A stretch of 56,421 bases of DNA from Acidobacteriota bacterium (GTDB lineage: Bacteria; Acidobacteriota; Holophagae; Holophagales; Holophagaceae). Positions within the stretch are counted from its first letter, which is position 1. Each line of letters begins with the position of its first letter. Shown here in pieces: positions 1-56,421 of the stretch. The notes under the pieces were generated by a model. It saw nothing but the letters and a program-made list of their open reading frames with translations. It did not search any database and had not been told where the DNA came from. The DNA is taken from the NCBI GenBank assembly GCA_005788175.1, contig SXYX01000009.1, forward strand, positions 1 to 56,421, written 5' to 3'. The translations under genes and the position numbers were made by a program.

Positions 1-128
1 CTCCGCCATGTTTTTTGTCTGTAAAGTGTTGAAAATAGGGCACTCATCCCCAAACTAGCATAGCGAGAGGCCAGGGGATTTTCAGCCCTAGAAAGGGCAC
101 CTTTGTCGGGATCTGGAAGAAAGGGCAT
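1..128 (-). CDS. purB: Adenylosuccinate lyase, N-terminal part (cut by left edge)
   Basis: The minus strand is open from an ATG at 128 to the window edge, giving 42 codons. The peptide contains NPLASRYASLGMS and then a KTWR stretch. This resembles the start of adenylosuccinate lyases, especially the longer eukaryote-like type (PLASRYAS...M...FS...R.TWR). PurB catalyses two steps in purine synthesis: release of fumarate from SAICAR and from adenylosuccinate. The fragment is short and lies before the catalytic residues, so the call rests on this N-terminal signature only. The gene is divergent from glyA. Both pathways meet at one-carbon and purine metabolism, which makes shared control plausible. 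Confidence 0.72.
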   Translation of the reverse strand, partial: MPFLPDPDKGALSRAENPLASRYASLGMSALFSTLYRQKTWR

Positions 129-173
129 ACTTCTATTATGAGGTGAGTCGAGGCCATCTCCAAACTGATCTAT

Positions 174-213
174 TACGAATAGTTTCGTAGTTTATCTACG
201 AATAGTTTCGTAG
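174..213. repeat. Two direct copies of a palindromic 17-mer, probable operator
   Basis: TACGAATAGTTTCGTAG occurs twice, at 174-190 and 197-213, with a 23-bp period (about two helical turns). Each copy is itself an inverted repeat: TACGAA-TAGT-TTCGTA, extended to 7-bp arms in the second copy. The pair sits in the divergent purB/glyA intergenic region, 9 bp before a parS-like site. Phased tandem palindromes suggest cooperative binding of a dimeric regulator. In E. coli, PurR represses both purB and glyA, so a purine or one-carbon regulator is a reasonable guess, but the motif is not the E. coli PUR box. Confidence 0.55.
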
Positions 214-222
214 TAAAAATTC

Positions 223-238
223 TGTTCCATGTGGAACA
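223..238. promoter_or_regulatory. parS: parS-like ParB binding site, copy 1
   Basis: TGTTCCATGTGGAACA differs by one base from the near-universal parS form TGTTCCACGTGGAACA. ParB loads and spreads from such sites close to oriC to drive chromosome segregation and SMC loading. The site lies in the glyA leader, about 7.8 kb from the probable oriC, and an identical copy lies just after glyA. No parA or parB gene is in the window. Confidence 0.8.
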
Positions 239-266
239 CCCCTTCCGACTCCCCAAGAAAGGCTCT

Positions 267-1505
267 GTGTACAACTCTATAAAGAAACTTGACCCCGAGA
301 TATTCCAAACCCTTCAAGACGAGGTTCGGAGGCAGGATGACCATCTTGAAATGATCGCTTCTGAAAACTACGCTTCTAAGGCTGTTTTAGAGGCCATGGG
401 CTCACATTTCACCAACAAATATGCGGAAGGTTACCCTGGCCGAAGGTACTATGGAGGCTGTGATTTTGTAGATAATATGGAGAGGTTGGCGATTGGAAGA
501 GCCAAGCTACTCTACGGCGCAGAACACGCCAATGTGCAGCCACACAGCGGGGCGCAAGCTAATATGGCAGTCTATTTCAGTGTGCTTAAACCTGGAGACA
601 CGCTCCTTGGCTTGGACTTGGCCCATGGGGGGCACCTTACCCATGGTCACCCCCTTAATAGCAGTGGGATGCTCTATAACTTCAAGGGTTACCATGTCAA
701 AAAAGACAATGAGCTGTTAGATATGGATGAGGTGCGGGCTTTAGCCCGTGAATACAAGCCACGCATAATTGTAGCTGGGGCAAGTGCTTACTCTAGACAT
801 TGGGATTTTAAGCTCTTCAGAGAAATAGCCGACGAAGTAGGGGCGTTTTTGATGGTCGATATGGCACATATTGCTGGGCTCGTGGCCTCGGGGCACCATC
901 CATCTCCTGTACCATTTGCTGACTTTGTAACTACAACGACCCATAAAACCCTTCGTGGGCCAAGGGGGGGTTTAATTTTATGTAAAGAAAAATACGCCAA
1001 GGCTATAGACAGAAGTCTATTCCCTGGCGTTCAAGGGGGCCCCTTAATGCATATGGTAGCGGCCAAGGCTATTGCTTTTAAGGAAGCCCTAGCCCCCTCG
1101 TTCAAGGTTTATAGCGGTATGGTGATAGAAAATGCGAGGGCACTTGCCAAAAACCTCCAAGATAAAGGTTGGCGCATTGTTAGTGGGGGAACCGATAACC
1201 ATCTAATATTAGTAGATGTATTTGCCAAAGGAATTCTGGGATCGGTAGCCGAAAAAGCTCTTGATCTAGCGGGGGTTACTATCAATAAAAATGGAATACC
1301 CTTTGATCCTAACCCCCCGCTAAAGCCTAGCGGGATACGGCTGGGAACCCCGGCCATTACAACTCGAGGCATGGGTACTCGCGAAATGGTTCAAATTAGC
1401 GAGTGGATTCACCGGGTTCTTTCAGAACCAAACAATGAACAATTGCTCTTGCAAACTCGCGCGGATGTCTTTGCCTTGACCCAAAAATTCCCCATCCCAC
1501 AATAA
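267..1505 (+). CDS. glyA: Serine hydroxymethyltransferase
   Basis: This PLP enzyme interconverts serine and glycine and charges tetrahydrofolate with a one-carbon unit. Recognisable motifs are [22 protein letters not shown], the [13 protein letters not shown] block and the PLP-lysine segment [15 protein letters not shown] chose the GTG at 267 (412 residues, the usual family length) because AGAAAGG lies 4 bases upstream. An in-frame GTG at 231 would add 12 residues but lies inside the parS-like palindrome. Identical parS-like sites precede and follow the gene, and tandem palindromes lie in its upstream region. The glycine cleavage subunits gcvPA/gcvPB elsewhere in the window use the same glycine and one-carbon pool. 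Confidence 0.95.
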
Positions 1506-1517
1506 GACACACCTTTA

Positions 1518-1533
1518 TGTTCCATGTGGAACA
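1518..1533. promoter_or_regulatory. parS: parS-like ParB binding site, copy 2
   Basis: A second exact TGTTCCATGTGGAACA starts 12 bp after the glyA stop codon, so glyA is bracketed by two identical sites 1.3 kb apart. Chance recurrence of an identical 16-mer at this distance is very unlikely. It lies between glyA and the convergent gyrA. Confidence 0.8.
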
Positions 1534-1550
1534 ACTAATCGGCTATAAAA

Positions 1551-1592
1551 AGCCAGGGGTAGGATTCGAACGGGCGACAAGGGGGTTGTGAC
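1551..1592 (-). other. Decayed 3' half of a tRNA gene (possible)
   Basis: Read on the minus strand, this spacer can be laid on tRNA positions 32-73: a 7-base loop with CAC at the anticodon positions, a CCCCC strand, a 5-base variable region, a perfect T-loop TTCGAAT within GTTCGAATCC, and a 3' acceptor-like strand CCCTGGC followed by T. The T-stem pairs at only two of five positions. The 5' half is absent because gyrA coding sequence occupies that place. It is therefore not a working tRNA. It may be a pseudogene relic or the scar of an integration at a tRNA 3' end. Confidence 0.35.
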
Positions 1593-1607
1593 CAGTTAGG
1601 GCAGGAT

Positions 1608-4223
1608 TTATTCTTCTTCGATCCCCAATGGGGTCCCAGTGGAAGTTGTTTCAATGTCTAGATCTTCCTCTTCGTCTGACTCGTCGAGAGCATGGGCAGA
1701 AGCATCTATCTTGGCCATAGCTACAACCTTGTCTGTCTCAGAGGATACATTGTGAACCCGAACCCCTTGAGTATTTCGACCCGTACGGCGGATATCTTCC
1801 ACGCCAAACCTTATAGCCATGCCTTCCTGTGTAATTAACAGACACCCCTCTCCAGGGAGAACGAGTTTAAAGCCTACTACCGATGCTCCATTTTTCTTGG
1901 GGTTGAGTTTGATATTAATGACACCCGTGCCTCCGCGGTGAATCAAGCTGTAGTCTTGGAGTAAGCTAGATTTGCCGTAGCCTCGGTCAGTAATAGTTAA
2001 GAGAAGGCCATGTTTTGAAGTGCTTTCATCGGCCTCTTTACCCTCAGGTAAATCTGGCAGAGAGTTAGCTACTTCCATATCGACAACATAATCCCCTTCA
2101 GCGACCTTAATGCCTCGAACTCCCGTCGACGGTCTTCCTGTGGCCCTCAGCTCATCTTCACTGAAACGGGTGGCTTTGCCGTGGGCTGTTCCTAGAACAA
2201 TTTGTTGTTTGCCGTTTGACGAACGCACGGCCACCAATCTGTCTCCTTCTTCAATAGTTAAAGCGATAAGACCATTGCTCCGGATGTTAGCGTAAGCACT
2301 TAAGGTTGTTTTCTTGACTGTTCCATTGGCAGTAGCAAAAACCAAATTCATGCCCTCCGAAAATTCTTTAATCGGCATAAGGGTGACAACATTCTCCCCC
2401 TCTTTCAAAGAGATGAGGTTTTTAAAATGCTTTCCACGTGTATTAGCAGCCGCTTCGGGTATTTCATAAACCTTCAGGGCGTAGACATAACCACGGTCAG
2501 TAAAAGCCATAAGTGTGTCGTGCGCCTTGGTGATAAAAAGCTGGGCGACAAAATCTTCATCTTTTGTTTTCATACCGATTTTACCTTTGCCGCCGCGCCT
2601 CTGTCGCCTGTAATTATTGAGATCAGTACGCTTGATGTAGCCAGTTTGAGATACTGTCACTACCATTGGATCATCTGGGATGACGTCTTCCATCCGAATG
2701 TCACCTGTGTCGTGAGTGATCTCAGTGCGTCGCGGGTCGGCAAAAACTTTTGAGACTTCTAACAATTCGGTTTTGATGACACTTAATAATTTCTTTTCAT
2801 TGGCTAAAATAGATTTCAATTCTTCAATTGTGGTTTCGACTTCTAGGCGCTCATCAACAATTTTTTGTCTTTCAAGACCAGTAAGGCGCTGAAGCCGCAT
2901 GTCTAAGATCGCTTGCGCTTGTTTGTCACTTAGTTTAAGGCTGGGGTCTGCTTTGATTTCTGCTGCTCCAGCAAATCGGCCTTCCATTAACGCCGATTTG
3001 GCTTCTTCCCCAGTTTTAGAGGCGCGGATCATTTTAATTACGGCGTCAAGGTGGTCCAATGCGATTGTTAAGCCCAGTAAAATATGGTGCCGCTCTTCAG
3101 CTTTTCTTAGCTGGAAAAGGGTGCGTCGTGTGACAACTTCGCGGCGGAAACCAATGAACTCTTCTAAGATTTCTTTAAGAGTACAAACACGGGGTTGACC
3201 GTTTACAATCGCTAGTAAATTAATTGGGAATGAAGATTGAAGGTCTGTCATTTGGTATAGTTGGTTGAGGACAATATCTGAAGGCTCATTACGTTTGACT
3301 TCGATGACCAGGCGTATCCCTTCTCGGTCTGATTCATCTCGTATATCCGAAATCCCGTCGATCTTCTTGTCGTTGATCAACTCAACAATCTTTTCGATTA
3401 CCCGGACTTTATTGGTTTGGTAGGGTAGTTCAGTAAAAATAATTTGATCGACTTCGCCTTTGTTTTTTATTTTGATAATCTCTGTATGCGATTTGGCGCG
3501 AACCACACAGCGACCCTTGCCGGTTCGGTATGCGTCTAAAACCCCAGAGGTCCCGAGCATTTTCCCGCCACCCGGGAAGTCAGGAGCGGGGATGTGCTTC
3601 ATCAACCCAGAGAGATCTAAGGAGGGGTTGTCGATAAGATGAACGAGGGCTTTGATACACTCGCCCAAATTATGAGGAGGAATACTGGTAGACATTCCAA
3701 CAGCGATACCCTGACTGCCATTAACTAATAAATTAGGGAAGCGCGCCGGCAACACAAAAGGCTCTTCCTCGTTGCCGTCATAATTGGGACCGAAATCAAC
3801 AGTTTCTTGATTGATGTCTTCCATGAGTTCGTTGGAAAGACGGGAAAGCCTTGCTTCGGTGTAACGCATAGCGGCTGCGCTATCGCCGTCGATAGAACCA
3901 AAATTACCTTGCCCATCTACCAAAACGTGGCGCTGCGAAAAGGGCTGAGCCAAGCGTACAAGGGTGTCATAAACAGCTGAGTCTCCGTGTGGGTGGTATT
4001 TGCCAATGACGTCACCAACTGTTCGGGCACTTTTGCGGTAAGCTCGGTTCCACTCATTTCCACTGGCTTTCATGGCATAAAGAACTCGACGGTGGACGGG
4101 TTTGAGGCCGTCGCGAACATCTGGAAGAGCACGGCCAATAATGACTGACATTGCATAGTCCAAATAGGACCGTTTCATTTCTTTTTCGATGTCGAGGGGT
4201 TCATTGCGGTTCATTTCTAACAT
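1608..4223 (-). CDS. gyrA: DNA gyrase subunit A
   Basis: GyrA (871 residues, normal length) is the DNA-breaking and rejoining subunit of gyrase, which introduces negative supercoils. The N-terminal domain carries the catalytic tyrosine in [11 protein letters not shown], and the region before it ([11 protein letters not shown]) matches the quinolone-resistance segment. The C-terminal domain holds a canonical GyrA box QRRGGKG, which distinguishes it from ParC. The C-terminus ends in an acidic tail, seen in many GyrA proteins. It lies 17 bp after gyrB on the same strand, so the two are almost certainly co-transcribed. An ATG three codons later is an alternative start. Confidence 0.98.
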
Positions 4224-4240
4224 GTGGTTTCTCTTAAGAG

Positions 4241-6772
<2,532 letters not shown>

Positions 6773-6812
6773 CTATACTCGCTTAACTCAAAGGGGTTTT
6801 TGAAATAAAGAA

Positions 6813-7946
6813 CTAGGCCGGGGTTGGGTTTGCGAAACGAACCGGCATCAAAATATAACGGAACGTGAATCCTTCGATACTTGGACTTGTAAACACGCCC
6901 TGACCAATTTCGTCTTTGAATTGATAGATTACATCCTCACCAGCGAGTCGATCTAGAATTTCAGTAAGATAGTCTATGTTGAAGGCTAACTCGAAAGACC
7001 GCTCCTCACCAGAGAATGGAAGTGTACTTTGGTTGGCGCCTTCATCGGGGTGTTGAAATATAATTTTTAGATTTGGATATTCAAACAATAATCGCACATT
7101 TTTGTTGTAGTCGTCTTTTTTTAGGCCCACAAAGCGGAGGTGTTTTAGTAAAAGCTCACGATCTATAAGGACTTTTTTGGGGAGCTCTTGTGGGATTACC
7201 TTCTCGTAAGCTGGGAAATTTCCTGTTACAAGACGGGTGGAGAACTTTAGGCCTGGTTGGTCAATAAAAAGCGTTGTTGTATCCCACGCGATAGTTACTT
7301 CTCCGTCGTTAGTTAGCAAAAGGGGGAATAGATCAAGGGCTCGACGTGGGACGACTAGTTTTACCTCTTCGTTTATTTTGGTTTCACAAGGTATCTCGGC
7401 AATAGCTAGTCGGAATCCATCTGTACTCACCAAACGAACGTTTGTTTTTTGAATGTGTAATAAAACAGCTGCCATGGTTGGTTTTGTAGTATCTCTACTA
7501 ACCGCTAGAGATGCGAGTCCAATGGCTTCTTTTAGTTTTTGTATTGGAAGTTTAGTTTGTGCCAAATCCCCTTTATTACCGGGTAGTTCAGGGTACCCCT
7601 CGCTTGATTGTATATTCTGTTCTGAGTTCATATCTTTTGCGCGAACCCATAGACGATTAACACTATCGGTTATCTCTAAAGTAAGCTCGGCGGTTGGAAA
7701 AGATTGTATGGTATCAATAAATTTACGACCAGGGATAGTAACAGACCAATCACCCTGACCTTCAATAGGGATAGTGGCCTCAAAAGACAAATCCATATCG
7801 GTAGCTTTTAAAACTAATTCTTTTCCATCACTTTTTAAGTAAATATATTGAAGAATTGGTAGAGTGACGCGACGATCTAAAGCATTTTTTAGAATGCCAA
7901 GAACTCTATTTAATCTTTCTTTGCCTATCTTTAATTGATAACTCAT
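6813..7946 (-). CDS. dnaN: DNA polymerase III sliding clamp (beta subunit)
   Basis: The 377-residue protein has the length and fold pattern of the beta clamp, a ring-forming dimer that tethers DNA polymerase III and many repair factors to DNA. The N-terminus has the conserved RRVTLPILQYIYLKSDG element. The C-terminus ends in the family's typical YILMPVRF hydrophobic segment, part of the partner-binding pocket. Its start faces the DnaA-box-rich spacer, so its promoter probably lies in the origin region. Unusually, a hydrolase gene and the origin-like spacer separate it from dnaA. Confidence 0.96.
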   Translation of the reverse strand: MSYQLKIGKERLNRVLGILKNALDRRVTLPILQYIYLKSDGKELVLKATDMDLSFEATIPIEGQGDWSVTIPGRKFIDTIQSFPTAELTLEITDSVNRLWVRAKDMNSEQNIQSSEGYPELPGNKGDLAQTKLPIQKLKEAIGLASLAVSRDTTKPTMAAVLLHIQKTNVRLVSTDGFRLAIAEIPCETKINEEVKLVVPRRALDLFPLLLTNDGEVTIAWDTTTLFIDQPGLKFSTRLVTGNFPAYEKVIPQELPKKVLIDRELLLKHLRFVGLKKDDYNKNVRLLFEYPNLKIIFQHPDEGANQSTLPFSGEERSFELAFNIDYLTEILDRLAGEDVIYQFKDEIGQGVFTSPSIEGFTFRYILMPVRFANPTPA

Positions 7947-8206
7947 TAATACACCTTGATGATGATGAGTGGGTGTGGAGATGTGGACTAAAACCCTAAG
8001 TCTTAATCTTACCTACAAAAGCACCAACTTAGACATGTGGGTTTCGTTGTGGATCCCTTATAAAATCAATGGTTTGATGGTTTTACTACCATCTATGAAA
8101 CCCCTTTATCAACAGGGTGTTTTCCATGGCGTGTGGAAAGGTGTTTAAACCCTAGTTTTTACAACACAAAGTGTCCCCAAAAACAAGCAATTAGGTGTGG
8201 AGAACT
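7947..8206. other. oriC: Probable chromosomal replication origin (oriC), DnaA-box cluster
   Basis: This 260-bp gene-free spacer beside dnaN holds repeated TGTGGA cores of the DnaA box (TTATCCACA / TGTGGATAA). They lie at 7974-7982 (TGTGGAGAT), 7982-7990 (TGTGGACTA), 8036-8044, 8048-8056 (TGTGGATCC), 8132-8140 and 8196-8204. A one-mismatch box TTATCAACA in the other orientation lies at 8106-8114. A TA-rich stretch around 8058-8105 could be the unwinding element. The neighbours dnaN, gyrBA, dnaA, rpmH-rnpA and two parS-like sites all support an origin. No box is a perfect consensus, so exact limits are uncertain. Confidence 0.72.
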
Positions 8207-9088
8207 TTATTTAATTGTTAACTTGATTTCCTTCGAGGTAGTTAAATTAACCAATTTACCCCCTGTATGTGTTTGGAAAAATAAATCAAGCAATTCAACC
8301 ACAAACCACTCGGGTTTTCTTGATAAACCAACCCCAGCTAAATTCATATGTGTGGCGCCTTCGATAACCCCTAACCACTTTTGTGTCCCTGGTTTCATGT
8401 TTTCAAAAGACCACAAACGGGTTCTCCAATCACTATCTAACCCATGGTCCTCTGTTCCTGTGATTAACAACATGGGTTTCTCAATCCCACTCCAAGCATT
8501 ATCTGGGAATAACAGCCCTGGCCCTTGGGGAGAAAGCGCGACATAGGCGTTAAATTGGTCTTTTCCTTCAATAAAAAGCCTACTTATGGCCCCCGCCTCG
8601 ATCATAACGGTTGCAGCACCCATGGAATGGCCCACAAGGATCCTGGGACCACCCACAATTCCCTTAGCCCAATTTAATACCTCCCGAATTTCCATCATTC
8701 GCCCTTGGTAGGACAGTGGATTGGTCACCATCTCCTCCAAGCCTTTTTTTAAACCCCGACCTTTAGTGTGCGCTCTTAGGGATTTAAGATTGCTTTCAAG
8801 GTGCTCCATGACACCAACCATGTAGCCCCGATTAGAAAAATAATCTGCTAAATAGCGGTAACCATTCTCACTCCCCCCCGCTCCCGGGGAGATCACCACA
8901 AGACCCAAAGGAGTTATTTTAGGTGTGTATGTTTTGAGTTTAAAAACTTTTCCATCGAGTCGCGTGAGTTGATGTGTCTTCATAAAATACGCCCGATCCA
9001 CTAGGCCCAGCTTGGTATTTATAGTTTTAAGCGGAGGCGGCTCTTGCCCTATTAACATTAACCCAAACCCAAGAAAATACCCTAACAT
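8207..9088 (-). CDS. Alpha/beta hydrolase, probably exported
   Basis: This 293-residue protein has the alpha/beta hydrolase triad in order: nucleophile serine in GHSMGAA (about residue 150), acid in TGTEDHGLD, and histidine in GATHMNLAG. An oxyanion-type SPGAGGS element precedes them. A short hydrophobic N-terminus (MLGYFLGFGLMLIG) suggests a signal peptide or anchor. It resembles PET-hydrolase-like or lipase-like predicted dienelactone hydrolases, but the substrate cannot be told. Its ATG directly follows the dnaA stop (TAA then ATG), so translation is probably coupled to dnaA. A hydrolase placed between dnaA and the origin spacer is an unusual arrangement. Confidence 0.85.
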   Translation of the reverse strand: MLGYFLGFGLMLIGQEPPPLKTINTKLGLVDRAYFMKTHQLTRLDGKVFKLKTYTPKITPLGLVVISPGAGGSENGYRYLADYFSNRGYMVGVMEHLESNLKSLRAHTKGRGLKKGLEEMVTNPLSYQGRMMEIREVLNWAKGIVGGPRILVGHSMGAATVMIEAGAISRLFIEGKDQFNAYVALSPQGPGLLFPDNAWSGIEKPMLLITGTEDHGLDSDWRTRLWSFENMKPGTQKWLGVIEGATHMNLAGVGLSRKPEWFVVELLDLFFQTHTGGKLVNLTTSKEIKLTIK

Positions 9089-10465
9089 TTAATACACCGT
9101 ATTCAACAAAGCATGAACTAATTTGTGAAAATCATTATCCTTTTTCATACGTTGTTTTACTGAATCAATTGCGTTCATTACAGTACTATGGTGCATATCA
9201 AATTCTTTAGCGATATCACTGTATGACGCCACCGATAGCTCTCGTGCCAAATACATAGCAACTTGTCGAGGAACCAAAATAGAAGCTTCTCGCCCTCTTT
9301 TTTTCTTGAGGTCTCCGTATGAAATATGAAATGATTCGGCCACAGATCGCAAAATACGCTCCATTGGTACAGCCCCTATCGGTTCATCGCCGTTTTGTCC
9401 CTGAAACGCACTTTGGGCGACCTCTAAAGAAGGACCTACCCTCATAAATTGAGCCTGGAAGATGACTCGATTGAGAAGACCCTCTAGATCACGGACACTG
9501 CCTTTGCCTCGATGCGCAATGAATCCAAGAACCTCATCGTCGATTTTTGGGGCATAAAGAAAATCGGGTTCTTCAAGTTTCTTTTTTAAAATTGCTATTC
9601 GTGTCTCAAAATCTGGTGGCTGAATATCTGCCGTTAACCCCCATTTAAAACGAGTTTTGAGTCTTTCATGAAGACCTTCAAGATGTTGCGGGGGTTTATC
9701 TGATGTGATTACAATTTGTTTCCCGTGCTGAAGAAGATACTCCAAAACATAAAAAATTTCTTCTTGTGTTCTTTCCATTCTCCCCAGGGTCTGAACATCA
9801 TCTAACAGGAGGACATCACAACCTTGATACTTCTTTCTTAGTGGCTCTGTGTTTCTTTTGCTTATAGCCGCAGTGACCTCATGAAAGAAACCATCGACCT
9901 TTAAATAGTGTAATTTTACACTCGGATCTTTATCTCGGATGGCTTGTCCGACCCCTACCATGAGGTGGGTTTTCCCCAGTCCAGACGAGCCATAAATAAA
10001 CAAAGGGTTCATATTAAAAGACGATGAACTTTTTCCAAAATGTTCGACCACAGAGTTAGCAGCCGCGAAAGCCAACTGGCTACTGGGTCCAACCACAAAG
10101 CGATCCAATGTGTAACGTGCGAATAAGCTCGGGAATGATATTTGAGGTTTTTCTAAAGAATCCGCCGGCAACACCGAGGGGCTAGTTGGTACTTGAAGCG
10201 ACCCAGAAATCTGAAAAACTAACTGCAAATGGGCTAAGTCTTCTTGGACTAATGCATCGTTAAATTCCTCGGCCAACTGTTGTTCGATCCATACTTTTGT
10301 AGATGCATTGGGGACCTGAATGTTCAAGGTATTGCCGTCACGCCTTATGGCAACACACGGGGAAACCCACTCTTGAAAACTTCCTACAGAAAGGCGACCT
10401 TGGATATTTTTTCGGATTAAGGCCCACAGCTCATGGGCGTCTTTTTCAACCGGGATAGCTTCCAT
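9089..10465 (-). CDS. dnaA: Chromosomal replication initiator DnaA
   Basis: DnaA binds DnaA boxes at oriC and opens the duplex. Domain I is the N-terminal ELW...SFQEW region. Domain III is an AAA+ ATPase with Walker A GSSGLGKTHL (about residue 158) and Walker B LLLDDVQ. Domain IV carries the DNA-binding signature around DIAKEFDMHHSTVMNAI. I place the start at the ATG at 10465 (458 residues) because AAGGA lies 5 bases upstream and a promoter at 10502-10530 predicts transcription starting just before it. An upstream in-frame start at 10501 would add 12 residues and leave almost no leader. Confidence 0.97.
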   Translation of the reverse strand: MEAIPVEKDAHELWALIRKNIQGRLSVGSFQEWVSPCVAIRRDGNTLNIQVPNASTKVWIEQQLAEEFNDALVQEDLAHLQLVFQISGSLQVPTSPSVLPADSLEKPQISFPSLFARYTLDRFVVGPSSQLAFAAANSVVEHFGKSSSSFNMNPLFIYGSSGLGKTHLMVGVGQAIRDKDPSVKLHYLKVDGFFHEVTAAISKRNTEPLRKKYQGCDVLLLDDVQTLGRMERTQEEIFYVLEYLLQHGKQIVITSDKPPQHLEGLHERLKTRFKWGLTADIQPPDFETRIAILKKKLEEPDFLYAPKIDDEVLGFIAHRGKGSVRDLEGLLNRVIFQAQFMRVGPSLEVAQSAFQGQNGDEPIGAVPMERILRSVAESFHISYGDLKKKRGREASILVPRQVAMYLARELSVASYSDIAKEFDMHHSTVMNAIDSVKQRMKKDNDFHKLVHALLNTVY

Positions 10466-10501
10466 TATTCCTTCTTCACGCGTGCGGGGCCCGAAGCCCA
10501 A

Positions 10502-10530
10502 ATTTACATAACCGACCGTAACAAATCAAA
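10502..10530 (-). promoter_or_regulatory. Candidate sigma-70 promoter of dnaA
   Basis: On the minus strand, TTGATT (10530-10525) and TAAATT (10507-10502) are separated by exactly 17 bases. Each matches its consensus hexamer at four of six positions. Transcription would begin near 10495, giving a leader of about 30 bases before the chosen dnaA ATG. A DnaA-box-like TTATCCCCC lies just upstream on the same strand (about 10534-10546), which could allow autoregulation. Confidence 0.5.
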
Positions 10531-10661
10531 CACGGGGGGATAACTACTTTATCACTAGGCTTGATATGGGTAGGAGGCTTTTTGATTGAGCTTTCAACCC
10601 CCTAATGGTAATCTCTAAAGTCCGCCTTCAAGAAGAACATTTAAAACAAACAAGGACGCCC

Positions 10662-10796
10662 ATGAAACGAACTTTTCAGCCTAATCGACGGCGAAGATCA
10701 AAAACTCACGGCTTTCTCACGCGTATGAAAACTAAGGGCGGGCGGCTGGTTTTAAAACGACGTCGCGCAAAAGGCCGCCATACAATAGCGCTATAA
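10662..10796 (+). CDS. rpmH: 50S ribosomal protein L34
   Basis: The 44-residue, very basic protein [18 protein letters not shown]... is a clear L34, ending with the usual [15 protein letters not shown] block. The ATG at 10662 has AAGGA about 5 bases upstream. An in-frame upstream start would add residues not found in the family. It begins the classic rpmH-rnpA-yidC-mnmE run and is divergent from dnaA across a 196-bp spacer, an order conserved in many bacteria. Confidence 0.97.
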
Positions 10797-10805
10797 AAAG
10801 ATTCT

Positions 10806-11153
10806 GTGGAATTTAAAAAAGCCTTTAGGACTGTTAGCCGAAGGGATAAGTTGGTGCTCATACCACCTCCTCTTGCGCAAAAGGATATATCCGTTGACAT
10901 TCGCAGCCTAAAAACAACAAATAGCTGCTCACCCCGCCTTCTTGTATCGGCCCCTAAGAGTTTTGGATCCGCTCCTGATCGCAACCACTTCAAGCGGATA
11001 GTTCGCCACGCCTTTCTCAGGGCTTTATCCCAACACACACTTTCAGCATCATGGGTGGTTTGGGTTCGCCCACTAAGGCACACTAAGAATACGACACCCC
11101 CGATCGACGAGATCACCCAATATTTTGTGAATCTTATTAAGAGGCTTAATTAA
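10806..11153 (+). CDS. rnpA: Ribonuclease P protein component
   Basis: This 115-residue basic protein helps RNase P RNA bind and cleave the 5' leader of precursor tRNAs. The diagnostic RNR-type motif is present as DRNHFKRIVRHAFL (about residues 60-73), and the N-terminal FRTVSRRDKL matches the family's FRxVxxxG-like start region. Translation appears to start at GTG 10806, 9 bases after rpmH. There is no yidD between rnpA and yidC, unlike many genomes. The start codon is the least certain part. Confidence 0.88.
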   Translation: MEFKKAFRTVSRRDKLVLIPPPLAQKDISVDIRSLKTTNSCSPRLLVSAPKSFGSAPDRNHFKRIVRHAFLRALSQHTLSASWVVWVRPLRHTKNTTPPIDEITQYFVNLIKRLN

Positions 11154-11155
11154 AC

Positions 11156-12703
11156 ATGCAAAACCGAAATATCTTATGGTTCACAATAGGCACCATAACA
11201 CTCCTAGTCCTTCAATTAATGGTCGCTAGAGTCTACACACCTGAGACCCAACCAATAAACACAAGCCCTCCAGTTAAGGCAATTATAAAACCGCCAATTC
11301 TACCTCCCCCAATTGTTGCCGCTAAATCAAGCCGGCCAGAATCAACGGGCGGCACCTTAAATATTTCCAACCAGGATCTTGAGGCCTCCTTCAGAAAAGA
11401 CACGGGGGCGCTCGTCCAAGTGAAATGGCTAAGGGACCAAACCCTTTTCTTCCCAAAATGGGGCTCTTCGGGCGCCGAAGATTTCCTAGGCTTGGGGGTA
11501 ACATCTAGGCCCTTTGATTCGTACCGTGAGGAGCAGAACCCATCAGGCAAGACTGTCGAATTCCTCAACAATCAAGGAGATCGCCTGGTTTGGGTAGTGC
11601 CGACTAAAGGCTACGTTTTAGAACTTATAGTGACAACCGCTGAACCTCAAACACTAACACTTATTCCACTACCGAAAACCATGGGCCCGGTGACCAATTT
11701 GGGGCGCGTATTTTCAATCGATGAAAATAAAGTTAACGAAACTCTGTGGAGCGATATTCTTACTGCACCCTTTTTTAGTTTTCTAGGGGACCAAAAAGAA
11801 GTACTACCTGTCGCCGCACAAAGAGTGGGGCTTGACGCAGGCCTCGAAGAAGGCAGTTCGTTTCAACCAATAAGCCACTACTTCGCTGCTGTTTGGAAGT
11901 CTACAACTGCACCCATTAGTGTTTCTGATGCAGGCTATACAATACAGACCACCCCTACGCCTACCACACTCCAGTTATTCACGGGCCCTAAAGAGCTGAG
12001 CGTGCTTGCGACTTTTGATACCATTTCGGCGCAAGCGGTTAGTTTCGGCTTTTTTGGGGCGATTGCCAAATGGATGTTTTATGCTTTAAAGGCCATTTAT
12101 TCACAAGTAGGTAATTGGGGTTGGTCGATTGTGGTTTTCACTTTAATTTTACGAGGCCTGCTGTGGTGGCCAAACACCAAGCAGACAATTTCAATGCTTC
12201 GCATGAAAGATTTTGAGCCACATCAACAAGCCCTCCAAGCTAAATATGAAAAATATGGTAACGATATGTCCAAAAAAGCCGAGATGCAGCGCGAATTAAT
12301 GGATCTGTACAGGAAAAATAACCACAGCCCCTTCGGTGGCTGTTTGCCGATGTTACTCCAAATGCCAATTTTATTTGCTTTGTGGTCAATGCTCCAGGCT
12401 GTCTTTGAATTGCGTAATGCTCCTTTTATAGGCTGGATTTCCAACTTATCTGCAAAAGATCCCTATTATGTTTTACCAGTTCTAATGGGCCTAGGAATGA
12501 TTGCACAAACTGCCATGACTCCTGCCATGGGTGACCCACAGCAAAGAAAAATAATGATGTTTTTGATGCCGGCCATGATGGTCTTTATCTTTGCACAATC
12601 TCCGGCGGGGCTTTGTCTATACTACACAGTGTTTACACTAATTGGCTTATTCCAAACCTGGTGGGTTAAGCGAACATATGTATCCCAACCGATTAAAACT
12701 TAA
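11156..12703 (+). CDS. yidC: Membrane protein insertase YidC
   Basis: YidC (515 residues) inserts and folds inner-membrane proteins, alone or with Sec. It has an N-terminal transmembrane anchor, a proline-rich linker (about residues 35-60), a large beta-rich periplasmic domain typical of diderm bacteria, and a C-terminal five-helix core from about residue 300. In the core, the conserved groove arginine is seen in LILRGLLWWP, and GGCLPMLLQMPILFALW is the family signature. It starts two bases after the rnpA stop. Confidence 0.97.
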   Translation: MQNRNILWFTIGTITLLVLQLMVARVYTPETQPINTSPPVKAIIKPPILPPPIVAAKSSRPESTGGTLNISNQDLEASFRKDTGALVQVKWLRDQTLFFPKWGSSGAEDFLGLGVTSRPFDSYREEQNPSGKTVEFLNNQGDRLVWVVPTKGYVLELIVTTAEPQTLTLIPLPKTMGPVTNLGRVFSIDENKVNETLWSDILTAPFFSFLGDQKEVLPVAAQRVGLDAGLEEGSSFQPISHYFAAVWKSTTAPISVSDAGYTIQTTPTPTTLQLFTGPKELSVLATFDTISAQAVSFGFFGAIAKWMFYALKAIYSQVGNWGWSIVVFTLILRGLLWWPNTKQTISMLRMKDFEPHQQALQAKYEKYGNDMSKKAEMQRELMDLYRKNNHSPFGGCLPMLLQMPILFALWSMLQAVFELRNAPFIGWISNLSAKDPYYVLPVLMGLGMIAQTAMTPAMGDPQQRKIMMFLMPAMMVFIFAQSPAGLCLYYTVFTLIGLFQTWWVKRTYVSQPIKT

Positions 12704-12736
12704 AGCGGCGGAAGAGCTAACGCACACTTAACCACA

Positions 12737-14056
12737 ATGACCCTCCCTATTTTTGCTTCTGCGACCCCACTTTTAAAATGCGCTGTTCACATTATTAGGG
12801 TCTCAGGCAATAATCTCGAAAAAGTCTTGGCACCGCTTTGTAAACTACCGCGCCCCAAAGAACTTCTTCGTCGAGACCTTAAATGGAGAGATGGAAAACA
12901 TAGCTTTCACGAGAGAGCGCTAGTGGTTTTTTCTCCTGCTCCACAAAGCTATACGGGAGAAGATTGTGTCGAGTTCCATCTTCACGGTAGCCCCCTTTTA
13001 GTTCAACGCTTTTCAGAACGTCTTTTGCAACTTGGCCTGCGCCTTGCGCGACCTGGAGAATTCACAGAACGCGCTCTTTTAAACGGCAAACAATCCCTGC
13101 TAGAAGTTGAAGCGCTTCAGGAGCTGATGGAAGCCGATACCGATCTCCAACTTCAACAAGCGCAAGCTCATCAAGGGGGGCTCCCCGCGTGGGTAACCAC
13201 CTTCCAAGCCGAGTTGGCTGGTTGGGTTGCACAGGCGGAAGCCACTGTCGATTACGGCGAGGATGAACACGTGTCGCTCGACGAGCATGCCCTGAAAGCG
13301 TGGGCGATAGCGTGGAGCGAGCAAGTACAACTTGAATATCAAAAAGCGCAAGCTGCACAATGGGTAAAAAAAGGAATCCATGTTGTTCTTGTGGGCCGAC
13401 CGAACGCCGGGAAAAGCTCCCTCTTTAATTATTTATTGAAAGATGAACGAGCAATTGTTTCTGACACACCAGGCACAACCCGGGACTATTTAGAAGGTCG
13501 CTCTGAATTAGGGGACCTTCCGTTAGTAATCTTTGATACGGCAGGTATTCGGTACGAGGCTGAGCAAATTGAACAGGCAGGCATTCTTAAAATTCACAAA
13601 CTGTTGCTCGAAGCTGACCTAATTCTTTATTTAATTCCTGCTCAAGATCGTTCGCCTGACCCCGCTACCGAAGCCCTTATCCAAGTCTTTAAGGCTAAAG
13701 TGATGAGAGTCAGTACTATGGTCGATCAAGGTGAACCCTGCCTTCCTACCGATTGTCATATTTCACTTCATCCGATCGCGACCAAAGGATTACAACAAGC
13801 TTTACATAATCGCTTCTTAGGACATCATCGCGCACAGGATCTTCACACCTCTTTTTGGAGAGACCGACATCTTCAACTACTCTTGAATATTATGGAAGCG
13901 CTACGTATTTTAGACAGCGCACCATCAGAAGCTCCAAGTGAAATTTACGCCTCCGCGCTCCAGAGTGCCTGGAGGCATCTCTGCCGTTTGACAGGGGCCG
14001 ATCCCGCCGAATCCTCCTTGGACGAAATGTTTAAAAGGTTCTGTCTAGGCAAATAA
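12737..14056 (+). CDS. mnmE: tRNA modification GTPase MnmE
   Basis: MnmE acts with MnmG to make the carboxymethylaminomethyl group on wobble U34 of certain tRNAs. The N-terminal folate-binding domain, helical domain and inserted G domain are all present. G1 is VGRPNAGKSS (about residue 219), G2 lies in DTPGTTRDY and G3 is DTAG. The C-terminal catalytic-cysteine motif FCLGK is intact. The G4 motif, normally NKxD, reads TMVD (residues 327-330), which is unusual. The N-terminus (ASATPLLKCAVHIIRVSG) is also more diverged than normal. It is likely co-transcribed with yidC, 33 bp upstream. Confidence 0.93.
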   Translation: MTLPIFASATPLLKCAVHIIRVSGNNLEKVLAPLCKLPRPKELLRRDLKWRDGKHSFHERALVVFSPAPQSYTGEDCVEFHLHGSPLLVQRFSERLLQLGLRLARPGEFTERALLNGKQSLLEVEALQELMEADTDLQLQQAQAHQGGLPAWVTTFQAELAGWVAQAEATVDYGEDEHVSLDEHALKAWAIAWSEQVQLEYQKAQAAQWVKKGIHVVLVGRPNAGKSSLFNYLLKDERAIVSDTPGTTRDYLEGRSELGDLPLVIFDTAGIRYEAEQIEQAGILKIHKLLLEADLILYLIPAQDRSPDPATEALIQVFKAKVMRVSTMVDQGEPCLPTDCHISLHPIATKGLQQALHNRFLGHHRAQDLHTSFWRDRHLQLLLNIMEALRILDSAPSEAPSEIYASALQSAWRHLCRLTGADPAESSLDEMFKRFCLGK

Positions 14057-14101
14057 TCTACCCTCAGCCCTAGGGTGTCCGTAAGGTCGGGATATTGTTT
14101 A

Positions 14102-14145
14102 TGTTCCAATCTGAACATCCATTGTTCTTTGATGAACAATGGATG
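14102..14145. repeat. Two TGTTC-N6-GAACA elements; the second forms a 12-bp hairpin
   Basis: Two 16-bp elements with arms TGTTC and GAACA lie side by side, at 14102-14117 (TGTTCCAATCTGAACA) and 14123-14138 (TGTTCTTTGATGAACA). The second extends to a perfect 12-bp inverted repeat with a 6-base loop, 14116-14145. The arms and spacing equal those of the parS-like sites at glyA, but the core is not parS. No T-run follows, so it is a weak intrinsic terminator for mnmE at best. Because it overlaps the -35 region of a possible gatB promoter, it may instead be an operator. Confidence 0.45.
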
Positions 14146-14151
14146 AGGGGG

Positions 14152-14160
14152 TGCTATAAA
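14152..14160 (+). promoter_or_regulatory. Candidate extended -10 promoter for gatB
   Basis: TGCTATAAA is an extended -10 element (TGn then TATAAA). It lies about 92 bases before the gatB start and just after a perfect 12-bp inverted repeat that covers its -35 region. No good -35 hexamer is seen, as is usual for extended -10 promoters. A weaker -10 (CATAAT) lies at 14217-14222. Confidence 0.35.
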
Positions 14161-14252
14161 ATGTCTCTCTGTCTATATGTTATCAGTTACACATTTTAGT
14201 CCCCAAGAGCCTGTTGCATAATTTCGCGAGGTAAACTAGGCATGGAGACCGC

Positions 14253-15707
14253 ATGTCAGTTACCTACCAAACTGTTATTGGCCTAGAGATACACACTCAG
14301 CTCAAAACTCAATCAAAGATGTTTTGTAGTTGCGCAAATATCTACGGCACCGAGCCCAATAGTGAGACCTGCCCCGTGTGCCTAGGTTTCCCGGGCGCCC
14401 TCCCGGCCATCAATCAAGAGGCAGTTAGGATGGCTGTTCGTCTCGGGCTAGCTCTAGAGGCAGAAATTACGCCCGAGAGTCTTTTCTATCGTAAGCATTA
14501 TTTTTATCCTGATTTACCCAAGGGCTTTCAAATTACACAAGGCCCCCGAGCGGTTATTGAGCGTGGCAAGGTGGTTATCGCCGGAGACACTTCTGTTCGC
14601 GACAACGCAGAACCTATCACGGTGGGCATTGAGCGCGCACACCTCGAGGAAGACTCCGGCAAAAGCCAACATAATGATCGCTATCAAGCAAGTTTAGTGG
14701 ATCTCAACCGGGCAGGGGTGCCTTTGCTTGAGATTGTGAGTGCCCCTGATCTTGCCTCCCCTCAAGAGGCATACGATTATCTCAAAACAATGCACCAACT
14801 TGTCACCTCTTTGGGTATTTGTGACGGCAACATGGAAGAGGGCTCTTTCCGTTGCGACGCGAATGTGAGTGTACGGCCGATAGGGCAAGCTCACTACGGC
14901 ATCCGCGTAGAAATAAAAAACCTCAACTCTTTTCGTTATGTGAAGCAAGCCCTTGAATATGAAGTTAAGCGGCATACCCAACTTTACGAAACGGGGCAAA
15001 CACCTGCCCAAGAAACCCGAGGATGGGATTCACAAACTAATCAAACCTATGCCCAGCGCAGCAAAGAAGCAGCGATGGATTATCGCTATTTCCCCGAACC
15101 CGATCTTCCACCTTTAGTGGTTACCCATCAAGACATTGAAGACGCGCGTCGGCTTCTTCCCGAATTACCGAAAGTACGGGCTGCGCGGTATCGACGGGAC
15201 TACCAACTGAGCGAGTACGATAGTGAGATGTTGGTATCTTCCCCTTCATTTTCAGAATATTTTGAAGCTCTAATCGCAGCGCGCGTTACCCCCAAGTCTG
15301 CCTGCACATGGATGCTGGGAGAAATGAGTCGGTTGCTTAATGAGCAAAATATTGACATCACAGCCCTAGGCCTTTCGCCGAGTCGCTTATCGGAACTGAT
15401 TCATTTAGTTGACGAAGGCGTGGTGACGCGAAGCAGCGCAAAAGAAAATGTACTACCCAAACTCTTGGGAAGCGACCTATCCTCAAAAGATATTGTGGCG
15501 CAAGAAGGCTTGGCCCAGATTTCAGATCTCGGGGCTATTCAAGCCTTGATTGAAGAGGTCCTTTTGGCTTCTCCCCAGCAATTGGCGCAATATCGGGCAG
15601 GCAAACTGAGTCTCAAAGGTTATTTTGTTGGTCAAGTGATGAAAAAAGGTAAAGGCCAACTGAATGCAACCGCCGTGAATTATCTTCTCGATGAGATACT
15701 CAAGTGA
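14253..15707 (+). CDS. gatB: Aspartyl/glutamyl-tRNA amidotransferase subunit B
   Basis: GatB (484 residues) is the tRNA-binding, amide-transferring subunit of GatCAB, which converts Glu-tRNA(Gln) or Asp-tRNA(Asn) into the correct amidated forms. The start VIGLEIHTQLKTQSKMFC is the family signature, followed by CPVCLGFPGALP, YPDLPKGFQITQ and EEDSGKS. The C-terminal YqeY-like tail ends in QLNATAVNYLLDEIL. gatA and gatC are not in the window. It stands 196 bp after mnmE with its own probable promoter and is followed at short distance by a trans-sulfuration gene. Confidence 0.97.
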   Translation: MSVTYQTVIGLEIHTQLKTQSKMFCSCANIYGTEPNSETCPVCLGFPGALPAINQEAVRMAVRLGLALEAEITPESLFYRKHYFYPDLPKGFQITQGPRAVIERGKVVIAGDTSVRDNAEPITVGIERAHLEEDSGKSQHNDRYQASLVDLNRAGVPLLEIVSAPDLASPQEAYDYLKTMHQLVTSLGICDGNMEEGSFRCDANVSVRPIGQAHYGIRVEIKNLNSFRYVKQALEYEVKRHTQLYETGQTPAQETRGWDSQTNQTYAQRSKEAAMDYRYFPEPDLPPLVVTHQDIEDARRLLPELPKVRAARYRRDYQLSEYDSEMLVSSPSFSEYFEALIAARVTPKSACTWMLGEMSRLLNEQNIDITALGLSPSRLSELIHLVDEGVVTRSSAKENVLPKLLGSDLSSKDIVAQEGLAQISDLGAIQALIEEVLLASPQQLAQYRAGKLSLKGYFVGQVMKKGKGQLNATAVNYLLDEILK

Positions 15708-15721
15708 ATTAGAAGGTGAGA

Positions 15722-16924
15722 ATGAAAAAAAAGCCTGTCACGAAAACCTGGGGCCCCACAACAAAAGCAGTTCATGCAGGCATGCACGAGAACACGTCTC
15801 GCTCGGTGACGACGCCGATCTATCAGACTTCAACTTTTGAACTTCAAGAAAATCGCGAAGGCGCCGAGTTTGCAAATAGCATTGAACCACCCGCGTTTTA
15901 TACCCGCTGGGGTAACCCTAATTTTGCCGAAGTTGAAGCGGTGATCGCAGCCTTGGAAGGGGCTGCGCGCGCATTAGTTTCTAGCTCAGGTATGGCAGCA
16001 ACGGCGACCATTTTTGAGACCTTTTTACAACACGGGGACCATGTGATTGCCCCTGAAGCAAGTTATTTAGGGACGGAACTCTTACTTAAACACCTCATCA
16101 TAAGCAAAAACATTAAAGTGACCTTTATCCATAACACGCTCGATATGGATGAATGGGAGAGAGCCGCTTCGATCCCGACGAAACTCTTGTGGATTGAAAC
16201 CCCCTCCAACCCAACTCTAGGAATTACAGATATCGGTAAAATTGTTCAATTAGCCCAACGCCATCGTATTAAAACAGTGGCTGATAATACCTTCGCGTCA
16301 CCTATACACACACGTCCTGTCGAGTGGGGAATCGATTTAAGCATGGCGAGTGCCACCAAATATTTAGGAGGTCATAGCGACGTTACGGCTGGCGTTATTG
16401 CAGGCTCGGATGCAGATGTGACAGCCTGTTGGAAAGTTGCGCGGCTCACGGGTCCCACGATAGATCCCATTGGGGCTTGGCTACTTCATCGTGGGATCAA
16501 AACCCTGGCCCTTCGGGTTACACGGTCTTCAGCCACAGCAATGACTCTAGCTCAATGGCTAAGCCAACACCCGCAAGTTGAACGCGTGGATTATCCAGGG
16601 CTACCCTCGCATCCAGGACATGAGATTGCTAAACGTCAAATGCAGGACGGTTTTGGAGGCGTCCTAAGTTTTCAAATTAAAGGAGGCCTTGAGGCCGGCT
16701 CTCGATTTTGTGAGTCACTCCAAATGGTATACCGAGCGGTATCCCTCGGAGGTGTGGAAAGCCTAATCCAACACCCTGCGTCTATGACCCATATTTTTGT
16801 CGATGAAGCCACGAAGAAAAACCTTGGCATCACACCGGGTCTCCTGCGTTTTGCGACAGGCATTGAAGATGTGCAGGACATTCAGTCTGATTTCGAACAA
16901 GCTTTTAGGGCCTTAAGTCGTTGA
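15722..16924 (+). CDS. PLP-dependent trans-sulfuration enzyme (MetB/MetY/MetZ family)
   Basis: The 400-residue protein belongs to the Cys/Met metabolism PLP family (cystathionine gamma-synthase, homocysteine synthase, gamma-lyases). Visible features are TPIYQTSTF at the N-terminus, the Tyr/Arg pair in FYTRWGNPN, the SSGMAA helix, the aspartate in VADNTFASPI and the PLP-lysine in MASATKYLGGHSD. The late SLGGVESLIQHPASMTH block is also typical. These features do not distinguish synthase from sulfhydrylase. The ATG at 15722 is preferred over GTG 15716 because of the AGGTGA upstream. A ThiS gene follows by 2 bp, which raises the possibility of protein-bound sulfide use for homocysteine synthesis. 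Confidence 0.88.
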   Translation: MKKKPVTKTWGPTTKAVHAGMHENTSRSVTTPIYQTSTFELQENREGAEFANSIEPPAFYTRWGNPNFAEVEAVIAALEGAARALVSSSGMAATATIFETFLQHGDHVIAPEASYLGTELLLKHLIISKNIKVTFIHNTLDMDEWERAASIPTKLLWIETPSNPTLGITDIGKIVQLAQRHRIKTVADNTFASPIHTRPVEWGIDLSMASATKYLGGHSDVTAGVIAGSDADVTACWKVARLTGPTIDPIGAWLLHRGIKTLALRVTRSSATAMTLAQWLSQHPQVERVDYPGLPSHPGHEIAKRQMQDGFGGVLSFQIKGGLEAGSRFCESLQMVYRAVSLGGVESLIQHPASMTHIFVDEATKKNLGITPGLLRFATGIEDVQDIQSDFEQAFRALSR

Positions 16925-16926
16925 CC

Positions 16927-17127
16927 ATGGACCTTTTAATCAATGGTCAACTCGAGACTTACCCGCCGCTGAATAATTTGGAAGAGCTACGCGCGCAGTT
17001 ACGTTTGCCTGACTACGGTGTTGCAATCGAATTGAATGGGCTAGTTATTCCAAAGAAAAACTACAGTCAAACGCCGTTAACGCCCAATGACCGACTTGAA
17101 ATTGTACGACTCGTAGGTGGTGGCTAG
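16927..17127 (+). CDS. thiS: ThiS/MoaD-like sulfur-carrier protein
   Basis: This 66-residue beta-grasp protein ends in VGGG, the C-terminus that is adenylated and converted to a thiocarboxylate in ThiS-type sulfur carriers. ELNGLVIPKKNYSQTPLTPNDRLEIVRLVGGG is the standard ThiS pattern. ThiS normally supplies sulfur for thiamine thiazole, but no other thi gene is in the window. Its neighbour is a homocysteine-type PLP enzyme 2 bp upstream. In Wolinella a related carrier (HcyS) supplies sulfur for homocysteine, so that role is an alternative. The stop TAG shares the palindrome CTAG with the ribD stop on the other strand. Confidence 0.88.
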   Translation: MDLLINGQLETYPPLNNLEELRAQLRLPDYGVAIELNGLVIPKKNYSQTPLTPNDRLEIVRLVGGG

Positions 17128-18254
17128 CGCTCTTGGCGGTGTACGGCCCAGCGATCATGACCGCATGAGTAGTTATAGTATTCTTCCCAGCTTGCACGTA
17201 GCGGCTGAAAGATAGGGCCACCACCTAATTTCGGTGAGTGTATAAGATGTACCTCATCAACAAGTTTTTGATCTAGTGCTTTTTGGGTCAAAGTGGGACC
17301 GCCCTCAAGAAGCAGTCGTGTGATATTCCTACCTCCTAACTCAACTAGCGCATGGGGCAGAGAAGGACGTCCTTCAACATCTGGAGGAACTACAATATCG
17401 ATAATGTGCTCTTGGGGCGCGAGCTTTGTTGTGCTGATGCGGAAGACATTGTGGCGAGATGAAAATTGAAAAACAGCGGAGCGTTCGCTAATTGGTTTTT
17501 GACCCACCATAACGATACGGTTGAAAATACGATGCCCCTCGGTTGGTGTAGGCCAACGATCTGTAAGCCGTGGATTATCTACTCTTATCGTTTCGCTGCC
17601 CACCATAATGGCATCTGATACCCGCCTTAAAGCGTGGGCTAAATCTTGGGTTTTTTTACTGGTAATAGCTTCTGCTACGCCAACTCCCCGGTCACTTCCA
17701 ATAGCCAATTTGGCTGTTACCCAGGGGCGACCCGTTTGAACCCATTTAAAAAAAGGTTCATGAAATCCTACACACTCCTTCTCTAGCACTCCGGTCACTA
17801 CGTCAAGCCCTGCAGATTTTAAAATAGCCACTCCACCTCCATTCACCCGAGGATTCAAATCCATCGCCCCAATTACTACACGCCTAATACCTGCTTGCGT
17901 GAGAGCGTCAGTGCAAGGCGGTGTCCGTCCCACATGACAACATGGCTCAAGGGTAATATATGCTGTAGATCCTCGCAGGTCTTCCCCAGCCTGAAGGGCA
18001 CCTTGGATCGCCAAAACCTCTGCATGTGGTTGGCCGGCTTGAAGATGAACACCTTGTCCAAGTAAACGGTTATCTTTTGTTATCACACAGCCCACAGGAG
18101 GGTTAGGGCTCGAAAGGCCAACGCCTCGGGTAGCCTCCGTAAGGGCTAGCGACATCCAATCCTTATCGCTACATGAGCCATCCCGAATGGGCCAAGGTCC
18201 CCTAGTCGCTAAAGACCAAACTTCAGCTTGTTCGTGTGTGAGAGGACGGCTCAT
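17124..18254 (-). CDS. ribD: Riboflavin biosynthesis deaminase/reductase RibD
   Basis: This bifunctional 376-residue enzyme deaminates and then reduces the pyrimidine intermediate of riboflavin synthesis. The N-terminal cytidine-deaminase-type domain shows the zinc site HAE (QPHAEVLAI) and PCCHVGRTPPC. The C-terminal reductase domain begins near RPWVTAKLAIGSDRGVG and contains LLLEGGPTLTQ. It has an N-terminal extension of about 30 residues before the deaminase core. Its start overlaps the lon stop by 4 bases (18251-18254), so it is translationally coupled to lon. Other rib genes are absent here except ribF at 49596. Confidence 0.95.
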   Translation of the reverse strand: MSRPLTHEQAEVWSLATRGPWPIRDGSCSDKDWMSLALTEATRGVGLSSPNPPVGCVITKDNRLLGQGVHLQAGQPHAEVLAIQGALQAGEDLRGSTAYITLEPCCHVGRTPPCTDALTQAGIRRVVIGAMDLNPRVNGGGVAILKSAGLDVVTGVLEKECVGFHEPFFKWVQTGRPWVTAKLAIGSDRGVGVAEAITSKKTQDLAHALRRVSDAIMVGSETIRVDNPRLTDRWPTPTEGHRIFNRIVMVGQKPISERSAVFQFSSRHNVFRISTTKLAPQEHIIDIVVPPDVEGRPSLPHALVELGGRNITRLLLEGGPTLTQKALDQKLVDEVHLIHSPKLGGGPIFQPLRASWEEYYNYSCGHDRWAVHRQER

Positions 18255-20686
18255 AAAAGACGAGATCGTCTCCGTTCAGTCTTTTGGGGCTCTACTTTTT
18301 TATTTTTTCTTTTTTCTGGTCTTACCCATCCTTTTAGGGCGAGTTCGAATACATCTTCAACATGTTTTACGGGGTGAAAGCGTAAACGCTTTCTAACTTT
18401 AGCGTCAATCTCTTCCAAATCTTTCAAATTTGAGTGGGGAATAATAATGTCATAAATTCCCAAACGAAGGGCCGCCAAACTTTTTTCTTTTAGTCCGCCA
18501 ATTGCTAATGCATCTCCTCGCAAATCAATCTCACCTGTCATGGCCACAGTATTTCTAACCGGTATACCGGTCAGCATTGAAAGCAAAGCAGTAGCCACCG
18601 CTAAGCCTGCGCTTGGGCCTTCTTTGGGGATTGAGCCTTCAGGGAAGTGGATATGGATATCGCGTTTCTGGAAAATCTCTGGCTTAAGGCCGAAAGCTTC
18701 ACTTCTGCTTCGAAGATAACTGAGTGCTGCGCTTGCGCTTTCCTTCATAACATCTCCGAGTTGACCCGTAAGTTGCAGTCCTCCTTTGCCGGGCATAGAC
18801 AATGCCTCAATAAAAAGAACATCGCCACCTGCAGCAGTCCAAGCCAAACCCGTTACTACACCGACCCGCGGACCCGCCAATCTTTCGTCTTTAAGAATTT
18901 TAATTGGGCCTAAGTAGTTATGGATATTGTCTTCTGTAATATTGCTTTTCTTTTTCCAAGTACCCTCTGCAAGTTGACGGGCAATCTTTCGAGAAACCGC
19001 ACCCAATTCTCTCTCAAGTTGGCGCAACCCCGCTTCGCGCGTGTACCCCATAATGATGGATTTTAACCCTGAGTCTGCGAATAAAATATGTTTAGATTTG
19101 AGCCCATGTTTTTCCAGTTGTTTCGGAATCAAATGGCTACGCGCGATAGCAAGTTTTTCTTCGAGCGTATAGCTCGACAGAGAAATGACCTCCATGCGAT
19201 CACGGAAGGCTGGGTGCACGGGCTCAAGCTCATTGGCGTTCGCTAAAAACAAAACATTCCCTAAATCTAGAGGCGTATTGAGGTAGTGATCCCTAAAGGT
19301 ATTATTCTGCTCAGGGTCAAGTACTTCTAAAAGCGCAGCGCTTGGGTCGCCACGAAGATCGCGACCAATTTTATCAATCTCATCAAGCATAATAACGGGG
19401 TTCATAGATTTAACCTGATGAATAGCTTGAACAATTCGACCAGGCATAGCCCCCACATACGTTCGTCGGTGTCCACGAATTTCACTTTCATCATGAACTC
19501 CGCCAAGAGAGATACGCGCGAATTTTCTTCCCATGGCACGGGCGATACTTTTCCCTAGTGAAGTCTTACCTACGCCTGGGGGTCCCACAAAACAGAGAAT
19601 AGTCCCACGCTGTTCCGGTTTCAATTTTCGAACAGCTAAGAACTCTAAAAGTCGGTCTTTGATTTTATGGAGCCCATAATGGTCTTCATCCAATACTTTT
19701 TTAGCTTCTTTAAGGGCTAAATTATCTAAGGTTGTATGCCCCCAAGGTATCTCTGTCATCCACTCAAGATAGGTACGCGTCACCGCCGTTTCGCTGCTGT
19801 CAGGATGCATACGCTCAAGTTTTTTAAGATTTCGATCGATCTCAGTTTTGGCCTCATCAGGTACTATCAACTTGGCAATTTTATCTCTGAACAACTGTAT
19901 TTCATCGCTCAACTCACTACCTTCTCCTAGCTCTTGCTGGATAGTTTTTAATTGTTGACGAAGATAATATTCACGCTGACTCTTGTCCATTTCACCGCGA
20001 GCTACCATTGTGATTTTTTGCTGCACTTCTAGTAATTCGATTTCAGCGATCAGCAATTCATGAACACGTCGGAGACGCTCGAGAGGATTTCCCATCTCTA
20101 GAACTTCTTGTGTTTGTGCAAGTTTAAGGTCTAGATTAGAAGCAACAAGATCTGCTAACCGACCGGGTGCCTCCAGGTTGTTAGTGATCACTAACACTTC
20201 TTGTGGAAGATTTTTACCAAGAGCGACGGATTTTTCCATGTTTTGTTTAACACTGCGGATCAGCGCGTCTGTCTCTATGGCAGGCTCTTTAGGCTCAGGG
20301 TCACCAATGGGCTCAACACGAGCCTTGAATACACTTTCGGTTTCGGTGAAATATTCAATACGAACCCTTTGAATTCCTTGAGCAAGCGCACGTATACGTC
20401 CATCGGGGAGCTTAAGAACCCGCATAATAATGGCCACAGTTCCAATTTGGTATAGATCGCTTGGAGTAGGGTTATCTACTTCCACTTGTTTTTGTGAGAC
20501 CAAAAGAATCATTCGGTTTTCCACTAAGGCGGCGTCAATCGCCCTTATGGACTTTTCTCGGCTCACGCTTAAGGGTTGAATGACATAGGGGTATACTACG
20601 ACTTCTCTCAGCGGTAGAACCGGCAATATTTCTGGGATCTTGGGTGTTTCTTCAATTGTTGGGGTTGGGATAAAGTCGTCAGTCAA
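18251..20686 (-). CDS. lon: ATP-dependent protease Lon
   Basis: Lon (811 residues) is a cytoplasmic homo-oligomeric protease that removes damaged and regulatory proteins. The order is an N-terminal LON substrate domain (ILPVLPLREVVVYPYVIQPL), a coiled-coil helical region, an AAA+ domain with Walker A GPPGVGKTSLG and Walker B MLDEIDKIG, and a C-terminal protease domain. The catalytic serine is in KEGPSAGLAVATAL and the lysine in GGLKEKSLAALR. The C-terminus is lysine/arginine-rich. It lies 20 bp downstream of nrdR. With hspR-dnaJ at the right edge it forms part of the protein quality-control set. Confidence 0.97.
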   Translation of the reverse strand: MTDDFIPTPTIEETPKIPEILPVLPLREVVVYPYVIQPLSVSREKSIRAIDAALVENRMILLVSQKQVEVDNPTPSDLYQIGTVAIIMRVLKLPDGRIRALAQGIQRVRIEYFTETESVFKARVEPIGDPEPKEPAIETDALIRSVKQNMEKSVALGKNLPQEVLVITNNLEAPGRLADLVASNLDLKLAQTQEVLEMGNPLERLRRVHELLIAEIELLEVQQKITMVARGEMDKSQREYYLRQQLKTIQQELGEGSELSDEIQLFRDKIAKLIVPDEAKTEIDRNLKKLERMHPDSSETAVTRTYLEWMTEIPWGHTTLDNLALKEAKKVLDEDHYGLHKIKDRLLEFLAVRKLKPEQRGTILCFVGPPGVGKTSLGKSIARAMGRKFARISLGGVHDESEIRGHRRTYVGAMPGRIVQAIHQVKSMNPVIMLDEIDKIGRDLRGDPSAALLEVLDPEQNNTFRDHYLNTPLDLGNVLFLANANELEPVHPAFRDRMEVISLSSYTLEEKLAIARSHLIPKQLEKHGLKSKHILFADSGLKSIIMGYTREAGLRQLERELGAVSRKIARQLAEGTWKKKSNITEDNIHNYLGPIKILKDERLAGPRVGVVTGLAWTAAGGDVLFIEALSMPGKGGLQLTGQLGDVMKESASAALSYLRSRSEAFGLKPEIFQKRDIHIHFPEGSIPKEGPSAGLAVATALLSMLTGIPVRNTVAMTGEIDLRGDALAIGGLKEKSLAALRLGIYDIIIPHSNLKDLEEIDAKVRKRLRFHPVKHVEDVFELALKGWVRPEKRKNKKVEPQKTERRRSRLL

Positions 20687-20706
20687 GTTTCGCCTCGACT
20701 AACAGT

Positions 20707-21282
20707 TTACAACCCCGTGCCCTCATTTCTTTTTTTGATGTCATCCGTCGAAAAAAGAGATCGTTCAATTGTTGGTGTGCTTTGTTTTGGTTGCAAAATC
20801 TTGACTTTACTTGGCTCAACCGCGCGATCCCGCTGAGTGAGCACATCCTCGAGGGCACTGATGAAGTCTGGGAGATCTTTAAAATCCCGGTAAACAGAAG
20901 CAAAACGAACATAAGCGACATTATCTAGTCGTTTTAATTCGTTCATGAGAATTTCGCCTAGCTCTATTGACTGAATCTCTCGCTCTACCCGGTCCATGAT
21001 GCGGCGCTCAGCATCCAGTACGATGTTGTCAATTTGTACCGTGGTGACTGGCCGTTTTTGACAGGCCAAGATTAGACTTTTAAGTAATTTCTGGCGATCA
21101 AAGTTTTCTCTCCGCCCATCCTTTTTAACAACCATGATCGGCATTTCTTCTATGCGCTCATAGCTTGTAAATCGACGATTACACTTCAAACATTCTCGCC
21201 GACGACGAATAGAATCACCTTCTCGAGATTCTCGAGAATCGACCACCTTGTCTTCGGCATGGTTACAAAAAGGGCACTGCAT
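20707..21282 (-). CDS. nrdR: Transcriptional repressor NrdR
   Basis: NrdR represses ribonucleotide reductase genes in response to ATP/dATP. The zinc ribbon is MQCPFCNHAEDKVVDSRESREGDSIRRRRECLKCNRRFTSYER (cysteines 3, 6, 31 and 34), followed by the ATP-cone (VVKKDGRRENFDRQKLLKSL). At 191 residues it is longer than the usual 150-160. The extra part is a C-terminal tail after the ATP-cone (from about residue 150) with no recognised domain. It precedes lon by 20 bp on the same strand. Confidence 0.96.
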   Translation of the reverse strand: MQCPFCNHAEDKVVDSRESREGDSIRRRRECLKCNRRFTSYERIEEMPIMVVKKDGRRENFDRQKLLKSLILACQKRPVTTVQIDNIVLDAERRIMDRVEREIQSIELGEILMNELKRLDNVAYVRFASVYRDFKDLPDFISALEDVLTQRDRAVEPSKVKILQPKQSTPTIERSLFSTDDIKKRNEGTGL

Positions 21283-21307
21283 AAAATCTCAAGGGTAATA
21301 AAATAGG

Positions 21308-21754
21308 TTAACCCTCTTGTAGGGTTGGTTGCATAACAACTTTGGATTTGATGGATTTAGCGACAAAGCAATGGGTGTGAGCCTTCTCAAATAACTCGTG
21401 TACCTTAACTAGATCTGTACCTTTAGCGACAGTAATCAAGGGTTTCAAACAGATCTCTGTCACCGCAAATCCTTTTTCAACATTTTCTAAAACCGAGAGA
21501 GCCTGGTCTTCATAATTTTTAATTTCAATTCTCGATTTATGTGCCAACGCCAAAAAAGTAAGCATGTGGCACAACCCCAATGCAGAACCTAATAAATCCT
21601 CTGGGTTCCATCGTGTGGTATCCCCCTTAAACTCTGGGGCACTTGAACCTGATACATCATGCTTTTTGGGTGCGCTTACGAGCGCATTCCGAGAATAATC
21701 TTCAGATAAGGTATTTCCAGACCATCGAATTAAAAAAGGATAATGATGAGCCAT
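21308..21754 (-). CDS. OsmC/Ohr-family peroxide-detoxifying protein
   Basis: The 148-residue protein has the OsmC/Ohr layout: N-terminal strands with RWSGNT, a central helix containing GSALGLCHMLTFLALA, and a second cysteine in KAHTHCFVAKSI. These two cysteines (one per half) form the redox pair that reduces organic hydroperoxides in the family. The ATG at 21754 is preferred because GGAG lies 6 bases upstream. An in-frame ATG four codons earlier has no such site. It follows msrQ by 19 bp, so it probably belongs to an oxidative-repair operon with msrPQ. Confidence 0.88.
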   Translation of the reverse strand: MAHHYPFLIRWSGNTLSEDYSRNALVSAPKKHDVSGSSAPEFKGDTTRWNPEDLLGSALGLCHMLTFLALAHKSRIEIKNYEDQALSVLENVEKGFAVTEICLKPLITVAKGTDLVKVHELFEKAHTHCFVAKSIKSKVVMQPTLQEG

Positions 21755-21773
21755 AAATCTCCACAAACCTTCA

Positions 21774-22397
21774 TTATGCTTTGGATGAAGGCGAAATAGA
21801 ACCCTTTAACCAGGGTAAACACCGTACCAACAGTAAAACGGCGATCACAATGGCAAAAGCTTTTACCTCAGGGTGCTGTAAGCCCACTTTTATCCGATAG
21901 GTGAAATGCAAAATACCCAAAACGGCTGCTATGTAGGTTAGGCGGTGTAGTTTTTTCCAATTAGCGCCCAACTTTCTCTGCCAATTTTTAGTACTCGTTA
22001 TGGCGAGCACTAATAAAATCGAAAAGGCCGATAGTCCGAGCAGAATAAACTTTCGGTCTAACAAATCAGGAAAGATGTAGGACCAATTGAGCTCTTGATC
22101 AAAATAGGCATACATAGTCATATGGGGCACTGCGAATGCAAAAGAAAAAAGACCGGTTAATCTTTGCAGTTGTTTCCACCAGGTCTGACCTGTCAGTTGA
22201 GATAAGGGAGTCCAAACGAGAGTGAGCGTTAGGAAAAATAAAGACCACCACCCAAGAAGATTCATGCCTTTTGCCAAAGGATTGGCCCCCAAGTACTCAG
22301 CTTGGAAATATAGCCCCCCGATCACCCTTCCTAATTGGGAAACCCCTAAAGCCCAACAGAGACCCTTAAAAAAAAGCACTAGCCTTTTAGGCTTCAT
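21774..22397 (-). CDS. msrQ: Heme-binding membrane subunit MsrQ
   Basis: MsrQ (207 residues) is a ferric-reductase-like membrane cytochrome b that passes electrons to the methionine sulfoxide reductase MsrP. Six hydrophobic segments are visible. Histidines likely to bind heme lie in AVPHMTMYAYF, KLHRLTYIAAVLGILHFTYR. The WKKLHRLTYIA and WVPLSQLTG-like elements are typical of the YedZ family. It lies 8 bp downstream of msrP on the same strand, the usual operon order. Confidence 0.94.
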   Translation of the reverse strand: MKPKRLVLFFKGLCWALGVSQLGRVIGGLYFQAEYLGANPLAKGMNLLGWWSLFFLTLTLVWTPLSQLTGQTWWKQLQRLTGLFSFAFAVPHMTMYAYFDQELNWSYIFPDLLDRKFILLGLSAFSILLVLAITSTKNWQRKLGANWKKLHRLTYIAAVLGILHFTYRIKVGLQHPEVKAFAIVIAVLLLVRCLPWLKGSISPSSKA

Positions 22398-22405
22398 TAC
22401 ACCCT

Positions 22406-23347
22406 CTAAAAATTCTTTGTCAAATCCATTTGGTTATAGAGTGAACCAACTTGATCAACGTATCCATTGAATAATAAAGTTTTTCTTCTCGACATTTCAC
22501 CGATTCGAAGTTCATTCTTCTGCGACCAGCGCGGGTGGTCCACACTAGGATTTACATTTGCATAAAACCCATATTCATCCGGAGTGGCCTTGGCCCAACT
22601 AGTCCATGGTTGATCCCTCAGCAAACGAATTTCTACAATTGATTTACCCCCCTTAAATCCATATTTCCAAGGGACTATAAGCCGCACGGGCGCACCGTTT
22701 TGGTTGGGGAGTATTTGCCCATACATCCCTACTGCTAGGATCGCAAGGGGATGCGAGGCTTCATCTAATCGAAGGCCCTCGAGATAGGGCCAATCTAAGA
22801 CGGGGTTGTCTAATCCTGGCATTTGCGAAGCATCTGCTTTACTAAAAAAGCCCACATAACGAGCTGTTGACTTAGGTTGGACTCGGTCAAGAACCGATTT
22901 GATGGGGAACCCTACCCAAGGGATCACCATACTCCAGCCCTCCACGCAACGCATTCGATAAATGCGCTCTTCAAGTGGGGCTAATTTTAAAAATTCTTCA
23001 ATATCGATAGTTTGTGGCTTTAAACACTCTCCGGAAATCTTAATCGACCAGGGTCTTGTTTTAAGCCTCCAGGCATTAATAGCTGGCTCCTCTTTGTCTA
23101 ATCCAAATTCGTAGTAATTGTTATAACGGGCAGCATTCGAGAAGGACGTAGTTGCTTCATTGGTACTTAATACAGATTTTTCTAATGAACCCAGGTTGGC
23201 TCCCATACCCTTTGATTTTGTTATTTGCGGTAAGAAAGCTGAACCTATTAGGCCACCCATAGCAGACACAAAGCTCCTGCGGTCATGATACTGAGTCTCT
23301 GGTGTGATTTCAGAGGTGGGTACGTCTAGGGGTTTTCTTATGAGCAT
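22406..23347 (-). CDS. msrP: Methionine sulfoxide reductase catalytic subunit MsrP
   Basis: MsrP is a periplasmic molybdopterin enzyme that repairs oxidised methionines in envelope proteins. [14 protein letters not shown], the molybdenum-ligand cysteine in [37 protein letters not shown] and the end PTLLFNGY-like / LYNQMDL all match E. coli MsrP closely. A twin-arginine signal is present ([19 protein letters not shown]). The ATG at 23347 (313 residues) is chosen because AAGG lies 5 bases upstream. An in-frame ATG at 23374 lacks a binding site. The gene stands back-to-back with modABC, the transporter for its metal. Confidence 0.95.
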
Positions 23348-23386
23348 GCGAACCTTATCCTTTAATATCAACATAGAAAAACACTA

Positions 23387-24136
23387 ATGCGCATCCGAAA
23401 AACTAGATTCTTTATTTCTCTTTGGGTTCTTATGGGAACCCCCTTCTTCCTTCAGGGCCAATCTATTCGGCTAATGTGTGCCTCTTCTCTTCAAATGTCC
23501 ATCGATCCTTTGGTGAGAGAATTTAGTCTAAACAATAAAATAAAGATAGAGGTCATTTACGGATCCTCATCTTTGTTGAGAAATCAAATACAAGCTGGTG
23601 CAACGGCAGATATTTTTATTTTTGCTGGAGAAACACAAGCGCGCTGGTTAACAAGTCGCCAATTGGCAAAAAGCTTCAAGCCCATTGGTAATACACAGTT
23701 GGTTCTTCTAGTGCGCCAAGGAGCACCAATAAAAACACTTAGAGATTTGGCTACACCTGGGATACGTATAGCTGTAGCGGACTCCGGTGTTCCAATCGGT
23801 AGTTTTACTGAAAACCTATTAAATATGGCAGTTACAAAGGAGTATTTACAACCCGGAGAACTTCAAGCTATCTACCGAAATATCGTTACACGTGATTTTA
23901 GTGCCCAGAGTTTAAAAAATAAAATACAGTTACGCGAAGCAGATGCTGCTTTTATTTATCTATCGCAGTGGGATTCCGGGGATGTTGTGAAATTCTCACC
24001 ACAAATTAACCCCCCCATCACATATTTGATAGGCATTGCCGCTGATTCTCGGCAAGTATATTGGAGTCAGCGGTGGATAGATTTTTTACAGACCCCTGAC
24101 TCCAAAAAGAAACTTCGTGAACGAGGCGTTGAATGA
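23387..24136 (+). CDS. modA: Molybdate ABC transporter substrate-binding protein
   Basis: ModA (249 residues) is the periplasmic binding protein for molybdate or tungstate. An N-terminal signal peptide (ISLWVLMGTPFFLQGQ) is followed by the oxyanion-binding ASSLQ and GSSSLL segments, ADIFIFAGE, and later YLSQWDSGDVV. It starts only 39 bp from msrP on the opposite strand, so the two promoters must be interlaced. Its stop overlaps the modB start (ATGA at 24133-24136). Confidence 0.93.
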   Translation: MRIRKTRFFISLWVLMGTPFFLQGQSIRLMCASSLQMSIDPLVREFSLNNKIKIEVIYGSSSLLRNQIQAGATADIFIFAGETQARWLTSRQLAKSFKPIGNTQLVLLVRQGAPIKTLRDLATPGIRIAVADSGVPIGSFTENLLNMAVTKEYLQPGELQAIYRNIVTRDFSAQSLKNKIQLREADAAFIYLSQWDSGDVVKFSPQINPPITYLIGIAADSRQVYWSQRWIDFLQTPDSKKKLRERGVE

Positions 24137-24912
24137 GACCCCTATCTAAACTATGGATCTTGGCTCTTTGCCCTTTCGTATTGCTAATACTACTTCCTGT
24201 ACTTGGTCTTTTTATAACTTCGCTACCTTTCGATCCTTGGGCTTACATTAACCATAATTTAGTCCAAAAAGCACTATTACTCACATTAAAAACAAGCATT
24301 ATCGCTACAATCATCGCTTGGTGTATCGGTCTTCCTGTTGCTTACATCTTGAGTCGTTTTAATTTTCCCGGGAAAAAGTTTTTAGAGATCATTATTGATC
24401 TACCTACTACCATGCCACCGGTTGTGATAGGGCTAGGATTGCTTTTGGTTTTTGGACAATTTGGTTGGCTAGGAAAGTTTTTTAATATTTTTGGTTTTCG
24501 TATTCCACTAACAACTTCAGCCGTCGTGATCGCCTTGGTTTTTAGGTCTACACCACTGCTCATTCGGGCTAGTAGAGCAGGATTCGAATCCATACCTTTG
24601 ATATATGAACAAGCTGCATCTAGCGGCGGTATGAATGAGTGGCAATGCTTCAGAAGAATCATGATTCCTATGGCTAAGCCTGCATGGATGGCAGGTATAG
24701 CTTTGGCATTTACGCTTTGCTTGGCTGAATTTGGAGCAACCTTGATGTTTGCGGGGAATGTCCCAGGTGTCTCTCAGACTTTACCTGTAGCGGTTATGAG
24801 TGCCATGGAAAGCGATCTTCCTTTGGCTATCTGTATTGCTGTAGTTTCAATGTCACTATCGATTATTTCTTTGACGGGGCTTAGGTACTTGGAGCAAACA
24901 TGGAGGTCTTAG
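24133..24912 (+). CDS. modB: Molybdate ABC transporter permease
   Basis: ModB (259 residues) is the membrane channel subunit. About six transmembrane segments are visible and the ABC-interacting EAA loop is recognisable around YEQAASSGGMNEWQCFRRIMIPMAKP. DLPTTMPPVVIGLGLLLVFG and LAEFGATLMFAGNVPGVSQTLPVAV are typical of ModB/CysT-like permeases. It overlaps modA by 4 bases and modC by 13 bases, which indicates tight translational coupling. Confidence 0.94.
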   Translation: MRPLSKLWILALCPFVLLILLPVLGLFITSLPFDPWAYINHNLVQKALLLTLKTSIIATIIAWCIGLPVAYILSRFNFPGKKFLEIIIDLPTTMPPVVIGLGLLLVFGQFGWLGKFFNIFGFRIPLTTSAVVIALVFRSTPLLIRASRAGFESIPLIYEQAASSGGMNEWQCFRRIMIPMAKPAWMAGIALAFTLCLAEFGATLMFAGNVPGVSQTLPVAVMSAMESDLPLAICIAVVSMSLSIISLTGLRYLEQTWRS

Positions 24913-25520
24913 ATTTTAATGTTTGCTATCAAGCGGGCTCTTTTTCTTTAGAAGGAATTTTAAAAATCCATCGTCCACAATTAGTCTATTTGTCTGGTGA
25001 GAATGGGAGTGGAAAATCCACACTTCTCAAATTGATTGCTGGCCATCTTCACCCCAATAATGGACATCTTCGAGTGGGCACCCAACTACTACTCGATACC
25101 GCTAGATGCATAAATATTAAACCTGAATACCGGGGGATTTCCTGGCAAAGCCAAGAAGATAGCCTGTTCCCACTCGCCTCTGTGAAGAAAAATATCACTT
25201 GGTGGCAGCGCCACGCCCAGGGTATTGAGTTTGCTAAGAAGCTAGGCGTCGAGGATCATTTGGATCGTCTTCCCTCTCAACTTTCTGGGGGCCAAAGAGC
25301 CCTATGTCTTCTAGCTAGAACCTTGGCTACTCCAAACCGATATATTCTTTTGGATGAACCACTCGCAAGTCTCGATGACCTTAAACACGACCTCGCTCTC
25401 AAGGTCATTCAAGCAGAAGCGCAAAAGGGAAGGACCATATTAATGGTTGTTCATCACCCCAAGCGCTATAATTCTGTCGTTGAATTGCCTCGAGCTAATT
25501 TCAAGATTGAGCTGGGGTAG
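24900..25520 (+). CDS. modC: Molybdate ABC transporter ATP-binding protein, short form
   Basis: The 206-residue protein carries a full ABC ATPase core: Walker A SGENGSGKST (about residues 35-44), signature LSGGQR, Walker B YILLDEP and the switch histidine in MVVHH. It stops directly after the ATPase domain. The C-terminal TOBE/MOP molybdate-sensing domain of ordinary ModC (about 350 residues) is missing, as in some short ModC or ATPases of related oxyanion transporters. Specificity is inferred from modA and modB. Its last 20 bases overlap the convergent gcvPB. Confidence 0.85.
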   Translation: MEVLDFNVCYQAGSFSLEGILKIHRPQLVYLSGENGSGKSTLLKLIAGHLHPNNGHLRVGTQLLLDTARCINIKPEYRGISWQSQEDSLFPLASVKKNITWWQRHAQGIEFAKKLGVEDHLDRLPSQLSGGQRALCLLARTLATPNRYILLDEPLASLDDLKHDLALKVIQAEAQKGRTILMVVHHPKRYNSVVELPRANFKIELG

Positions 25521-27042
25521 GTAACCAGCGCAAGATGGGTTTTCGTGCAGCCGCGGTTTCGTCTAAACGACGCAAAGGCGCCGTGGTCGGTGCTTGATGA
25601 ATTAGTTCGGGCGTCTCAAGAGCCTCACGCGCAATAGACTTCATGGCATCAATGAAGGTATCGAGTTCTTCTTTAGATTCTGTTTCGGTTGGTTCAATCA
25701 TGAGGGCGCCGCTAACTACCATTGGAAAATAAACTGTGGGAGGATGAAATCCATAGTCAATCAACCGCTTGGCAATATCTAGAGTATGGACCCCGTTCTT
25801 AGCCTGAATTGAATCGTTGAAAACAACCTCGTGCATGGTCGGAGAAGTGATGGATAAGTGGTAGAAACCCATTAATTGACTTCGAATATAATTGGCATTG
25901 ACTATAGCTCGCAGGGTTGCTTCTCGTAGGCCATCACTACCGTGGCTCATACAATATGTAAGAGCTCGGACCAACATACCAAAATTACCAAAGAAAGTGT
26001 GTACTTTGCCTATACTTTCTGGCCGATTCCAATCCCAATAATAAAGATGTTCAGGCACCTCACCTTCTCCGACTTTTTTGGTTTTACGGGCCACTATAGG
26101 TCGAGGAAGAAAAGGCTCAAGGTCTTTACTGCAGGCAACAGGACCGGCGCCAGGACCTCCTCCGCCGTGAGGGGTGGACATAGTTTTATGAAGATTCATA
26201 TGCATGACATCGATGCCAAAATCACCAGGGCGAGCAACACCGACCAAGGCGTTCATATTAGCGCCATCCATATAAACCAGTCCGCCAACGCGATGAATCT
26301 CAGAACAAATATCGCCAATGCGAGATTCGAAAATGCCTAATGTATTTGGGTTGGTAATCATGAGGCCTGCAATATCTTGGCCATACTCCTGGATGACAGA
26401 ATTAAAACCTCGCTTAACTTTTCCAGAAGTTTGATCAGTGATGTCTTCGAAAGACACACACCCATCTGGTCCCGAGGGTAAATCAATAACCTGAAAACCC
26501 GCCATAGTAGCTGTGGCTGGGTTTGTCCCGTGAGCCGAATCGGGAACAAGTATATATTTCTTATGATGACCACGAGAGAGGTGGTAGGCGCGGATCAATA
26601 ACACCCCTGTTAATTCTCCTGCAGCACCAGCACTCGGCTGCAGGGTAACAGCGTACAACCCGGTGACTTCTTTGAGCCACTCTTGCAAGGTATAAATAAG
26701 CTCTAAATCCCCTTGAATATATTCGTCGCTAGCCATTGGGTGTGACTCTGAAAAGCCTGGTAGGGCTGATGTTGCTTCATTGAGTCTTGGATTATGTTTC
26801 ATCGTACAGGATCCCAACGGATACATGCCTTGATCCATTCCATAGTTCCATAGAGATAAGCGGGTGAAGTGTCGGATAATTTCAGGCTCGCTACAACTGG
26901 GTAGTACGCCAAAGTCCTTGCGCCTTAGATGGCTAGGGCGGGTATCCTCGGCAGGGGGAACATCCAATTTTGGAAGATCCATTCCCGCTTTACCTTCAAC
27001 GCTGCGTTGAAAAATTAAGGGCTCTCGCGATCTTAACTTCAT
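25501..27042 (-). CDS. gcvPB: Glycine dehydrogenase (decarboxylating) subunit 2
   Basis: This is the C-terminal half of the split P-protein of the glycine cleavage system (513 residues, normal). It contains the PLP-lysine segment HMNLHKTMSTPHGGGGPGAGPV. Other family blocks are YPLGSCTMKHNPRLNE and the QPSAGAAGELTG run. With GcvPA it decarboxylates glycine and passes the aminomethyl group to the H-protein. Its start overlaps the gcvPA stop by 4 bases. gcvT and gcvH are not in the window. Its end overlaps modC on the other strand by 20 bases. Confidence 0.97.
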   Translation of the reverse strand: MKLRSREPLIFQRSVEGKAGMDLPKLDVPPAEDTRPSHLRRKDFGVLPSCSEPEIIRHFTRLSLWNYGMDQGMYPLGSCTMKHNPRLNEATSALPGFSESHPMASDEYIQGDLELIYTLQEWLKEVTGLYAVTLQPSAGAAGELTGVLLIRAYHLSRGHHKKYILVPDSAHGTNPATATMAGFQVIDLPSGPDGCVSFEDITDQTSGKVKRGFNSVIQEYGQDIAGLMITNPNTLGIFESRIGDICSEIHRVGGLVYMDGANMNALVGVARPGDFGIDVMHMNLHKTMSTPHGGGGPGAGPVACSKDLEPFLPRPIVARKTKKVGEGEVPEHLYYWDWNRPESIGKVHTFFGNFGMLVRALTYCMSHGSDGLREATLRAIVNANYIRSQLMGFYHLSITSPTMHEVVFNDSIQAKNGVHTLDIAKRLIDYGFHPPTVYFPMVVSGALMIEPTETESKEELDTFIDAMKSIAREALETPELIHQAPTTAPLRRLDETAAARKPILRWLPTPAQS

Positions 27043-28406
27043 GAGTGCACCACTGCAAAACGAGCCATAATTTCAATAAGATGTTCAATTTGATGACGAG
27101 TATTGAGCTCTGTAGCGCACCAAAGAATACTCTTTCGATATTGATTTCGCCATGGGGCATCCAATGTATCAAGCTCCAACCCCGGCAGAATGCCCCCGCG
27201 AACAAGTTGTTTTTTCATCTCTGTCCAGTCGCCGTTATAACGTAATACAAACTCATTAAAGAACGGCGCCTCGTCAACAACTTCCCAACAGGGGAGCTCA
27301 AGTAATCGCGACCTTAGATATTGAGCCTTAGCTGCATTTTGTTCGGCTATACCTCTCAAGCCATGTGGCCCAGCTAGCTGGAGCCAAATGTTGGCACGTA
27401 AGGCGATCAAGCCTTGATTCGAACATATATTCGAAGTCGCTTTATCCCGACGAATATGCTGTTCTCTTGCGGTCAAAGTAAGGACATAACCCGTTCGCCC
27501 CTCGAGATCTTTTGTCTCGCCCACGACTCGACCCGGCAATTCGCGCTTGTATGCATCACGTACACCGATGAATCCTAAAAAAGGGCCACCAAAAGATGTG
27601 CGGTTCCCAAAACTCATAGCCTCACCACAAGCGATATCGGCGCCGACGCTTCCTGGTGCGGCTAACCAACCTAGGCTCATTGCTTCCTGTGTGACTGAAA
27701 TTAAAAGTGCACCAGCAGCATGGGTTATCTCGCCACATGCAGTTAGGTCCTCTACGTTTCCAAGAAAATTTGGGTAGCCAATGAGAACAGCAGCCACTGT
27801 ATCATCACATCTGTTTTTTAAATCGGTAAGATTTGTGATCCCTTTATCGAGGGGAATGGAAATAAGTTTTAGTTCTTCATGGGAAGCAAAACCACTTTTC
27901 AAAACCTCATAATAATAAGGATGCAATCCCTCGCTTACTAGAACAGTATTTCTTTTCTTTTGAACTCGAACCGCCATTAATGCAGATTCTAAACACGCTG
28001 TTCCCCCATCGTAGAGACTCGCATTACTTACATCTGTTCCAGTGAGATCGCACATAATCGTTTGATACTCAAAAATATGCTGAAGCGTACCTTGGCTAAT
28101 TTCAGGCTGATAGGGAGTGTACGATGTAAACCATTCCTGTCTACCAACCTGCATATCTACCGCTGTTGGGATGAAATGCGCATACGCACCAGCTCCTAAA
28201 AAACGAGAAGTGAACGAAGTATTCTTTTGGGACATCTGCTTCATTTCCCTTAGAACTTCGAGTTCGGAAGATTGTCTAGGAAGATTGAGAAGTGATTTCA
28301 ACAAAAACTTTGAAGGCACCCCCGATAAACAATCCTCTGCTTTCTTGACGCCAATAGCTGTCAACAACTGTTGGTCTTCATATGGAGATGAAGGCAAGTA
28401 ACGCAC
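27039..28406 (-). CDS. gcvPA: Glycine dehydrogenase (decarboxylating) subunit 1
   Basis: GcvPA (455 residues) is the N-terminal half of the split P-protein and forms a heterodimer or heterotetramer with GcvPB. MRYLPSSPYEDQQLLTAIGV is the standard N-terminus, and FLGAGAYAHFIPTAVD, TPYQPEISQGTLQ and the SMSFGNRTSFGGPFLGF-like block are characteristic. Translation starts at GTG 28406. The upstream leader (28407-28635) contains inverted repeats that could form alternative hairpins. Confidence 0.97.
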   Translation of the reverse strand: MRYLPSSPYEDQQLLTAIGVKKAEDCLSGVPSKFLLKSLLNLPRQSSELEVLREMKQMSQKNTSFTSRFLGAGAYAHFIPTAVDMQVGRQEWFTSYTPYQPEISQGTLQHIFEYQTIMCDLTGTDVSNASLYDGGTACLESALMAVRVQKKRNTVLVSEGLHPYYYEVLKSGFASHEELKLISIPLDKGITNLTDLKNRCDDTVAAVLIGYPNFLGNVEDLTACGEITHAAGALLISVTQEAMSLGWLAAPGSVGADIACGEAMSFGNRTSFGGPFLGFIGVRDAYKRELPGRVVGETKDLEGRTGYVLTLTAREQHIRRDKATSNICSNQGLIALRANIWLQLAGPHGLRGIAEQNAAKAQYLRSRLLELPCWEVVDEAPFFNEFVLRYNGDWTEMKKQLVRGGILPGLELDTLDAPWRNQYRKSILWCATELNTRHQIEHLIEIMARFAVVHS

Positions 28407-28452
28407 AGGCGAAAACCTTATTAAGATTAATTTATAGTTTAACGATTGCAGC

Positions 28453-28496
28453 CTTTAGGTTCCTAAAGTAGAACCTCGCCATTTTGTTTATCAAAA
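28453..28496 (-). promoter_or_regulatory. Overlapping inverted repeats in the gcvPA leader
   Basis: Two mutually exclusive hairpins overlap here: CTTTAGG-TT-CCTAAAG at 28453-28468 and AGGTTC-N8-GAACCT at 28457-28476. A further TTTTG-N5-CAAAA hairpin lies at 28482-28496. They sit 47-90 bases before the gcvPA start. Alternative structures could mean attenuation, or protein operators. I see no glycine-riboswitch core. The rest of the 229-bp spacer up to rpiB is AT-rich with a possible -35 (TTGACT) but no convincing -10. Confidence 0.3.
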
Positions 28497-28635
28497 CAAT
28501 GCCCGTCGTGCCTCTATCTAAATCCACACCAAAATGTGCATTTCCCTAAAGTCAATACTAGTAATATCTAAATTATTGATAATAAAGAACTTAAATAATA
28601 TATTATCATGTGAAGATGACAGAAGAATCCTGTTT

Positions 28636-29067
28636 CTATGGGGTTTTCCCCATCTTTTCCACACGACCATAGTGACGGCCCCCTTCGAAAGACGTTTCAA
28701 GAAAGACCTGCAAGTAGTACTCTGCTTTAAGCGGATCAATTAGTCGTTGGCCAAAAGCAATAGCATTTGCATCATTATGCTGACGGGCCAAACGAGCATG
28801 ATCTGGGGAGGTTACTAAAGCACACCGAATATCCGGAAGGCGATTAGCGGAGATGCTCATACCAATACCGGATCCACAAATCAGTACTAATCGATCCCAC
28901 TCGGAGCGTCGACGAATCGCCTGATAAACATAATCAACATAATCTACTGAATCTTTTGAATGCGTTCCAAAATCAACAATCTCATATCCACAACCCTTCG
29001 CCCATTCTTTCAATCTTGTCTTTAACTCAAGCCCTGCATGATCACAAGCAAAACCAATTTTCAGCAT
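28636..29067 (-). CDS. rpiB: Ribose-5-phosphate isomerase B
   Basis: RpiB (143 residues) interconverts ribose 5-phosphate and ribulose 5-phosphate in the pentose phosphate pathway. The start IGFACDHAGLELK supplies the phosphate-binding and catalytic Asp/His elements. ICGSGIGMSISANR carries the anion hole, and HNDANAIAFGQR is also typical of the RpiB/LacAB fold. LacA/LacB are related but less likely in this context. It is monocistronic in appearance, divergent from the SNF2 helicase by 68 bp. Confidence 0.93.
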   Translation of the reverse strand: MLKIGFACDHAGLELKTRLKEWAKGCGYEIVDFGTHSKDSVDYVDYVYQAIRRRSEWDRLVLICGSGIGMSISANRLPDIRCALVTSPDHARLARQHNDANAIAFGQRLIDPLKAEYYLQVFLETSFEGGRHYGRVEKMGKTP

Positions 29068-29135
29068 GAAACACTCACTCTCAATGGATTTAGATTACGT
29101 ATGAACAGATTAACGTTCTTTGTTCGAGGCCGAAT

Positions 29136-32100
29136 GTGATTCAGCCTATTTTGCAATACCGTCCACTTGATCGAGGCTTCTTTATTGGGCTTTCAGAACC
29201 TGCGGACGCTGAGGAATGGCAAAGGCAATTGCGAGCTCTGCCTGGAGATATCATTGGTCGAGATCGTTTGACCCCGGCTAAAGCACAAATGTATATAGCC
29301 GATGGAACACTCTTAGAGGTTCACGGACTTCCCCTTCGCTGGCAGCGCGCTTATGTTTGGTTAAGTTCGCTCTCTAAGTACAACGGGGAGATGAGCCCCT
29401 CTCTTCGCTATTGGTCTGCAGCGGTTCGCCAACTACAATCACTGGTCATTCGTGGGGCGGTACTACCCAAACTTAATACCACTGGGAATCCTTGGCGTGC
29501 TCAGTGGGGTGCATCTTTGACGGGTCCTCAAGATCGTAATGTCATTCAAGCCCTCGAAGCAGCCATGCCTCCGGCGTGTTCAGCTTTTCCTACTTCAGAT
29601 CAATATGAATTTACCAAAGGCGTTCTTTTGGGAAACTTTGATACCTATGTTCTTGAAGGAGAAGATCCTTTACCGTGTAATTCTCACCAGGTACTCCATG
29701 CTTTTTTAGAAGACGGGATTGATTTTCTCATTCGTTATGTCGCAGGTGGCATTCGGCCGGGGGAAGACCCCCGGCTAGCCATGCTTCATCGATTAAGGGG
29801 ACACAAGCGGGATAGGCTCCCCTGGGATGAACGCTTGATGGTGGCCTTATCTCATCCTATGAACGAATTCCCCAATATTGGTATTACAGAACGAACACTT
29901 GGTGATCAATTAGACCAATGGAGCGAGGGGGCCCGACCTCAGTGGATTCGACCAAGTTTTTATTTAGAGTCTCCACCGGTTCCAAAGGGTCAACAAACTG
30001 TTCAGGAAGCCGATCGTCTTAGTGAGGATGGCTGGATTTTACGCGCGGGTTTAGAAACAGAACATGGCACGCGTATTTCCGTTGAAGAATTATGGCAAAT
30101 TTCAAATGACCCGCGCGTCATCCAAGCTCGCCAATTGTTGCTTCGCGGCATCGCGCGTGCGACCCCATTTTTTAAACCTCTCTATAAAATTTTAGCTGGG
30201 CAAAAACCGGAAAACTTGATCCTTCTCCCAGCCGAAGCGTGGGAATTTATAACACAAGGAGCTTCTTCTCTTAAAGAAGCAGGGTTCATGATTCACATTC
30301 CCGAGGCGATGGCCGAGTTTGGCGGTGCTCGTCGGCTAAGAGCGAAGGTCAGGCTGGGCGCTCGGGACTTAGAATCTTCAATTCCTGCGATTCAGGCAGG
30401 TATAGAGGGAAGCGTGTCAGCCGATTGGAGTTTGATGTTAGGTGATGATGCCCTGAGCATAGAAGATTTTTCACTAATGGCCAGCTTGAAGCATCCACTT
30501 GTGGCGTGGAAAGGTAAGTGGGTTGCTATTGATCCAGAAACCATGAAACAGATTATGGCCATTATTAGCGCAAGTCGAGGAAATGGCTTCGAGTCGATGA
30601 CCAAGGGCGAAGCTATTGCAGCTGCACTCACGGGTACTGCTCGAATTCCTGGAGTAAGTGAAATCATTGAAGTTGAGGTAGCCGGTAATTTCGGGGAAGC
30701 GCTTCAACAACTGCACCAACTCCCCGATCGCCCCATCATGCAACCTGAAAATTTCAAGGGTGCTCTGCGCCCCTATCAACTCCGAGGGCTAGCCTGGCTT
30801 GACGGCCTTGATCGCCTGCAGCTTGGCGGCATACTTGCCGATGATATGGGTCTGGGTAAGACCATTCAGGTCCTGGCACTTTTACTCCATAGACAATTAA
30901 GATCTTCTACAGAAGGACCTCCAACGCTTTTAATTTGTCCGACTTCTTTATTGGGAAATTGGGAACGGGAAGTAAAAAAATTCTCTCCATCTATACCCGT
31001 ATTCATTCATCATGGCAACAATCGAGAAGAGCTTCCTATTAAATTTAGGCCCCACACTCTAGTTATCACGACTTATGGAGTGATTCGCCGTGAAGAAGAC
31101 ACGTTTAATAATCGATATTGGTCGATTATTGTCATTGACGAAGCTCAAGCAATTAAGAATTCAACTAGTGCACAAGCTAAAGCAGTGCGCAATCTTCGAG
31201 GTGGGTTCAAATTAGCACTCACCGGTACGCCAATTGAAAATCGCCTCACCGAATTATGGTCCATCATGACATCGGCATTGCCAGGCTATCTCAGCAGTGA
31301 GAGTAATTTTAAAGACCGTTTTTCAACCCCAATCGAAAAATACCGAGATCCTGAGGCTGCTGAAGAGCTTCGCAAGCGCATTGGCCCTTTTATTCTTCGT
31401 CGTCTAAAGACGGATCGAAATATTATTCAAGATCTGCCAGAAAAAAACGAGATGAAGGTCTACATAAGCTTAAGCAAAGAACAAGCCCTTTTGTATCAAG
31501 CACGTGTTGAGCAGATGGAAAAAGATTTCGAAAAGGCCACAGGTATTGAGCGACGCGGTAAAATTCTCGCTCTTCTAACTCATCTAAAACAAATTTGTAA
31601 TCATCCAACGCATTTTTTACGCTCGAGAGGACCCTATCTGGGTCGCAGCGGCAAACTCGATCGACTTACTGAGATGCTCGAAGAAGTAATTGAGGGAGGG
31701 GAAAAAGCTATCATTTTTACTCAATTCAGAGAAATGGGAGATCGACTTAAAGAGCACCTTGCCTCTGTCTTGGGCTTTGAGCCACCATTTTTACACGGAG
31801 GAACTTCTCGTGATCAACGAGACGAAATGGTTCGCTCATTTCAAGAAGACCCCTTTGGATCCAAGGTGCTGTTGCTTTCCTTGAAAGCCGGTGGCGTAGG
31901 ACTTAATCTCACAGCAGCAACCCACGTATTTCATTTTGATCGTTGGTGGAACCCCGCCGTTGAAGATCAGGCTACAGATCGGGCTTACCGCATCGGTCAG
32001 ACTAAAAATGTTCAGGTTCATAAGTTAATTACTATTGGAACTCTTGAAGAGAAAGTAGATGCCATGTTGGAGTCTAAGAGAGATCTTGCCGATCGTGTCG

Positions 32101-32282
32101 TAGGAACCGGAGAGGGTTGGCTCACAGAGTTAGATGATGATGCATTGCGCCGTCTTGTTGCTCTAGATTCGGACTCGAGTATGTTGGGTACAGAAGGTCC
32201 AGCATTTTCTATGGCTGAAGCTAAGCGCCTTGCCGCCTCCGCTTTGGTGATCGCAGATGAAAACCCTGAGGAGCTCCTATGA
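29136..32282 (+). CDS. SNF2-family DNA-dependent ATPase/helicase
   Basis: This 1048-residue protein is a bacterial SWI2/SNF2 ATPase. The N-terminal half (to about residue 530) corresponds to the SNF2-associated region of bacterial members. Motor motifs follow: LRPYQLRGLAWL, Walker A DDMGLGKT (about residue 570), DEAQ box VIDEAQAIKN (about 667), LTGTPIENRLTELWS, and in lobe 2 the helicase block LKAGGVGLNL...FDRWWNPAVEDQATDRAYRIGQ. Such ATPases translocate on duplex DNA and remodel protein-DNA complexes. The closest functional guess is a RapA/HepA-like transcription or repair factor. It starts at GTG 29136 and overlaps the next gene (ATGA), a SWIM-domain partner. Confidence 0.93.
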   Translation: MIQPILQYRPLDRGFFIGLSEPADAEEWQRQLRALPGDIIGRDRLTPAKAQMYIADGTLLEVHGLPLRWQRAYVWLSSLSKYNGEMSPSLRYWSAAVRQLQSLVIRGAVLPKLNTTGNPWRAQWGASLTGPQDRNVIQALEAAMPPACSAFPTSDQYEFTKGVLLGNFDTYVLEGEDPLPCNSHQVLHAFLEDGIDFLIRYVAGGIRPGEDPRLAMLHRLRGHKRDRLPWDERLMVALSHPMNEFPNIGITERTLGDQLDQWSEGARPQWIRPSFYLESPPVPKGQQTVQEADRLSEDGWILRAGLETEHGTRISVEELWQISNDPRVIQARQLLLRGIARATPFFKPLYKILAGQKPENLILLPAEAWEFITQGASSLKEAGFMIHIPEAMAEFGGARRLRAKVRLGARDLESSIPAIQAGIEGSVSADWSLMLGDDALSIEDFSLMASLKHPLVAWKGKWVAIDPETMKQIMAIISASRGNGFESMTKGEAIAAALTGTARIPGVSEIIEVEVAGNFGEALQQLHQLPDRPIMQPENFKGALRPYQLRGLAWLDGLDRLQLGGILADDMGLGKTIQVLALLLHRQLRSSTEGPPTLLICPTSLLGNWEREVKKFSPSIPVFIHHGNNREELPIKFRPHTLVITTYGVIRREEDTFNNRYWSIIVIDEAQAIKNSTSAQAKAVRNLRGGFKLALTGTPIENRLTELWSIMTSALPGYLSSESNFKDRFSTPIEKYRDPEAAEELRKRIGPFILRRLKTDRNIIQDLPEKNEMKVYISLSKEQALLYQARVEQMEKDFEKATGIERRGKILALLTHLKQICNHPTHFLRSRGPYLGRSGKLDRLTEMLEEVIEGGEKAIIFTQFREMGDRLKEHLASVLGFEPPFLHGGTSRDQRDEMVRSFQEDPFGSKVLLLSLKAGGVGLNLTAATHVFHFDRWWNPAVEDQATDRAYRIGQTKNVQVHKLITIGTLEEKVDAMLESKRDLADRVVGTGEGWLTELDDDALRRLVALDSDSSMLGTEGPAFSMAEAKRLAASALVIADENPEELL

Positions 32283-33256
32283 TTTCTATGGAACGTTTCG
32301 GTTCTACATGGTGGGGTCGCTTATGGACTAAAGCTTTAGAAGAGCTAAGCGATGATTTCGAAAATCGTCTACCCCGGGGGAAAAAATACGCCGAAGAAGG
32401 AGCCGTCTCACATTTCCAAGTTCGACCTGGACAAATTGAAGCAAGAGTCCATGGACGAAAAACCTATACCGTCACCCTAGCGCTTCCTGCATTGAGTGAG
32501 CAGCAATGGCAAAGGGCTCTCGACCTGCTTGCCAAAGAAAGTCGTTTCGTCGCCTCGCTCTTGGCGGGCGAAATGCCACAAGGTTTGGACGAAACTTTTC
32601 GAGAAGCAGGCGCTAGTCTCTATCCTCGAGTCCCCAAAGAACTTCAGACACACTGTGATTGTCCGGATCTAGCGAATCCCTGTAAGCATGTTGCTGCTGT
32701 TTGTTACGTCATGGCCGAGGCGTTGGATCGAGATCCTTGGCTGCTCTTTGATCTCCGAGGGAAAACCAATCATGAAGTTCGTTTAGCTCTTCAAGCCGCT
32801 GTTGACTCCGCGGCAATTGAACCCTCAAGGCGTAGAGGCAGACCTAAGAAAAATGATTTACCACTTGAAGATAAATTAGCCATCCAAGAATCTACTTCCA
32901 TGGTTTGGCAGGCTATGACCTCAGATCGATTTACCGATCTTGCAGCCCCGCTTCCAACCGTAAGCATTCCTCGGGTCATACCTGCTGATCCCAGCGTTTT
33001 TTCTCAACTTGGTCCCTTACCCCACGCACGCATAGAAGCCTCTTTGTCGTTGGCTGCCCTTATGCATCGAACCGCTGAATGGATTCAGCAGGGAATCGTT
33101 TCGGACCGCACAGATGAGAATTTGAATGGTAATGGAAACATAGAAAGTGAGAAAATTGTCAAGGAAGCTTCTCCCTTCGATAGTCCTACTTCGATTATTC
33201 GAGCTGGAAACCAAAGACCTTGGCGTGGAAAACGCCGACGTTGGCGAAAAACCTAA
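32279..33256 (+). CDS. SWIM zinc-finger protein, SNF2 partner
   Basis: The 325-residue protein has one SWIM zinc finger (CxCx...CxH) seen as HCDCPDLANPCKHVAAVCYV (about residues 125-144). SWIM domains bind DNA or protein and are often encoded next to bacterial SNF2 ATPases. The N-terminus STWWGRLWTKALEELSDDFENRLPRGKKYAEEGAV is typical of this bacterial family. After residue 190 the protein is low-complexity and basic, ending in RPWRGKRRRWRKT, which suggests nucleic-acid contact. Its ATG overlaps the SNF2 stop, so the two are made together. Confidence 0.88.
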   Translation: MISMERFGSTWWGRLWTKALEELSDDFENRLPRGKKYAEEGAVSHFQVRPGQIEARVHGRKTYTVTLALPALSEQQWQRALDLLAKESRFVASLLAGEMPQGLDETFREAGASLYPRVPKELQTHCDCPDLANPCKHVAAVCYVMAEALDRDPWLLFDLRGKTNHEVRLALQAAVDSAAIEPSRRRGRPKKNDLPLEDKLAIQESTSMVWQAMTSDRFTDLAAPLPTVSIPRVIPADPSVFSQLGPLPHARIEASLSLAALMHRTAEWIQQGIVSDRTDENLNGNGNIESEKIVKEASPFDSPTSIIRAGNQRPWRGKRRRWRKT

Positions 33257-33268
33257 AAGGAACCCACT

Positions 33269-33661
33269 ATGAAAAAAATAAATACCCCCCATGCTCCGCC
33301 AGCGATTGGTCCTTATTCCCAAGCGATCGTTAGTGAGGCCTTTCTGTTTACGAGATATCTGTTTACTTCAGGGCAAATTGCTCTGCTACCTGCAACAGGA
33401 GATTTTCTCAATGGCGACATCACAGAACAAACTAAACAAGTACTCAAGAATTTAGATGCCATTCTTGTAGAGGCAGGAACCTCATGGGAACGAGTTGTTA
33501 AAACGAATGTTTATCTTATTGATATGAATGAATACGCAACTTTCAATCAAATCTATGAGCAACATCTTAAAGGGGCGCGACCGGCTCGCCTTACTTGTGC
33601 CGTCGCAGCACTTCCAAAAGGTGCCCGGGTTGAAATAGATCTTATTGCTGAGGCCTATTAA
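33269..33661 (+). CDS. ridA: Reactive imine/enamine deaminase RidA
   Basis: RidA (130 residues) hydrolyses reactive enamines and imines released by PLP enzymes such as threonine dehydratase. INTPHAPPAIGPYSQAI is the conserved start. The active-site arginine with cysteine lies in RPARLTCAVAALPKGARVEIDLIA, and the late glutamate is present. AAGGA lies before the ATG. It follows the SNF2-SWIM pair by 12 bp on the same strand, probably as the last gene of that transcript. Confidence 0.95.
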   Translation: MKKINTPHAPPAIGPYSQAIVSEAFLFTRYLFTSGQIALLPATGDFLNGDITEQTKQVLKNLDAILVEAGTSWERVVKTNVYLIDMNEYATFNQIYEQHLKGARPARLTCAVAALPKGARVEIDLIAEAY

Positions 33662-33679
33662 TTCTTTTAATTCAAGTTC

Positions 33680-34165
33680 TCAGCCTTCTTCGGTATCTCC
33701 AATATCGTCATCAACCTTGTTCCATCTAGGTTCTGCGTGAAAGCGGTCTTCTTTTAGTTGTTCAAGGAAATGGATCATCCGCTTTCCCCAAGGAGATTGC
33801 GATGATACTCCCGCAGGGATAAATGGGACTAGTTCTTTAGGTACTTCTTCCAAGCAAAGTTGGGTAAGCGTCAGTGACTGTCTGAAATTCTCACCAACAG
33901 GCATAAGGTTTACTGAAAGAGTATCTAAGATCGTATTTAATTCTTCATCATCCGTTTGACTAGCTGCATGTTGTATGGCTTCCGAGGCCTTAATCCTGGC
34001 CTTCATTAATTTCACATGTAGGTTCGTAAGTGTTTTAACAGAGGGTTTATGACGTAAGGCTTCCGCTGTGTCTTCAAGGAGCGGGTGAAGTTTTTTAAAC
34101 AAGATAGAAAGCGTTTGTTCGGCGGGCGGCATATGGTCATAAATACTGTACTTCAAAGACATCAT
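33680..34165 (-). CDS. Uncharacterised helical protein
   Basis: This 161-residue protein is not recognised. It is rich in predicted alpha-helix (for example TLSILFKKLHPLLEDTAEALRH and SEAIQHAASQTDDEELNTILDTLS), has no signal peptide, membrane segment or cysteine motif (one Cys only), and ends in an acidic tail. The central QSPWGKRMIHFLEQLKEDRFHAEPRWN segment looks conserved-like. It lies 87 bp downstream of the DinG-like gene on the same strand, so it may be co-transcribed with it, and it converges with ridA. Confidence 0.6.
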   Translation of the reverse strand: MMSLKYSIYDHMPPAEQTLSILFKKLHPLLEDTAEALRHKPSVKTLTNLHVKLMKARIKASEAIQHAASQTDDEELNTILDTLSVNLMPVGENFRQSLTLTQLCLEEVPKELVPFIPAGVSSQSPWGKRMIHFLEQLKEDRFHAEPRWNKVDDDIGDTEEG

Positions 34166-34252
34166 TCACCATACTTTGTTGAGATGGTTACAAGGCAAAA
34201 TAGATTGAAATACGAATCATATCTATCAGTTTAGTTTAAGTATGCGTTTCTT

Positions 34253-36295
34253 TTAAATAGCCGATAAAAATTTTTCCACCTCATCCCAATCCCGAATCAA
34301 TGGAAACGGCGGGAGAGAGGCTCGAACTATTCTTGCATACGATTTACCCTTGGTATCCTCGTGTGGCATGAGAATGCGCGGGTCCATAATAGCAACTACT
34401 CCGCGGTCTTTTTTTGATCGAATTAATCTGCCAATACCTTGTTTTAACTTCAGGGCCATTAGGGGAACCTGAAGTTGCATAAATCCCGCCAGGGCATCTT
34501 CCTCGGTCAATCGCGCCATACGAGCCTGTAAAATAGGATCATCGGGGGGAGCAAACGGGAGAGCCATCACTACAACTAGAATCAAGGCATTCCCTGGTAG
34601 ATCAACGCCTTGCCAAAAAGAAGCTAGTCCCAAGAGCACCCCTTGTGGCGTCCTTCGGAACTCTTCTAAAAGTATTTGTCGGTTCATTTGTTGACCCTGA
34701 ATAAAAAAAGTGAGGGCAGGAAGGCCTACCTGCAAACGCGGCGCAAAGTACTCAAGCATTTTTTTACTTGTAAAAAGTATCATGGCTCTTCCGCGGCTTG
34801 CTCGGCAGAGTCGTTCAATAGAATCCTGGCAGTGGGTTAGCCATATTTCCTCACCTACCTGGTTTGCACTTGCCCGTCTTTCGGGTATTTCCGGCGGTAC
34901 AAAAATAAGACCTTGGGTTTGGAAATCAAAAGGACTTTCGACGCTTTCAGATGCCTCGCACTCGCGTCTTGTTAGTCCCAGAGTAATCCGAAGATGATCA
35001 AAACTTGAATCACCTCTTAACGTCGCCGAAGTCAAAATAACTGTTTCAAAACCTTGACGAAGTAAGCGATCAAAAAGATTTCCAACATCGACAGGATTTG
35101 ATTGAAACCGAACAAAGGACTTCGATTCCCGGTGCAATGTCGATACCCATCCTTCTGGGCTCAGCAGAAACTGTTCAAGACTTTGTAAAGCATATGAAAT
35201 ACGATCCATCAACTTTTCCCACCCAAGTTCTTTTTCTTTTTGCATAGAAAGTCGCTGACATTCTCGTCCGATCGCCTCCATGCAAGCTTGCCACGACTGA
35301 AGATATAAAGTGATAGAAGATAAATCTATGGAATCATCCCCTAGGGCGTATACCTTATTTATTGTTGGTATTGATTCCTGAAGATCGCTCCACGTTTTTC
35401 TCAGCGTTGGAAGATACAAAGGTATTTGAGTCAGTTCTTTGAGGCTTCTTGTAGACTCCTCTAGATCATTAATTAGCATATTCATGCTGCGGGTACTCCA
35501 AGATAATGCACAAGAATCTGTAATCTGATCTGTAAGTTCGTGAGCTTCGTCGAGAACAAGAATAGGAGCATCAGGAATGACTTGGCCAAAATCTGATTCA
35601 CGCAATTGACGATCGGCTAAGAGCAGTGCATGATTTACGATTATCACGTCTGCCTGGCTCGCCTCATTCTTGAGTTGGGTAAGAAAACAGGTTTCATACT
35701 GCGCGCATTTGCGACCCGTACAGCGCTCGGAACGAGCATTCACGAGTTCCCAAAGGGGGGATTCATCGCTTTTACCCAGTTCGTCGCCGTCGCCCTGACT
35801 AGTTTGCGTCATCCAGCGGTCCATCTTGAGCCATAACTTTTGATCAGGAACCGTAAAACTATCGGGTGGGCTCTGCTGAAGTTCACCCCATGCTTTCTTA
35901 CACGCATAGTTTCCTCTTCCTTTAACAACAACGCCCTTGATAGGCTTCTCTAGAATATTTGCTGCGCGAGGTAAGTCTTCATCCATCAATTGCTGCTGAA
36001 GATTTTTAGTCCGCGTGGAAACAACAATAGGCCTTTTTTTACCCGCTAAGGTGCTCAATAAATAGGCAAGGCTTTTGCCTATGCCTGTTCCGGCTTCGAG
36101 GGTCTGAACCACTGCTTGAGGCACAATACCGTCTCCATTTTCAAGCCACTGGGTTCTTTTTTGTGACCCATCTTCAACAGCGTCATAGAGAATTTCAGCC
36201 ATTCGTCTTTGACCAGGCCGTACTTCGGCTCCCGGGAAAAACCGAAAGAGCGCCCCGTTTTGTTCGTCAAAATAGAAATCCATCGGATGAGGCAT
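34253..36295 (-). CDS. DinG/XPD-family Fe-S DNA helicase
   Basis: The 680-residue protein is a superfamily 2 helicase of the DinG/YoaA/XPD type. Motifs: RPGQRRMAE, Walker A EAGTGIGKSLAYLL (about residue 69), DEAH box ILVLDEAHEL, and C-terminal GLASFWQGVDLPGN with QGIGRLIRSKKDRG. Between motifs I and II, four cysteines (NYACKKAW, then RCTGRKCAQYETCF) can bind the 4Fe-4S cluster of this group. The role is probably resolving DNA damage or replication intermediates. It is divergent from a BlaI-type regulator, and its promoter overlaps a palindrome. Confidence 0.9.
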   Translation of the reverse strand: MPHPMDFYFDEQNGALFRFFPGAEVRPGQRRMAEILYDAVEDGSQKRTQWLENGDGIVPQAVVQTLEAGTGIGKSLAYLLSTLAGKKRPIVVSTRTKNLQQQLMDEDLPRAANILEKPIKGVVVKGRGNYACKKAWGELQQSPPDSFTVPDQKLWLKMDRWMTQTSQGDGDELGKSDESPLWELVNARSERCTGRKCAQYETCFLTQLKNEASQADVIIVNHALLLADRQLRESDFGQVIPDAPILVLDEAHELTDQITDSCALSWSTRSMNMLINDLEESTRSLKELTQIPLYLPTLRKTWSDLQESIPTINKVYALGDDSIDLSSITLYLQSWQACMEAIGRECQRLSMQKEKELGWEKLMDRISYALQSLEQFLLSPEGWVSTLHRESKSFVRFQSNPVDVGNLFDRLLRQGFETVILTSATLRGDSSFDHLRITLGLTRRECEASESVESPFDFQTQGLIFVPPEIPERRASANQVGEEIWLTHCQDSIERLCRASRGRAMILFTSKKMLEYFAPRLQVGLPALTFFIQGQQMNRQILLEEFRRTPQGVLLGLASFWQGVDLPGNALILVVVMALPFAPPDDPILQARMARLTEEDALAGFMQLQVPLMALKLKQGIGRLIRSKKDRGVVAIMDPRILMPHEDTKGKSYARIVRASLPPFPLIRDWDEVEKFLSAI

Positions 36296-36313
36296 GGGTA
36301 TCTCAACTAAAAA

Positions 36314-36337
36314 ATTATAATAAGCCTCAGATGAGGC
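36314..36337 (-). promoter_or_regulatory. Candidate -10 of the DinG-like gene with overlapping palindrome
   Basis: On the minus strand a perfect -10 TATAAT occupies 36319-36314. Immediately upstream, GCCTCA-GA-TGAGGC forms a 6-bp-arm palindrome at 36324-36337, where a spacer and -35 would be. The element sits in the 63-bp region shared with the divergent BlaI-type regulator. Such placement fits an operator that blocks the helicase promoter and perhaps the regulator's own. The palindrome is not the classical BlaI TACA-TGTA operator. Confidence 0.45.
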
Positions 36338-36358
36338 AAGGTATTAGAGAATAGCCTA

Positions 36359-36763
36359 ATGTGGAACGCCCAAAATACTGTTGTATTTCTCCCAACCGAG
36401 AGGGAGTATAAAATCCTTAGTGCCTTGTGGAAACTTGGCCCCAGTACTGTAGGTGAAATACAAACACTGTGTTCTGAGGAACGCCCTATGGGCTATACAA
36501 CCGCACTAAAGTTCTTGCAAATCTTATTAGCCAAGAAAGCTGTTACACGCCTGAGGGATGGACGAAGAGATGTTTACGAGGCCATCATTGGTATCGATGA
36601 AGTTAACCGAGCACTTTTCATTAAATATCTACGCTTAATCCACGAAGGTTCACCATTACACTGGGTTCGATCAGCTCTTAAATGGAAATTAATTAAATCG
36701 AAAGATTTACGACGACTACTGATAAAGAAAAAAACTAAAGTATCCAAAAAAAAGAAAAAATGA
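36359..36763 (+). CDS. BlaI/MecI-family transcriptional regulator
   Basis: The 134-residue protein has the BlaI/MecI winged helix: LPTEREYKILSALWKLGPSTVGEIQ, followed by GYTTALKFLQILLAKKAVTRLRDGRRDVYEAI. Classical members repress beta-lactamase or penicillin-binding genes and are cleaved by a BlaR1 protease, but neither gene is near. The C-terminus is strongly lysine-rich (KKKTKVSKKKKK), unusual for the family and perhaps an extra DNA contact. It is divergent from the DinG-like helicase. It ends 2 bases before the convergent icmF gene. Confidence 0.85.
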   Translation: MWNAQNTVVFLPTEREYKILSALWKLGPSTVGEIQTLCSEERPMGYTTALKFLQILLAKKAVTRLRDGRRDVYEAIIGIDEVNRALFIKYLRLIHEGSPLHWVRSALKWKLIKSKDLRRLLIKKKTKVSKKKKK

Positions 36764-36765
36764 GC

Positions 36766-39700
36766 TTACATACTTCGCCTGTACTGACCTCCGACTTCAT
36801 AGAGAGCCTGGCTAATCTGACCCAAACTACAAACCTTAACAGCCTCCATAATTTCTTCAAATATATTTTCTTGGCGCAAGGCTGTCTCTTTTAGTTGAGC
36901 GAGAGCCTGGGGAGCACGATCGCGATTGCGAAAATGGAATGCCTCTAAATTTTTAATTTGTTCTTCTTTTTCATCTTCTGTACTTCGAATGAGCTCGATA
37001 GGGCTTATTTCGGATATATATGGGTTGAGAAAAGTATTTACTCCAATGATAGGTAGTTCGCCACTATGTTTAAGATGCTCGTACAGCATAGATTCTTCCT
37101 GAATTTTGCCCCTCTGGTACATTGTTTCCATTGACCCAAGTACACCTCCTCGATCGTTTAACCTTTGGAACTCAGCAAGAATGGCTTCTTCAACCAATTC
37201 CGTGAGTGTTTCAATTACAAAAGATCCTTGAAGTGAATTCTCATTCTTAGCTAATCCTAACTCGCGATTAATAATATGCTGAATAGCTAAAGCTCGCCGG
37301 ACACTCTCTTCCGTGGGTGTTGTAATCGCTTCATCATAAGCATTAGTGTGAAGACTATTACAATTATCGTAAATAGCATAAAGTGCCTGCAATGTTGTTC
37401 GAATATCGTTGAAGTCTATCTCTTGAGCATGCAAAGATCGCCCAGAAGTTTGAATATGATATTTTAATTTTTGACTTCGATCATTCGCACCATAACGCTG
37501 CTTCATTGCGATGGCCCAAATACGCCTAGCCACACGGCCAATGACCGAATATTCAGGATCCATGCCGTTACTAAAAAAGAAGCTAAGATTATGAGCAAAA
37601 TCATTGATGGACATACCTCGGCTCAAGTAATACTCAACGTAGGTAAATCCGTTAGCTAGAGTGAAAGCGACTTGGGTGATAGGATTCGCACCGGCCTCCG
37701 CAATGTGATATCCCGAAATAGAGACACTATAGAAATTATCAATATGGTGATTGACAAAACTACTTTGTACATCCCCCATGACTTTGAGACTGAATTCCGT
37801 TGAGAAAATACAAGTATTTTGTGCCTGATCTTCTTTCAATATATCTGCTTGAACAGTCCCGCGAACTGTTGCTAGTGCTTCGGCTTTAAGTTTTTTATAA
37901 ACTTCTTTTGGCAACAATTCATCTGCACTGACTCCGAGAAGAGCTAAACCTAATCCGTTATTACCCTCGGGCAACTCGCCAAGATATGTCGGAGGCTGTA
38001 GACCTTTGTTATCGTACATGGTTTTAATTTTATTTTTGGCTGTGTCAAGTTGACCCTGATCCCTGAGCCATTGTTCCGCTCGTTGATCAATGGCGGCATT
38101 TAAGAAAAAGGCTAAAACTGTTGGAGCGGGACCATTAATGGTCATTGAAACCGAGGTTCGTGCTGAAATAAGGTCGAAGCCCGAATATAGTTTTTTTGCA
38201 TCGTCGATCGTGGCAATACTTACTCCAGAGTTGCCAACTTTTCCATAAACATCAGGTCGACGTCCTGGATCTTCTCCGTAAAGTGTGACGCTGTCAAAAG
38301 CGGTGGAAAGACGAATAGCGGGTTGACCTTGGCTGACATAATGAAAGCGTCGATTAGTGCGCTCAGGACCACCCTCTCCTGCAAACATTCGGGTAGGGTC
38401 TTCCCCCTCACGCTTGAATTCAAAAACCCCAGCGGTATAGGGGAAAATGCCGGGAACATTTTCTAATAATTGCCACCGTAGTTGATCCCCCCAACTTTTA
38501 TATTGTGGCAAGCTCACCTTAGGGATAGAGGTACCGCTTAGAGAAGTTATAAAGTTTGGCCGACGTATTTCCTGTTCTCGTACGAGATAGATATTTTCTG
38601 TTGTTTGATAACGTTCTTTAGTTTGTGGCCAGGATTGTATTAGACCGAGGCACTCGGGGTCCATAGAGTTAAGACGTACTTGGTATCGTTGACGCAATAA
38701 AGTAATAGTGGGATCGCCCCCGCCCGACAAATCGTCCTGGAGATATGGTTGGCCAGGGGGCAAAAGGGAGTCTCCCCATTCCCGCAGACTAATCCAAAGA
38801 CCGTATGCAGCTTCCGCTTCATCTGCTTGCTGGTGCGCCCATTTTTTGTAACTCCTTACACACTCAGCGATATCCCCTAGGTACCTCGAACGATCAGAAG
38901 GGATCATTTGAAATTGTGTACCTTCTGAAACGCTTGGTTTGAAATGAGAGGTCCATGCCTGTTTGGTTTTTTTCCTGAAGATCTGAATGAGGTATGCATA
39001 AAGATGGTCGGTTCCAGGATCATTGAAGAGAGAAGCCGTAGTTGCAAAAACGGGCATCGATTCAACTGAATCTGCGAAGGCTTTGCGACCCCTTTGTACC
39101 TGTTTTTTCACATCTCGAAGCGCATCTAGGGATCCTCGCTTATCTGATTTATTGATGACAACAACATCAGCAAAATCAAGCATATCAATTTTTTCAAGCT
39201 GAGTAGCAGCTCCAAATTCAGGCGTCATGACATACAGACTTATATCAACTAGATCTGTAATTTCACTATCGCTTTGACCAATACCTGCCGTTTCAACAAT
39301 AATGAGATCAAATAACTTATCTTGGAGATGTGTCAAGGCAGTCTGAAGCGCTTGGCTTGTGGCACGATGTGCAGCATCACGAGTAGCTAAACTTCTCATA
39401 TATACCCGGTCTCGTAATTCAGGATGATATAGAGAATTCATGCGAATGCGATCTCCCAAGAGCGCACCACCTGTCTTCCTTTTGGTAGGATCTATGCTAA
39501 GAACAGCGACTCGTTTCGTGGGAAAATCAAACAAAAATCGTCTCAGAATTTCATCGGTAAGAGAGCTTTTCCCTGCACCACCGGTTCCCGTAATACCCAT
39601 GATTGGTGTGGTTTTTTCGGTTTTTAGACTTTTTACAATTCCTGCCTCTATCTGGGTAATCGTTCTTGCCAATGTATCGGGAGAAGAGTATGAACACACG

Positions 39701-40179
39701 TCAAAATCACATTGGCGAACAATTTCGTTAATCATCCCTTGAAGACCCATGTTACGGCCATCATCAGGAGTAAAAATGCGTGAAATACCGTAACGATGAA
39801 GAGCTTCAATTTCTTCTGGAATAATAACTCCACCACCACCACCAAAAATTTTGATATGGGTAGCAGACTTTTCTTTCAGAAGATCTATCATGTACTTAAA
39901 ATATTCTAAGTGGCCACCTTGGTAACTTGAAATAGCAATTCCCTGCACGTCTTCTTGTATAGCGGTCAGGACTACATCATGAACTGATCTGTTATGGCCA
40001 AGGTGAATTACTTCACATCCCGTTGCTTGAAGCATCCGACGCATAATATTGATACTTGCATCATGGCCGTCGAAGAGACTTGCTGAGGTTACCAATCGTA
40101 TTTTATGTTGGGGACTATAGATAGGTTCTTCACCCGAGGGTGGGTTCACTGTCCGTTTTCTAGAAGGGCTTGGGTTCAT
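36766..40179 (-). CDS. icmF: Fused isobutyryl-CoA mutase IcmF
   Basis: This 1137-residue fusion joins three parts of a B12 acyl-CoA mutase. The B12 domain comes first ([16 protein letters not shown], His 36 as base ligand, then GGGGGVI). A MeaB-like GTPase chaperone follows (Walker [13 protein letters not shown] near residue 200, G4 NKSD), then the TIM-barrel mutase domain. IcmF-type substrate residues are seen: Phe in [14 protein letters not shown] where methylmalonyl-CoA mutase has Tyr, and Gln in [14 protein letters not shown] where it has Arg. It should interconvert isobutyryl-CoA and butyryl-CoA in branched-chain acid metabolism, and may also act on pivalyl-CoA. It is followed only by the convergent BlaI-type gene. 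Confidence 0.95.
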
Positions 40180-40324
40180 GTAAAACCTTGAATTCTATAT
40201 GGTTTTATTTATTTTACCCTTTAAAGTTCCCCTTTCTTTCCATAAACGGCCCGCGCCTCTAATCTTATAGAGTAGGGTCTGATGGAAATTAGCCCTCTTC
40301 AGTCAAAACACAGATAGGACTTCG

Positions 40325-41506
40325 ATGCCTCGCTTATGGATTAAGATTGGCTGGATACTTTGCACAGGCTTCATTGTCTGGGGCCAGGACACCAAAGCTC
40401 TAGAAGAAAAGTGGATCCAACGTTTTCGCCGAGAGGCCAGGCCACCATCTGTGGAAACTACTCAAAGTTTGACAACTGATGAATTACAACAGATCAAAAT
40501 ATTTAAAGATATAAAATCATCAGTTGTTTACATAACACCCTTGGAGAAACCAGCGGGCAGTGCATCAGATTCCTACGATTCGCTTGGTACAAGTTCAGCA
40601 ACAGGGATGGTTTGGGATCGTTTTGGACATATCGTAACCAATGCACATGCAGTTCTTGTTAATCAAAGCGTTAGATCTCCTGAGGGATTTATCGAAACTC
40701 AAGGACTTGCTCAGGAAGTCGAAGTAACTTTGGCAAATCAGAAGAAATATAAAGCGCGTGTGATAGGTTATTCGTTTGCCTATGATTTAGCCGTTCTTCA
40801 GGTTTTTGCTCCTCTAGAGGAACTGAAGCCGATTCGACTTACTACTAGTAATAATTTGAATATTGGTCAAAAAGCCATGGTTGTTGGTAACCCTTATGGC
40901 TTAGATCATACATTGTCCGTGGGCGTCATTTCCGCGCTTAAGCGTGATGCCGTGAATCTTATTTCTCCCCAAATCGGTGGTGTCCCTATACCCGATGTGA
41001 TTCAGGTTGATGCAGCCATTAATCCTGGGAATAGCGGAGGCCCACTTCTTGATAGTCAAGGACGCGTTATTGGTATGACGACCGAAGTCGTTACAAAAGC
41101 TAATACACTAAATAATTCTAGAATTGCCTTTGCTATTTCGTCCGATACACTCATCCGCGTCATACAGGAATTAATTACTCGGGGCAGACTACTACTGCCT
41201 GAGCTAGGATTTACATCAGCTACAGACATTTTTCAGAAATCTCTTGGCCTTCAGGGTAAAGGAGCCTTGGTTGAAAGCGTTATAGACAGAAGTCCTTCTA
41301 GTGAGGCAGGTCTTTTGGGAACCCAAAGAGATCTGGCTGGTAATCCAAATAAGATTGGAGATTTAATCATTAATTTTGAAGGACGCTCAGTACTAAGTGC
41401 AGGCCAATTGCTCGGCTATCTTGAACAAAATAGAACCCGTAAAAGTTATCGTCTGATCGTTAAACGCGGGGAAGAAACTATCAATCTTACGATCTATACA
41501 AAGTAG
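40325..41506 (+). CDS. HtrA/DegP-type periplasmic serine protease
   Basis: The 393-residue protein has an N-terminal signal peptide (IGWILCTGFIVWGQ). A trypsin-like domain follows with the triad His (IVTNAHAVL), Asp (FAYDLAVLQV) and Ser (NPGNSGGPLL). One C-terminal PDZ domain is present (GALVESVIDRSPSSEAGLL and following). It probably degrades or holds misfolded envelope proteins. With one PDZ it is DegS-like in size, but it appears secreted and not anchored. It has its own spacer upstream and converges with the outer-membrane protein gene 7 bp away. Confidence 0.92.
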   Translation: MPRLWIKIGWILCTGFIVWGQDTKALEEKWIQRFRREARPPSVETTQSLTTDELQQIKIFKDIKSSVVYITPLEKPAGSASDSYDSLGTSSATGMVWDRFGHIVTNAHAVLVNQSVRSPEGFIETQGLAQEVEVTLANQKKYKARVIGYSFAYDLAVLQVFAPLEELKPIRLTTSNNLNIGQKAMVVGNPYGLDHTLSVGVISALKRDAVNLISPQIGGVPIPDVIQVDAAINPGNSGGPLLDSQGRVIGMTTEVVTKANTLNNSRIAFAISSDTLIRVIQELITRGRLLLPELGFTSATDIFQKSLGLQGKGALVESVIDRSPSSEAGLLGTQRDLAGNPNKIGDLIINFEGRSVLSAGQLLGYLEQNRTRKSYRLIVKRGEETINLTIYTK

Positions 41507-41513
41507 ATAGGGG

Positions 41514-42164
41514 CTAGTAGCGGACTCCTACTCCAAAAGTCCAAAGTCGATTAAATTCTTGACCTGTTCCTTGTGTATTCAAAAGATCCACTAGAGATTG
41601 TGCAGAATTGATCACAACAGGTTTATCAGGACTAAGGGGCTGCTGCCAACTCGCCGTTACGTATGCATCGAAGGGAACAAAAGGTATTCTGTAGCGTGCT
41701 CCGATACGCATCCAAGTGCGTCCGAACGTTTTAGATTTTGACGCGGTATCGAGTACGATATCGTAGGATTGGAATCGGTGAATGAGACCAAATTCACCAG
41801 CAACACCTACGAAGGGAGCCCAAACCATCGCGTTGAGCCCTAAGCCTACTCCCTGTTGTTTTACTTGGCTGGCTAATAATCTTTGGGCTTGCGTCATTGT
41901 TCCTGACGCCTTGAATTCACTGTATTCCAAACTACCATCAAAACTTAGGAGGCCTACATCGAAGATAGCTTTACTTCCGGTAATGATATACCCCTTGCCC
42001 ATATCAAACTCTCCTTTTTGGAGAGCCGTAGAGCCTGCTAATAATACATTTGGCAAATTACTGCTCTTAGCAGATGGAATCTCGACACGAATATCCCACT
42101 GCGCAGAAAGAGAGACCATAAAACTTATATACGCAATAAACCATCGCAAAACGGTGAACTTCAT
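41514..42164 (-). CDS. Predicted outer-membrane beta-barrel protein
   Basis: The 216-residue protein has a signal peptide (WFIAYISFMVSLSAQ), alternating hydrophobic strands and a C-terminal ...LWTFGVGVRY, the aromatic-ended beta-signal of outer-membrane barrels. The specific function is not recognised. The ATG at 42164 is chosen: GGAGG lies upstream and its ATGA overlaps the stop of the preceding peroxiredoxin-like gene. An in-frame start 21 codons earlier would lie inside that gene and spoil the signal peptide. This protein supports a diderm envelope. Confidence 0.72.
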   Translation of the reverse strand: MKFTVLRWFIAYISFMVSLSAQWDIRVEIPSAKSSNLPNVLLAGSTALQKGEFDMGKGYIITGSKAIFDVGLLSFDGSLEYSEFKASGTMTQAQRLLASQVKQQGVGLGLNAMVWAPFVGVAGEFGLIHRFQSYDIVLDTASKSKTFGRTWMRIGARYRIPFVPFDAYVTASWQQPLSPDKPVVINSAQSLVDLLNTQGTGQEFNRLWTFGVGVRY

Positions 42165-42709
42165 AGAGGCCTCCATTTGACCGAACAACCAAGGGATGAT
42201 TTTTGATCTGTTGAGACAGGCTGACAATTTAGGATAGACTCAATTGCATCAACTAAATCCCGTTTCTTGACCTGTTGAGGATTCTTCCAAGAATCATCTA
42301 GACGACCCCGGTAGGCCAAACGATGCATCTGATCGTAAAGAAAAAAATCAGGAGTACAAACACCACCTAGGGCTTTGACAAAGTCTTGAGATTCATCCCA
42401 AAGATAAGGGAAGATATAATTCTTTGTTTTAGATCTTTCGACCATAGCCTCGAAGTTATCTTCAGGGTAGGTCACCGAATCGTTGGCGTTAATTCCTAAA
42501 ATCTGTAGGCGATCTTTATAATGATGAGCTAGATCATTAATGCGATCATCCACCGCTTGTACATATGGACAGTGATTACACATCACCACTAGAAGAGCAG
42601 GTAATGATTGTAGATCTTGGCTCGTCCATATCCGCCCCTCTGTAGACGGGAGAGAGAAGTAAGGTATAGATGATCCCAGAGATCCTTTAGCCGATTCGGT
42701 GAGTCCCAT
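42161..42709 (-). CDS. Thioredoxin-fold AhpC/TSA-like protein
   Basis: The 182-residue protein belongs to the peroxiredoxin-like thioredoxin group. Its redox motif is CNHCPYVQAVDDRI (a CxxC at about residues 44-47), followed by GINANDSVTYPEDNFEAM and GVCTPDFFLYD with the cis-proline region. It has no signal peptide and is probably cytoplasmic. Such proteins usually reduce thiols or peroxides, but the substrate is unknown. Its stop overlaps the start of the outer-membrane protein gene, so the two are coupled. Upstream it is divergent from murI by 56 bp. Confidence 0.88.
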   Translation of the reverse strand: MGLTESAKGSLGSSIPYFSLPSTEGRIWTSQDLQSLPALLVVMCNHCPYVQAVDDRINDLAHHYKDRLQILGINANDSVTYPEDNFEAMVERSKTKNYIFPYLWDESQDFVKALGGVCTPDFFLYDQMHRLAYRGRLDDSWKNPQQVKKRDLVDAIESILNCQPVSTDQKSSLGCSVKWRPL

Positions 42710-42765
42710 TGAAACTATCTCCTATTCTTGGTTTATATCTTAAGAATCCACAATAAACTAGGAAG

Positions 42766-43563
42766 ATGTCTACAGCGCCCATTGTTATTTTCGATAGCGG
42801 TATCGGCGGGCTTACGGTTGTTCAGGCTGTGAGAGAAGCACTTCCGTTCGAAAACATCATTTACTTAGGGGATACTGCCCGAGTTCCGTATGGCACAAAA
42901 AGTGCTGCCACTATCGAGCGCTATGCTCTTCAGGCGGGAGAGTTGTTAAAAAAATTTCATCCTAAATTAATGATCGTTGCTTGCAACACAGCTTCTGCCT
43001 ATGGTTTAGATCCCCTTAGATTGCAGTGCAGTTTCCCAGTGCTCGGTGTTATAGAATCCGGAGCTAAGGCTGCCCAAATTTACGGAGGTCCTATTGCGAT
43101 TTTGGGCACACGAGCCACCGTTGCAAGTCAGGTATATCCAACAGTTTTAAGCCAACTGAATCCTTCTATTGAGACCTTCGCCCTCGCTTGCCCCCTCTTG
43201 GTTTCTTTGGCAGAAGAAGGATGGTGGGAGGACCCCATCACTGAGGAGATTTGTCGTCGTTATATTTCCGAGATTCCCTCATCTATTAAGACTGTCATTC
43301 TAGGCTGCACCCATTATCCCGTCTTGCTTCCTATTTTTAAGCGCATACGCCCCGATCTTGTTTGGGTCGATAGTGGTGCACCCTTATCTCGCGAGGTAAA
43401 AAATATCCTCAGCCAACAAGCTGCTCTTAATAACTCAAGGGAGACAGGAGCGCTCCGCCTTTTGGTCACCGACCAGAATTCCAGACTTCAGGAACTCGCG
43501 TCTAAGTTTTTAGGCGAGCCCGCACCCTCCGTAGAGTTGATTAATCTCGAAAAGGTATTTTAA
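42766..43563 (+). CDS. murI: Glutamate racemase
   Basis: MurI (265 residues) makes D-glutamate for peptidoglycan. FDSGIGGLTVV, LGDTARVPYGTKS, the first catalytic cysteine in VACNTASAYG and the second in LGCTHYPVLLP are all present. The length is normal for the family. It stands 69 bp before uvrA on the same strand and may share a transcript with it. Confidence 0.97.
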   Translation: MSTAPIVIFDSGIGGLTVVQAVREALPFENIIYLGDTARVPYGTKSAATIERYALQAGELLKKFHPKLMIVACNTASAYGLDPLRLQCSFPVLGVIESGAKAAQIYGGPIAILGTRATVASQVYPTVLSQLNPSIETFALACPLLVSLAEEGWWEDPITEEICRRYISEIPSSIKTVILGCTHYPVLLPIFKRIRPDLVWVDSGAPLSREVKNILSQQAALNNSRETGALRLLVTDQNSRLQELASKFLGEPAPSVELINLEKVF

Positions 43564-43632
43564 AGACTCAAGAAACTTTAGGAAATATACAATCTAAATA
43601 CGCGTGGGACAATTTGGGTTCGGGGTTGATCT

Positions 43633-46428
43633 ATGGATGCCATACACATTAAGGGCGCACGTGAGCATAATCTCAAAAATATCGACGTAGATATTCCACG
43701 CAATCAATTGGTTGTAATCACCGGGCTATCAGGGTCAGGTAAAAGTAGCCTTGCATTCGACACGCTTTATGCAGAGGGCCAGCGACGTTATGTTGAAAGT
43801 CTTTCAGCATATGCTCGACAATTTCTAGATCAAATGGAGAAACCTGATGTAGATTCCATCGAGGGGCTTTCTCCAGCTATTTCAATTGAACAAAAAACTA
43901 CAGGACGAAATCCTCGATCTACAGTAGCAACAGTCACAGAAATTTATGATTATCTTCGCTTGCTCTTTGCACGAACAGGTAAGCCGATTTGTGTTGAATG
44001 TCAGAAGCCCATTACACACCAAACCATTCAGGAAATGGCAGATCAGATACTCAAAAGACCCAAGGGTACCAAACTACAAATTTTAGCTCCAGTCATTCGG
44101 GGCCGCAAAGGTGAATACAAAAAAATGCTTCAGGATTTTGTTGTAAGAGGGTTTATTCGTGCTCGAGTTAATGGAGAAATGATCGATTTGTCAGAAGAAA
44201 TACCCGAACTCAATAAACAAAAAAAGCATACGATTGAAGTGGTTATTGATCGACTAAAAATCTCTGACGATTTGAGTACGCGACTTGCCGATAGTCTTGA
44301 GATCGCTTGTAACCTAGCCGATGGTAACGCCCTCTTAGATATTGAAGGAGAAGAGCAACTCTTATCACGCAAACTAGTCTGCAATAACGAACGCTGTAAT
44401 CGGTTCGGATTAGGGCTTCCGGATTTAGAACCCAGATCATTCTCGTTTAATTCCCCTTTCGGCGCATGTCCCGAATGCGATGGACTTGGATTCAAACAGC
44501 AGTTTGCCGAAGAACTTATTGTTCCTAATCCTGAACTCAGTATTAATCAAGGAGCTATTCAAGCACCGGGATGGAAGACCCTCGGCAACGATAGCTGGCG
44601 GTATAGCTTTCTGAAGCAATTAAGTAAAAAACTATCCTTTTCTTTAGATACTCCATGGAAATCCCTTTCTAAAGAGGTCAAGTCCATGCTTTTGCATGGA
44701 GGAAGCGCAACGATTCGATATAACTTTGACGGCATTATTGATCGACTTGATCATAAATATGCCGAGACACAAAATGAAGACTTCAAAGAAGAACTCGAGA
44801 GCTTCATGCGAACAATTACCTGTGAGGTATGCCACGGTCAGCGATTGAAGCCCGAGAGTCTTTCTGTTTATGTTGGTGGGAAACATATCTCAGACATTAC
44901 TGCTCTGAGTGTGCGAGAGGCTCGAATGTGGTTTGAGAAGCTAAGCTTAGCGGGTAAAGATAAGATCATTGCTGAAAAACTCTTGAAAGAAATTCGTGAA
45001 CGACTTGGATTTCTGGATGATGTAGGTCTCAACTATTTAACGCTTAATCGTAGTGCTGCAACCCTATCTGGAGGCGAGGGCCAACGCATTCGTCTTGCTT
45101 CGCAGATAGGTTCTAAACTCATGGGTGTATTGTATGTCCTAGATGAGCCATCCATCGGTCTACACCAACGTGATAATCATAAATTACTGAATACACTCAA
45201 AGATATTCGCGATTTAGGTAATTCTGTCTTAGTCGTTGAACATGACTTAGAAACTATTCTGGCAGCCGATCATGTCATCGACATGGGCCTAGGAGCTGGA
45301 GAACATGGTGGGACCATTGTGGCGCAAGGAACACCCAATCAAGTGGCACGATCATCACGATCTATTACAGGTCATTTCCTATCAGGGCGTGAACGTATCG
45401 AAGTACCAAAAAAATTGCGGCCTAGAAATCGTGGCCAAATAACTATTGTTGGCGCGGCAGAAAATAATTTACAAAATATTGATGTGACCTTCCCCTTGGG
45501 CGTCTTAACTTGTGTCACGGGCGTAAGCGGATCTGGGAAATCAACCCTAGTCAATGAGATTCTCCATAAAGCTATTGCAAATCGACTTCACCAAAGCGCT
45601 TATGTAGTAGGCCAGCATAAAAAAATTCAAGGCTTGGATGCGATCGATAAGATTATTAACATCAATCAAGCACCCATTGGTCGAACTCCACGCTCTAATC
45701 CAGCGACTTATACGGGCCTCTTTACTCCCCTGCGAGATCTGTTTGCTCAGATCCCCGAGAGCAAATCTAGAGGTTATACTCCTGGGAGATTCAGCTTTAA
45801 TGTCAAAGGAGGACGATGCGAGAAATGTGAAGGTGACGGGGTATTAAGAATCGAAATGCATTTTTTACCAGATGTATATGTTACATGTGAGCAGTGTAAA
45901 GGGAAACGATATAATCGGGAAACACTCGAAATTTACTTCAAAGGAAAAAATATATCAGACATATTAGATATGACAGTTGAAGAAGCTCTAGCCCATTTGC
46001 AACACATCCCTGTTTTACAAAACAAACTCAATACATTGATGGAAGTAGGCTTGGGTTATATACGCTTAGGGCAGTCGGCTACAACACTTAGTGGTGGTGA
46101 AGCCCAGCGAATTAAGCTTGCCAAGGAACTCTCTAAGAGATCCACAGGTCGAACCCTATACGTTCTCGATGAACCAACTACTGGGCTTCATCTGAAGGAT
46201 ATTCAGAAACTTTTAGAGGTTATGAATCGACTTGTTGGAAATGGCAACACTGTGGTTGTTATTGAGCATAACCTAGACGTGATTAAGACTGCTGATTGGA
46301 TTGTTGATATGGGGCCAGAAGGTGGTGAAGGAGGAGGTAGGGTTGTTGCAGAAGGGGCTCCCAATGAAGTCGCCAAGAATAAAAAATCTATTACTGGACA
46401 ATTTCTTGCTCCCTATTTGAAACAATAG
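43633..46428 (+). CDS. uvrA: Excinuclease ABC subunit A
   Basis: UvrA (931 residues) is the damage-recognition ATPase of nucleotide excision repair and loads UvrB. Two ABC modules are present: Walker A GLSGSGKSSLAF and GVSGSGKSTLVNE, signatures LSGGEGQR and LSGGEAQR, and Walker B YVLDEPSIGL and YVLDEPTTGL. The zinc modules are visible (CNNERCNR...CPECDGLG and CEKCEGDG...CEQCKGKRY). It begins IHIKGAREHNLKNIDVDIPR, the standard start. Confidence 0.98.
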   Translation: MDAIHIKGAREHNLKNIDVDIPRNQLVVITGLSGSGKSSLAFDTLYAEGQRRYVESLSAYARQFLDQMEKPDVDSIEGLSPAISIEQKTTGRNPRSTVATVTEIYDYLRLLFARTGKPICVECQKPITHQTIQEMADQILKRPKGTKLQILAPVIRGRKGEYKKMLQDFVVRGFIRARVNGEMIDLSEEIPELNKQKKHTIEVVIDRLKISDDLSTRLADSLEIACNLADGNALLDIEGEEQLLSRKLVCNNERCNRFGLGLPDLEPRSFSFNSPFGACPECDGLGFKQQFAEELIVPNPELSINQGAIQAPGWKTLGNDSWRYSFLKQLSKKLSFSLDTPWKSLSKEVKSMLLHGGSATIRYNFDGIIDRLDHKYAETQNEDFKEELESFMRTITCEVCHGQRLKPESLSVYVGGKHISDITALSVREARMWFEKLSLAGKDKIIAEKLLKEIRERLGFLDDVGLNYLTLNRSAATLSGGEGQRIRLASQIGSKLMGVLYVLDEPSIGLHQRDNHKLLNTLKDIRDLGNSVLVVEHDLETILAADHVIDMGLGAGEHGGTIVAQGTPNQVARSSRSITGHFLSGRERIEVPKKLRPRNRGQITIVGAAENNLQNIDVTFPLGVLTCVTGVSGSGKSTLVNEILHKAIANRLHQSAYVVGQHKKIQGLDAIDKIININQAPIGRTPRSNPATYTGLFTPLRDLFAQIPESKSRGYTPGRFSFNVKGGRCEKCEGDGVLRIEMHFLPDVYVTCEQCKGKRYNRETLEIYFKGKNISDILDMTVEEALAHLQHIPVLQNKLNTLMEVGLGYIRLGQSATTLSGGEAQRIKLAKELSKRSTGRTLYVLDEPTTGLHLKDIQKLLEVMNRLVGNGNTVVVIEHNLDVIKTADWIVDMGPEGGEGGGRVVAEGAPNEVAKNKKSITGQFLAPYLKQ

Positions 46429-46447
46429 ATTCGTAGAGATTAGTCAC

Positions 46448-47380
46448 TTAAGAATTAGTCCACAACAGATCATCATCGTTCACTGATCTCTTTTTCTGTG
46501 CGTAAGGCTCAATAATGGCCCATAATTCATCTCCGTGTGCCTTGAGAAACCTTGGATTACGGATAGTTTTATTAAAAAGTTCACGACGTTGCGGGATTTG
46601 TTCTGCGCAGCGGAGAATCCATCGATTACCCATTTCCATGATGGCTCCAATGTCTCCTCGGTTCCCCCACTCAACCCTGAGTTCACAAAATTTTCTGGCG
46701 ATATCCCCAGCATCTTCTCCTAAATAGGCTGCCTTCTCAACTACAGGTTCAACAACCGGTGGTTGATAGGCTTGAATTCTTTTAAATAAAGCCTCCATTT
46801 CCCGAGGAAGCTGGGCTACTCGAGATTGAATTTCGCTTTCATCTTTTCGGTCCTCCACCTCATCGGCTAATCGTCGGAGTAACGGAAGCAGAAGAGCTGC
46901 GTCTTGAGCTGCATACCGAAGCTGGCTTTCTCTTAAAGGACGAAGGACCCAGTTACTGTCTTGTTCTTCTTTGTCGACCTCAATACCTAGTTTAATCTTG
47001 GCAACTGCTTTTAGTCCTGGTTGCGGGTACCCAAGAGCTTTAGCTAAAAGCATCGTATCGAAAACAGAATTAGGAATGAAGTTAAACAAGCGCTTCAAAA
47101 CAATGCCATCATTGGAGAAATCGTGGCAAATCCAAGGTATGTGACGTATCGAATCGAGAGCCTTTGGGATATATTCGGATAATACTAGACTATCTACAAG
47201 CCATACTTGGTTATGCGTCGCAACCTGGAGTAAGGCCAAATTACAATGATGCATTCCGGTAAGTGAATTTTCTAGGTCAACCGCAATAACATCAGCTTTC
47301 TGCCATGCATCGATTGCAAAACGAAGTGCCTCAGGTTGATCAATGAACTCGGTTGGAAGATTGAAAGTAGAATCCGTCAT
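46448..47380 (-). CDS. rnd: RNase D-like 3'-5' exoribonuclease
   Basis: The 310-residue protein has the DEDDy exonuclease core: D35/E37 in VIAVDLEN, the second Asp in CHDFSNDGIVLKRLF, and Tyr plus Asp in YAAQDAALLLPLL. One HRDC domain follows (from about residue 220). It is shorter than E. coli RNase D (about 375 residues, two HRDC copies). It probably trims tRNA or other RNA 3' ends. It converges with uvrA 19 bp away and is divergent from the DCC-family gene. Confidence 0.88.
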   Translation of the reverse strand: MTDSTFNLPTEFIDQPEALRFAIDAWQKADVIAVDLENSLTGMHHCNLALLQVATHNQVWLVDSLVLSEYIPKALDSIRHIPWICHDFSNDGIVLKRLFNFIPNSVFDTMLLAKALGYPQPGLKAVAKIKLGIEVDKEEQDSNWVLRPLRESQLRYAAQDAALLLPLLRRLADEVEDRKDESEIQSRVAQLPREMEALFKRIQAYQPPVVEPVVEKAAYLGEDAGDIARKFCELRVEWGNRGDIGAIMEMGNRWILRCAEQIPQRRELFNKTIRNPRFLKAHGDELWAIIEPYAQKKRSVNDDDLLWTNS

Positions 47381-47449
47381 ACTATTATTGTGCCTTATTG
47401 GTCATTACATACGTGATGCTGACCCTAGATTGTTTTGGAGTTTATTTTT

Positions 47450-47866
47450 GTGCCGATGCTCTTAATTTATGATGGGACATGTGGTTTATGTCATAAGTCG
47501 GTCATTTTTGCGATGCATCATGATCCTACCGGTGTACTTTTCTGTTTTAGTCCTTCAGGCTCTAATTACGCGCAATACCACCTCAGGAAATTAAATCTTG
47601 AGATTGAACCTAGATCTATCATTCTTGTTACCGAAGACGAAGAGGTCTTGCTTAAATCCGACGCCGCCCTTAGAGTTTTGTCGGTTTTGGGGTTTCCTTG
47701 GTCATGGTTAGCTCACCTTGGAAACCGGGTTCCCAAAATCATTAGAGACCGTTTTTATGATCAAATTGCGGTTAATCGCCGTTTACTATTTAAACAACCG
47801 CCTTCTATTTGTCCAATTGTTCCTAGTCATGAATCTTTTCGCTATCGTCTAAGAGTCGACAACTGA
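47450..47866 (+). CDS. DCC-family thiol-disulfide oxidoreductase (DUF393)
   Basis: The 138-residue protein has the family signature YDGTCGLCHKSVIF, with DxxCxxC near the N-terminus, then CFSPSGSNYAQ, and a C-terminal part that ends differently from typical members with RVPKIIRDRFYDQIAVNRRLLF. A redox role is assumed from the CxxC. GTG 47450 is chosen because GGAG lies 9 bases upstream. ATG 47456 is possible. Its last 25 bases overlap the convergent rsmE. Confidence 0.86.
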   Translation: MPMLLIYDGTCGLCHKSVIFAMHHDPTGVLFCFSPSGSNYAQYHLRKLNLEIEPRSIILVTEDEEVLLKSDAALRVLSVLGFPWSWLAHLGNRVPKIIRDRFYDQIAVNRRLLFKQPPSICPIVPSHESFRYRLRVDN

Positions 47867-48573
47867 AGCGCTGCAGCGCCCATAAGAGCGCAAGGTGCAG
47901 TAACTGCTCGAAGAATCGATCCACCAAGCGAAATTGGCTGCCACTGAGCATCTAAGAGTTTTGTAATTTCCTTTGACGTAAACCCGCCTTCGGGGCCACT
48001 TGTAAAAACAAAGTTTTGGAGCTTGAGTGTGGTGTCCATTTGGGTTTGTTTCTCTTCATAAGCAAACCAGCGTTGCGAACTTGAGTGTTTAAGAAGGTAG
48101 TCGATGGACTCCGGTGGTCTGATCTCGGGTAAAAAATTTCGATGGCTCTGTTCGGCACTGCGCTCACAAATACGTTGCCACCGATCCATCCTATTTTTAG
48201 TCTTATGCTCGTCGTATTCACTGCGCTCAAAGACAATGGGCTGGAAAGTCTGAACACCTAGTTCTACTAGTCCCGGGAGTACATCATCAAGAGAGCTCAG
48301 TTGTGCTAAAATAGGTATACACGCCTCGATACGAACTGGCCACTCTCGGTTTTCGTCCAGCGAGCGCACTAAGCGGATGGTCCAATCAGTTCCTCGTATG
48401 CTTACTACATCCCCAACCCAAACCTGTCCTTGATCCCAAGCCAACTCAAGAGCATCTCCGGGCCTAAGGCGCAAAACATGAGCATGCTTTGCTGCTTCTA
48501 GCGTTAATGAGACCAAACCCCCTTCGTGAGGGTTTTCAGGTAGGGCTGGAAGAAAAAAGCGCGGTAAAGACAT
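47842..48573 (-). CDS. rsmE: 16S rRNA m3U1498 methyltransferase RsmE
   Basis: The 243-residue protein has an RsmE layout: N-terminal PUA-like domain (PRFFLPAL..., HAHVLRLRPGD) and a SPOUT-knot methyltransferase domain with RSEYDEHK, RICERSAEQSHRNFLPEI and the SAM-site FTSGPEGGFTSKEI. The last knot motif, normally LGxRILRxETA, reads LGGSILRAVTA. The first Arg is Ser and the Glu is Val, a departure from the family. Whether it still methylates U1498 is uncertain. It is likely monocistronic. Confidence 0.85.
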   Translation of the reverse strand: MSLPRFFLPALPENPHEGGLVSLTLEAAKHAHVLRLRPGDALELAWDQGQVWVGDVVSIRGTDWTIRLVRSLDENREWPVRIEACIPILAQLSSLDDVLPGLVELGVQTFQPIVFERSEYDEHKTKNRMDRWQRICERSAEQSHRNFLPEIRPPESIDYLLKHSSSQRWFAYEEKQTQMDTTLKLQNFVFTSGPEGGFTSKEITKLLDAQWQPISLGGSILRAVTAPCALMGAAALQLSTLRR

Positions 48574-48630
48574 AGGCTTCTAACTATCATTGCATTACTT
48601 GTTCACTTGTACTAAAGGAGTTTTCATTAC

Positions 48631-49599
48631 ATGGATATCTTAGTCTCTCTAACTGAATATGCTAGCCCAACCGTTTGGGCTGTTTTCCACATCTTTCTAT
48701 TTGCGATGTTGGCACTTGACTTAGGTATTTTTAATCGAACAGCTCACGTGCCTTCTTTCAAAGAAGCATTATTTTGGAGCATACTGTGGATTACACTATC
48801 GCTCATTTTTAATGTTTTAGTTTGGAAAAACTACGGTGGGGATGCGGGGCTTGAGTTTCTTACCGCATATCTTTTAGAGAAAAGCCTTAGTGTAGATAAT
48901 ATTTTTGTATTTGCTCTCATTTTTACGGCTTTTGACGTGGACATGAAGGACCGACATCGTGTCCTTTTTTGGGGTGTCGTAGGAGCCTTGGTTATGCGCG
49001 CAGCAATGATCATTGGAGGCATGAGTCTCCTGGCTAGATTCCATTGGATCCTCTACGTCTTTGGTGGATTTTTGATTGTCACCGGAGCAAAGATGTTATT
49101 TAAAAGTGAAGACCAAAAGGGACCTAATTTTGAGAAAATATCACAATGGTTGAGTCGCATTCTTCCATTCGATCCCGCTGGCGGCCATAAAAACTTCATG
49201 GTCATCAAAGATGGCAAGCGTTTATTCACACCGCTACTTCTGGTTATCGCAACGATTGAATTTTGCGACTTGGTTTTTGCTATCGACAGTATTCCTGCAG
49301 TATTAGCAATTTCTAAAAATCCTTTTGTAGTATATACCTCAAATATTTTTGCCTTGTTGGGGCTTCGGGCTTTGTATTTCCTAGTTGCAGATTCCATAAC
49401 TCGCTTTCATTTTTTAAGTAAAGGCCTCGCTATCATCTTGGTTTGGATTGGCATAAAAATGTTGATCGCCGATTTTCTAAAAGTCAGTCTTGGTATTTCT
49501 AATAAAGTCCTAACCCTTACCTCCCTCTCTATGATTCTTGGTGTTTTGGTTATATCTATTTTGTTGAGCTTAAAGAAACCATCGATCTCTAAGTCATGA
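48631..49599 (+). CDS. TerC/Alx-family integral membrane protein
   Basis: The 322-residue protein has about nine transmembrane segments. It shows the family hallmark acidic motifs ALDLGIFNR, EKSLSVDNIFVFALIF and EFCDLVFAIDSIPAVLAI. TerC/Alx proteins are linked to tellurite resistance, alkaline response and manganese or calcium handling, in part by metalating exported proteins. The upstream spacer of 57 bp is too short for a yybP-ykoY manganese riboswitch. AAAGGAG precedes the start. Its stop overlaps the ribF start (49596-49599). Confidence 0.93.
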   Translation: MDILVSLTEYASPTVWAVFHIFLFAMLALDLGIFNRTAHVPSFKEALFWSILWITLSLIFNVLVWKNYGGDAGLEFLTAYLLEKSLSVDNIFVFALIFTAFDVDMKDRHRVLFWGVVGALVMRAAMIIGGMSLLARFHWILYVFGGFLIVTGAKMLFKSEDQKGPNFEKISQWLSRILPFDPAGGHKNFMVIKDGKRLFTPLLLVIATIEFCDLVFAIDSIPAVLAISKNPFVVYTSNIFALLGLRALYFLVADSITRFHFLSKGLAIILVWIGIKMLIADFLKVSLGISNKVLTLTSLSMILGVLVISILLSLKKPSISKS

Positions 49600-50534
49600 C
49601 ACTTGTTCGTTGGACTCATGGATTTTCATCCGAATGCTTGCTTAAAGGTTCGGTTTTAACCATTGGTAATTTCGATGGCCTCCATCATGGGCATTGTCGG
49701 ATCGTATCTGCGGCCGTTCAACAAGCATCTATGGTGGGATTACCTAGTGTTGCTCTAACCTTTGACCCCCATCCCAGTACGATTATCAGTCCCTTAAATT
49801 CACCTCGTCTCCTGATGACTCTTGACGAAAAACTCATTTTTCTTAATAAGTTAGGTGTCAATTATGGATGGGCCCTGATGTTCTCACAATCCATTTCAGA
49901 GTTATCGCCAAAAAATTTCATGGAGGCATTAGTTACCTCAGTAATGCCAGAAAGTATACATGTTGGGGAGGGATTTCGCTTTGGCTATCGCCGAAGTGGC
50001 TCTTCTGACTTTATGTTGGAATGGGGCAAAGTTCACGGTATTCATGTGGTGACCTACCCTCTCGAGCACTTAGATGGAGAACCTATTTCTTCATCTCGTA
50101 TCCGTTTATTACTCAATGAAGGAAATATTGTCAAAGCCACGCAGTTATTAGGTCGCCCCTATTCTCTTTCTGGGACGGTGATTGCGGGATTTAAGCGGGG
50201 TCGGAGCCTCGGTTTTCCAACTGCAAATCTTAAAACTGACTTGATACTCCCAAAATCTGGCGTATATATTACTTCGGTGCGTTCTCTTATGTGGGAGGGA
50301 GAAAAACTTGGATTAACCAATATTGGGATTCAACCAACCTTCAAGGACGGAGATCTAACCGTTGAAACCCATTGCCCAGATGGCTTTGGGGATTGGTATG
50401 GTTCTCATCTTCAATTAGATTTTCTTTATCGCATACGGGACGAAAAAAAATTTGATTCTTCCGAGGATCTCCAGATACAAATCTTAAAAGATATTGACGA
50501 AGGTAAGCAATGGTGGACACAAGCTCATCGCTGA
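49596..50534 (+). CDS. ribF: Riboflavin kinase / FAD synthetase
   Basis: RibF (312 residues) phosphorylates riboflavin to FMN and adenylates it to FAD. The N-terminal nucleotidyltransferase shows TIGNFDGLHHGHCRIV and FDPHPSTI, with GEGFRFGYRRSG and the ISSSRIR element. The C-terminal kinase domain shows GTVIAGFKRGRSLGFPTANL and the catalytic Glu in VETHCPDGFGDWYG. It is coupled to terC by a 4-base overlap. Another riboflavin gene, ribD, lies at 17124. Confidence 0.97.
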   Translation: MTLVRWTHGFSSECLLKGSVLTIGNFDGLHHGHCRIVSAAVQQASMVGLPSVALTFDPHPSTIISPLNSPRLLMTLDEKLIFLNKLGVNYGWALMFSQSISELSPKNFMEALVTSVMPESIHVGEGFRFGYRRSGSSDFMLEWGKVHGIHVVTYPLEHLDGEPISSSRIRLLLNEGNIVKATQLLGRPYSLSGTVIAGFKRGRSLGFPTANLKTDLILPKSGVYITSVRSLMWEGEKLGLTNIGIQPTFKDGDLTVETHCPDGFGDWYGSHLQLDFLYRIRDEKKFDSSEDLQIQILKDIDEGKQWWTQAHR

Positions 50535-50561
50535 GGCTCAGAATTATATGGGCCTAGACGC

Positions 50562-51770
50562 CTAATCTTTTAGGAGCTCTCCCTCGCTGATCAGTTGACC
50601 ATTGATGACAGTGCCTGTGCAGCGAGTGGTCCATTCAAATGGATCACCAGAGAACAAGGCAATATCGCCATCTTTACCTACTTCCAGACTGCCGACACGC
50701 CCTTGAATTCCTAATAAACGGGCGGCTCCAAGTGTCAGTGTATAAATAGTCTGTTCCCAAGAGAGACCATTTCCAACCGCCATGGCTGCTTCCCAAAGAA
50801 CGACCCGTGTTTTAGGAACGTAAGCCTCAAACCCACTCTGAAAGATAAAGGGGATCCCTGCTTTGTAAAGAAGTGCGGGAGTTTCTAGATTTATATTCTC
50901 CATCTCTCCACGAGGATAGGCCATGAGTGGATGAATGATAATGGAAACACCCGATGCTTTAATTTCTCTTATCAATAGATGTGCATCAGCCGCACCGTCA
51001 AGAATAACTTGGATATTAAATTCCTTGCCTAGCCTTAGGACACCCATAATATCGATTGATTTGTGAGCGGTGATTAATAAGGGACGCTCGCGCTTAAGAA
51101 CCTGAATCAATGCCTCCATTCTGATATTTCGTTCTGGCCGTTGTTCTGCCTTGGCTATATCTACTTTGCGCATGTATGCCTGAGCAGACAACAGTTCAGA
51201 TCGGATCATAGCCATTGCTTTAGATCTTGTACCTGGCGCTTTCGTGCCTGCATTGCGTATAGAATCACCTAGCGTAGCGGCAATCATAGCTTCGGAAACT
51301 ATCACGGTTTCATCGATCGTATTACCTGTAGTTTTTGCAATAAGAGTTTGGCCACTAACCAGGGCGCCTGGTCCATGTCCGGTATGCACAGTGGTAATTC
51401 CACGATGAGCCAAGAATCTTACGAGAGGATCCTTTGGGTTATAGGCATCAATAGCTCGTAATTCTGGTTGAATAGGTGCCGAACGTTCAACTTGTTCCTG
51501 ATCATGACGCTGATTAAGTAAGCCAGAAAATCCAACCGTTGAGTGACCATCAATGATTCCAGGCATGGCGACGTTACCTTGAATAATTTTGATTCCCGCA
51601 GGCAACTTAATATCAGACGCCTTCCCGATAGCTTTAATTTTTCCTTTTTCAATGACGACGATTCCATCCGAAATCATGGATCCAGAGACGGTGTATAGTT
51701 TATCAGCCCTCACTGCAATGTCTTGTGCTGATAGTACGAGGGAAAATAAGGAAACTAAAATATATCGCAT
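50562..51770 (-). CDS. Exported amidohydrolase-like protein, probable pseudoenzyme
   Basis: The 402-residue protein has a signal peptide (LVSLFSLVLSAQ) and the amidohydrolase fold (VAMPGIIDGH, C-terminal VGSLEVGKDGDIALFSGDPF). It aligns along its length with its upstream neighbour but has lost metal ligands. HxH is H76-S-T. The strand-5 histidine stretch is ITAHKSIDI. The strand-6 histidines LHH are replaced by LDG, and the strand-8 Asp region HTDDP is replaced by QSGFEA. It is probably catalytically dead or has a new chemistry. Its ATG directly follows the neighbour's TAA, so both are made together and may form a mixed oligomer. Confidence 0.8.
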   Translation of the reverse strand: MRYILVSLFSLVLSAQDIAVRADKLYTVSGSMISDGIVVIEKGKIKAIGKASDIKLPAGIKIIQGNVAMPGIIDGHSTVGFSGLLNQRHDQEQVERSAPIQPELRAIDAYNPKDPLVRFLAHRGITTVHTGHGPGALVSGQTLIAKTTGNTIDETVIVSEAMIAATLGDSIRNAGTKAPGTRSKAMAMIRSELLSAQAYMRKVDIAKAEQRPERNIRMEALIQVLKRERPLLITAHKSIDIMGVLRLGKEFNIQVILDGAADAHLLIREIKASGVSIIIHPLMAYPRGEMENINLETPALLYKAGIPFIFQSGFEAYVPKTRVVLWEAAMAVGNGLSWEQTIYTLTLGAARLLGIQGRVGSLEVGKDGDIALFSGDPFEWTTRCTGTVINGQLISEGELLKD

Positions 51771-53084
51771 TTAAAGGTCCTCGCTTTCGTGCTCAAGCAA
51801 ATCGGTATGATCCATAGTGTCCATAGCGGCACCTACACCCCCTGTTGCAAATTTACGATCCGAAGGGTCAAGCCGATTGAATACCCGTTGACCTTCTACC
51901 CATGTTTCTTGAATTTTGGTATACACGCTAAAAGGATCTCCTGATAAAACAAGTAAATCTGCGTCTTTGCCGATTGCCAAACTGCCCACCCGTTTATCGA
52001 GTCCTACAAGTTTGGCATTATTGATTGTCATAGCCTTCAAGGATTCATTTCTTGTCATGCCGTATCGAATAGCCAAGGCTCCCGATCGCAAGAACCACCT
52101 TGAATCTGTTATGGGGTCATCTGTATGGAATCCACACAGAACTCCCGCTTTTTCTAGCGAAGCACCGTTTGAAAAACGTATTTCTTTCGTTTCAAGTTTT
52201 CCACCTGGACTATCTACGATGATAATACTTGCACCGATAACCCCATCGCCTGCAGCTTTAATTTCATCCGCCACAGCCCATGCTTCGGAGACATGGTGCA
52301 AGACTACCCTAAAGCCAAATTCTTTTTGTAAACGTAGGACAGTTATGATGTCGTCATGACGATGTGTATGATGATGTACGGTTCGTTTTCCCTCAATCAC
52401 TTCTACCAAAGCCTCCATACCAAGATCACGGGCAGGGAGTTTATTGGCATCTCCTGCGGCCAATTTAATTTTGGCTTGGTAAGCTTGTGCTTTAATAAAT
52501 TGTTCTCTTACGAGAGAAGCACTTTTAGATCGTGTTCCTGGGAAATTGCCTGCTTCTCGACGGGAGTTAGTTCCGTTCGCCATCTTCATACCACCCAAAT
52601 ATCCATGGGCTGTTTTTTCGACAGCTAATTCATCGATTGTAGTTCCCCTGCGTAATTTTAGATAAACCGTTTGGCCAGAGAGAAGATGGCCTGATCCCGG
52701 CATAACATTAACGGTAGTAATGCCACCAGCTTGTGCACGTCGTATCGATGTATTTTCTACATTAATAGAATCTGAAATTCGGATTTCTGGTTGAATAGGT
52801 GCGCTTGCATCAGCTCCTTCACCTGATCCGATATGCGAATGACTATCGACTAGTCCTGGCATAATGACTTGGCCTTTTAAATCATTAATCTGAGCATCTG
52901 CAGGGATCGAAATATTATTACCAAGACCTATAATTTTTCCTCCTTTGATAATAAGAGTTCCTTTTGCTAGATCCGCTCCTTCTATGGGAATAATATAGGC
53001 GTTAGTGAAAGCAATAGGCCGTTCTTGGGCCATCATTCCTAAACAGATCCCAATTAGCAGAGCGGTCAAACGAGATTTATACAT
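51771..53084 (-). CDS. Exported metal-dependent amidohydrolase
   Basis: The 437-residue protein has a signal peptide (LTALLIGICLGMMAQ) and an imidazolonepropionase-like amidohydrolase fold. Metal ligands are intact: HSH at residues 84-86 (VDSHSHIG), HHTHRHDD, LHHVSEA, and the Asp in HTDDP. The C-terminus returns to the beta-sandwich (VGSLAIGKDADLLVLSGDPF) and ends in an acidic His-containing tail (MDTMDHTDLLEHESEDL). The substrate is unknown; peptides or cyclic amides are usual for the family. The ATG at 53084 has AGGTG upstream. A GTG two codons earlier is less likely. It is directly followed by its degenerate paralogue. Confidence 0.88.
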   Translation of the reverse strand: MYKSRLTALLIGICLGMMAQERPIAFTNAYIIPIEGADLAKGTLIIKGGKIIGLGNNISIPADAQINDLKGQVIMPGLVDSHSHIGSGEGADASAPIQPEIRISDSINVENTSIRRAQAGGITTVNVMPGSGHLLSGQTVYLKLRRGTTIDELAVEKTAHGYLGGMKMANGTNSRREAGNFPGTRSKSASLVREQFIKAQAYQAKIKLAAGDANKLPARDLGMEALVEVIEGKRTVHHHTHRHDDIITVLRLQKEFGFRVVLHHVSEAWAVADEIKAAGDGVIGASIIIVDSPGGKLETKEIRFSNGASLEKAGVLCGFHTDDPITDSRWFLRSGALAIRYGMTRNESLKAMTINNAKLVGLDKRVGSLAIGKDADLLVLSGDPFSVYTKIQETWVEGQRVFNRLDPSDRKFATGGVGAAMDTMDHTDLLEHESEDL

Positions 53085-53150
53085 AGGCACCTCAGCGCAA
53101 AGTCTATGCTTTATATCCTACATAAGCAACAAGATAATGCGATCCGTTTT

Positions 53151-54209
53151 TTAATCACGTTGTCCTTCAAGGACTCTAAAGCGTTCACCTAACAGTCCAG
53201 GTAAAGTCAACTGGAGAACATTATTAATGCGTTTCATTTTCTCTTCGTTTGGTAATTTAGACCAAGCAGACTCCCAGGTTTCTAAAAGAGCATGGCGCCG
53301 AATCCAATAAGAAAGGGATTGATGAGTTAAACAATGGAACCCCTCATGTTCCCAGCATGCTTGAAGACGGGTGAAATCCACATCGGCAGTAAGATCACAT
53401 TGTCCGATATCTTCCCACCACTTACCATCTACTTGATGTTGATGATATCTGCGAAGATCAGATCCCTTAGCTAGCAACCGATCAGCGGACTCGCCATAAT
53501 CAATGGCAATCATAAGACCTCGAGTCATTTTTTCTGCAAGCGAACCTACTAAATGGGGTAATTCTTCAGCCCAAATACTTCCATCTCCAACCTCAAGATC
53601 TATAGCTTGCGACTGAAACCATTCGCCCGCCATAGCCGAGTCTGAGACTTGCCACTCTGATCCATTAGAACTCAAAACTTCACGAAGCCATTGGTTTCCA
53701 TCCCACCGCCAAGGCTGCGCAGCTAGTGCATCAAAAAGCTCATTAGAAAAAATAGCACCCGTGAAAGGTTGAATACTTTCTAAGTTATTGGTGATTATGG
53801 CATGCCCACTTGAAATCCATGGCTCAAGTACTTTGATGGCTTCATTTTGAGCTGCCGGGCTGTCATCTCGATGAAGATAGATGAGGATTTTTAAAAAATC
53901 AGGAGAGACGTGAGTGAGGATATCCCGCCCAAGCCATCCCCGGCCAGCGCCCGGCTCAAGTATGGTATATGAAGACGGAGATCCTAGTTGTTTCCAGTTG
54001 TCTTCTAATCGAAGAGCCAGTGTTTGACCAAGCAACGGTCCACAATCAAGCGCCGTATAATAATCTCGTCCTTCAAAACCCCAACGATCTTGGTTTTGGC
54101 GATAGTATCCTTCTCGGGGATGATAAAGCGCTAATTGCATTACTTCCGCCGCAGGAATTATCCCTCCTGCGAGTCGTTCATGAAGAATCTCGTTCAACGT
54201 AGTCATCAC
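53151..54209 (-). CDS. MidA/NDUFAF7-type SAM-dependent methyltransferase
   Basis: The 352-residue protein matches the DUF185 family: ALYHPREGYYRQ near the start, DYYTALDCGPLLGQTLA, the SAM-binding ILEPGAGRGWLGRDIL, the conserved FSNELFDALAAQPW, and AIDYGESADRL. The human relative NDUFAF7 methylates an arginine in respiratory complex I, but the bacterial role is mostly unknown. It lies 12 bp downstream of the DnaC-like gene on the same strand. Confidence 0.87.
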   Translation of the reverse strand: MMTTLNEILHERLAGGIIPAAEVMQLALYHPREGYYRQNQDRWGFEGRDYYTALDCGPLLGQTLALRLEDNWKQLGSPSSYTILEPGAGRGWLGRDILTHVSPDFLKILIYLHRDDSPAAQNEAIKVLEPWISSGHAIITNNLESIQPFTGAIFSNELFDALAAQPWRWDGNQWLREVLSSNGSEWQVSDSAMAGEWFQSQAIDLEVGDGSIWAEELPHLVGSLAEKMTRGLMIAIDYGESADRLLAKGSDLRRYHQHQVDGKWWEDIGQCDLTADVDFTRLQACWEHEGFHCLTHQSLSYWIRRHALLETWESAWSKLPNEEKMKRINNVLQLTLPGLLGERFRVLEGQRD

Positions 54210-54221
54210 GAAATATAAAAA

Positions 54222-55133
54222 TTATGTAGTAGCAATAAGAGTAATTAGGCTTTTAAGCGTAGGTTGGCACTCAACGCGTTGGGATTGCTCTAGGCGCCTA
54301 AGCAAACTATTATCGCCAAGTTTTATGATTGGACTCTGTTCACTTTGAAGAACACTGCGTGGGCTTTTAATGGCTGTTAGCAAGGTAGGTTTAGTTTCAG
54401 AGTAGCGATAATCGAGTAATTGAGCGAAAGCACGCGCTATACGAATGTCATTGTCAAGGCGATCAAAATCATCAATTACCAACACCGCGGCTTCCATAAG
54501 CGGTTCCATCAGAGCTCGCTCACTTTGGAAATCTGTATTTTTGAAGGATCGAATATCGTAGTAAACATCTTTAAGTTGTTGGCTAAAAGTACGAATCGAT
54601 ATAAAGAGACCCGATTCACTCGTTCGGGCGATACGCGCCCTAAGGGCAGCCGCAGCGAGAGTACTGCGTCCGGTTTGTGGACTCCCCGATATCCACCAAA
54701 AGTCTGAAATAGATTTTCCTTGAGAAGCCCATCCTATCAATTGGTCGTAGCCACTAGGCTGCAGAGCATAGCGAATATTTTTGGCACTTCCAAGCCCACT
54801 ATTGGAGGGTTGGTAGCCACTCTTCTGAATAATATGCTCAAGCTTAAGATCTAGGCTGTTCTTGAGGGTCGCGCGACTCATGGGATTTAGAAGTAGTTGG
54901 TTGGCTAAATCTAATTGACTTAATAATTCGGTTTCTTGATGCTCGCTAGTCCACCAAGCCCAGAAATTATCTAGAGTGGCTGATTGGTAACGAGGCGGTA
55001 TACCCAAGTGAGATTGAAAATCAAAACGCTGTTGATAGCAGGAACAGCGAATAGCGGGTTTAGTCGGATCCGCATCAAGTAAAATGCCACGACCACCGCA
55101 TTTCGGACAAATAGCTTTCTGTTTTATAACCAC
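54222..55133 (-). CDS. DnaC/DnaI-like ATPase with altered Walker A
   Basis: The 303-residue protein resembles helicase-loader ATPases. The N-terminus has a probable zinc site (C9, C12, C30, C32). The AAA+ part has a Walker A-like GSPQTGRST (residues 150-158), in which the normally invariant Lys is Arg156. Walker B VLVIDDFD (D221, D222) is intact, and an arginine-rich sensor/finger region LRRLEQSQR lies near the end. Helicase loading is a guess from the fold; it could also be an IstB-like protein, but no transposase is near. Translation starts at GTG 55133. The gene is followed at 12 bp by the MidA-type methyltransferase. Confidence 0.75.
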   Translation of the reverse strand: MVIKQKAICPKCGGRGILLDADPTKPAIRCSCYQQRFDFQSHLGIPPRYQSATLDNFWAWWTSEHQETELLSQLDLANQLLLNPMSRATLKNSLDLKLEHIIQKSGYQPSNSGLGSAKNIRYALQPSGYDQLIGWASQGKSISDFWWISGSPQTGRSTLAAAALRARIARTSESGLFISIRTFSQQLKDVYYDIRSFKNTDFQSERALMEPLMEAAVLVIDDFDRLDNDIRIARAFAQLLDYRYSETKPTLLTAIKSPRSVLQSEQSPIIKLGDNSLLRRLEQSQRVECQPTLKSLITLIATT

Positions 55134-55243
55134 AAATTTAATCCATCCTAAATGTCCCTAGGTGAACTCAGTCTCCGTTAGGGCAGTGATCAAGAGTAGC
55201 AAAAGATTATGTAAATTTTAAGTCGGGAAACGAACCCAGAGTC

Positions 55244-55615
55244 CTAGCGCATAGGCCTGCGGAGTTCTCGCGAGACAGGCTTAACCAAGCCTGTCGGGGA
55301 GACAGAGGGATCAAGCCCTGCCGCCTGCAACTTTCGAGTAGCATGTTCTAGTTCGCCCTGAATCTTGTGCATTTGCTCTCGTAGTTGCAAAATTACTTCG
55401 ATACCTGCCAGATTTACCCCTAGATCTCGAGTGAGGTTAAGAATAAATTCTAGTCTTTCTAAATCTCGATCACTATAAAGCCTCGTCTTCCCTTCGGTAC
55501 GCGAAGGCTTCAATAAACCTTCCTTCTCGTAAAGCCTGAGGGTTTGTGGATGGATTCCGTAGCGCCGGGAAACCACACCGATCATATAAGCTCCTTGTCT
55601 TCCGTCTGTTCTCAT
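55244..55615 (-). CDS. hspR: MerR-family heat-shock repressor HspR
   Basis: The 123-residue protein has a MerR winged helix starting YMIGVVSRRYGIHPQTLRLYEKEGLLKPSRT, the form typical of HspR, and a helical tail with QLREQMHKIQGELEHATRKLQ. HspR represses dnaK/dnaJ-type heat-shock genes by binding HAIR sites. It lies 18 bp after dnaJ, as expected for a feedback loop. ATG 55615 keeps the conserved Tyr before the helix-turn-helix. ATG 55585 has a stronger AAGGAG and would give 113 residues. The C-terminal codons contain a perfect 9-bp inverted repeat (55274-55295). Confidence 0.88.
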   Translation of the reverse strand: MRTDGRQGAYMIGVVSRRYGIHPQTLRLYEKEGLLKPSRTEGKTRLYSDRDLERLEFILNLTRDLGVNLAGIEVILQLREQMHKIQGELEHATRKLQAAGLDPSVSPTGLVKPVSRELRRPMR

Positions 55616-55633
55616 AGTTAAACCTCAAAAAAG

Positions 55634-56421
55634 TTATGCATAAAATTGGTCACGTTCATTCTTTGTAGCAGCGTCATTTAATTCAGCCAGTTCTTTGAGA
55701 ATTTCCTTACTTCGTTCATCTTGAATTTTGGGAGTCATAATCTGAATTTCAGCAAACAAATCTCCGCGCTGCTGACTGCGTATGATCGGCATCCCTTGGC
55801 CCTTGACGCGCAGCTTCGTCCCAGTTTGGATACCCGGAGGTATTTTGAGTCCGGTGAAACCCTCAGGTACAGGAATCTCAATTTTGGCTCCCAATGCTGC
55901 CTCACTGAACGACACAGGAAGAACGACATAAAGATTGTTGCCCTTTCGATCAAAACGAGGATCAGGGTCTACCGATATCTGTAGATAGAAATCACCCGAC
56001 CCACCACCTCGATATCCCGCCTCTCCCTTGCCTGTTACGCGAAGCCTACTCCCCTCGTCAATTCCGGGAGGAATAGCAATGGTCAAATTTTCCTGTTTAG
56101 GGCGGTGTCCTTGTCCACCACAAACAGAACAGGATGGTGCAGTGTAACCCCGCCCCTGACAAGTAGGACAGATTTGCATTCCCCCAAAAAGAAAATTTCG
56201 AGATTGAATTCGCCCTTGTCCTTTACATTGCGCACAGTTCTTTTTCTGTCCGAGAGAATCTCCCGTTCCCTGACATGGTGTACACGATTCTGATCTTTGA
56301 ACTCCGACTGTAAGTTTGGTGCCAGTAAAAGATTCCATGAATCCTAGTCGAACACCACGTACTAGGTCTGCGCCTTTCTCTGGGCCAGAACGTTGTACTC
56401 GATCCCCAAATAAATCTCCAA
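55634..56421 (-). CDS. dnaJ: Chaperone DnaJ, C-terminal part (cut by right edge)
   Basis: The reading frame stays open to the window edge. The visible protein begins in the glycine/phenylalanine region (GDLFGDRV...), followed by the four zinc-binding CxxCxGxG repeats (CTPCQGTG, CAQCKGQG, CPTCQGRG, CSVCGGQG) and the C-terminal substrate-binding domains (IPPGIDEGSRLRVTGKGEAG, GDFYLQISVDPDPRFDRKGNNL). DnaJ stimulates DnaK and delivers unfolded clients. The J domain with its HPD motif lies beyond the window. hspR follows 18 bp downstream and probably regulates this operon. Confidence 0.95.
   Translation of the reverse strand, partial: GDLFGDRVQRSGPEKGADLVRGVRLGFMESFTGTKLTVGVQRSESCTPCQGTGDSLGQKKNCAQCKGQGRIQSRNFLFGGMQICPTCQGRGYTAPSCSVCGGQGHRPKQENLTIAIPPGIDEGSRLRVTGKGEAGYRGGGSGDFYLQISVDPDPRFDRKGNNLYVVLPVSFSEAALGAKIEIPVPEGFTGLKIPPGIQTGTKLRVKGQGMPIIRSQQRGDLFAEIQIMTPKIQDERSKEILKELAELNDAATKNERDQFYA

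Follow-up and report, generated by a model that had tools for sequence, protein, structure and literature searches.

A conserved tandem pair of apparently exported amidohydrolases, one with a complete and one with a degenerate metal site

Why would a bacterium keep, directly behind a gene for an apparently intact amidohydrolase, a homologous gene whose product has lost the residues of the metal site? The question is raised by two genes on the minus strand of a 56,421-nucleotide stretch of an Acidobacteriota genome (contig SXYX01000009.1, hereafter the window), which are called A (upstream) and B (directly downstream) here, and whose products had been proposed in a preliminary description to form an enzyme/pseudoenzyme heteromer in the envelope. 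Both open reading frames are intact and no base lies between them: the stop codon TAA of A (51773-51771) is followed at once by the start codon ATG of B (51770-51768), just as that description had read the junction. The positions of all features are collected in Table 1, in which the residue numbers of A take the ATG at 53084 as their start (a GTG at 53090 lies in the same frame and could be the start instead). Among the 133 pairs fetched from relatives with both genes intact, B starts at -4 relative to the end of A in 69 and at -1 in 42, that is, with an overlap of four or one bases, which suggests translational coupling of A and B; because of the gene overlap, the two would also be co-expressed. 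The window neighbours were considered as a source of functional clues and set aside, as ribF and the genes for a Methyltransf_28 protein and a DnaC-like ATPase are unrelated genes of the housekeeping type.

Table 1. Features of the A/B pair and related loci. Coordinates refer to the window unless a locus is named; counts refer to the conservation set of 106 A and the matching 106 B.
Feature	Position	Strand	Description
Gene A	51771..53084	minus	437 aa, apparently exported amidohydrolase with complete metal-ligand set
Gene B	50562..51770	minus	402 aa, apparently exported degenerate paralogue of A
Junction TAA|ATG	51768..51773	minus	A stop, then B start
A signal peptide MYKSRLTALLIGICLGMMAQ	53025..53084	minus	predicted from sequence
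A HSH (H82, H84)	52833..52841	minus	end of strand 1, 106/106
A K167 (GMKMANGTN)	52584..52586	minus	strand 4, 106/106
A H239	52368..52370	minus	strand 5, 106/106
A H264	52293..52295	minus	strand 6, 106/106
A D322	52119..52121	minus	strand 8, 106/106
B signal peptide MRYILVSLFSLVLSAQ	51723..51770	minus	predicted from sequence
B HST (H76-S-T78)	51537..51545	minus	replaces HSH; second His absent in all B (Val 64, Thr 39 of 106)
B R121 position	51406-51410		Ala or Ser in window genus
B H132 (HTGHGP)	51375..51377	minus	end of strand 2, B-specific, 104/106
B T234	51069..51071	minus	replaces strand-5 His (Thr 91, Asn 9 of 106)
B D258-G259	50994..50999	minus	replaces strand-6 His (Gly 92, Ser 13; D258 102/106)
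B H280	50931..50933	minus	end of strand 7, B-specific, 106/106
B R285 position	50916-50918		Tyr in window genus
B QSGFE (Q311-E315)	50826..50840	minus	replaces HTD of strand 8 (E315 106/106, Q311 103/106)
B K320 (YVPKTR)	50811..50813	minus	B-specific, Asp in A, 106/106
Second pair	L034 (G001:C30) 491-1888 and 3-509	minus	also in L035 (G002:C2)
Five-gene array	L057 (G058:C4) 6673-14370
S10 gene example	L118:4567-6102		directly after pair
Histidine kinase gene example	L164:1462-3222	as the pair	upstream of pair

Conservation was analysed in 106 A and the matching 106 B from five phyla (B below 90% identity). Every ligand of the amidohydrolase pattern is present in A, namely HxH, the lysine of strand 4, the histidines of strands 5 and 6 and the aspartate of strand 8, and the motif HSH, the later histidines and the aspartate, which A had been said to keep, are invariant throughout the set (H82, H84, H239, H264 and D322). 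K167 we take to be the probable carboxylated bridging lysine, by analogy with the amidohydrolase family. With this full ligand set, A is predicted to be a metal-dependent hydrolase. Alignment of B with A (37% identity over 385 columns) recovered the replacements that had been read in the downstream gene as HST, LDG and QSGF, in the form of H76-S-T78, D258-G259 and Q311-S-G-F-E315. The first histidine of the motif (H76) is kept in 83 of the 106 B and is an arginine in 22. Two changes go beyond the preliminary description: the lysine of strand 4 (K167 in A) has gone as well, its column being variable across the 106 B, and D322 of A corresponds, after a two-residue insertion, to a glutamate (E315) in B. 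Since this invariant E315 takes the place of D322, the strand-8 acid was altered and not simply lost. The earlier label "metal-site-less" is correct in that the canonical site is lost throughout the B clade, but it applies to the ancestral site only, because conserved histidine, glutamate, lysine and aspartate residues surround the old pocket of B.

Comparison with Pfam placed A in PF01979 (73 bits, cut-off 25) and PF07969 (82 bits, cut-off 29.7), and both models were also above cut-off for B, over its C-terminal part. Since no NCBIfam function model came near its cut-off (the Xaa-Pro dipeptidase model NF051886 requires 500 bits, and A scored 74 and B 42), the substrate is unreadable from annotation; a PHROGs search gave nothing useful. 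The relatives with known activity found by similarity search are prolidase-type peptidases and carboxypeptidases. The closest solved sequence to both proteins is 3OOQ (E-value 1e-65 for A and 3e-42 for B), an uncharacterised amidohydrolase of Thermotoga maritima, which resembles A in that its deposited sequence contains the ligand pattern and differs from the A/B pair in being deposited as a single protein. A literature search for TM0814, 3OOQ and amidohydrolase pseudoenzymes found no description. The AF2 model of B (pLDDT 86, pTM 0.87) matched 3OOQ with a TM score of 0.86-0.91 and an rmsd of 2.2-2.5, far ahead of any other structure, so the amidohydrolase fold is kept in the downstream copy, as had been supposed. 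The equal length also supposed for the two proteins is only roughly right (437 vs 402 aa), as B lacks the conserved C-terminal tail of A. By descent and fold, as judged from its sequence and model, B is a member of the amidohydrolase superfamily, but it lacks the canonical ligands of an active one.

The next question is whether B is merely a relic. Pairwise dN/dS values (NG86) across relatives were 0.03-0.26 for B and 0.02-0.24 for A, with several synonymous distances saturated, and gave no sign of relaxed selection in B, which shows 46-80% identity across long evolutionary distances and has invariant residues of its own; the statement that the downstream copy is under selection therefore stands. 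Frame breaks in B of relatives were found in only two genomes, both metagenome-assembled (L056, which equals L200, and L131). These breaks, together with the loss of R121 and R285 in the genus of the window, are what could be cited for a decaying duplicate kept by chance, or for an artefact, but dN/dS is far below 1, 133 intact pairs were found, the conservation spans five phyla, and the contig of L056 is a 4.6-kb piece of a fragmented assembly. Decay is refuted by the conservation and the low dN/dS, and we regard it as scarcely credible. The pair has stayed together, with an unchanged gene order, in five phyla or more, so that B almost certainly works as a partner of A and is no relic. The distances of A and of B correlate (r = 0.82), a correlation that shared descent alone could also produce.

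The distribution of the two genes was analysed in 396 Acidobacteriota genomes sampled evenly from the phylum, with A called at E < 1e-90. Sixty-five genomes carry A, in one copy each, and all 65 also carry B; comparison of the A and B match lists revealed no genome among the 396 with B and without A. The pair occurs in 31 of 210 genera, and neither gene is found in most members of one genus from the family of the window. Because this presence is patchy yet joint, even inside one family, A and B are gained or lost as one. Named genomes gave more than 500 matches to A, of which the 80 best were inspected, a choice that samples close relatives: B lies directly after A on 77 of these 80 contigs, and the remaining three contigs break off within some 200 bases of A (46 contigs from Acidobacteriota, 17 from Planctomycetota, 14 from Verrucomicrobiota, one each from Pseudomonadota and Bacteroidota, and one unplaced). 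All 133 fetched pairs with both genes intact have B directly downstream of A on the same strand, an order that rules out chance adjacency. In all genomes examined, then, the downstream copy is linked to the upstream gene (65/65, with the order kept in 133/133). Five phyla, including the cultured species Geothrix limicola and Pseudofulvimonas gallinarii, carry A and B, so the pair is open to testing.

Both proteins look exported. Each N-terminus in the window resembles a signal peptide ending in AQ, in line with the earlier reading, and for A a hydrophobic N-terminal stretch, most often ending in AxAQ-like motifs, was found in 100 of 105 relatives, and likewise for B in 100 of 105.

Besides what it has lost, B has residues of its own. 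H280, E315, Y317, K320, R322 and E327 are invariant in all 106 B, and T130, H132, D258 and Q311 are nearly so across the five phyla. In total, 27 positions are conserved in at least 95% of B with a different residue in A, and 15 of them lie at the ends of the barrel strands or in the next 12 residues (26% expected, P-value = 0.0007; strand ends were taken from the predicted model, with one choice of window, and an 8-residue window gave P-value = 0.003). Positions conserved in both A and B showed no enrichment at strand ends. Own invariant residues at the catalytic face imply that B is constrained for something besides the ancestral metal chemistry, and both the sequences and the model indicate that this face is rebuilt and then held, not drifting.

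To what extent the arrangement is shared by the wider family was judged from loci gathered by similarity to B, a sample that is biased towards degenerate members. Some of these loci pair a complete gene with a degenerate one in tandem. Fusions of 834 aa have all ligands in the first domain and lack them in the second, and most adjoin a further degenerate gene; the order is reversed in proteins of about 900-1100 aa (L065-L070), in which a degenerate domain precedes a complete one beside a degenerate gene of about 450 aa, giving three amidohydrolase domains at the locus of which one is complete. At another locus five adjacent amidohydrolase genes, one of them a two-domain fusion, mix complete and degenerate domains (Table 1). 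A second exported pair, with a degenerate gene (no HxH) first and an HSH-bearing gene next, was seen in two congeners, where it is cut by the contig end; the genome of the window, which is incomplete, did not show it. In the phylogenetic tree, all A form one clade and all B another (support 100 each), B stands weakly beside A (78), and the other degenerate domains fall in separate clades. Because B forms a single clade with support 100, its metal site was lost once and long ago. Across the family, parsimony needs two changes in the metal site on the unrooted tree if regain is allowed, and about seven separate degenerate clades are counted without regain. The model of a natural 834-aa fusion reached a pTM of 0.84 from only 11 sequences, which exceeds what is expected of two independently placed domains and suggests a fixed domain arrangement.

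The two genes are adjacent homologues, one live and one dead by sequence, and they co-occur strictly. We think it fairly probable that A and B assemble as the two subunits of a single exported amidohydrolase and so form an obligate enzyme/pseudoenzyme heteromer of the envelope. A would be the catalytic subunit, a metal-dependent hydrolase of the 3OOQ branch, with small peptide-like compounds or other amides as its probable substrates in the periplasm. B, derived from an ancient copy of the same barrel that lost its metal site once, would be its obligate non-catalytic partner, translated from the message of A, assembling with A, and serving as a structural, substrate-gating or ligand-binding subunit. 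The best indirect support for a complex comes from the modelled natural fusions of such domains, which belong to a different branch, so that their assembly may differ from that of A and B. Two points count against the heteromer: operon linkage is also compatible with two enzymes of one pathway, and 15 of 27 positions at the catalytic face exceed the needs of a purely structural subunit.

An alternative is that B works as an enzyme in its own right, its active site rebuilt either without metal or around a new metal site (residues such as H132, D258, H280 and E315), and takes as substrate what A produces or a related compound. In its favour, neighbouring genes of an operon often catalyse successive steps, and B has invariant and near-invariant residues, with the B-specific ones enriched at strand ends. 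But among these positions only E315 is a standard ligand position, H76 has become arginine in 22 of 106 B, the degenerate partners of other branches lack B's residue set, and we know of no amidohydrolase that uses it; we consider a second enzyme unlikely. The conserved pocket-face residues would also suit a separate envelope protein that binds or senses the substrate or product of A through the old pocket without a stable complex with A, and a histidine kinase gene upstream of the pair in many loci of Blastocatellia type (38 loci) would fit such sensing. This kinase does not occur in the window and is found in part of the phylum only; the strict one-to-one linkage and the translational coupling are more in keeping with a stoichiometric complex, and we regard a separate binding protein as quite improbable. 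A broader proposal has two parts, that the pocket of B, rebuilt around H132, D258, H280, Q311, E315 and K320, binds a ligand or metal or contributes residues to the active site of A, and that pairing of complete with degenerate domains is the general rule among the exported proteins of the 3OOQ-like branch, one at which evolution arrived several times, through tandem genes as well as through fusion; we put it forward as a tentative possibility, on balance rather doubtful.

Pairs of live and dead homologous subunits are known from other families. The CRMP proteins (dihydropyrimidinase-related proteins) have the amidohydrolase fold without a metal site and gave weak sequence matches to B, but they are eukaryotic and cytosolic and are not known to be encoded beside a live paralogue. 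In M16B heterodimers such as SPH2681/SPH2682, TTHA1264/TTHA1265 and mitochondrial MPP, one subunit has the zinc motif and its homologue does not, yet neither can be spared; TTHA1264 and TTHA1265 are encoded side by side (PMC12731061). Fold and zinc motif are unrelated to those of A and B, and the M16B structures are solved, whereas A is known from its sequence and B from its sequence and a model. The pseudo-dihydroorotase (pDHO) of Pseudomonas ATCase resembles B as an amidohydrolase-fold pseudoenzyme without zinc ligands on which its partner depends: ATCase by itself has no activity and regains it with pDHO (PMC7053772). Unlike B, it is cytoplasmic, belongs to another branch of the superfamily, and has as partner an unrelated transcarbamoylase and not a live paralogue. 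Metal-dependent bile salt hydrolases (a 2026 preprint) were considered as a parallel and rejected as a different, single-subunit case. What sets A and B apart from these cases is that each partner is an amidohydrolase, that each appears to be exported, and that such an arrangement is found repeatedly across a branch of the family. No paper describing the A/B pair was found in a literature search that had most subscription journals outside its reach. Annotation labels both genes as plain amidohydrolases, which hides the loss of the known metal site in B; if A needs B, an assay without B would mislead, making A look inactive or pointing to a wrong substrate. The wider group, with tandem pairs, fusions in either order and triplets, offers a natural series for studying how an enzyme may become dependent on its own dead copy.

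Other genes accompany the pair in some relatives. In about 24 loci from Acidobacteriota the pair is directly followed, often at a distance of no more than 10 bases, by a gene for a secreted serine carboxypeptidase (S10), and all placeable S10 loci belong to one family-level group of the phylum. The histidine kinase encoded upstream is a membrane protein. Neither gene was found in the window and S10 is confined to one group, so these neighbours are weak hints; the S10 neighbour and the prolidase-type relatives weakly point to peptide breakdown.

Genomes of the window's genus are about 0.9-1.2 Mb in size, while those of its family are mostly 2-5 Mb, and the pair is kept in 3/3 genomes of this reduced-genome genus. 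Arginine is present at R121 and R285 of B in nearly all relatives and is replaced at both positions in the window's genus (Table 1). Between the window and a congener, dN/dS (NG86) is 0.07 for B and 0.03 for A, so that B evolves about twice as fast, with dS saturated. Because of the lost arginines and the faster evolution of B, its role may be slightly altered in this genus.
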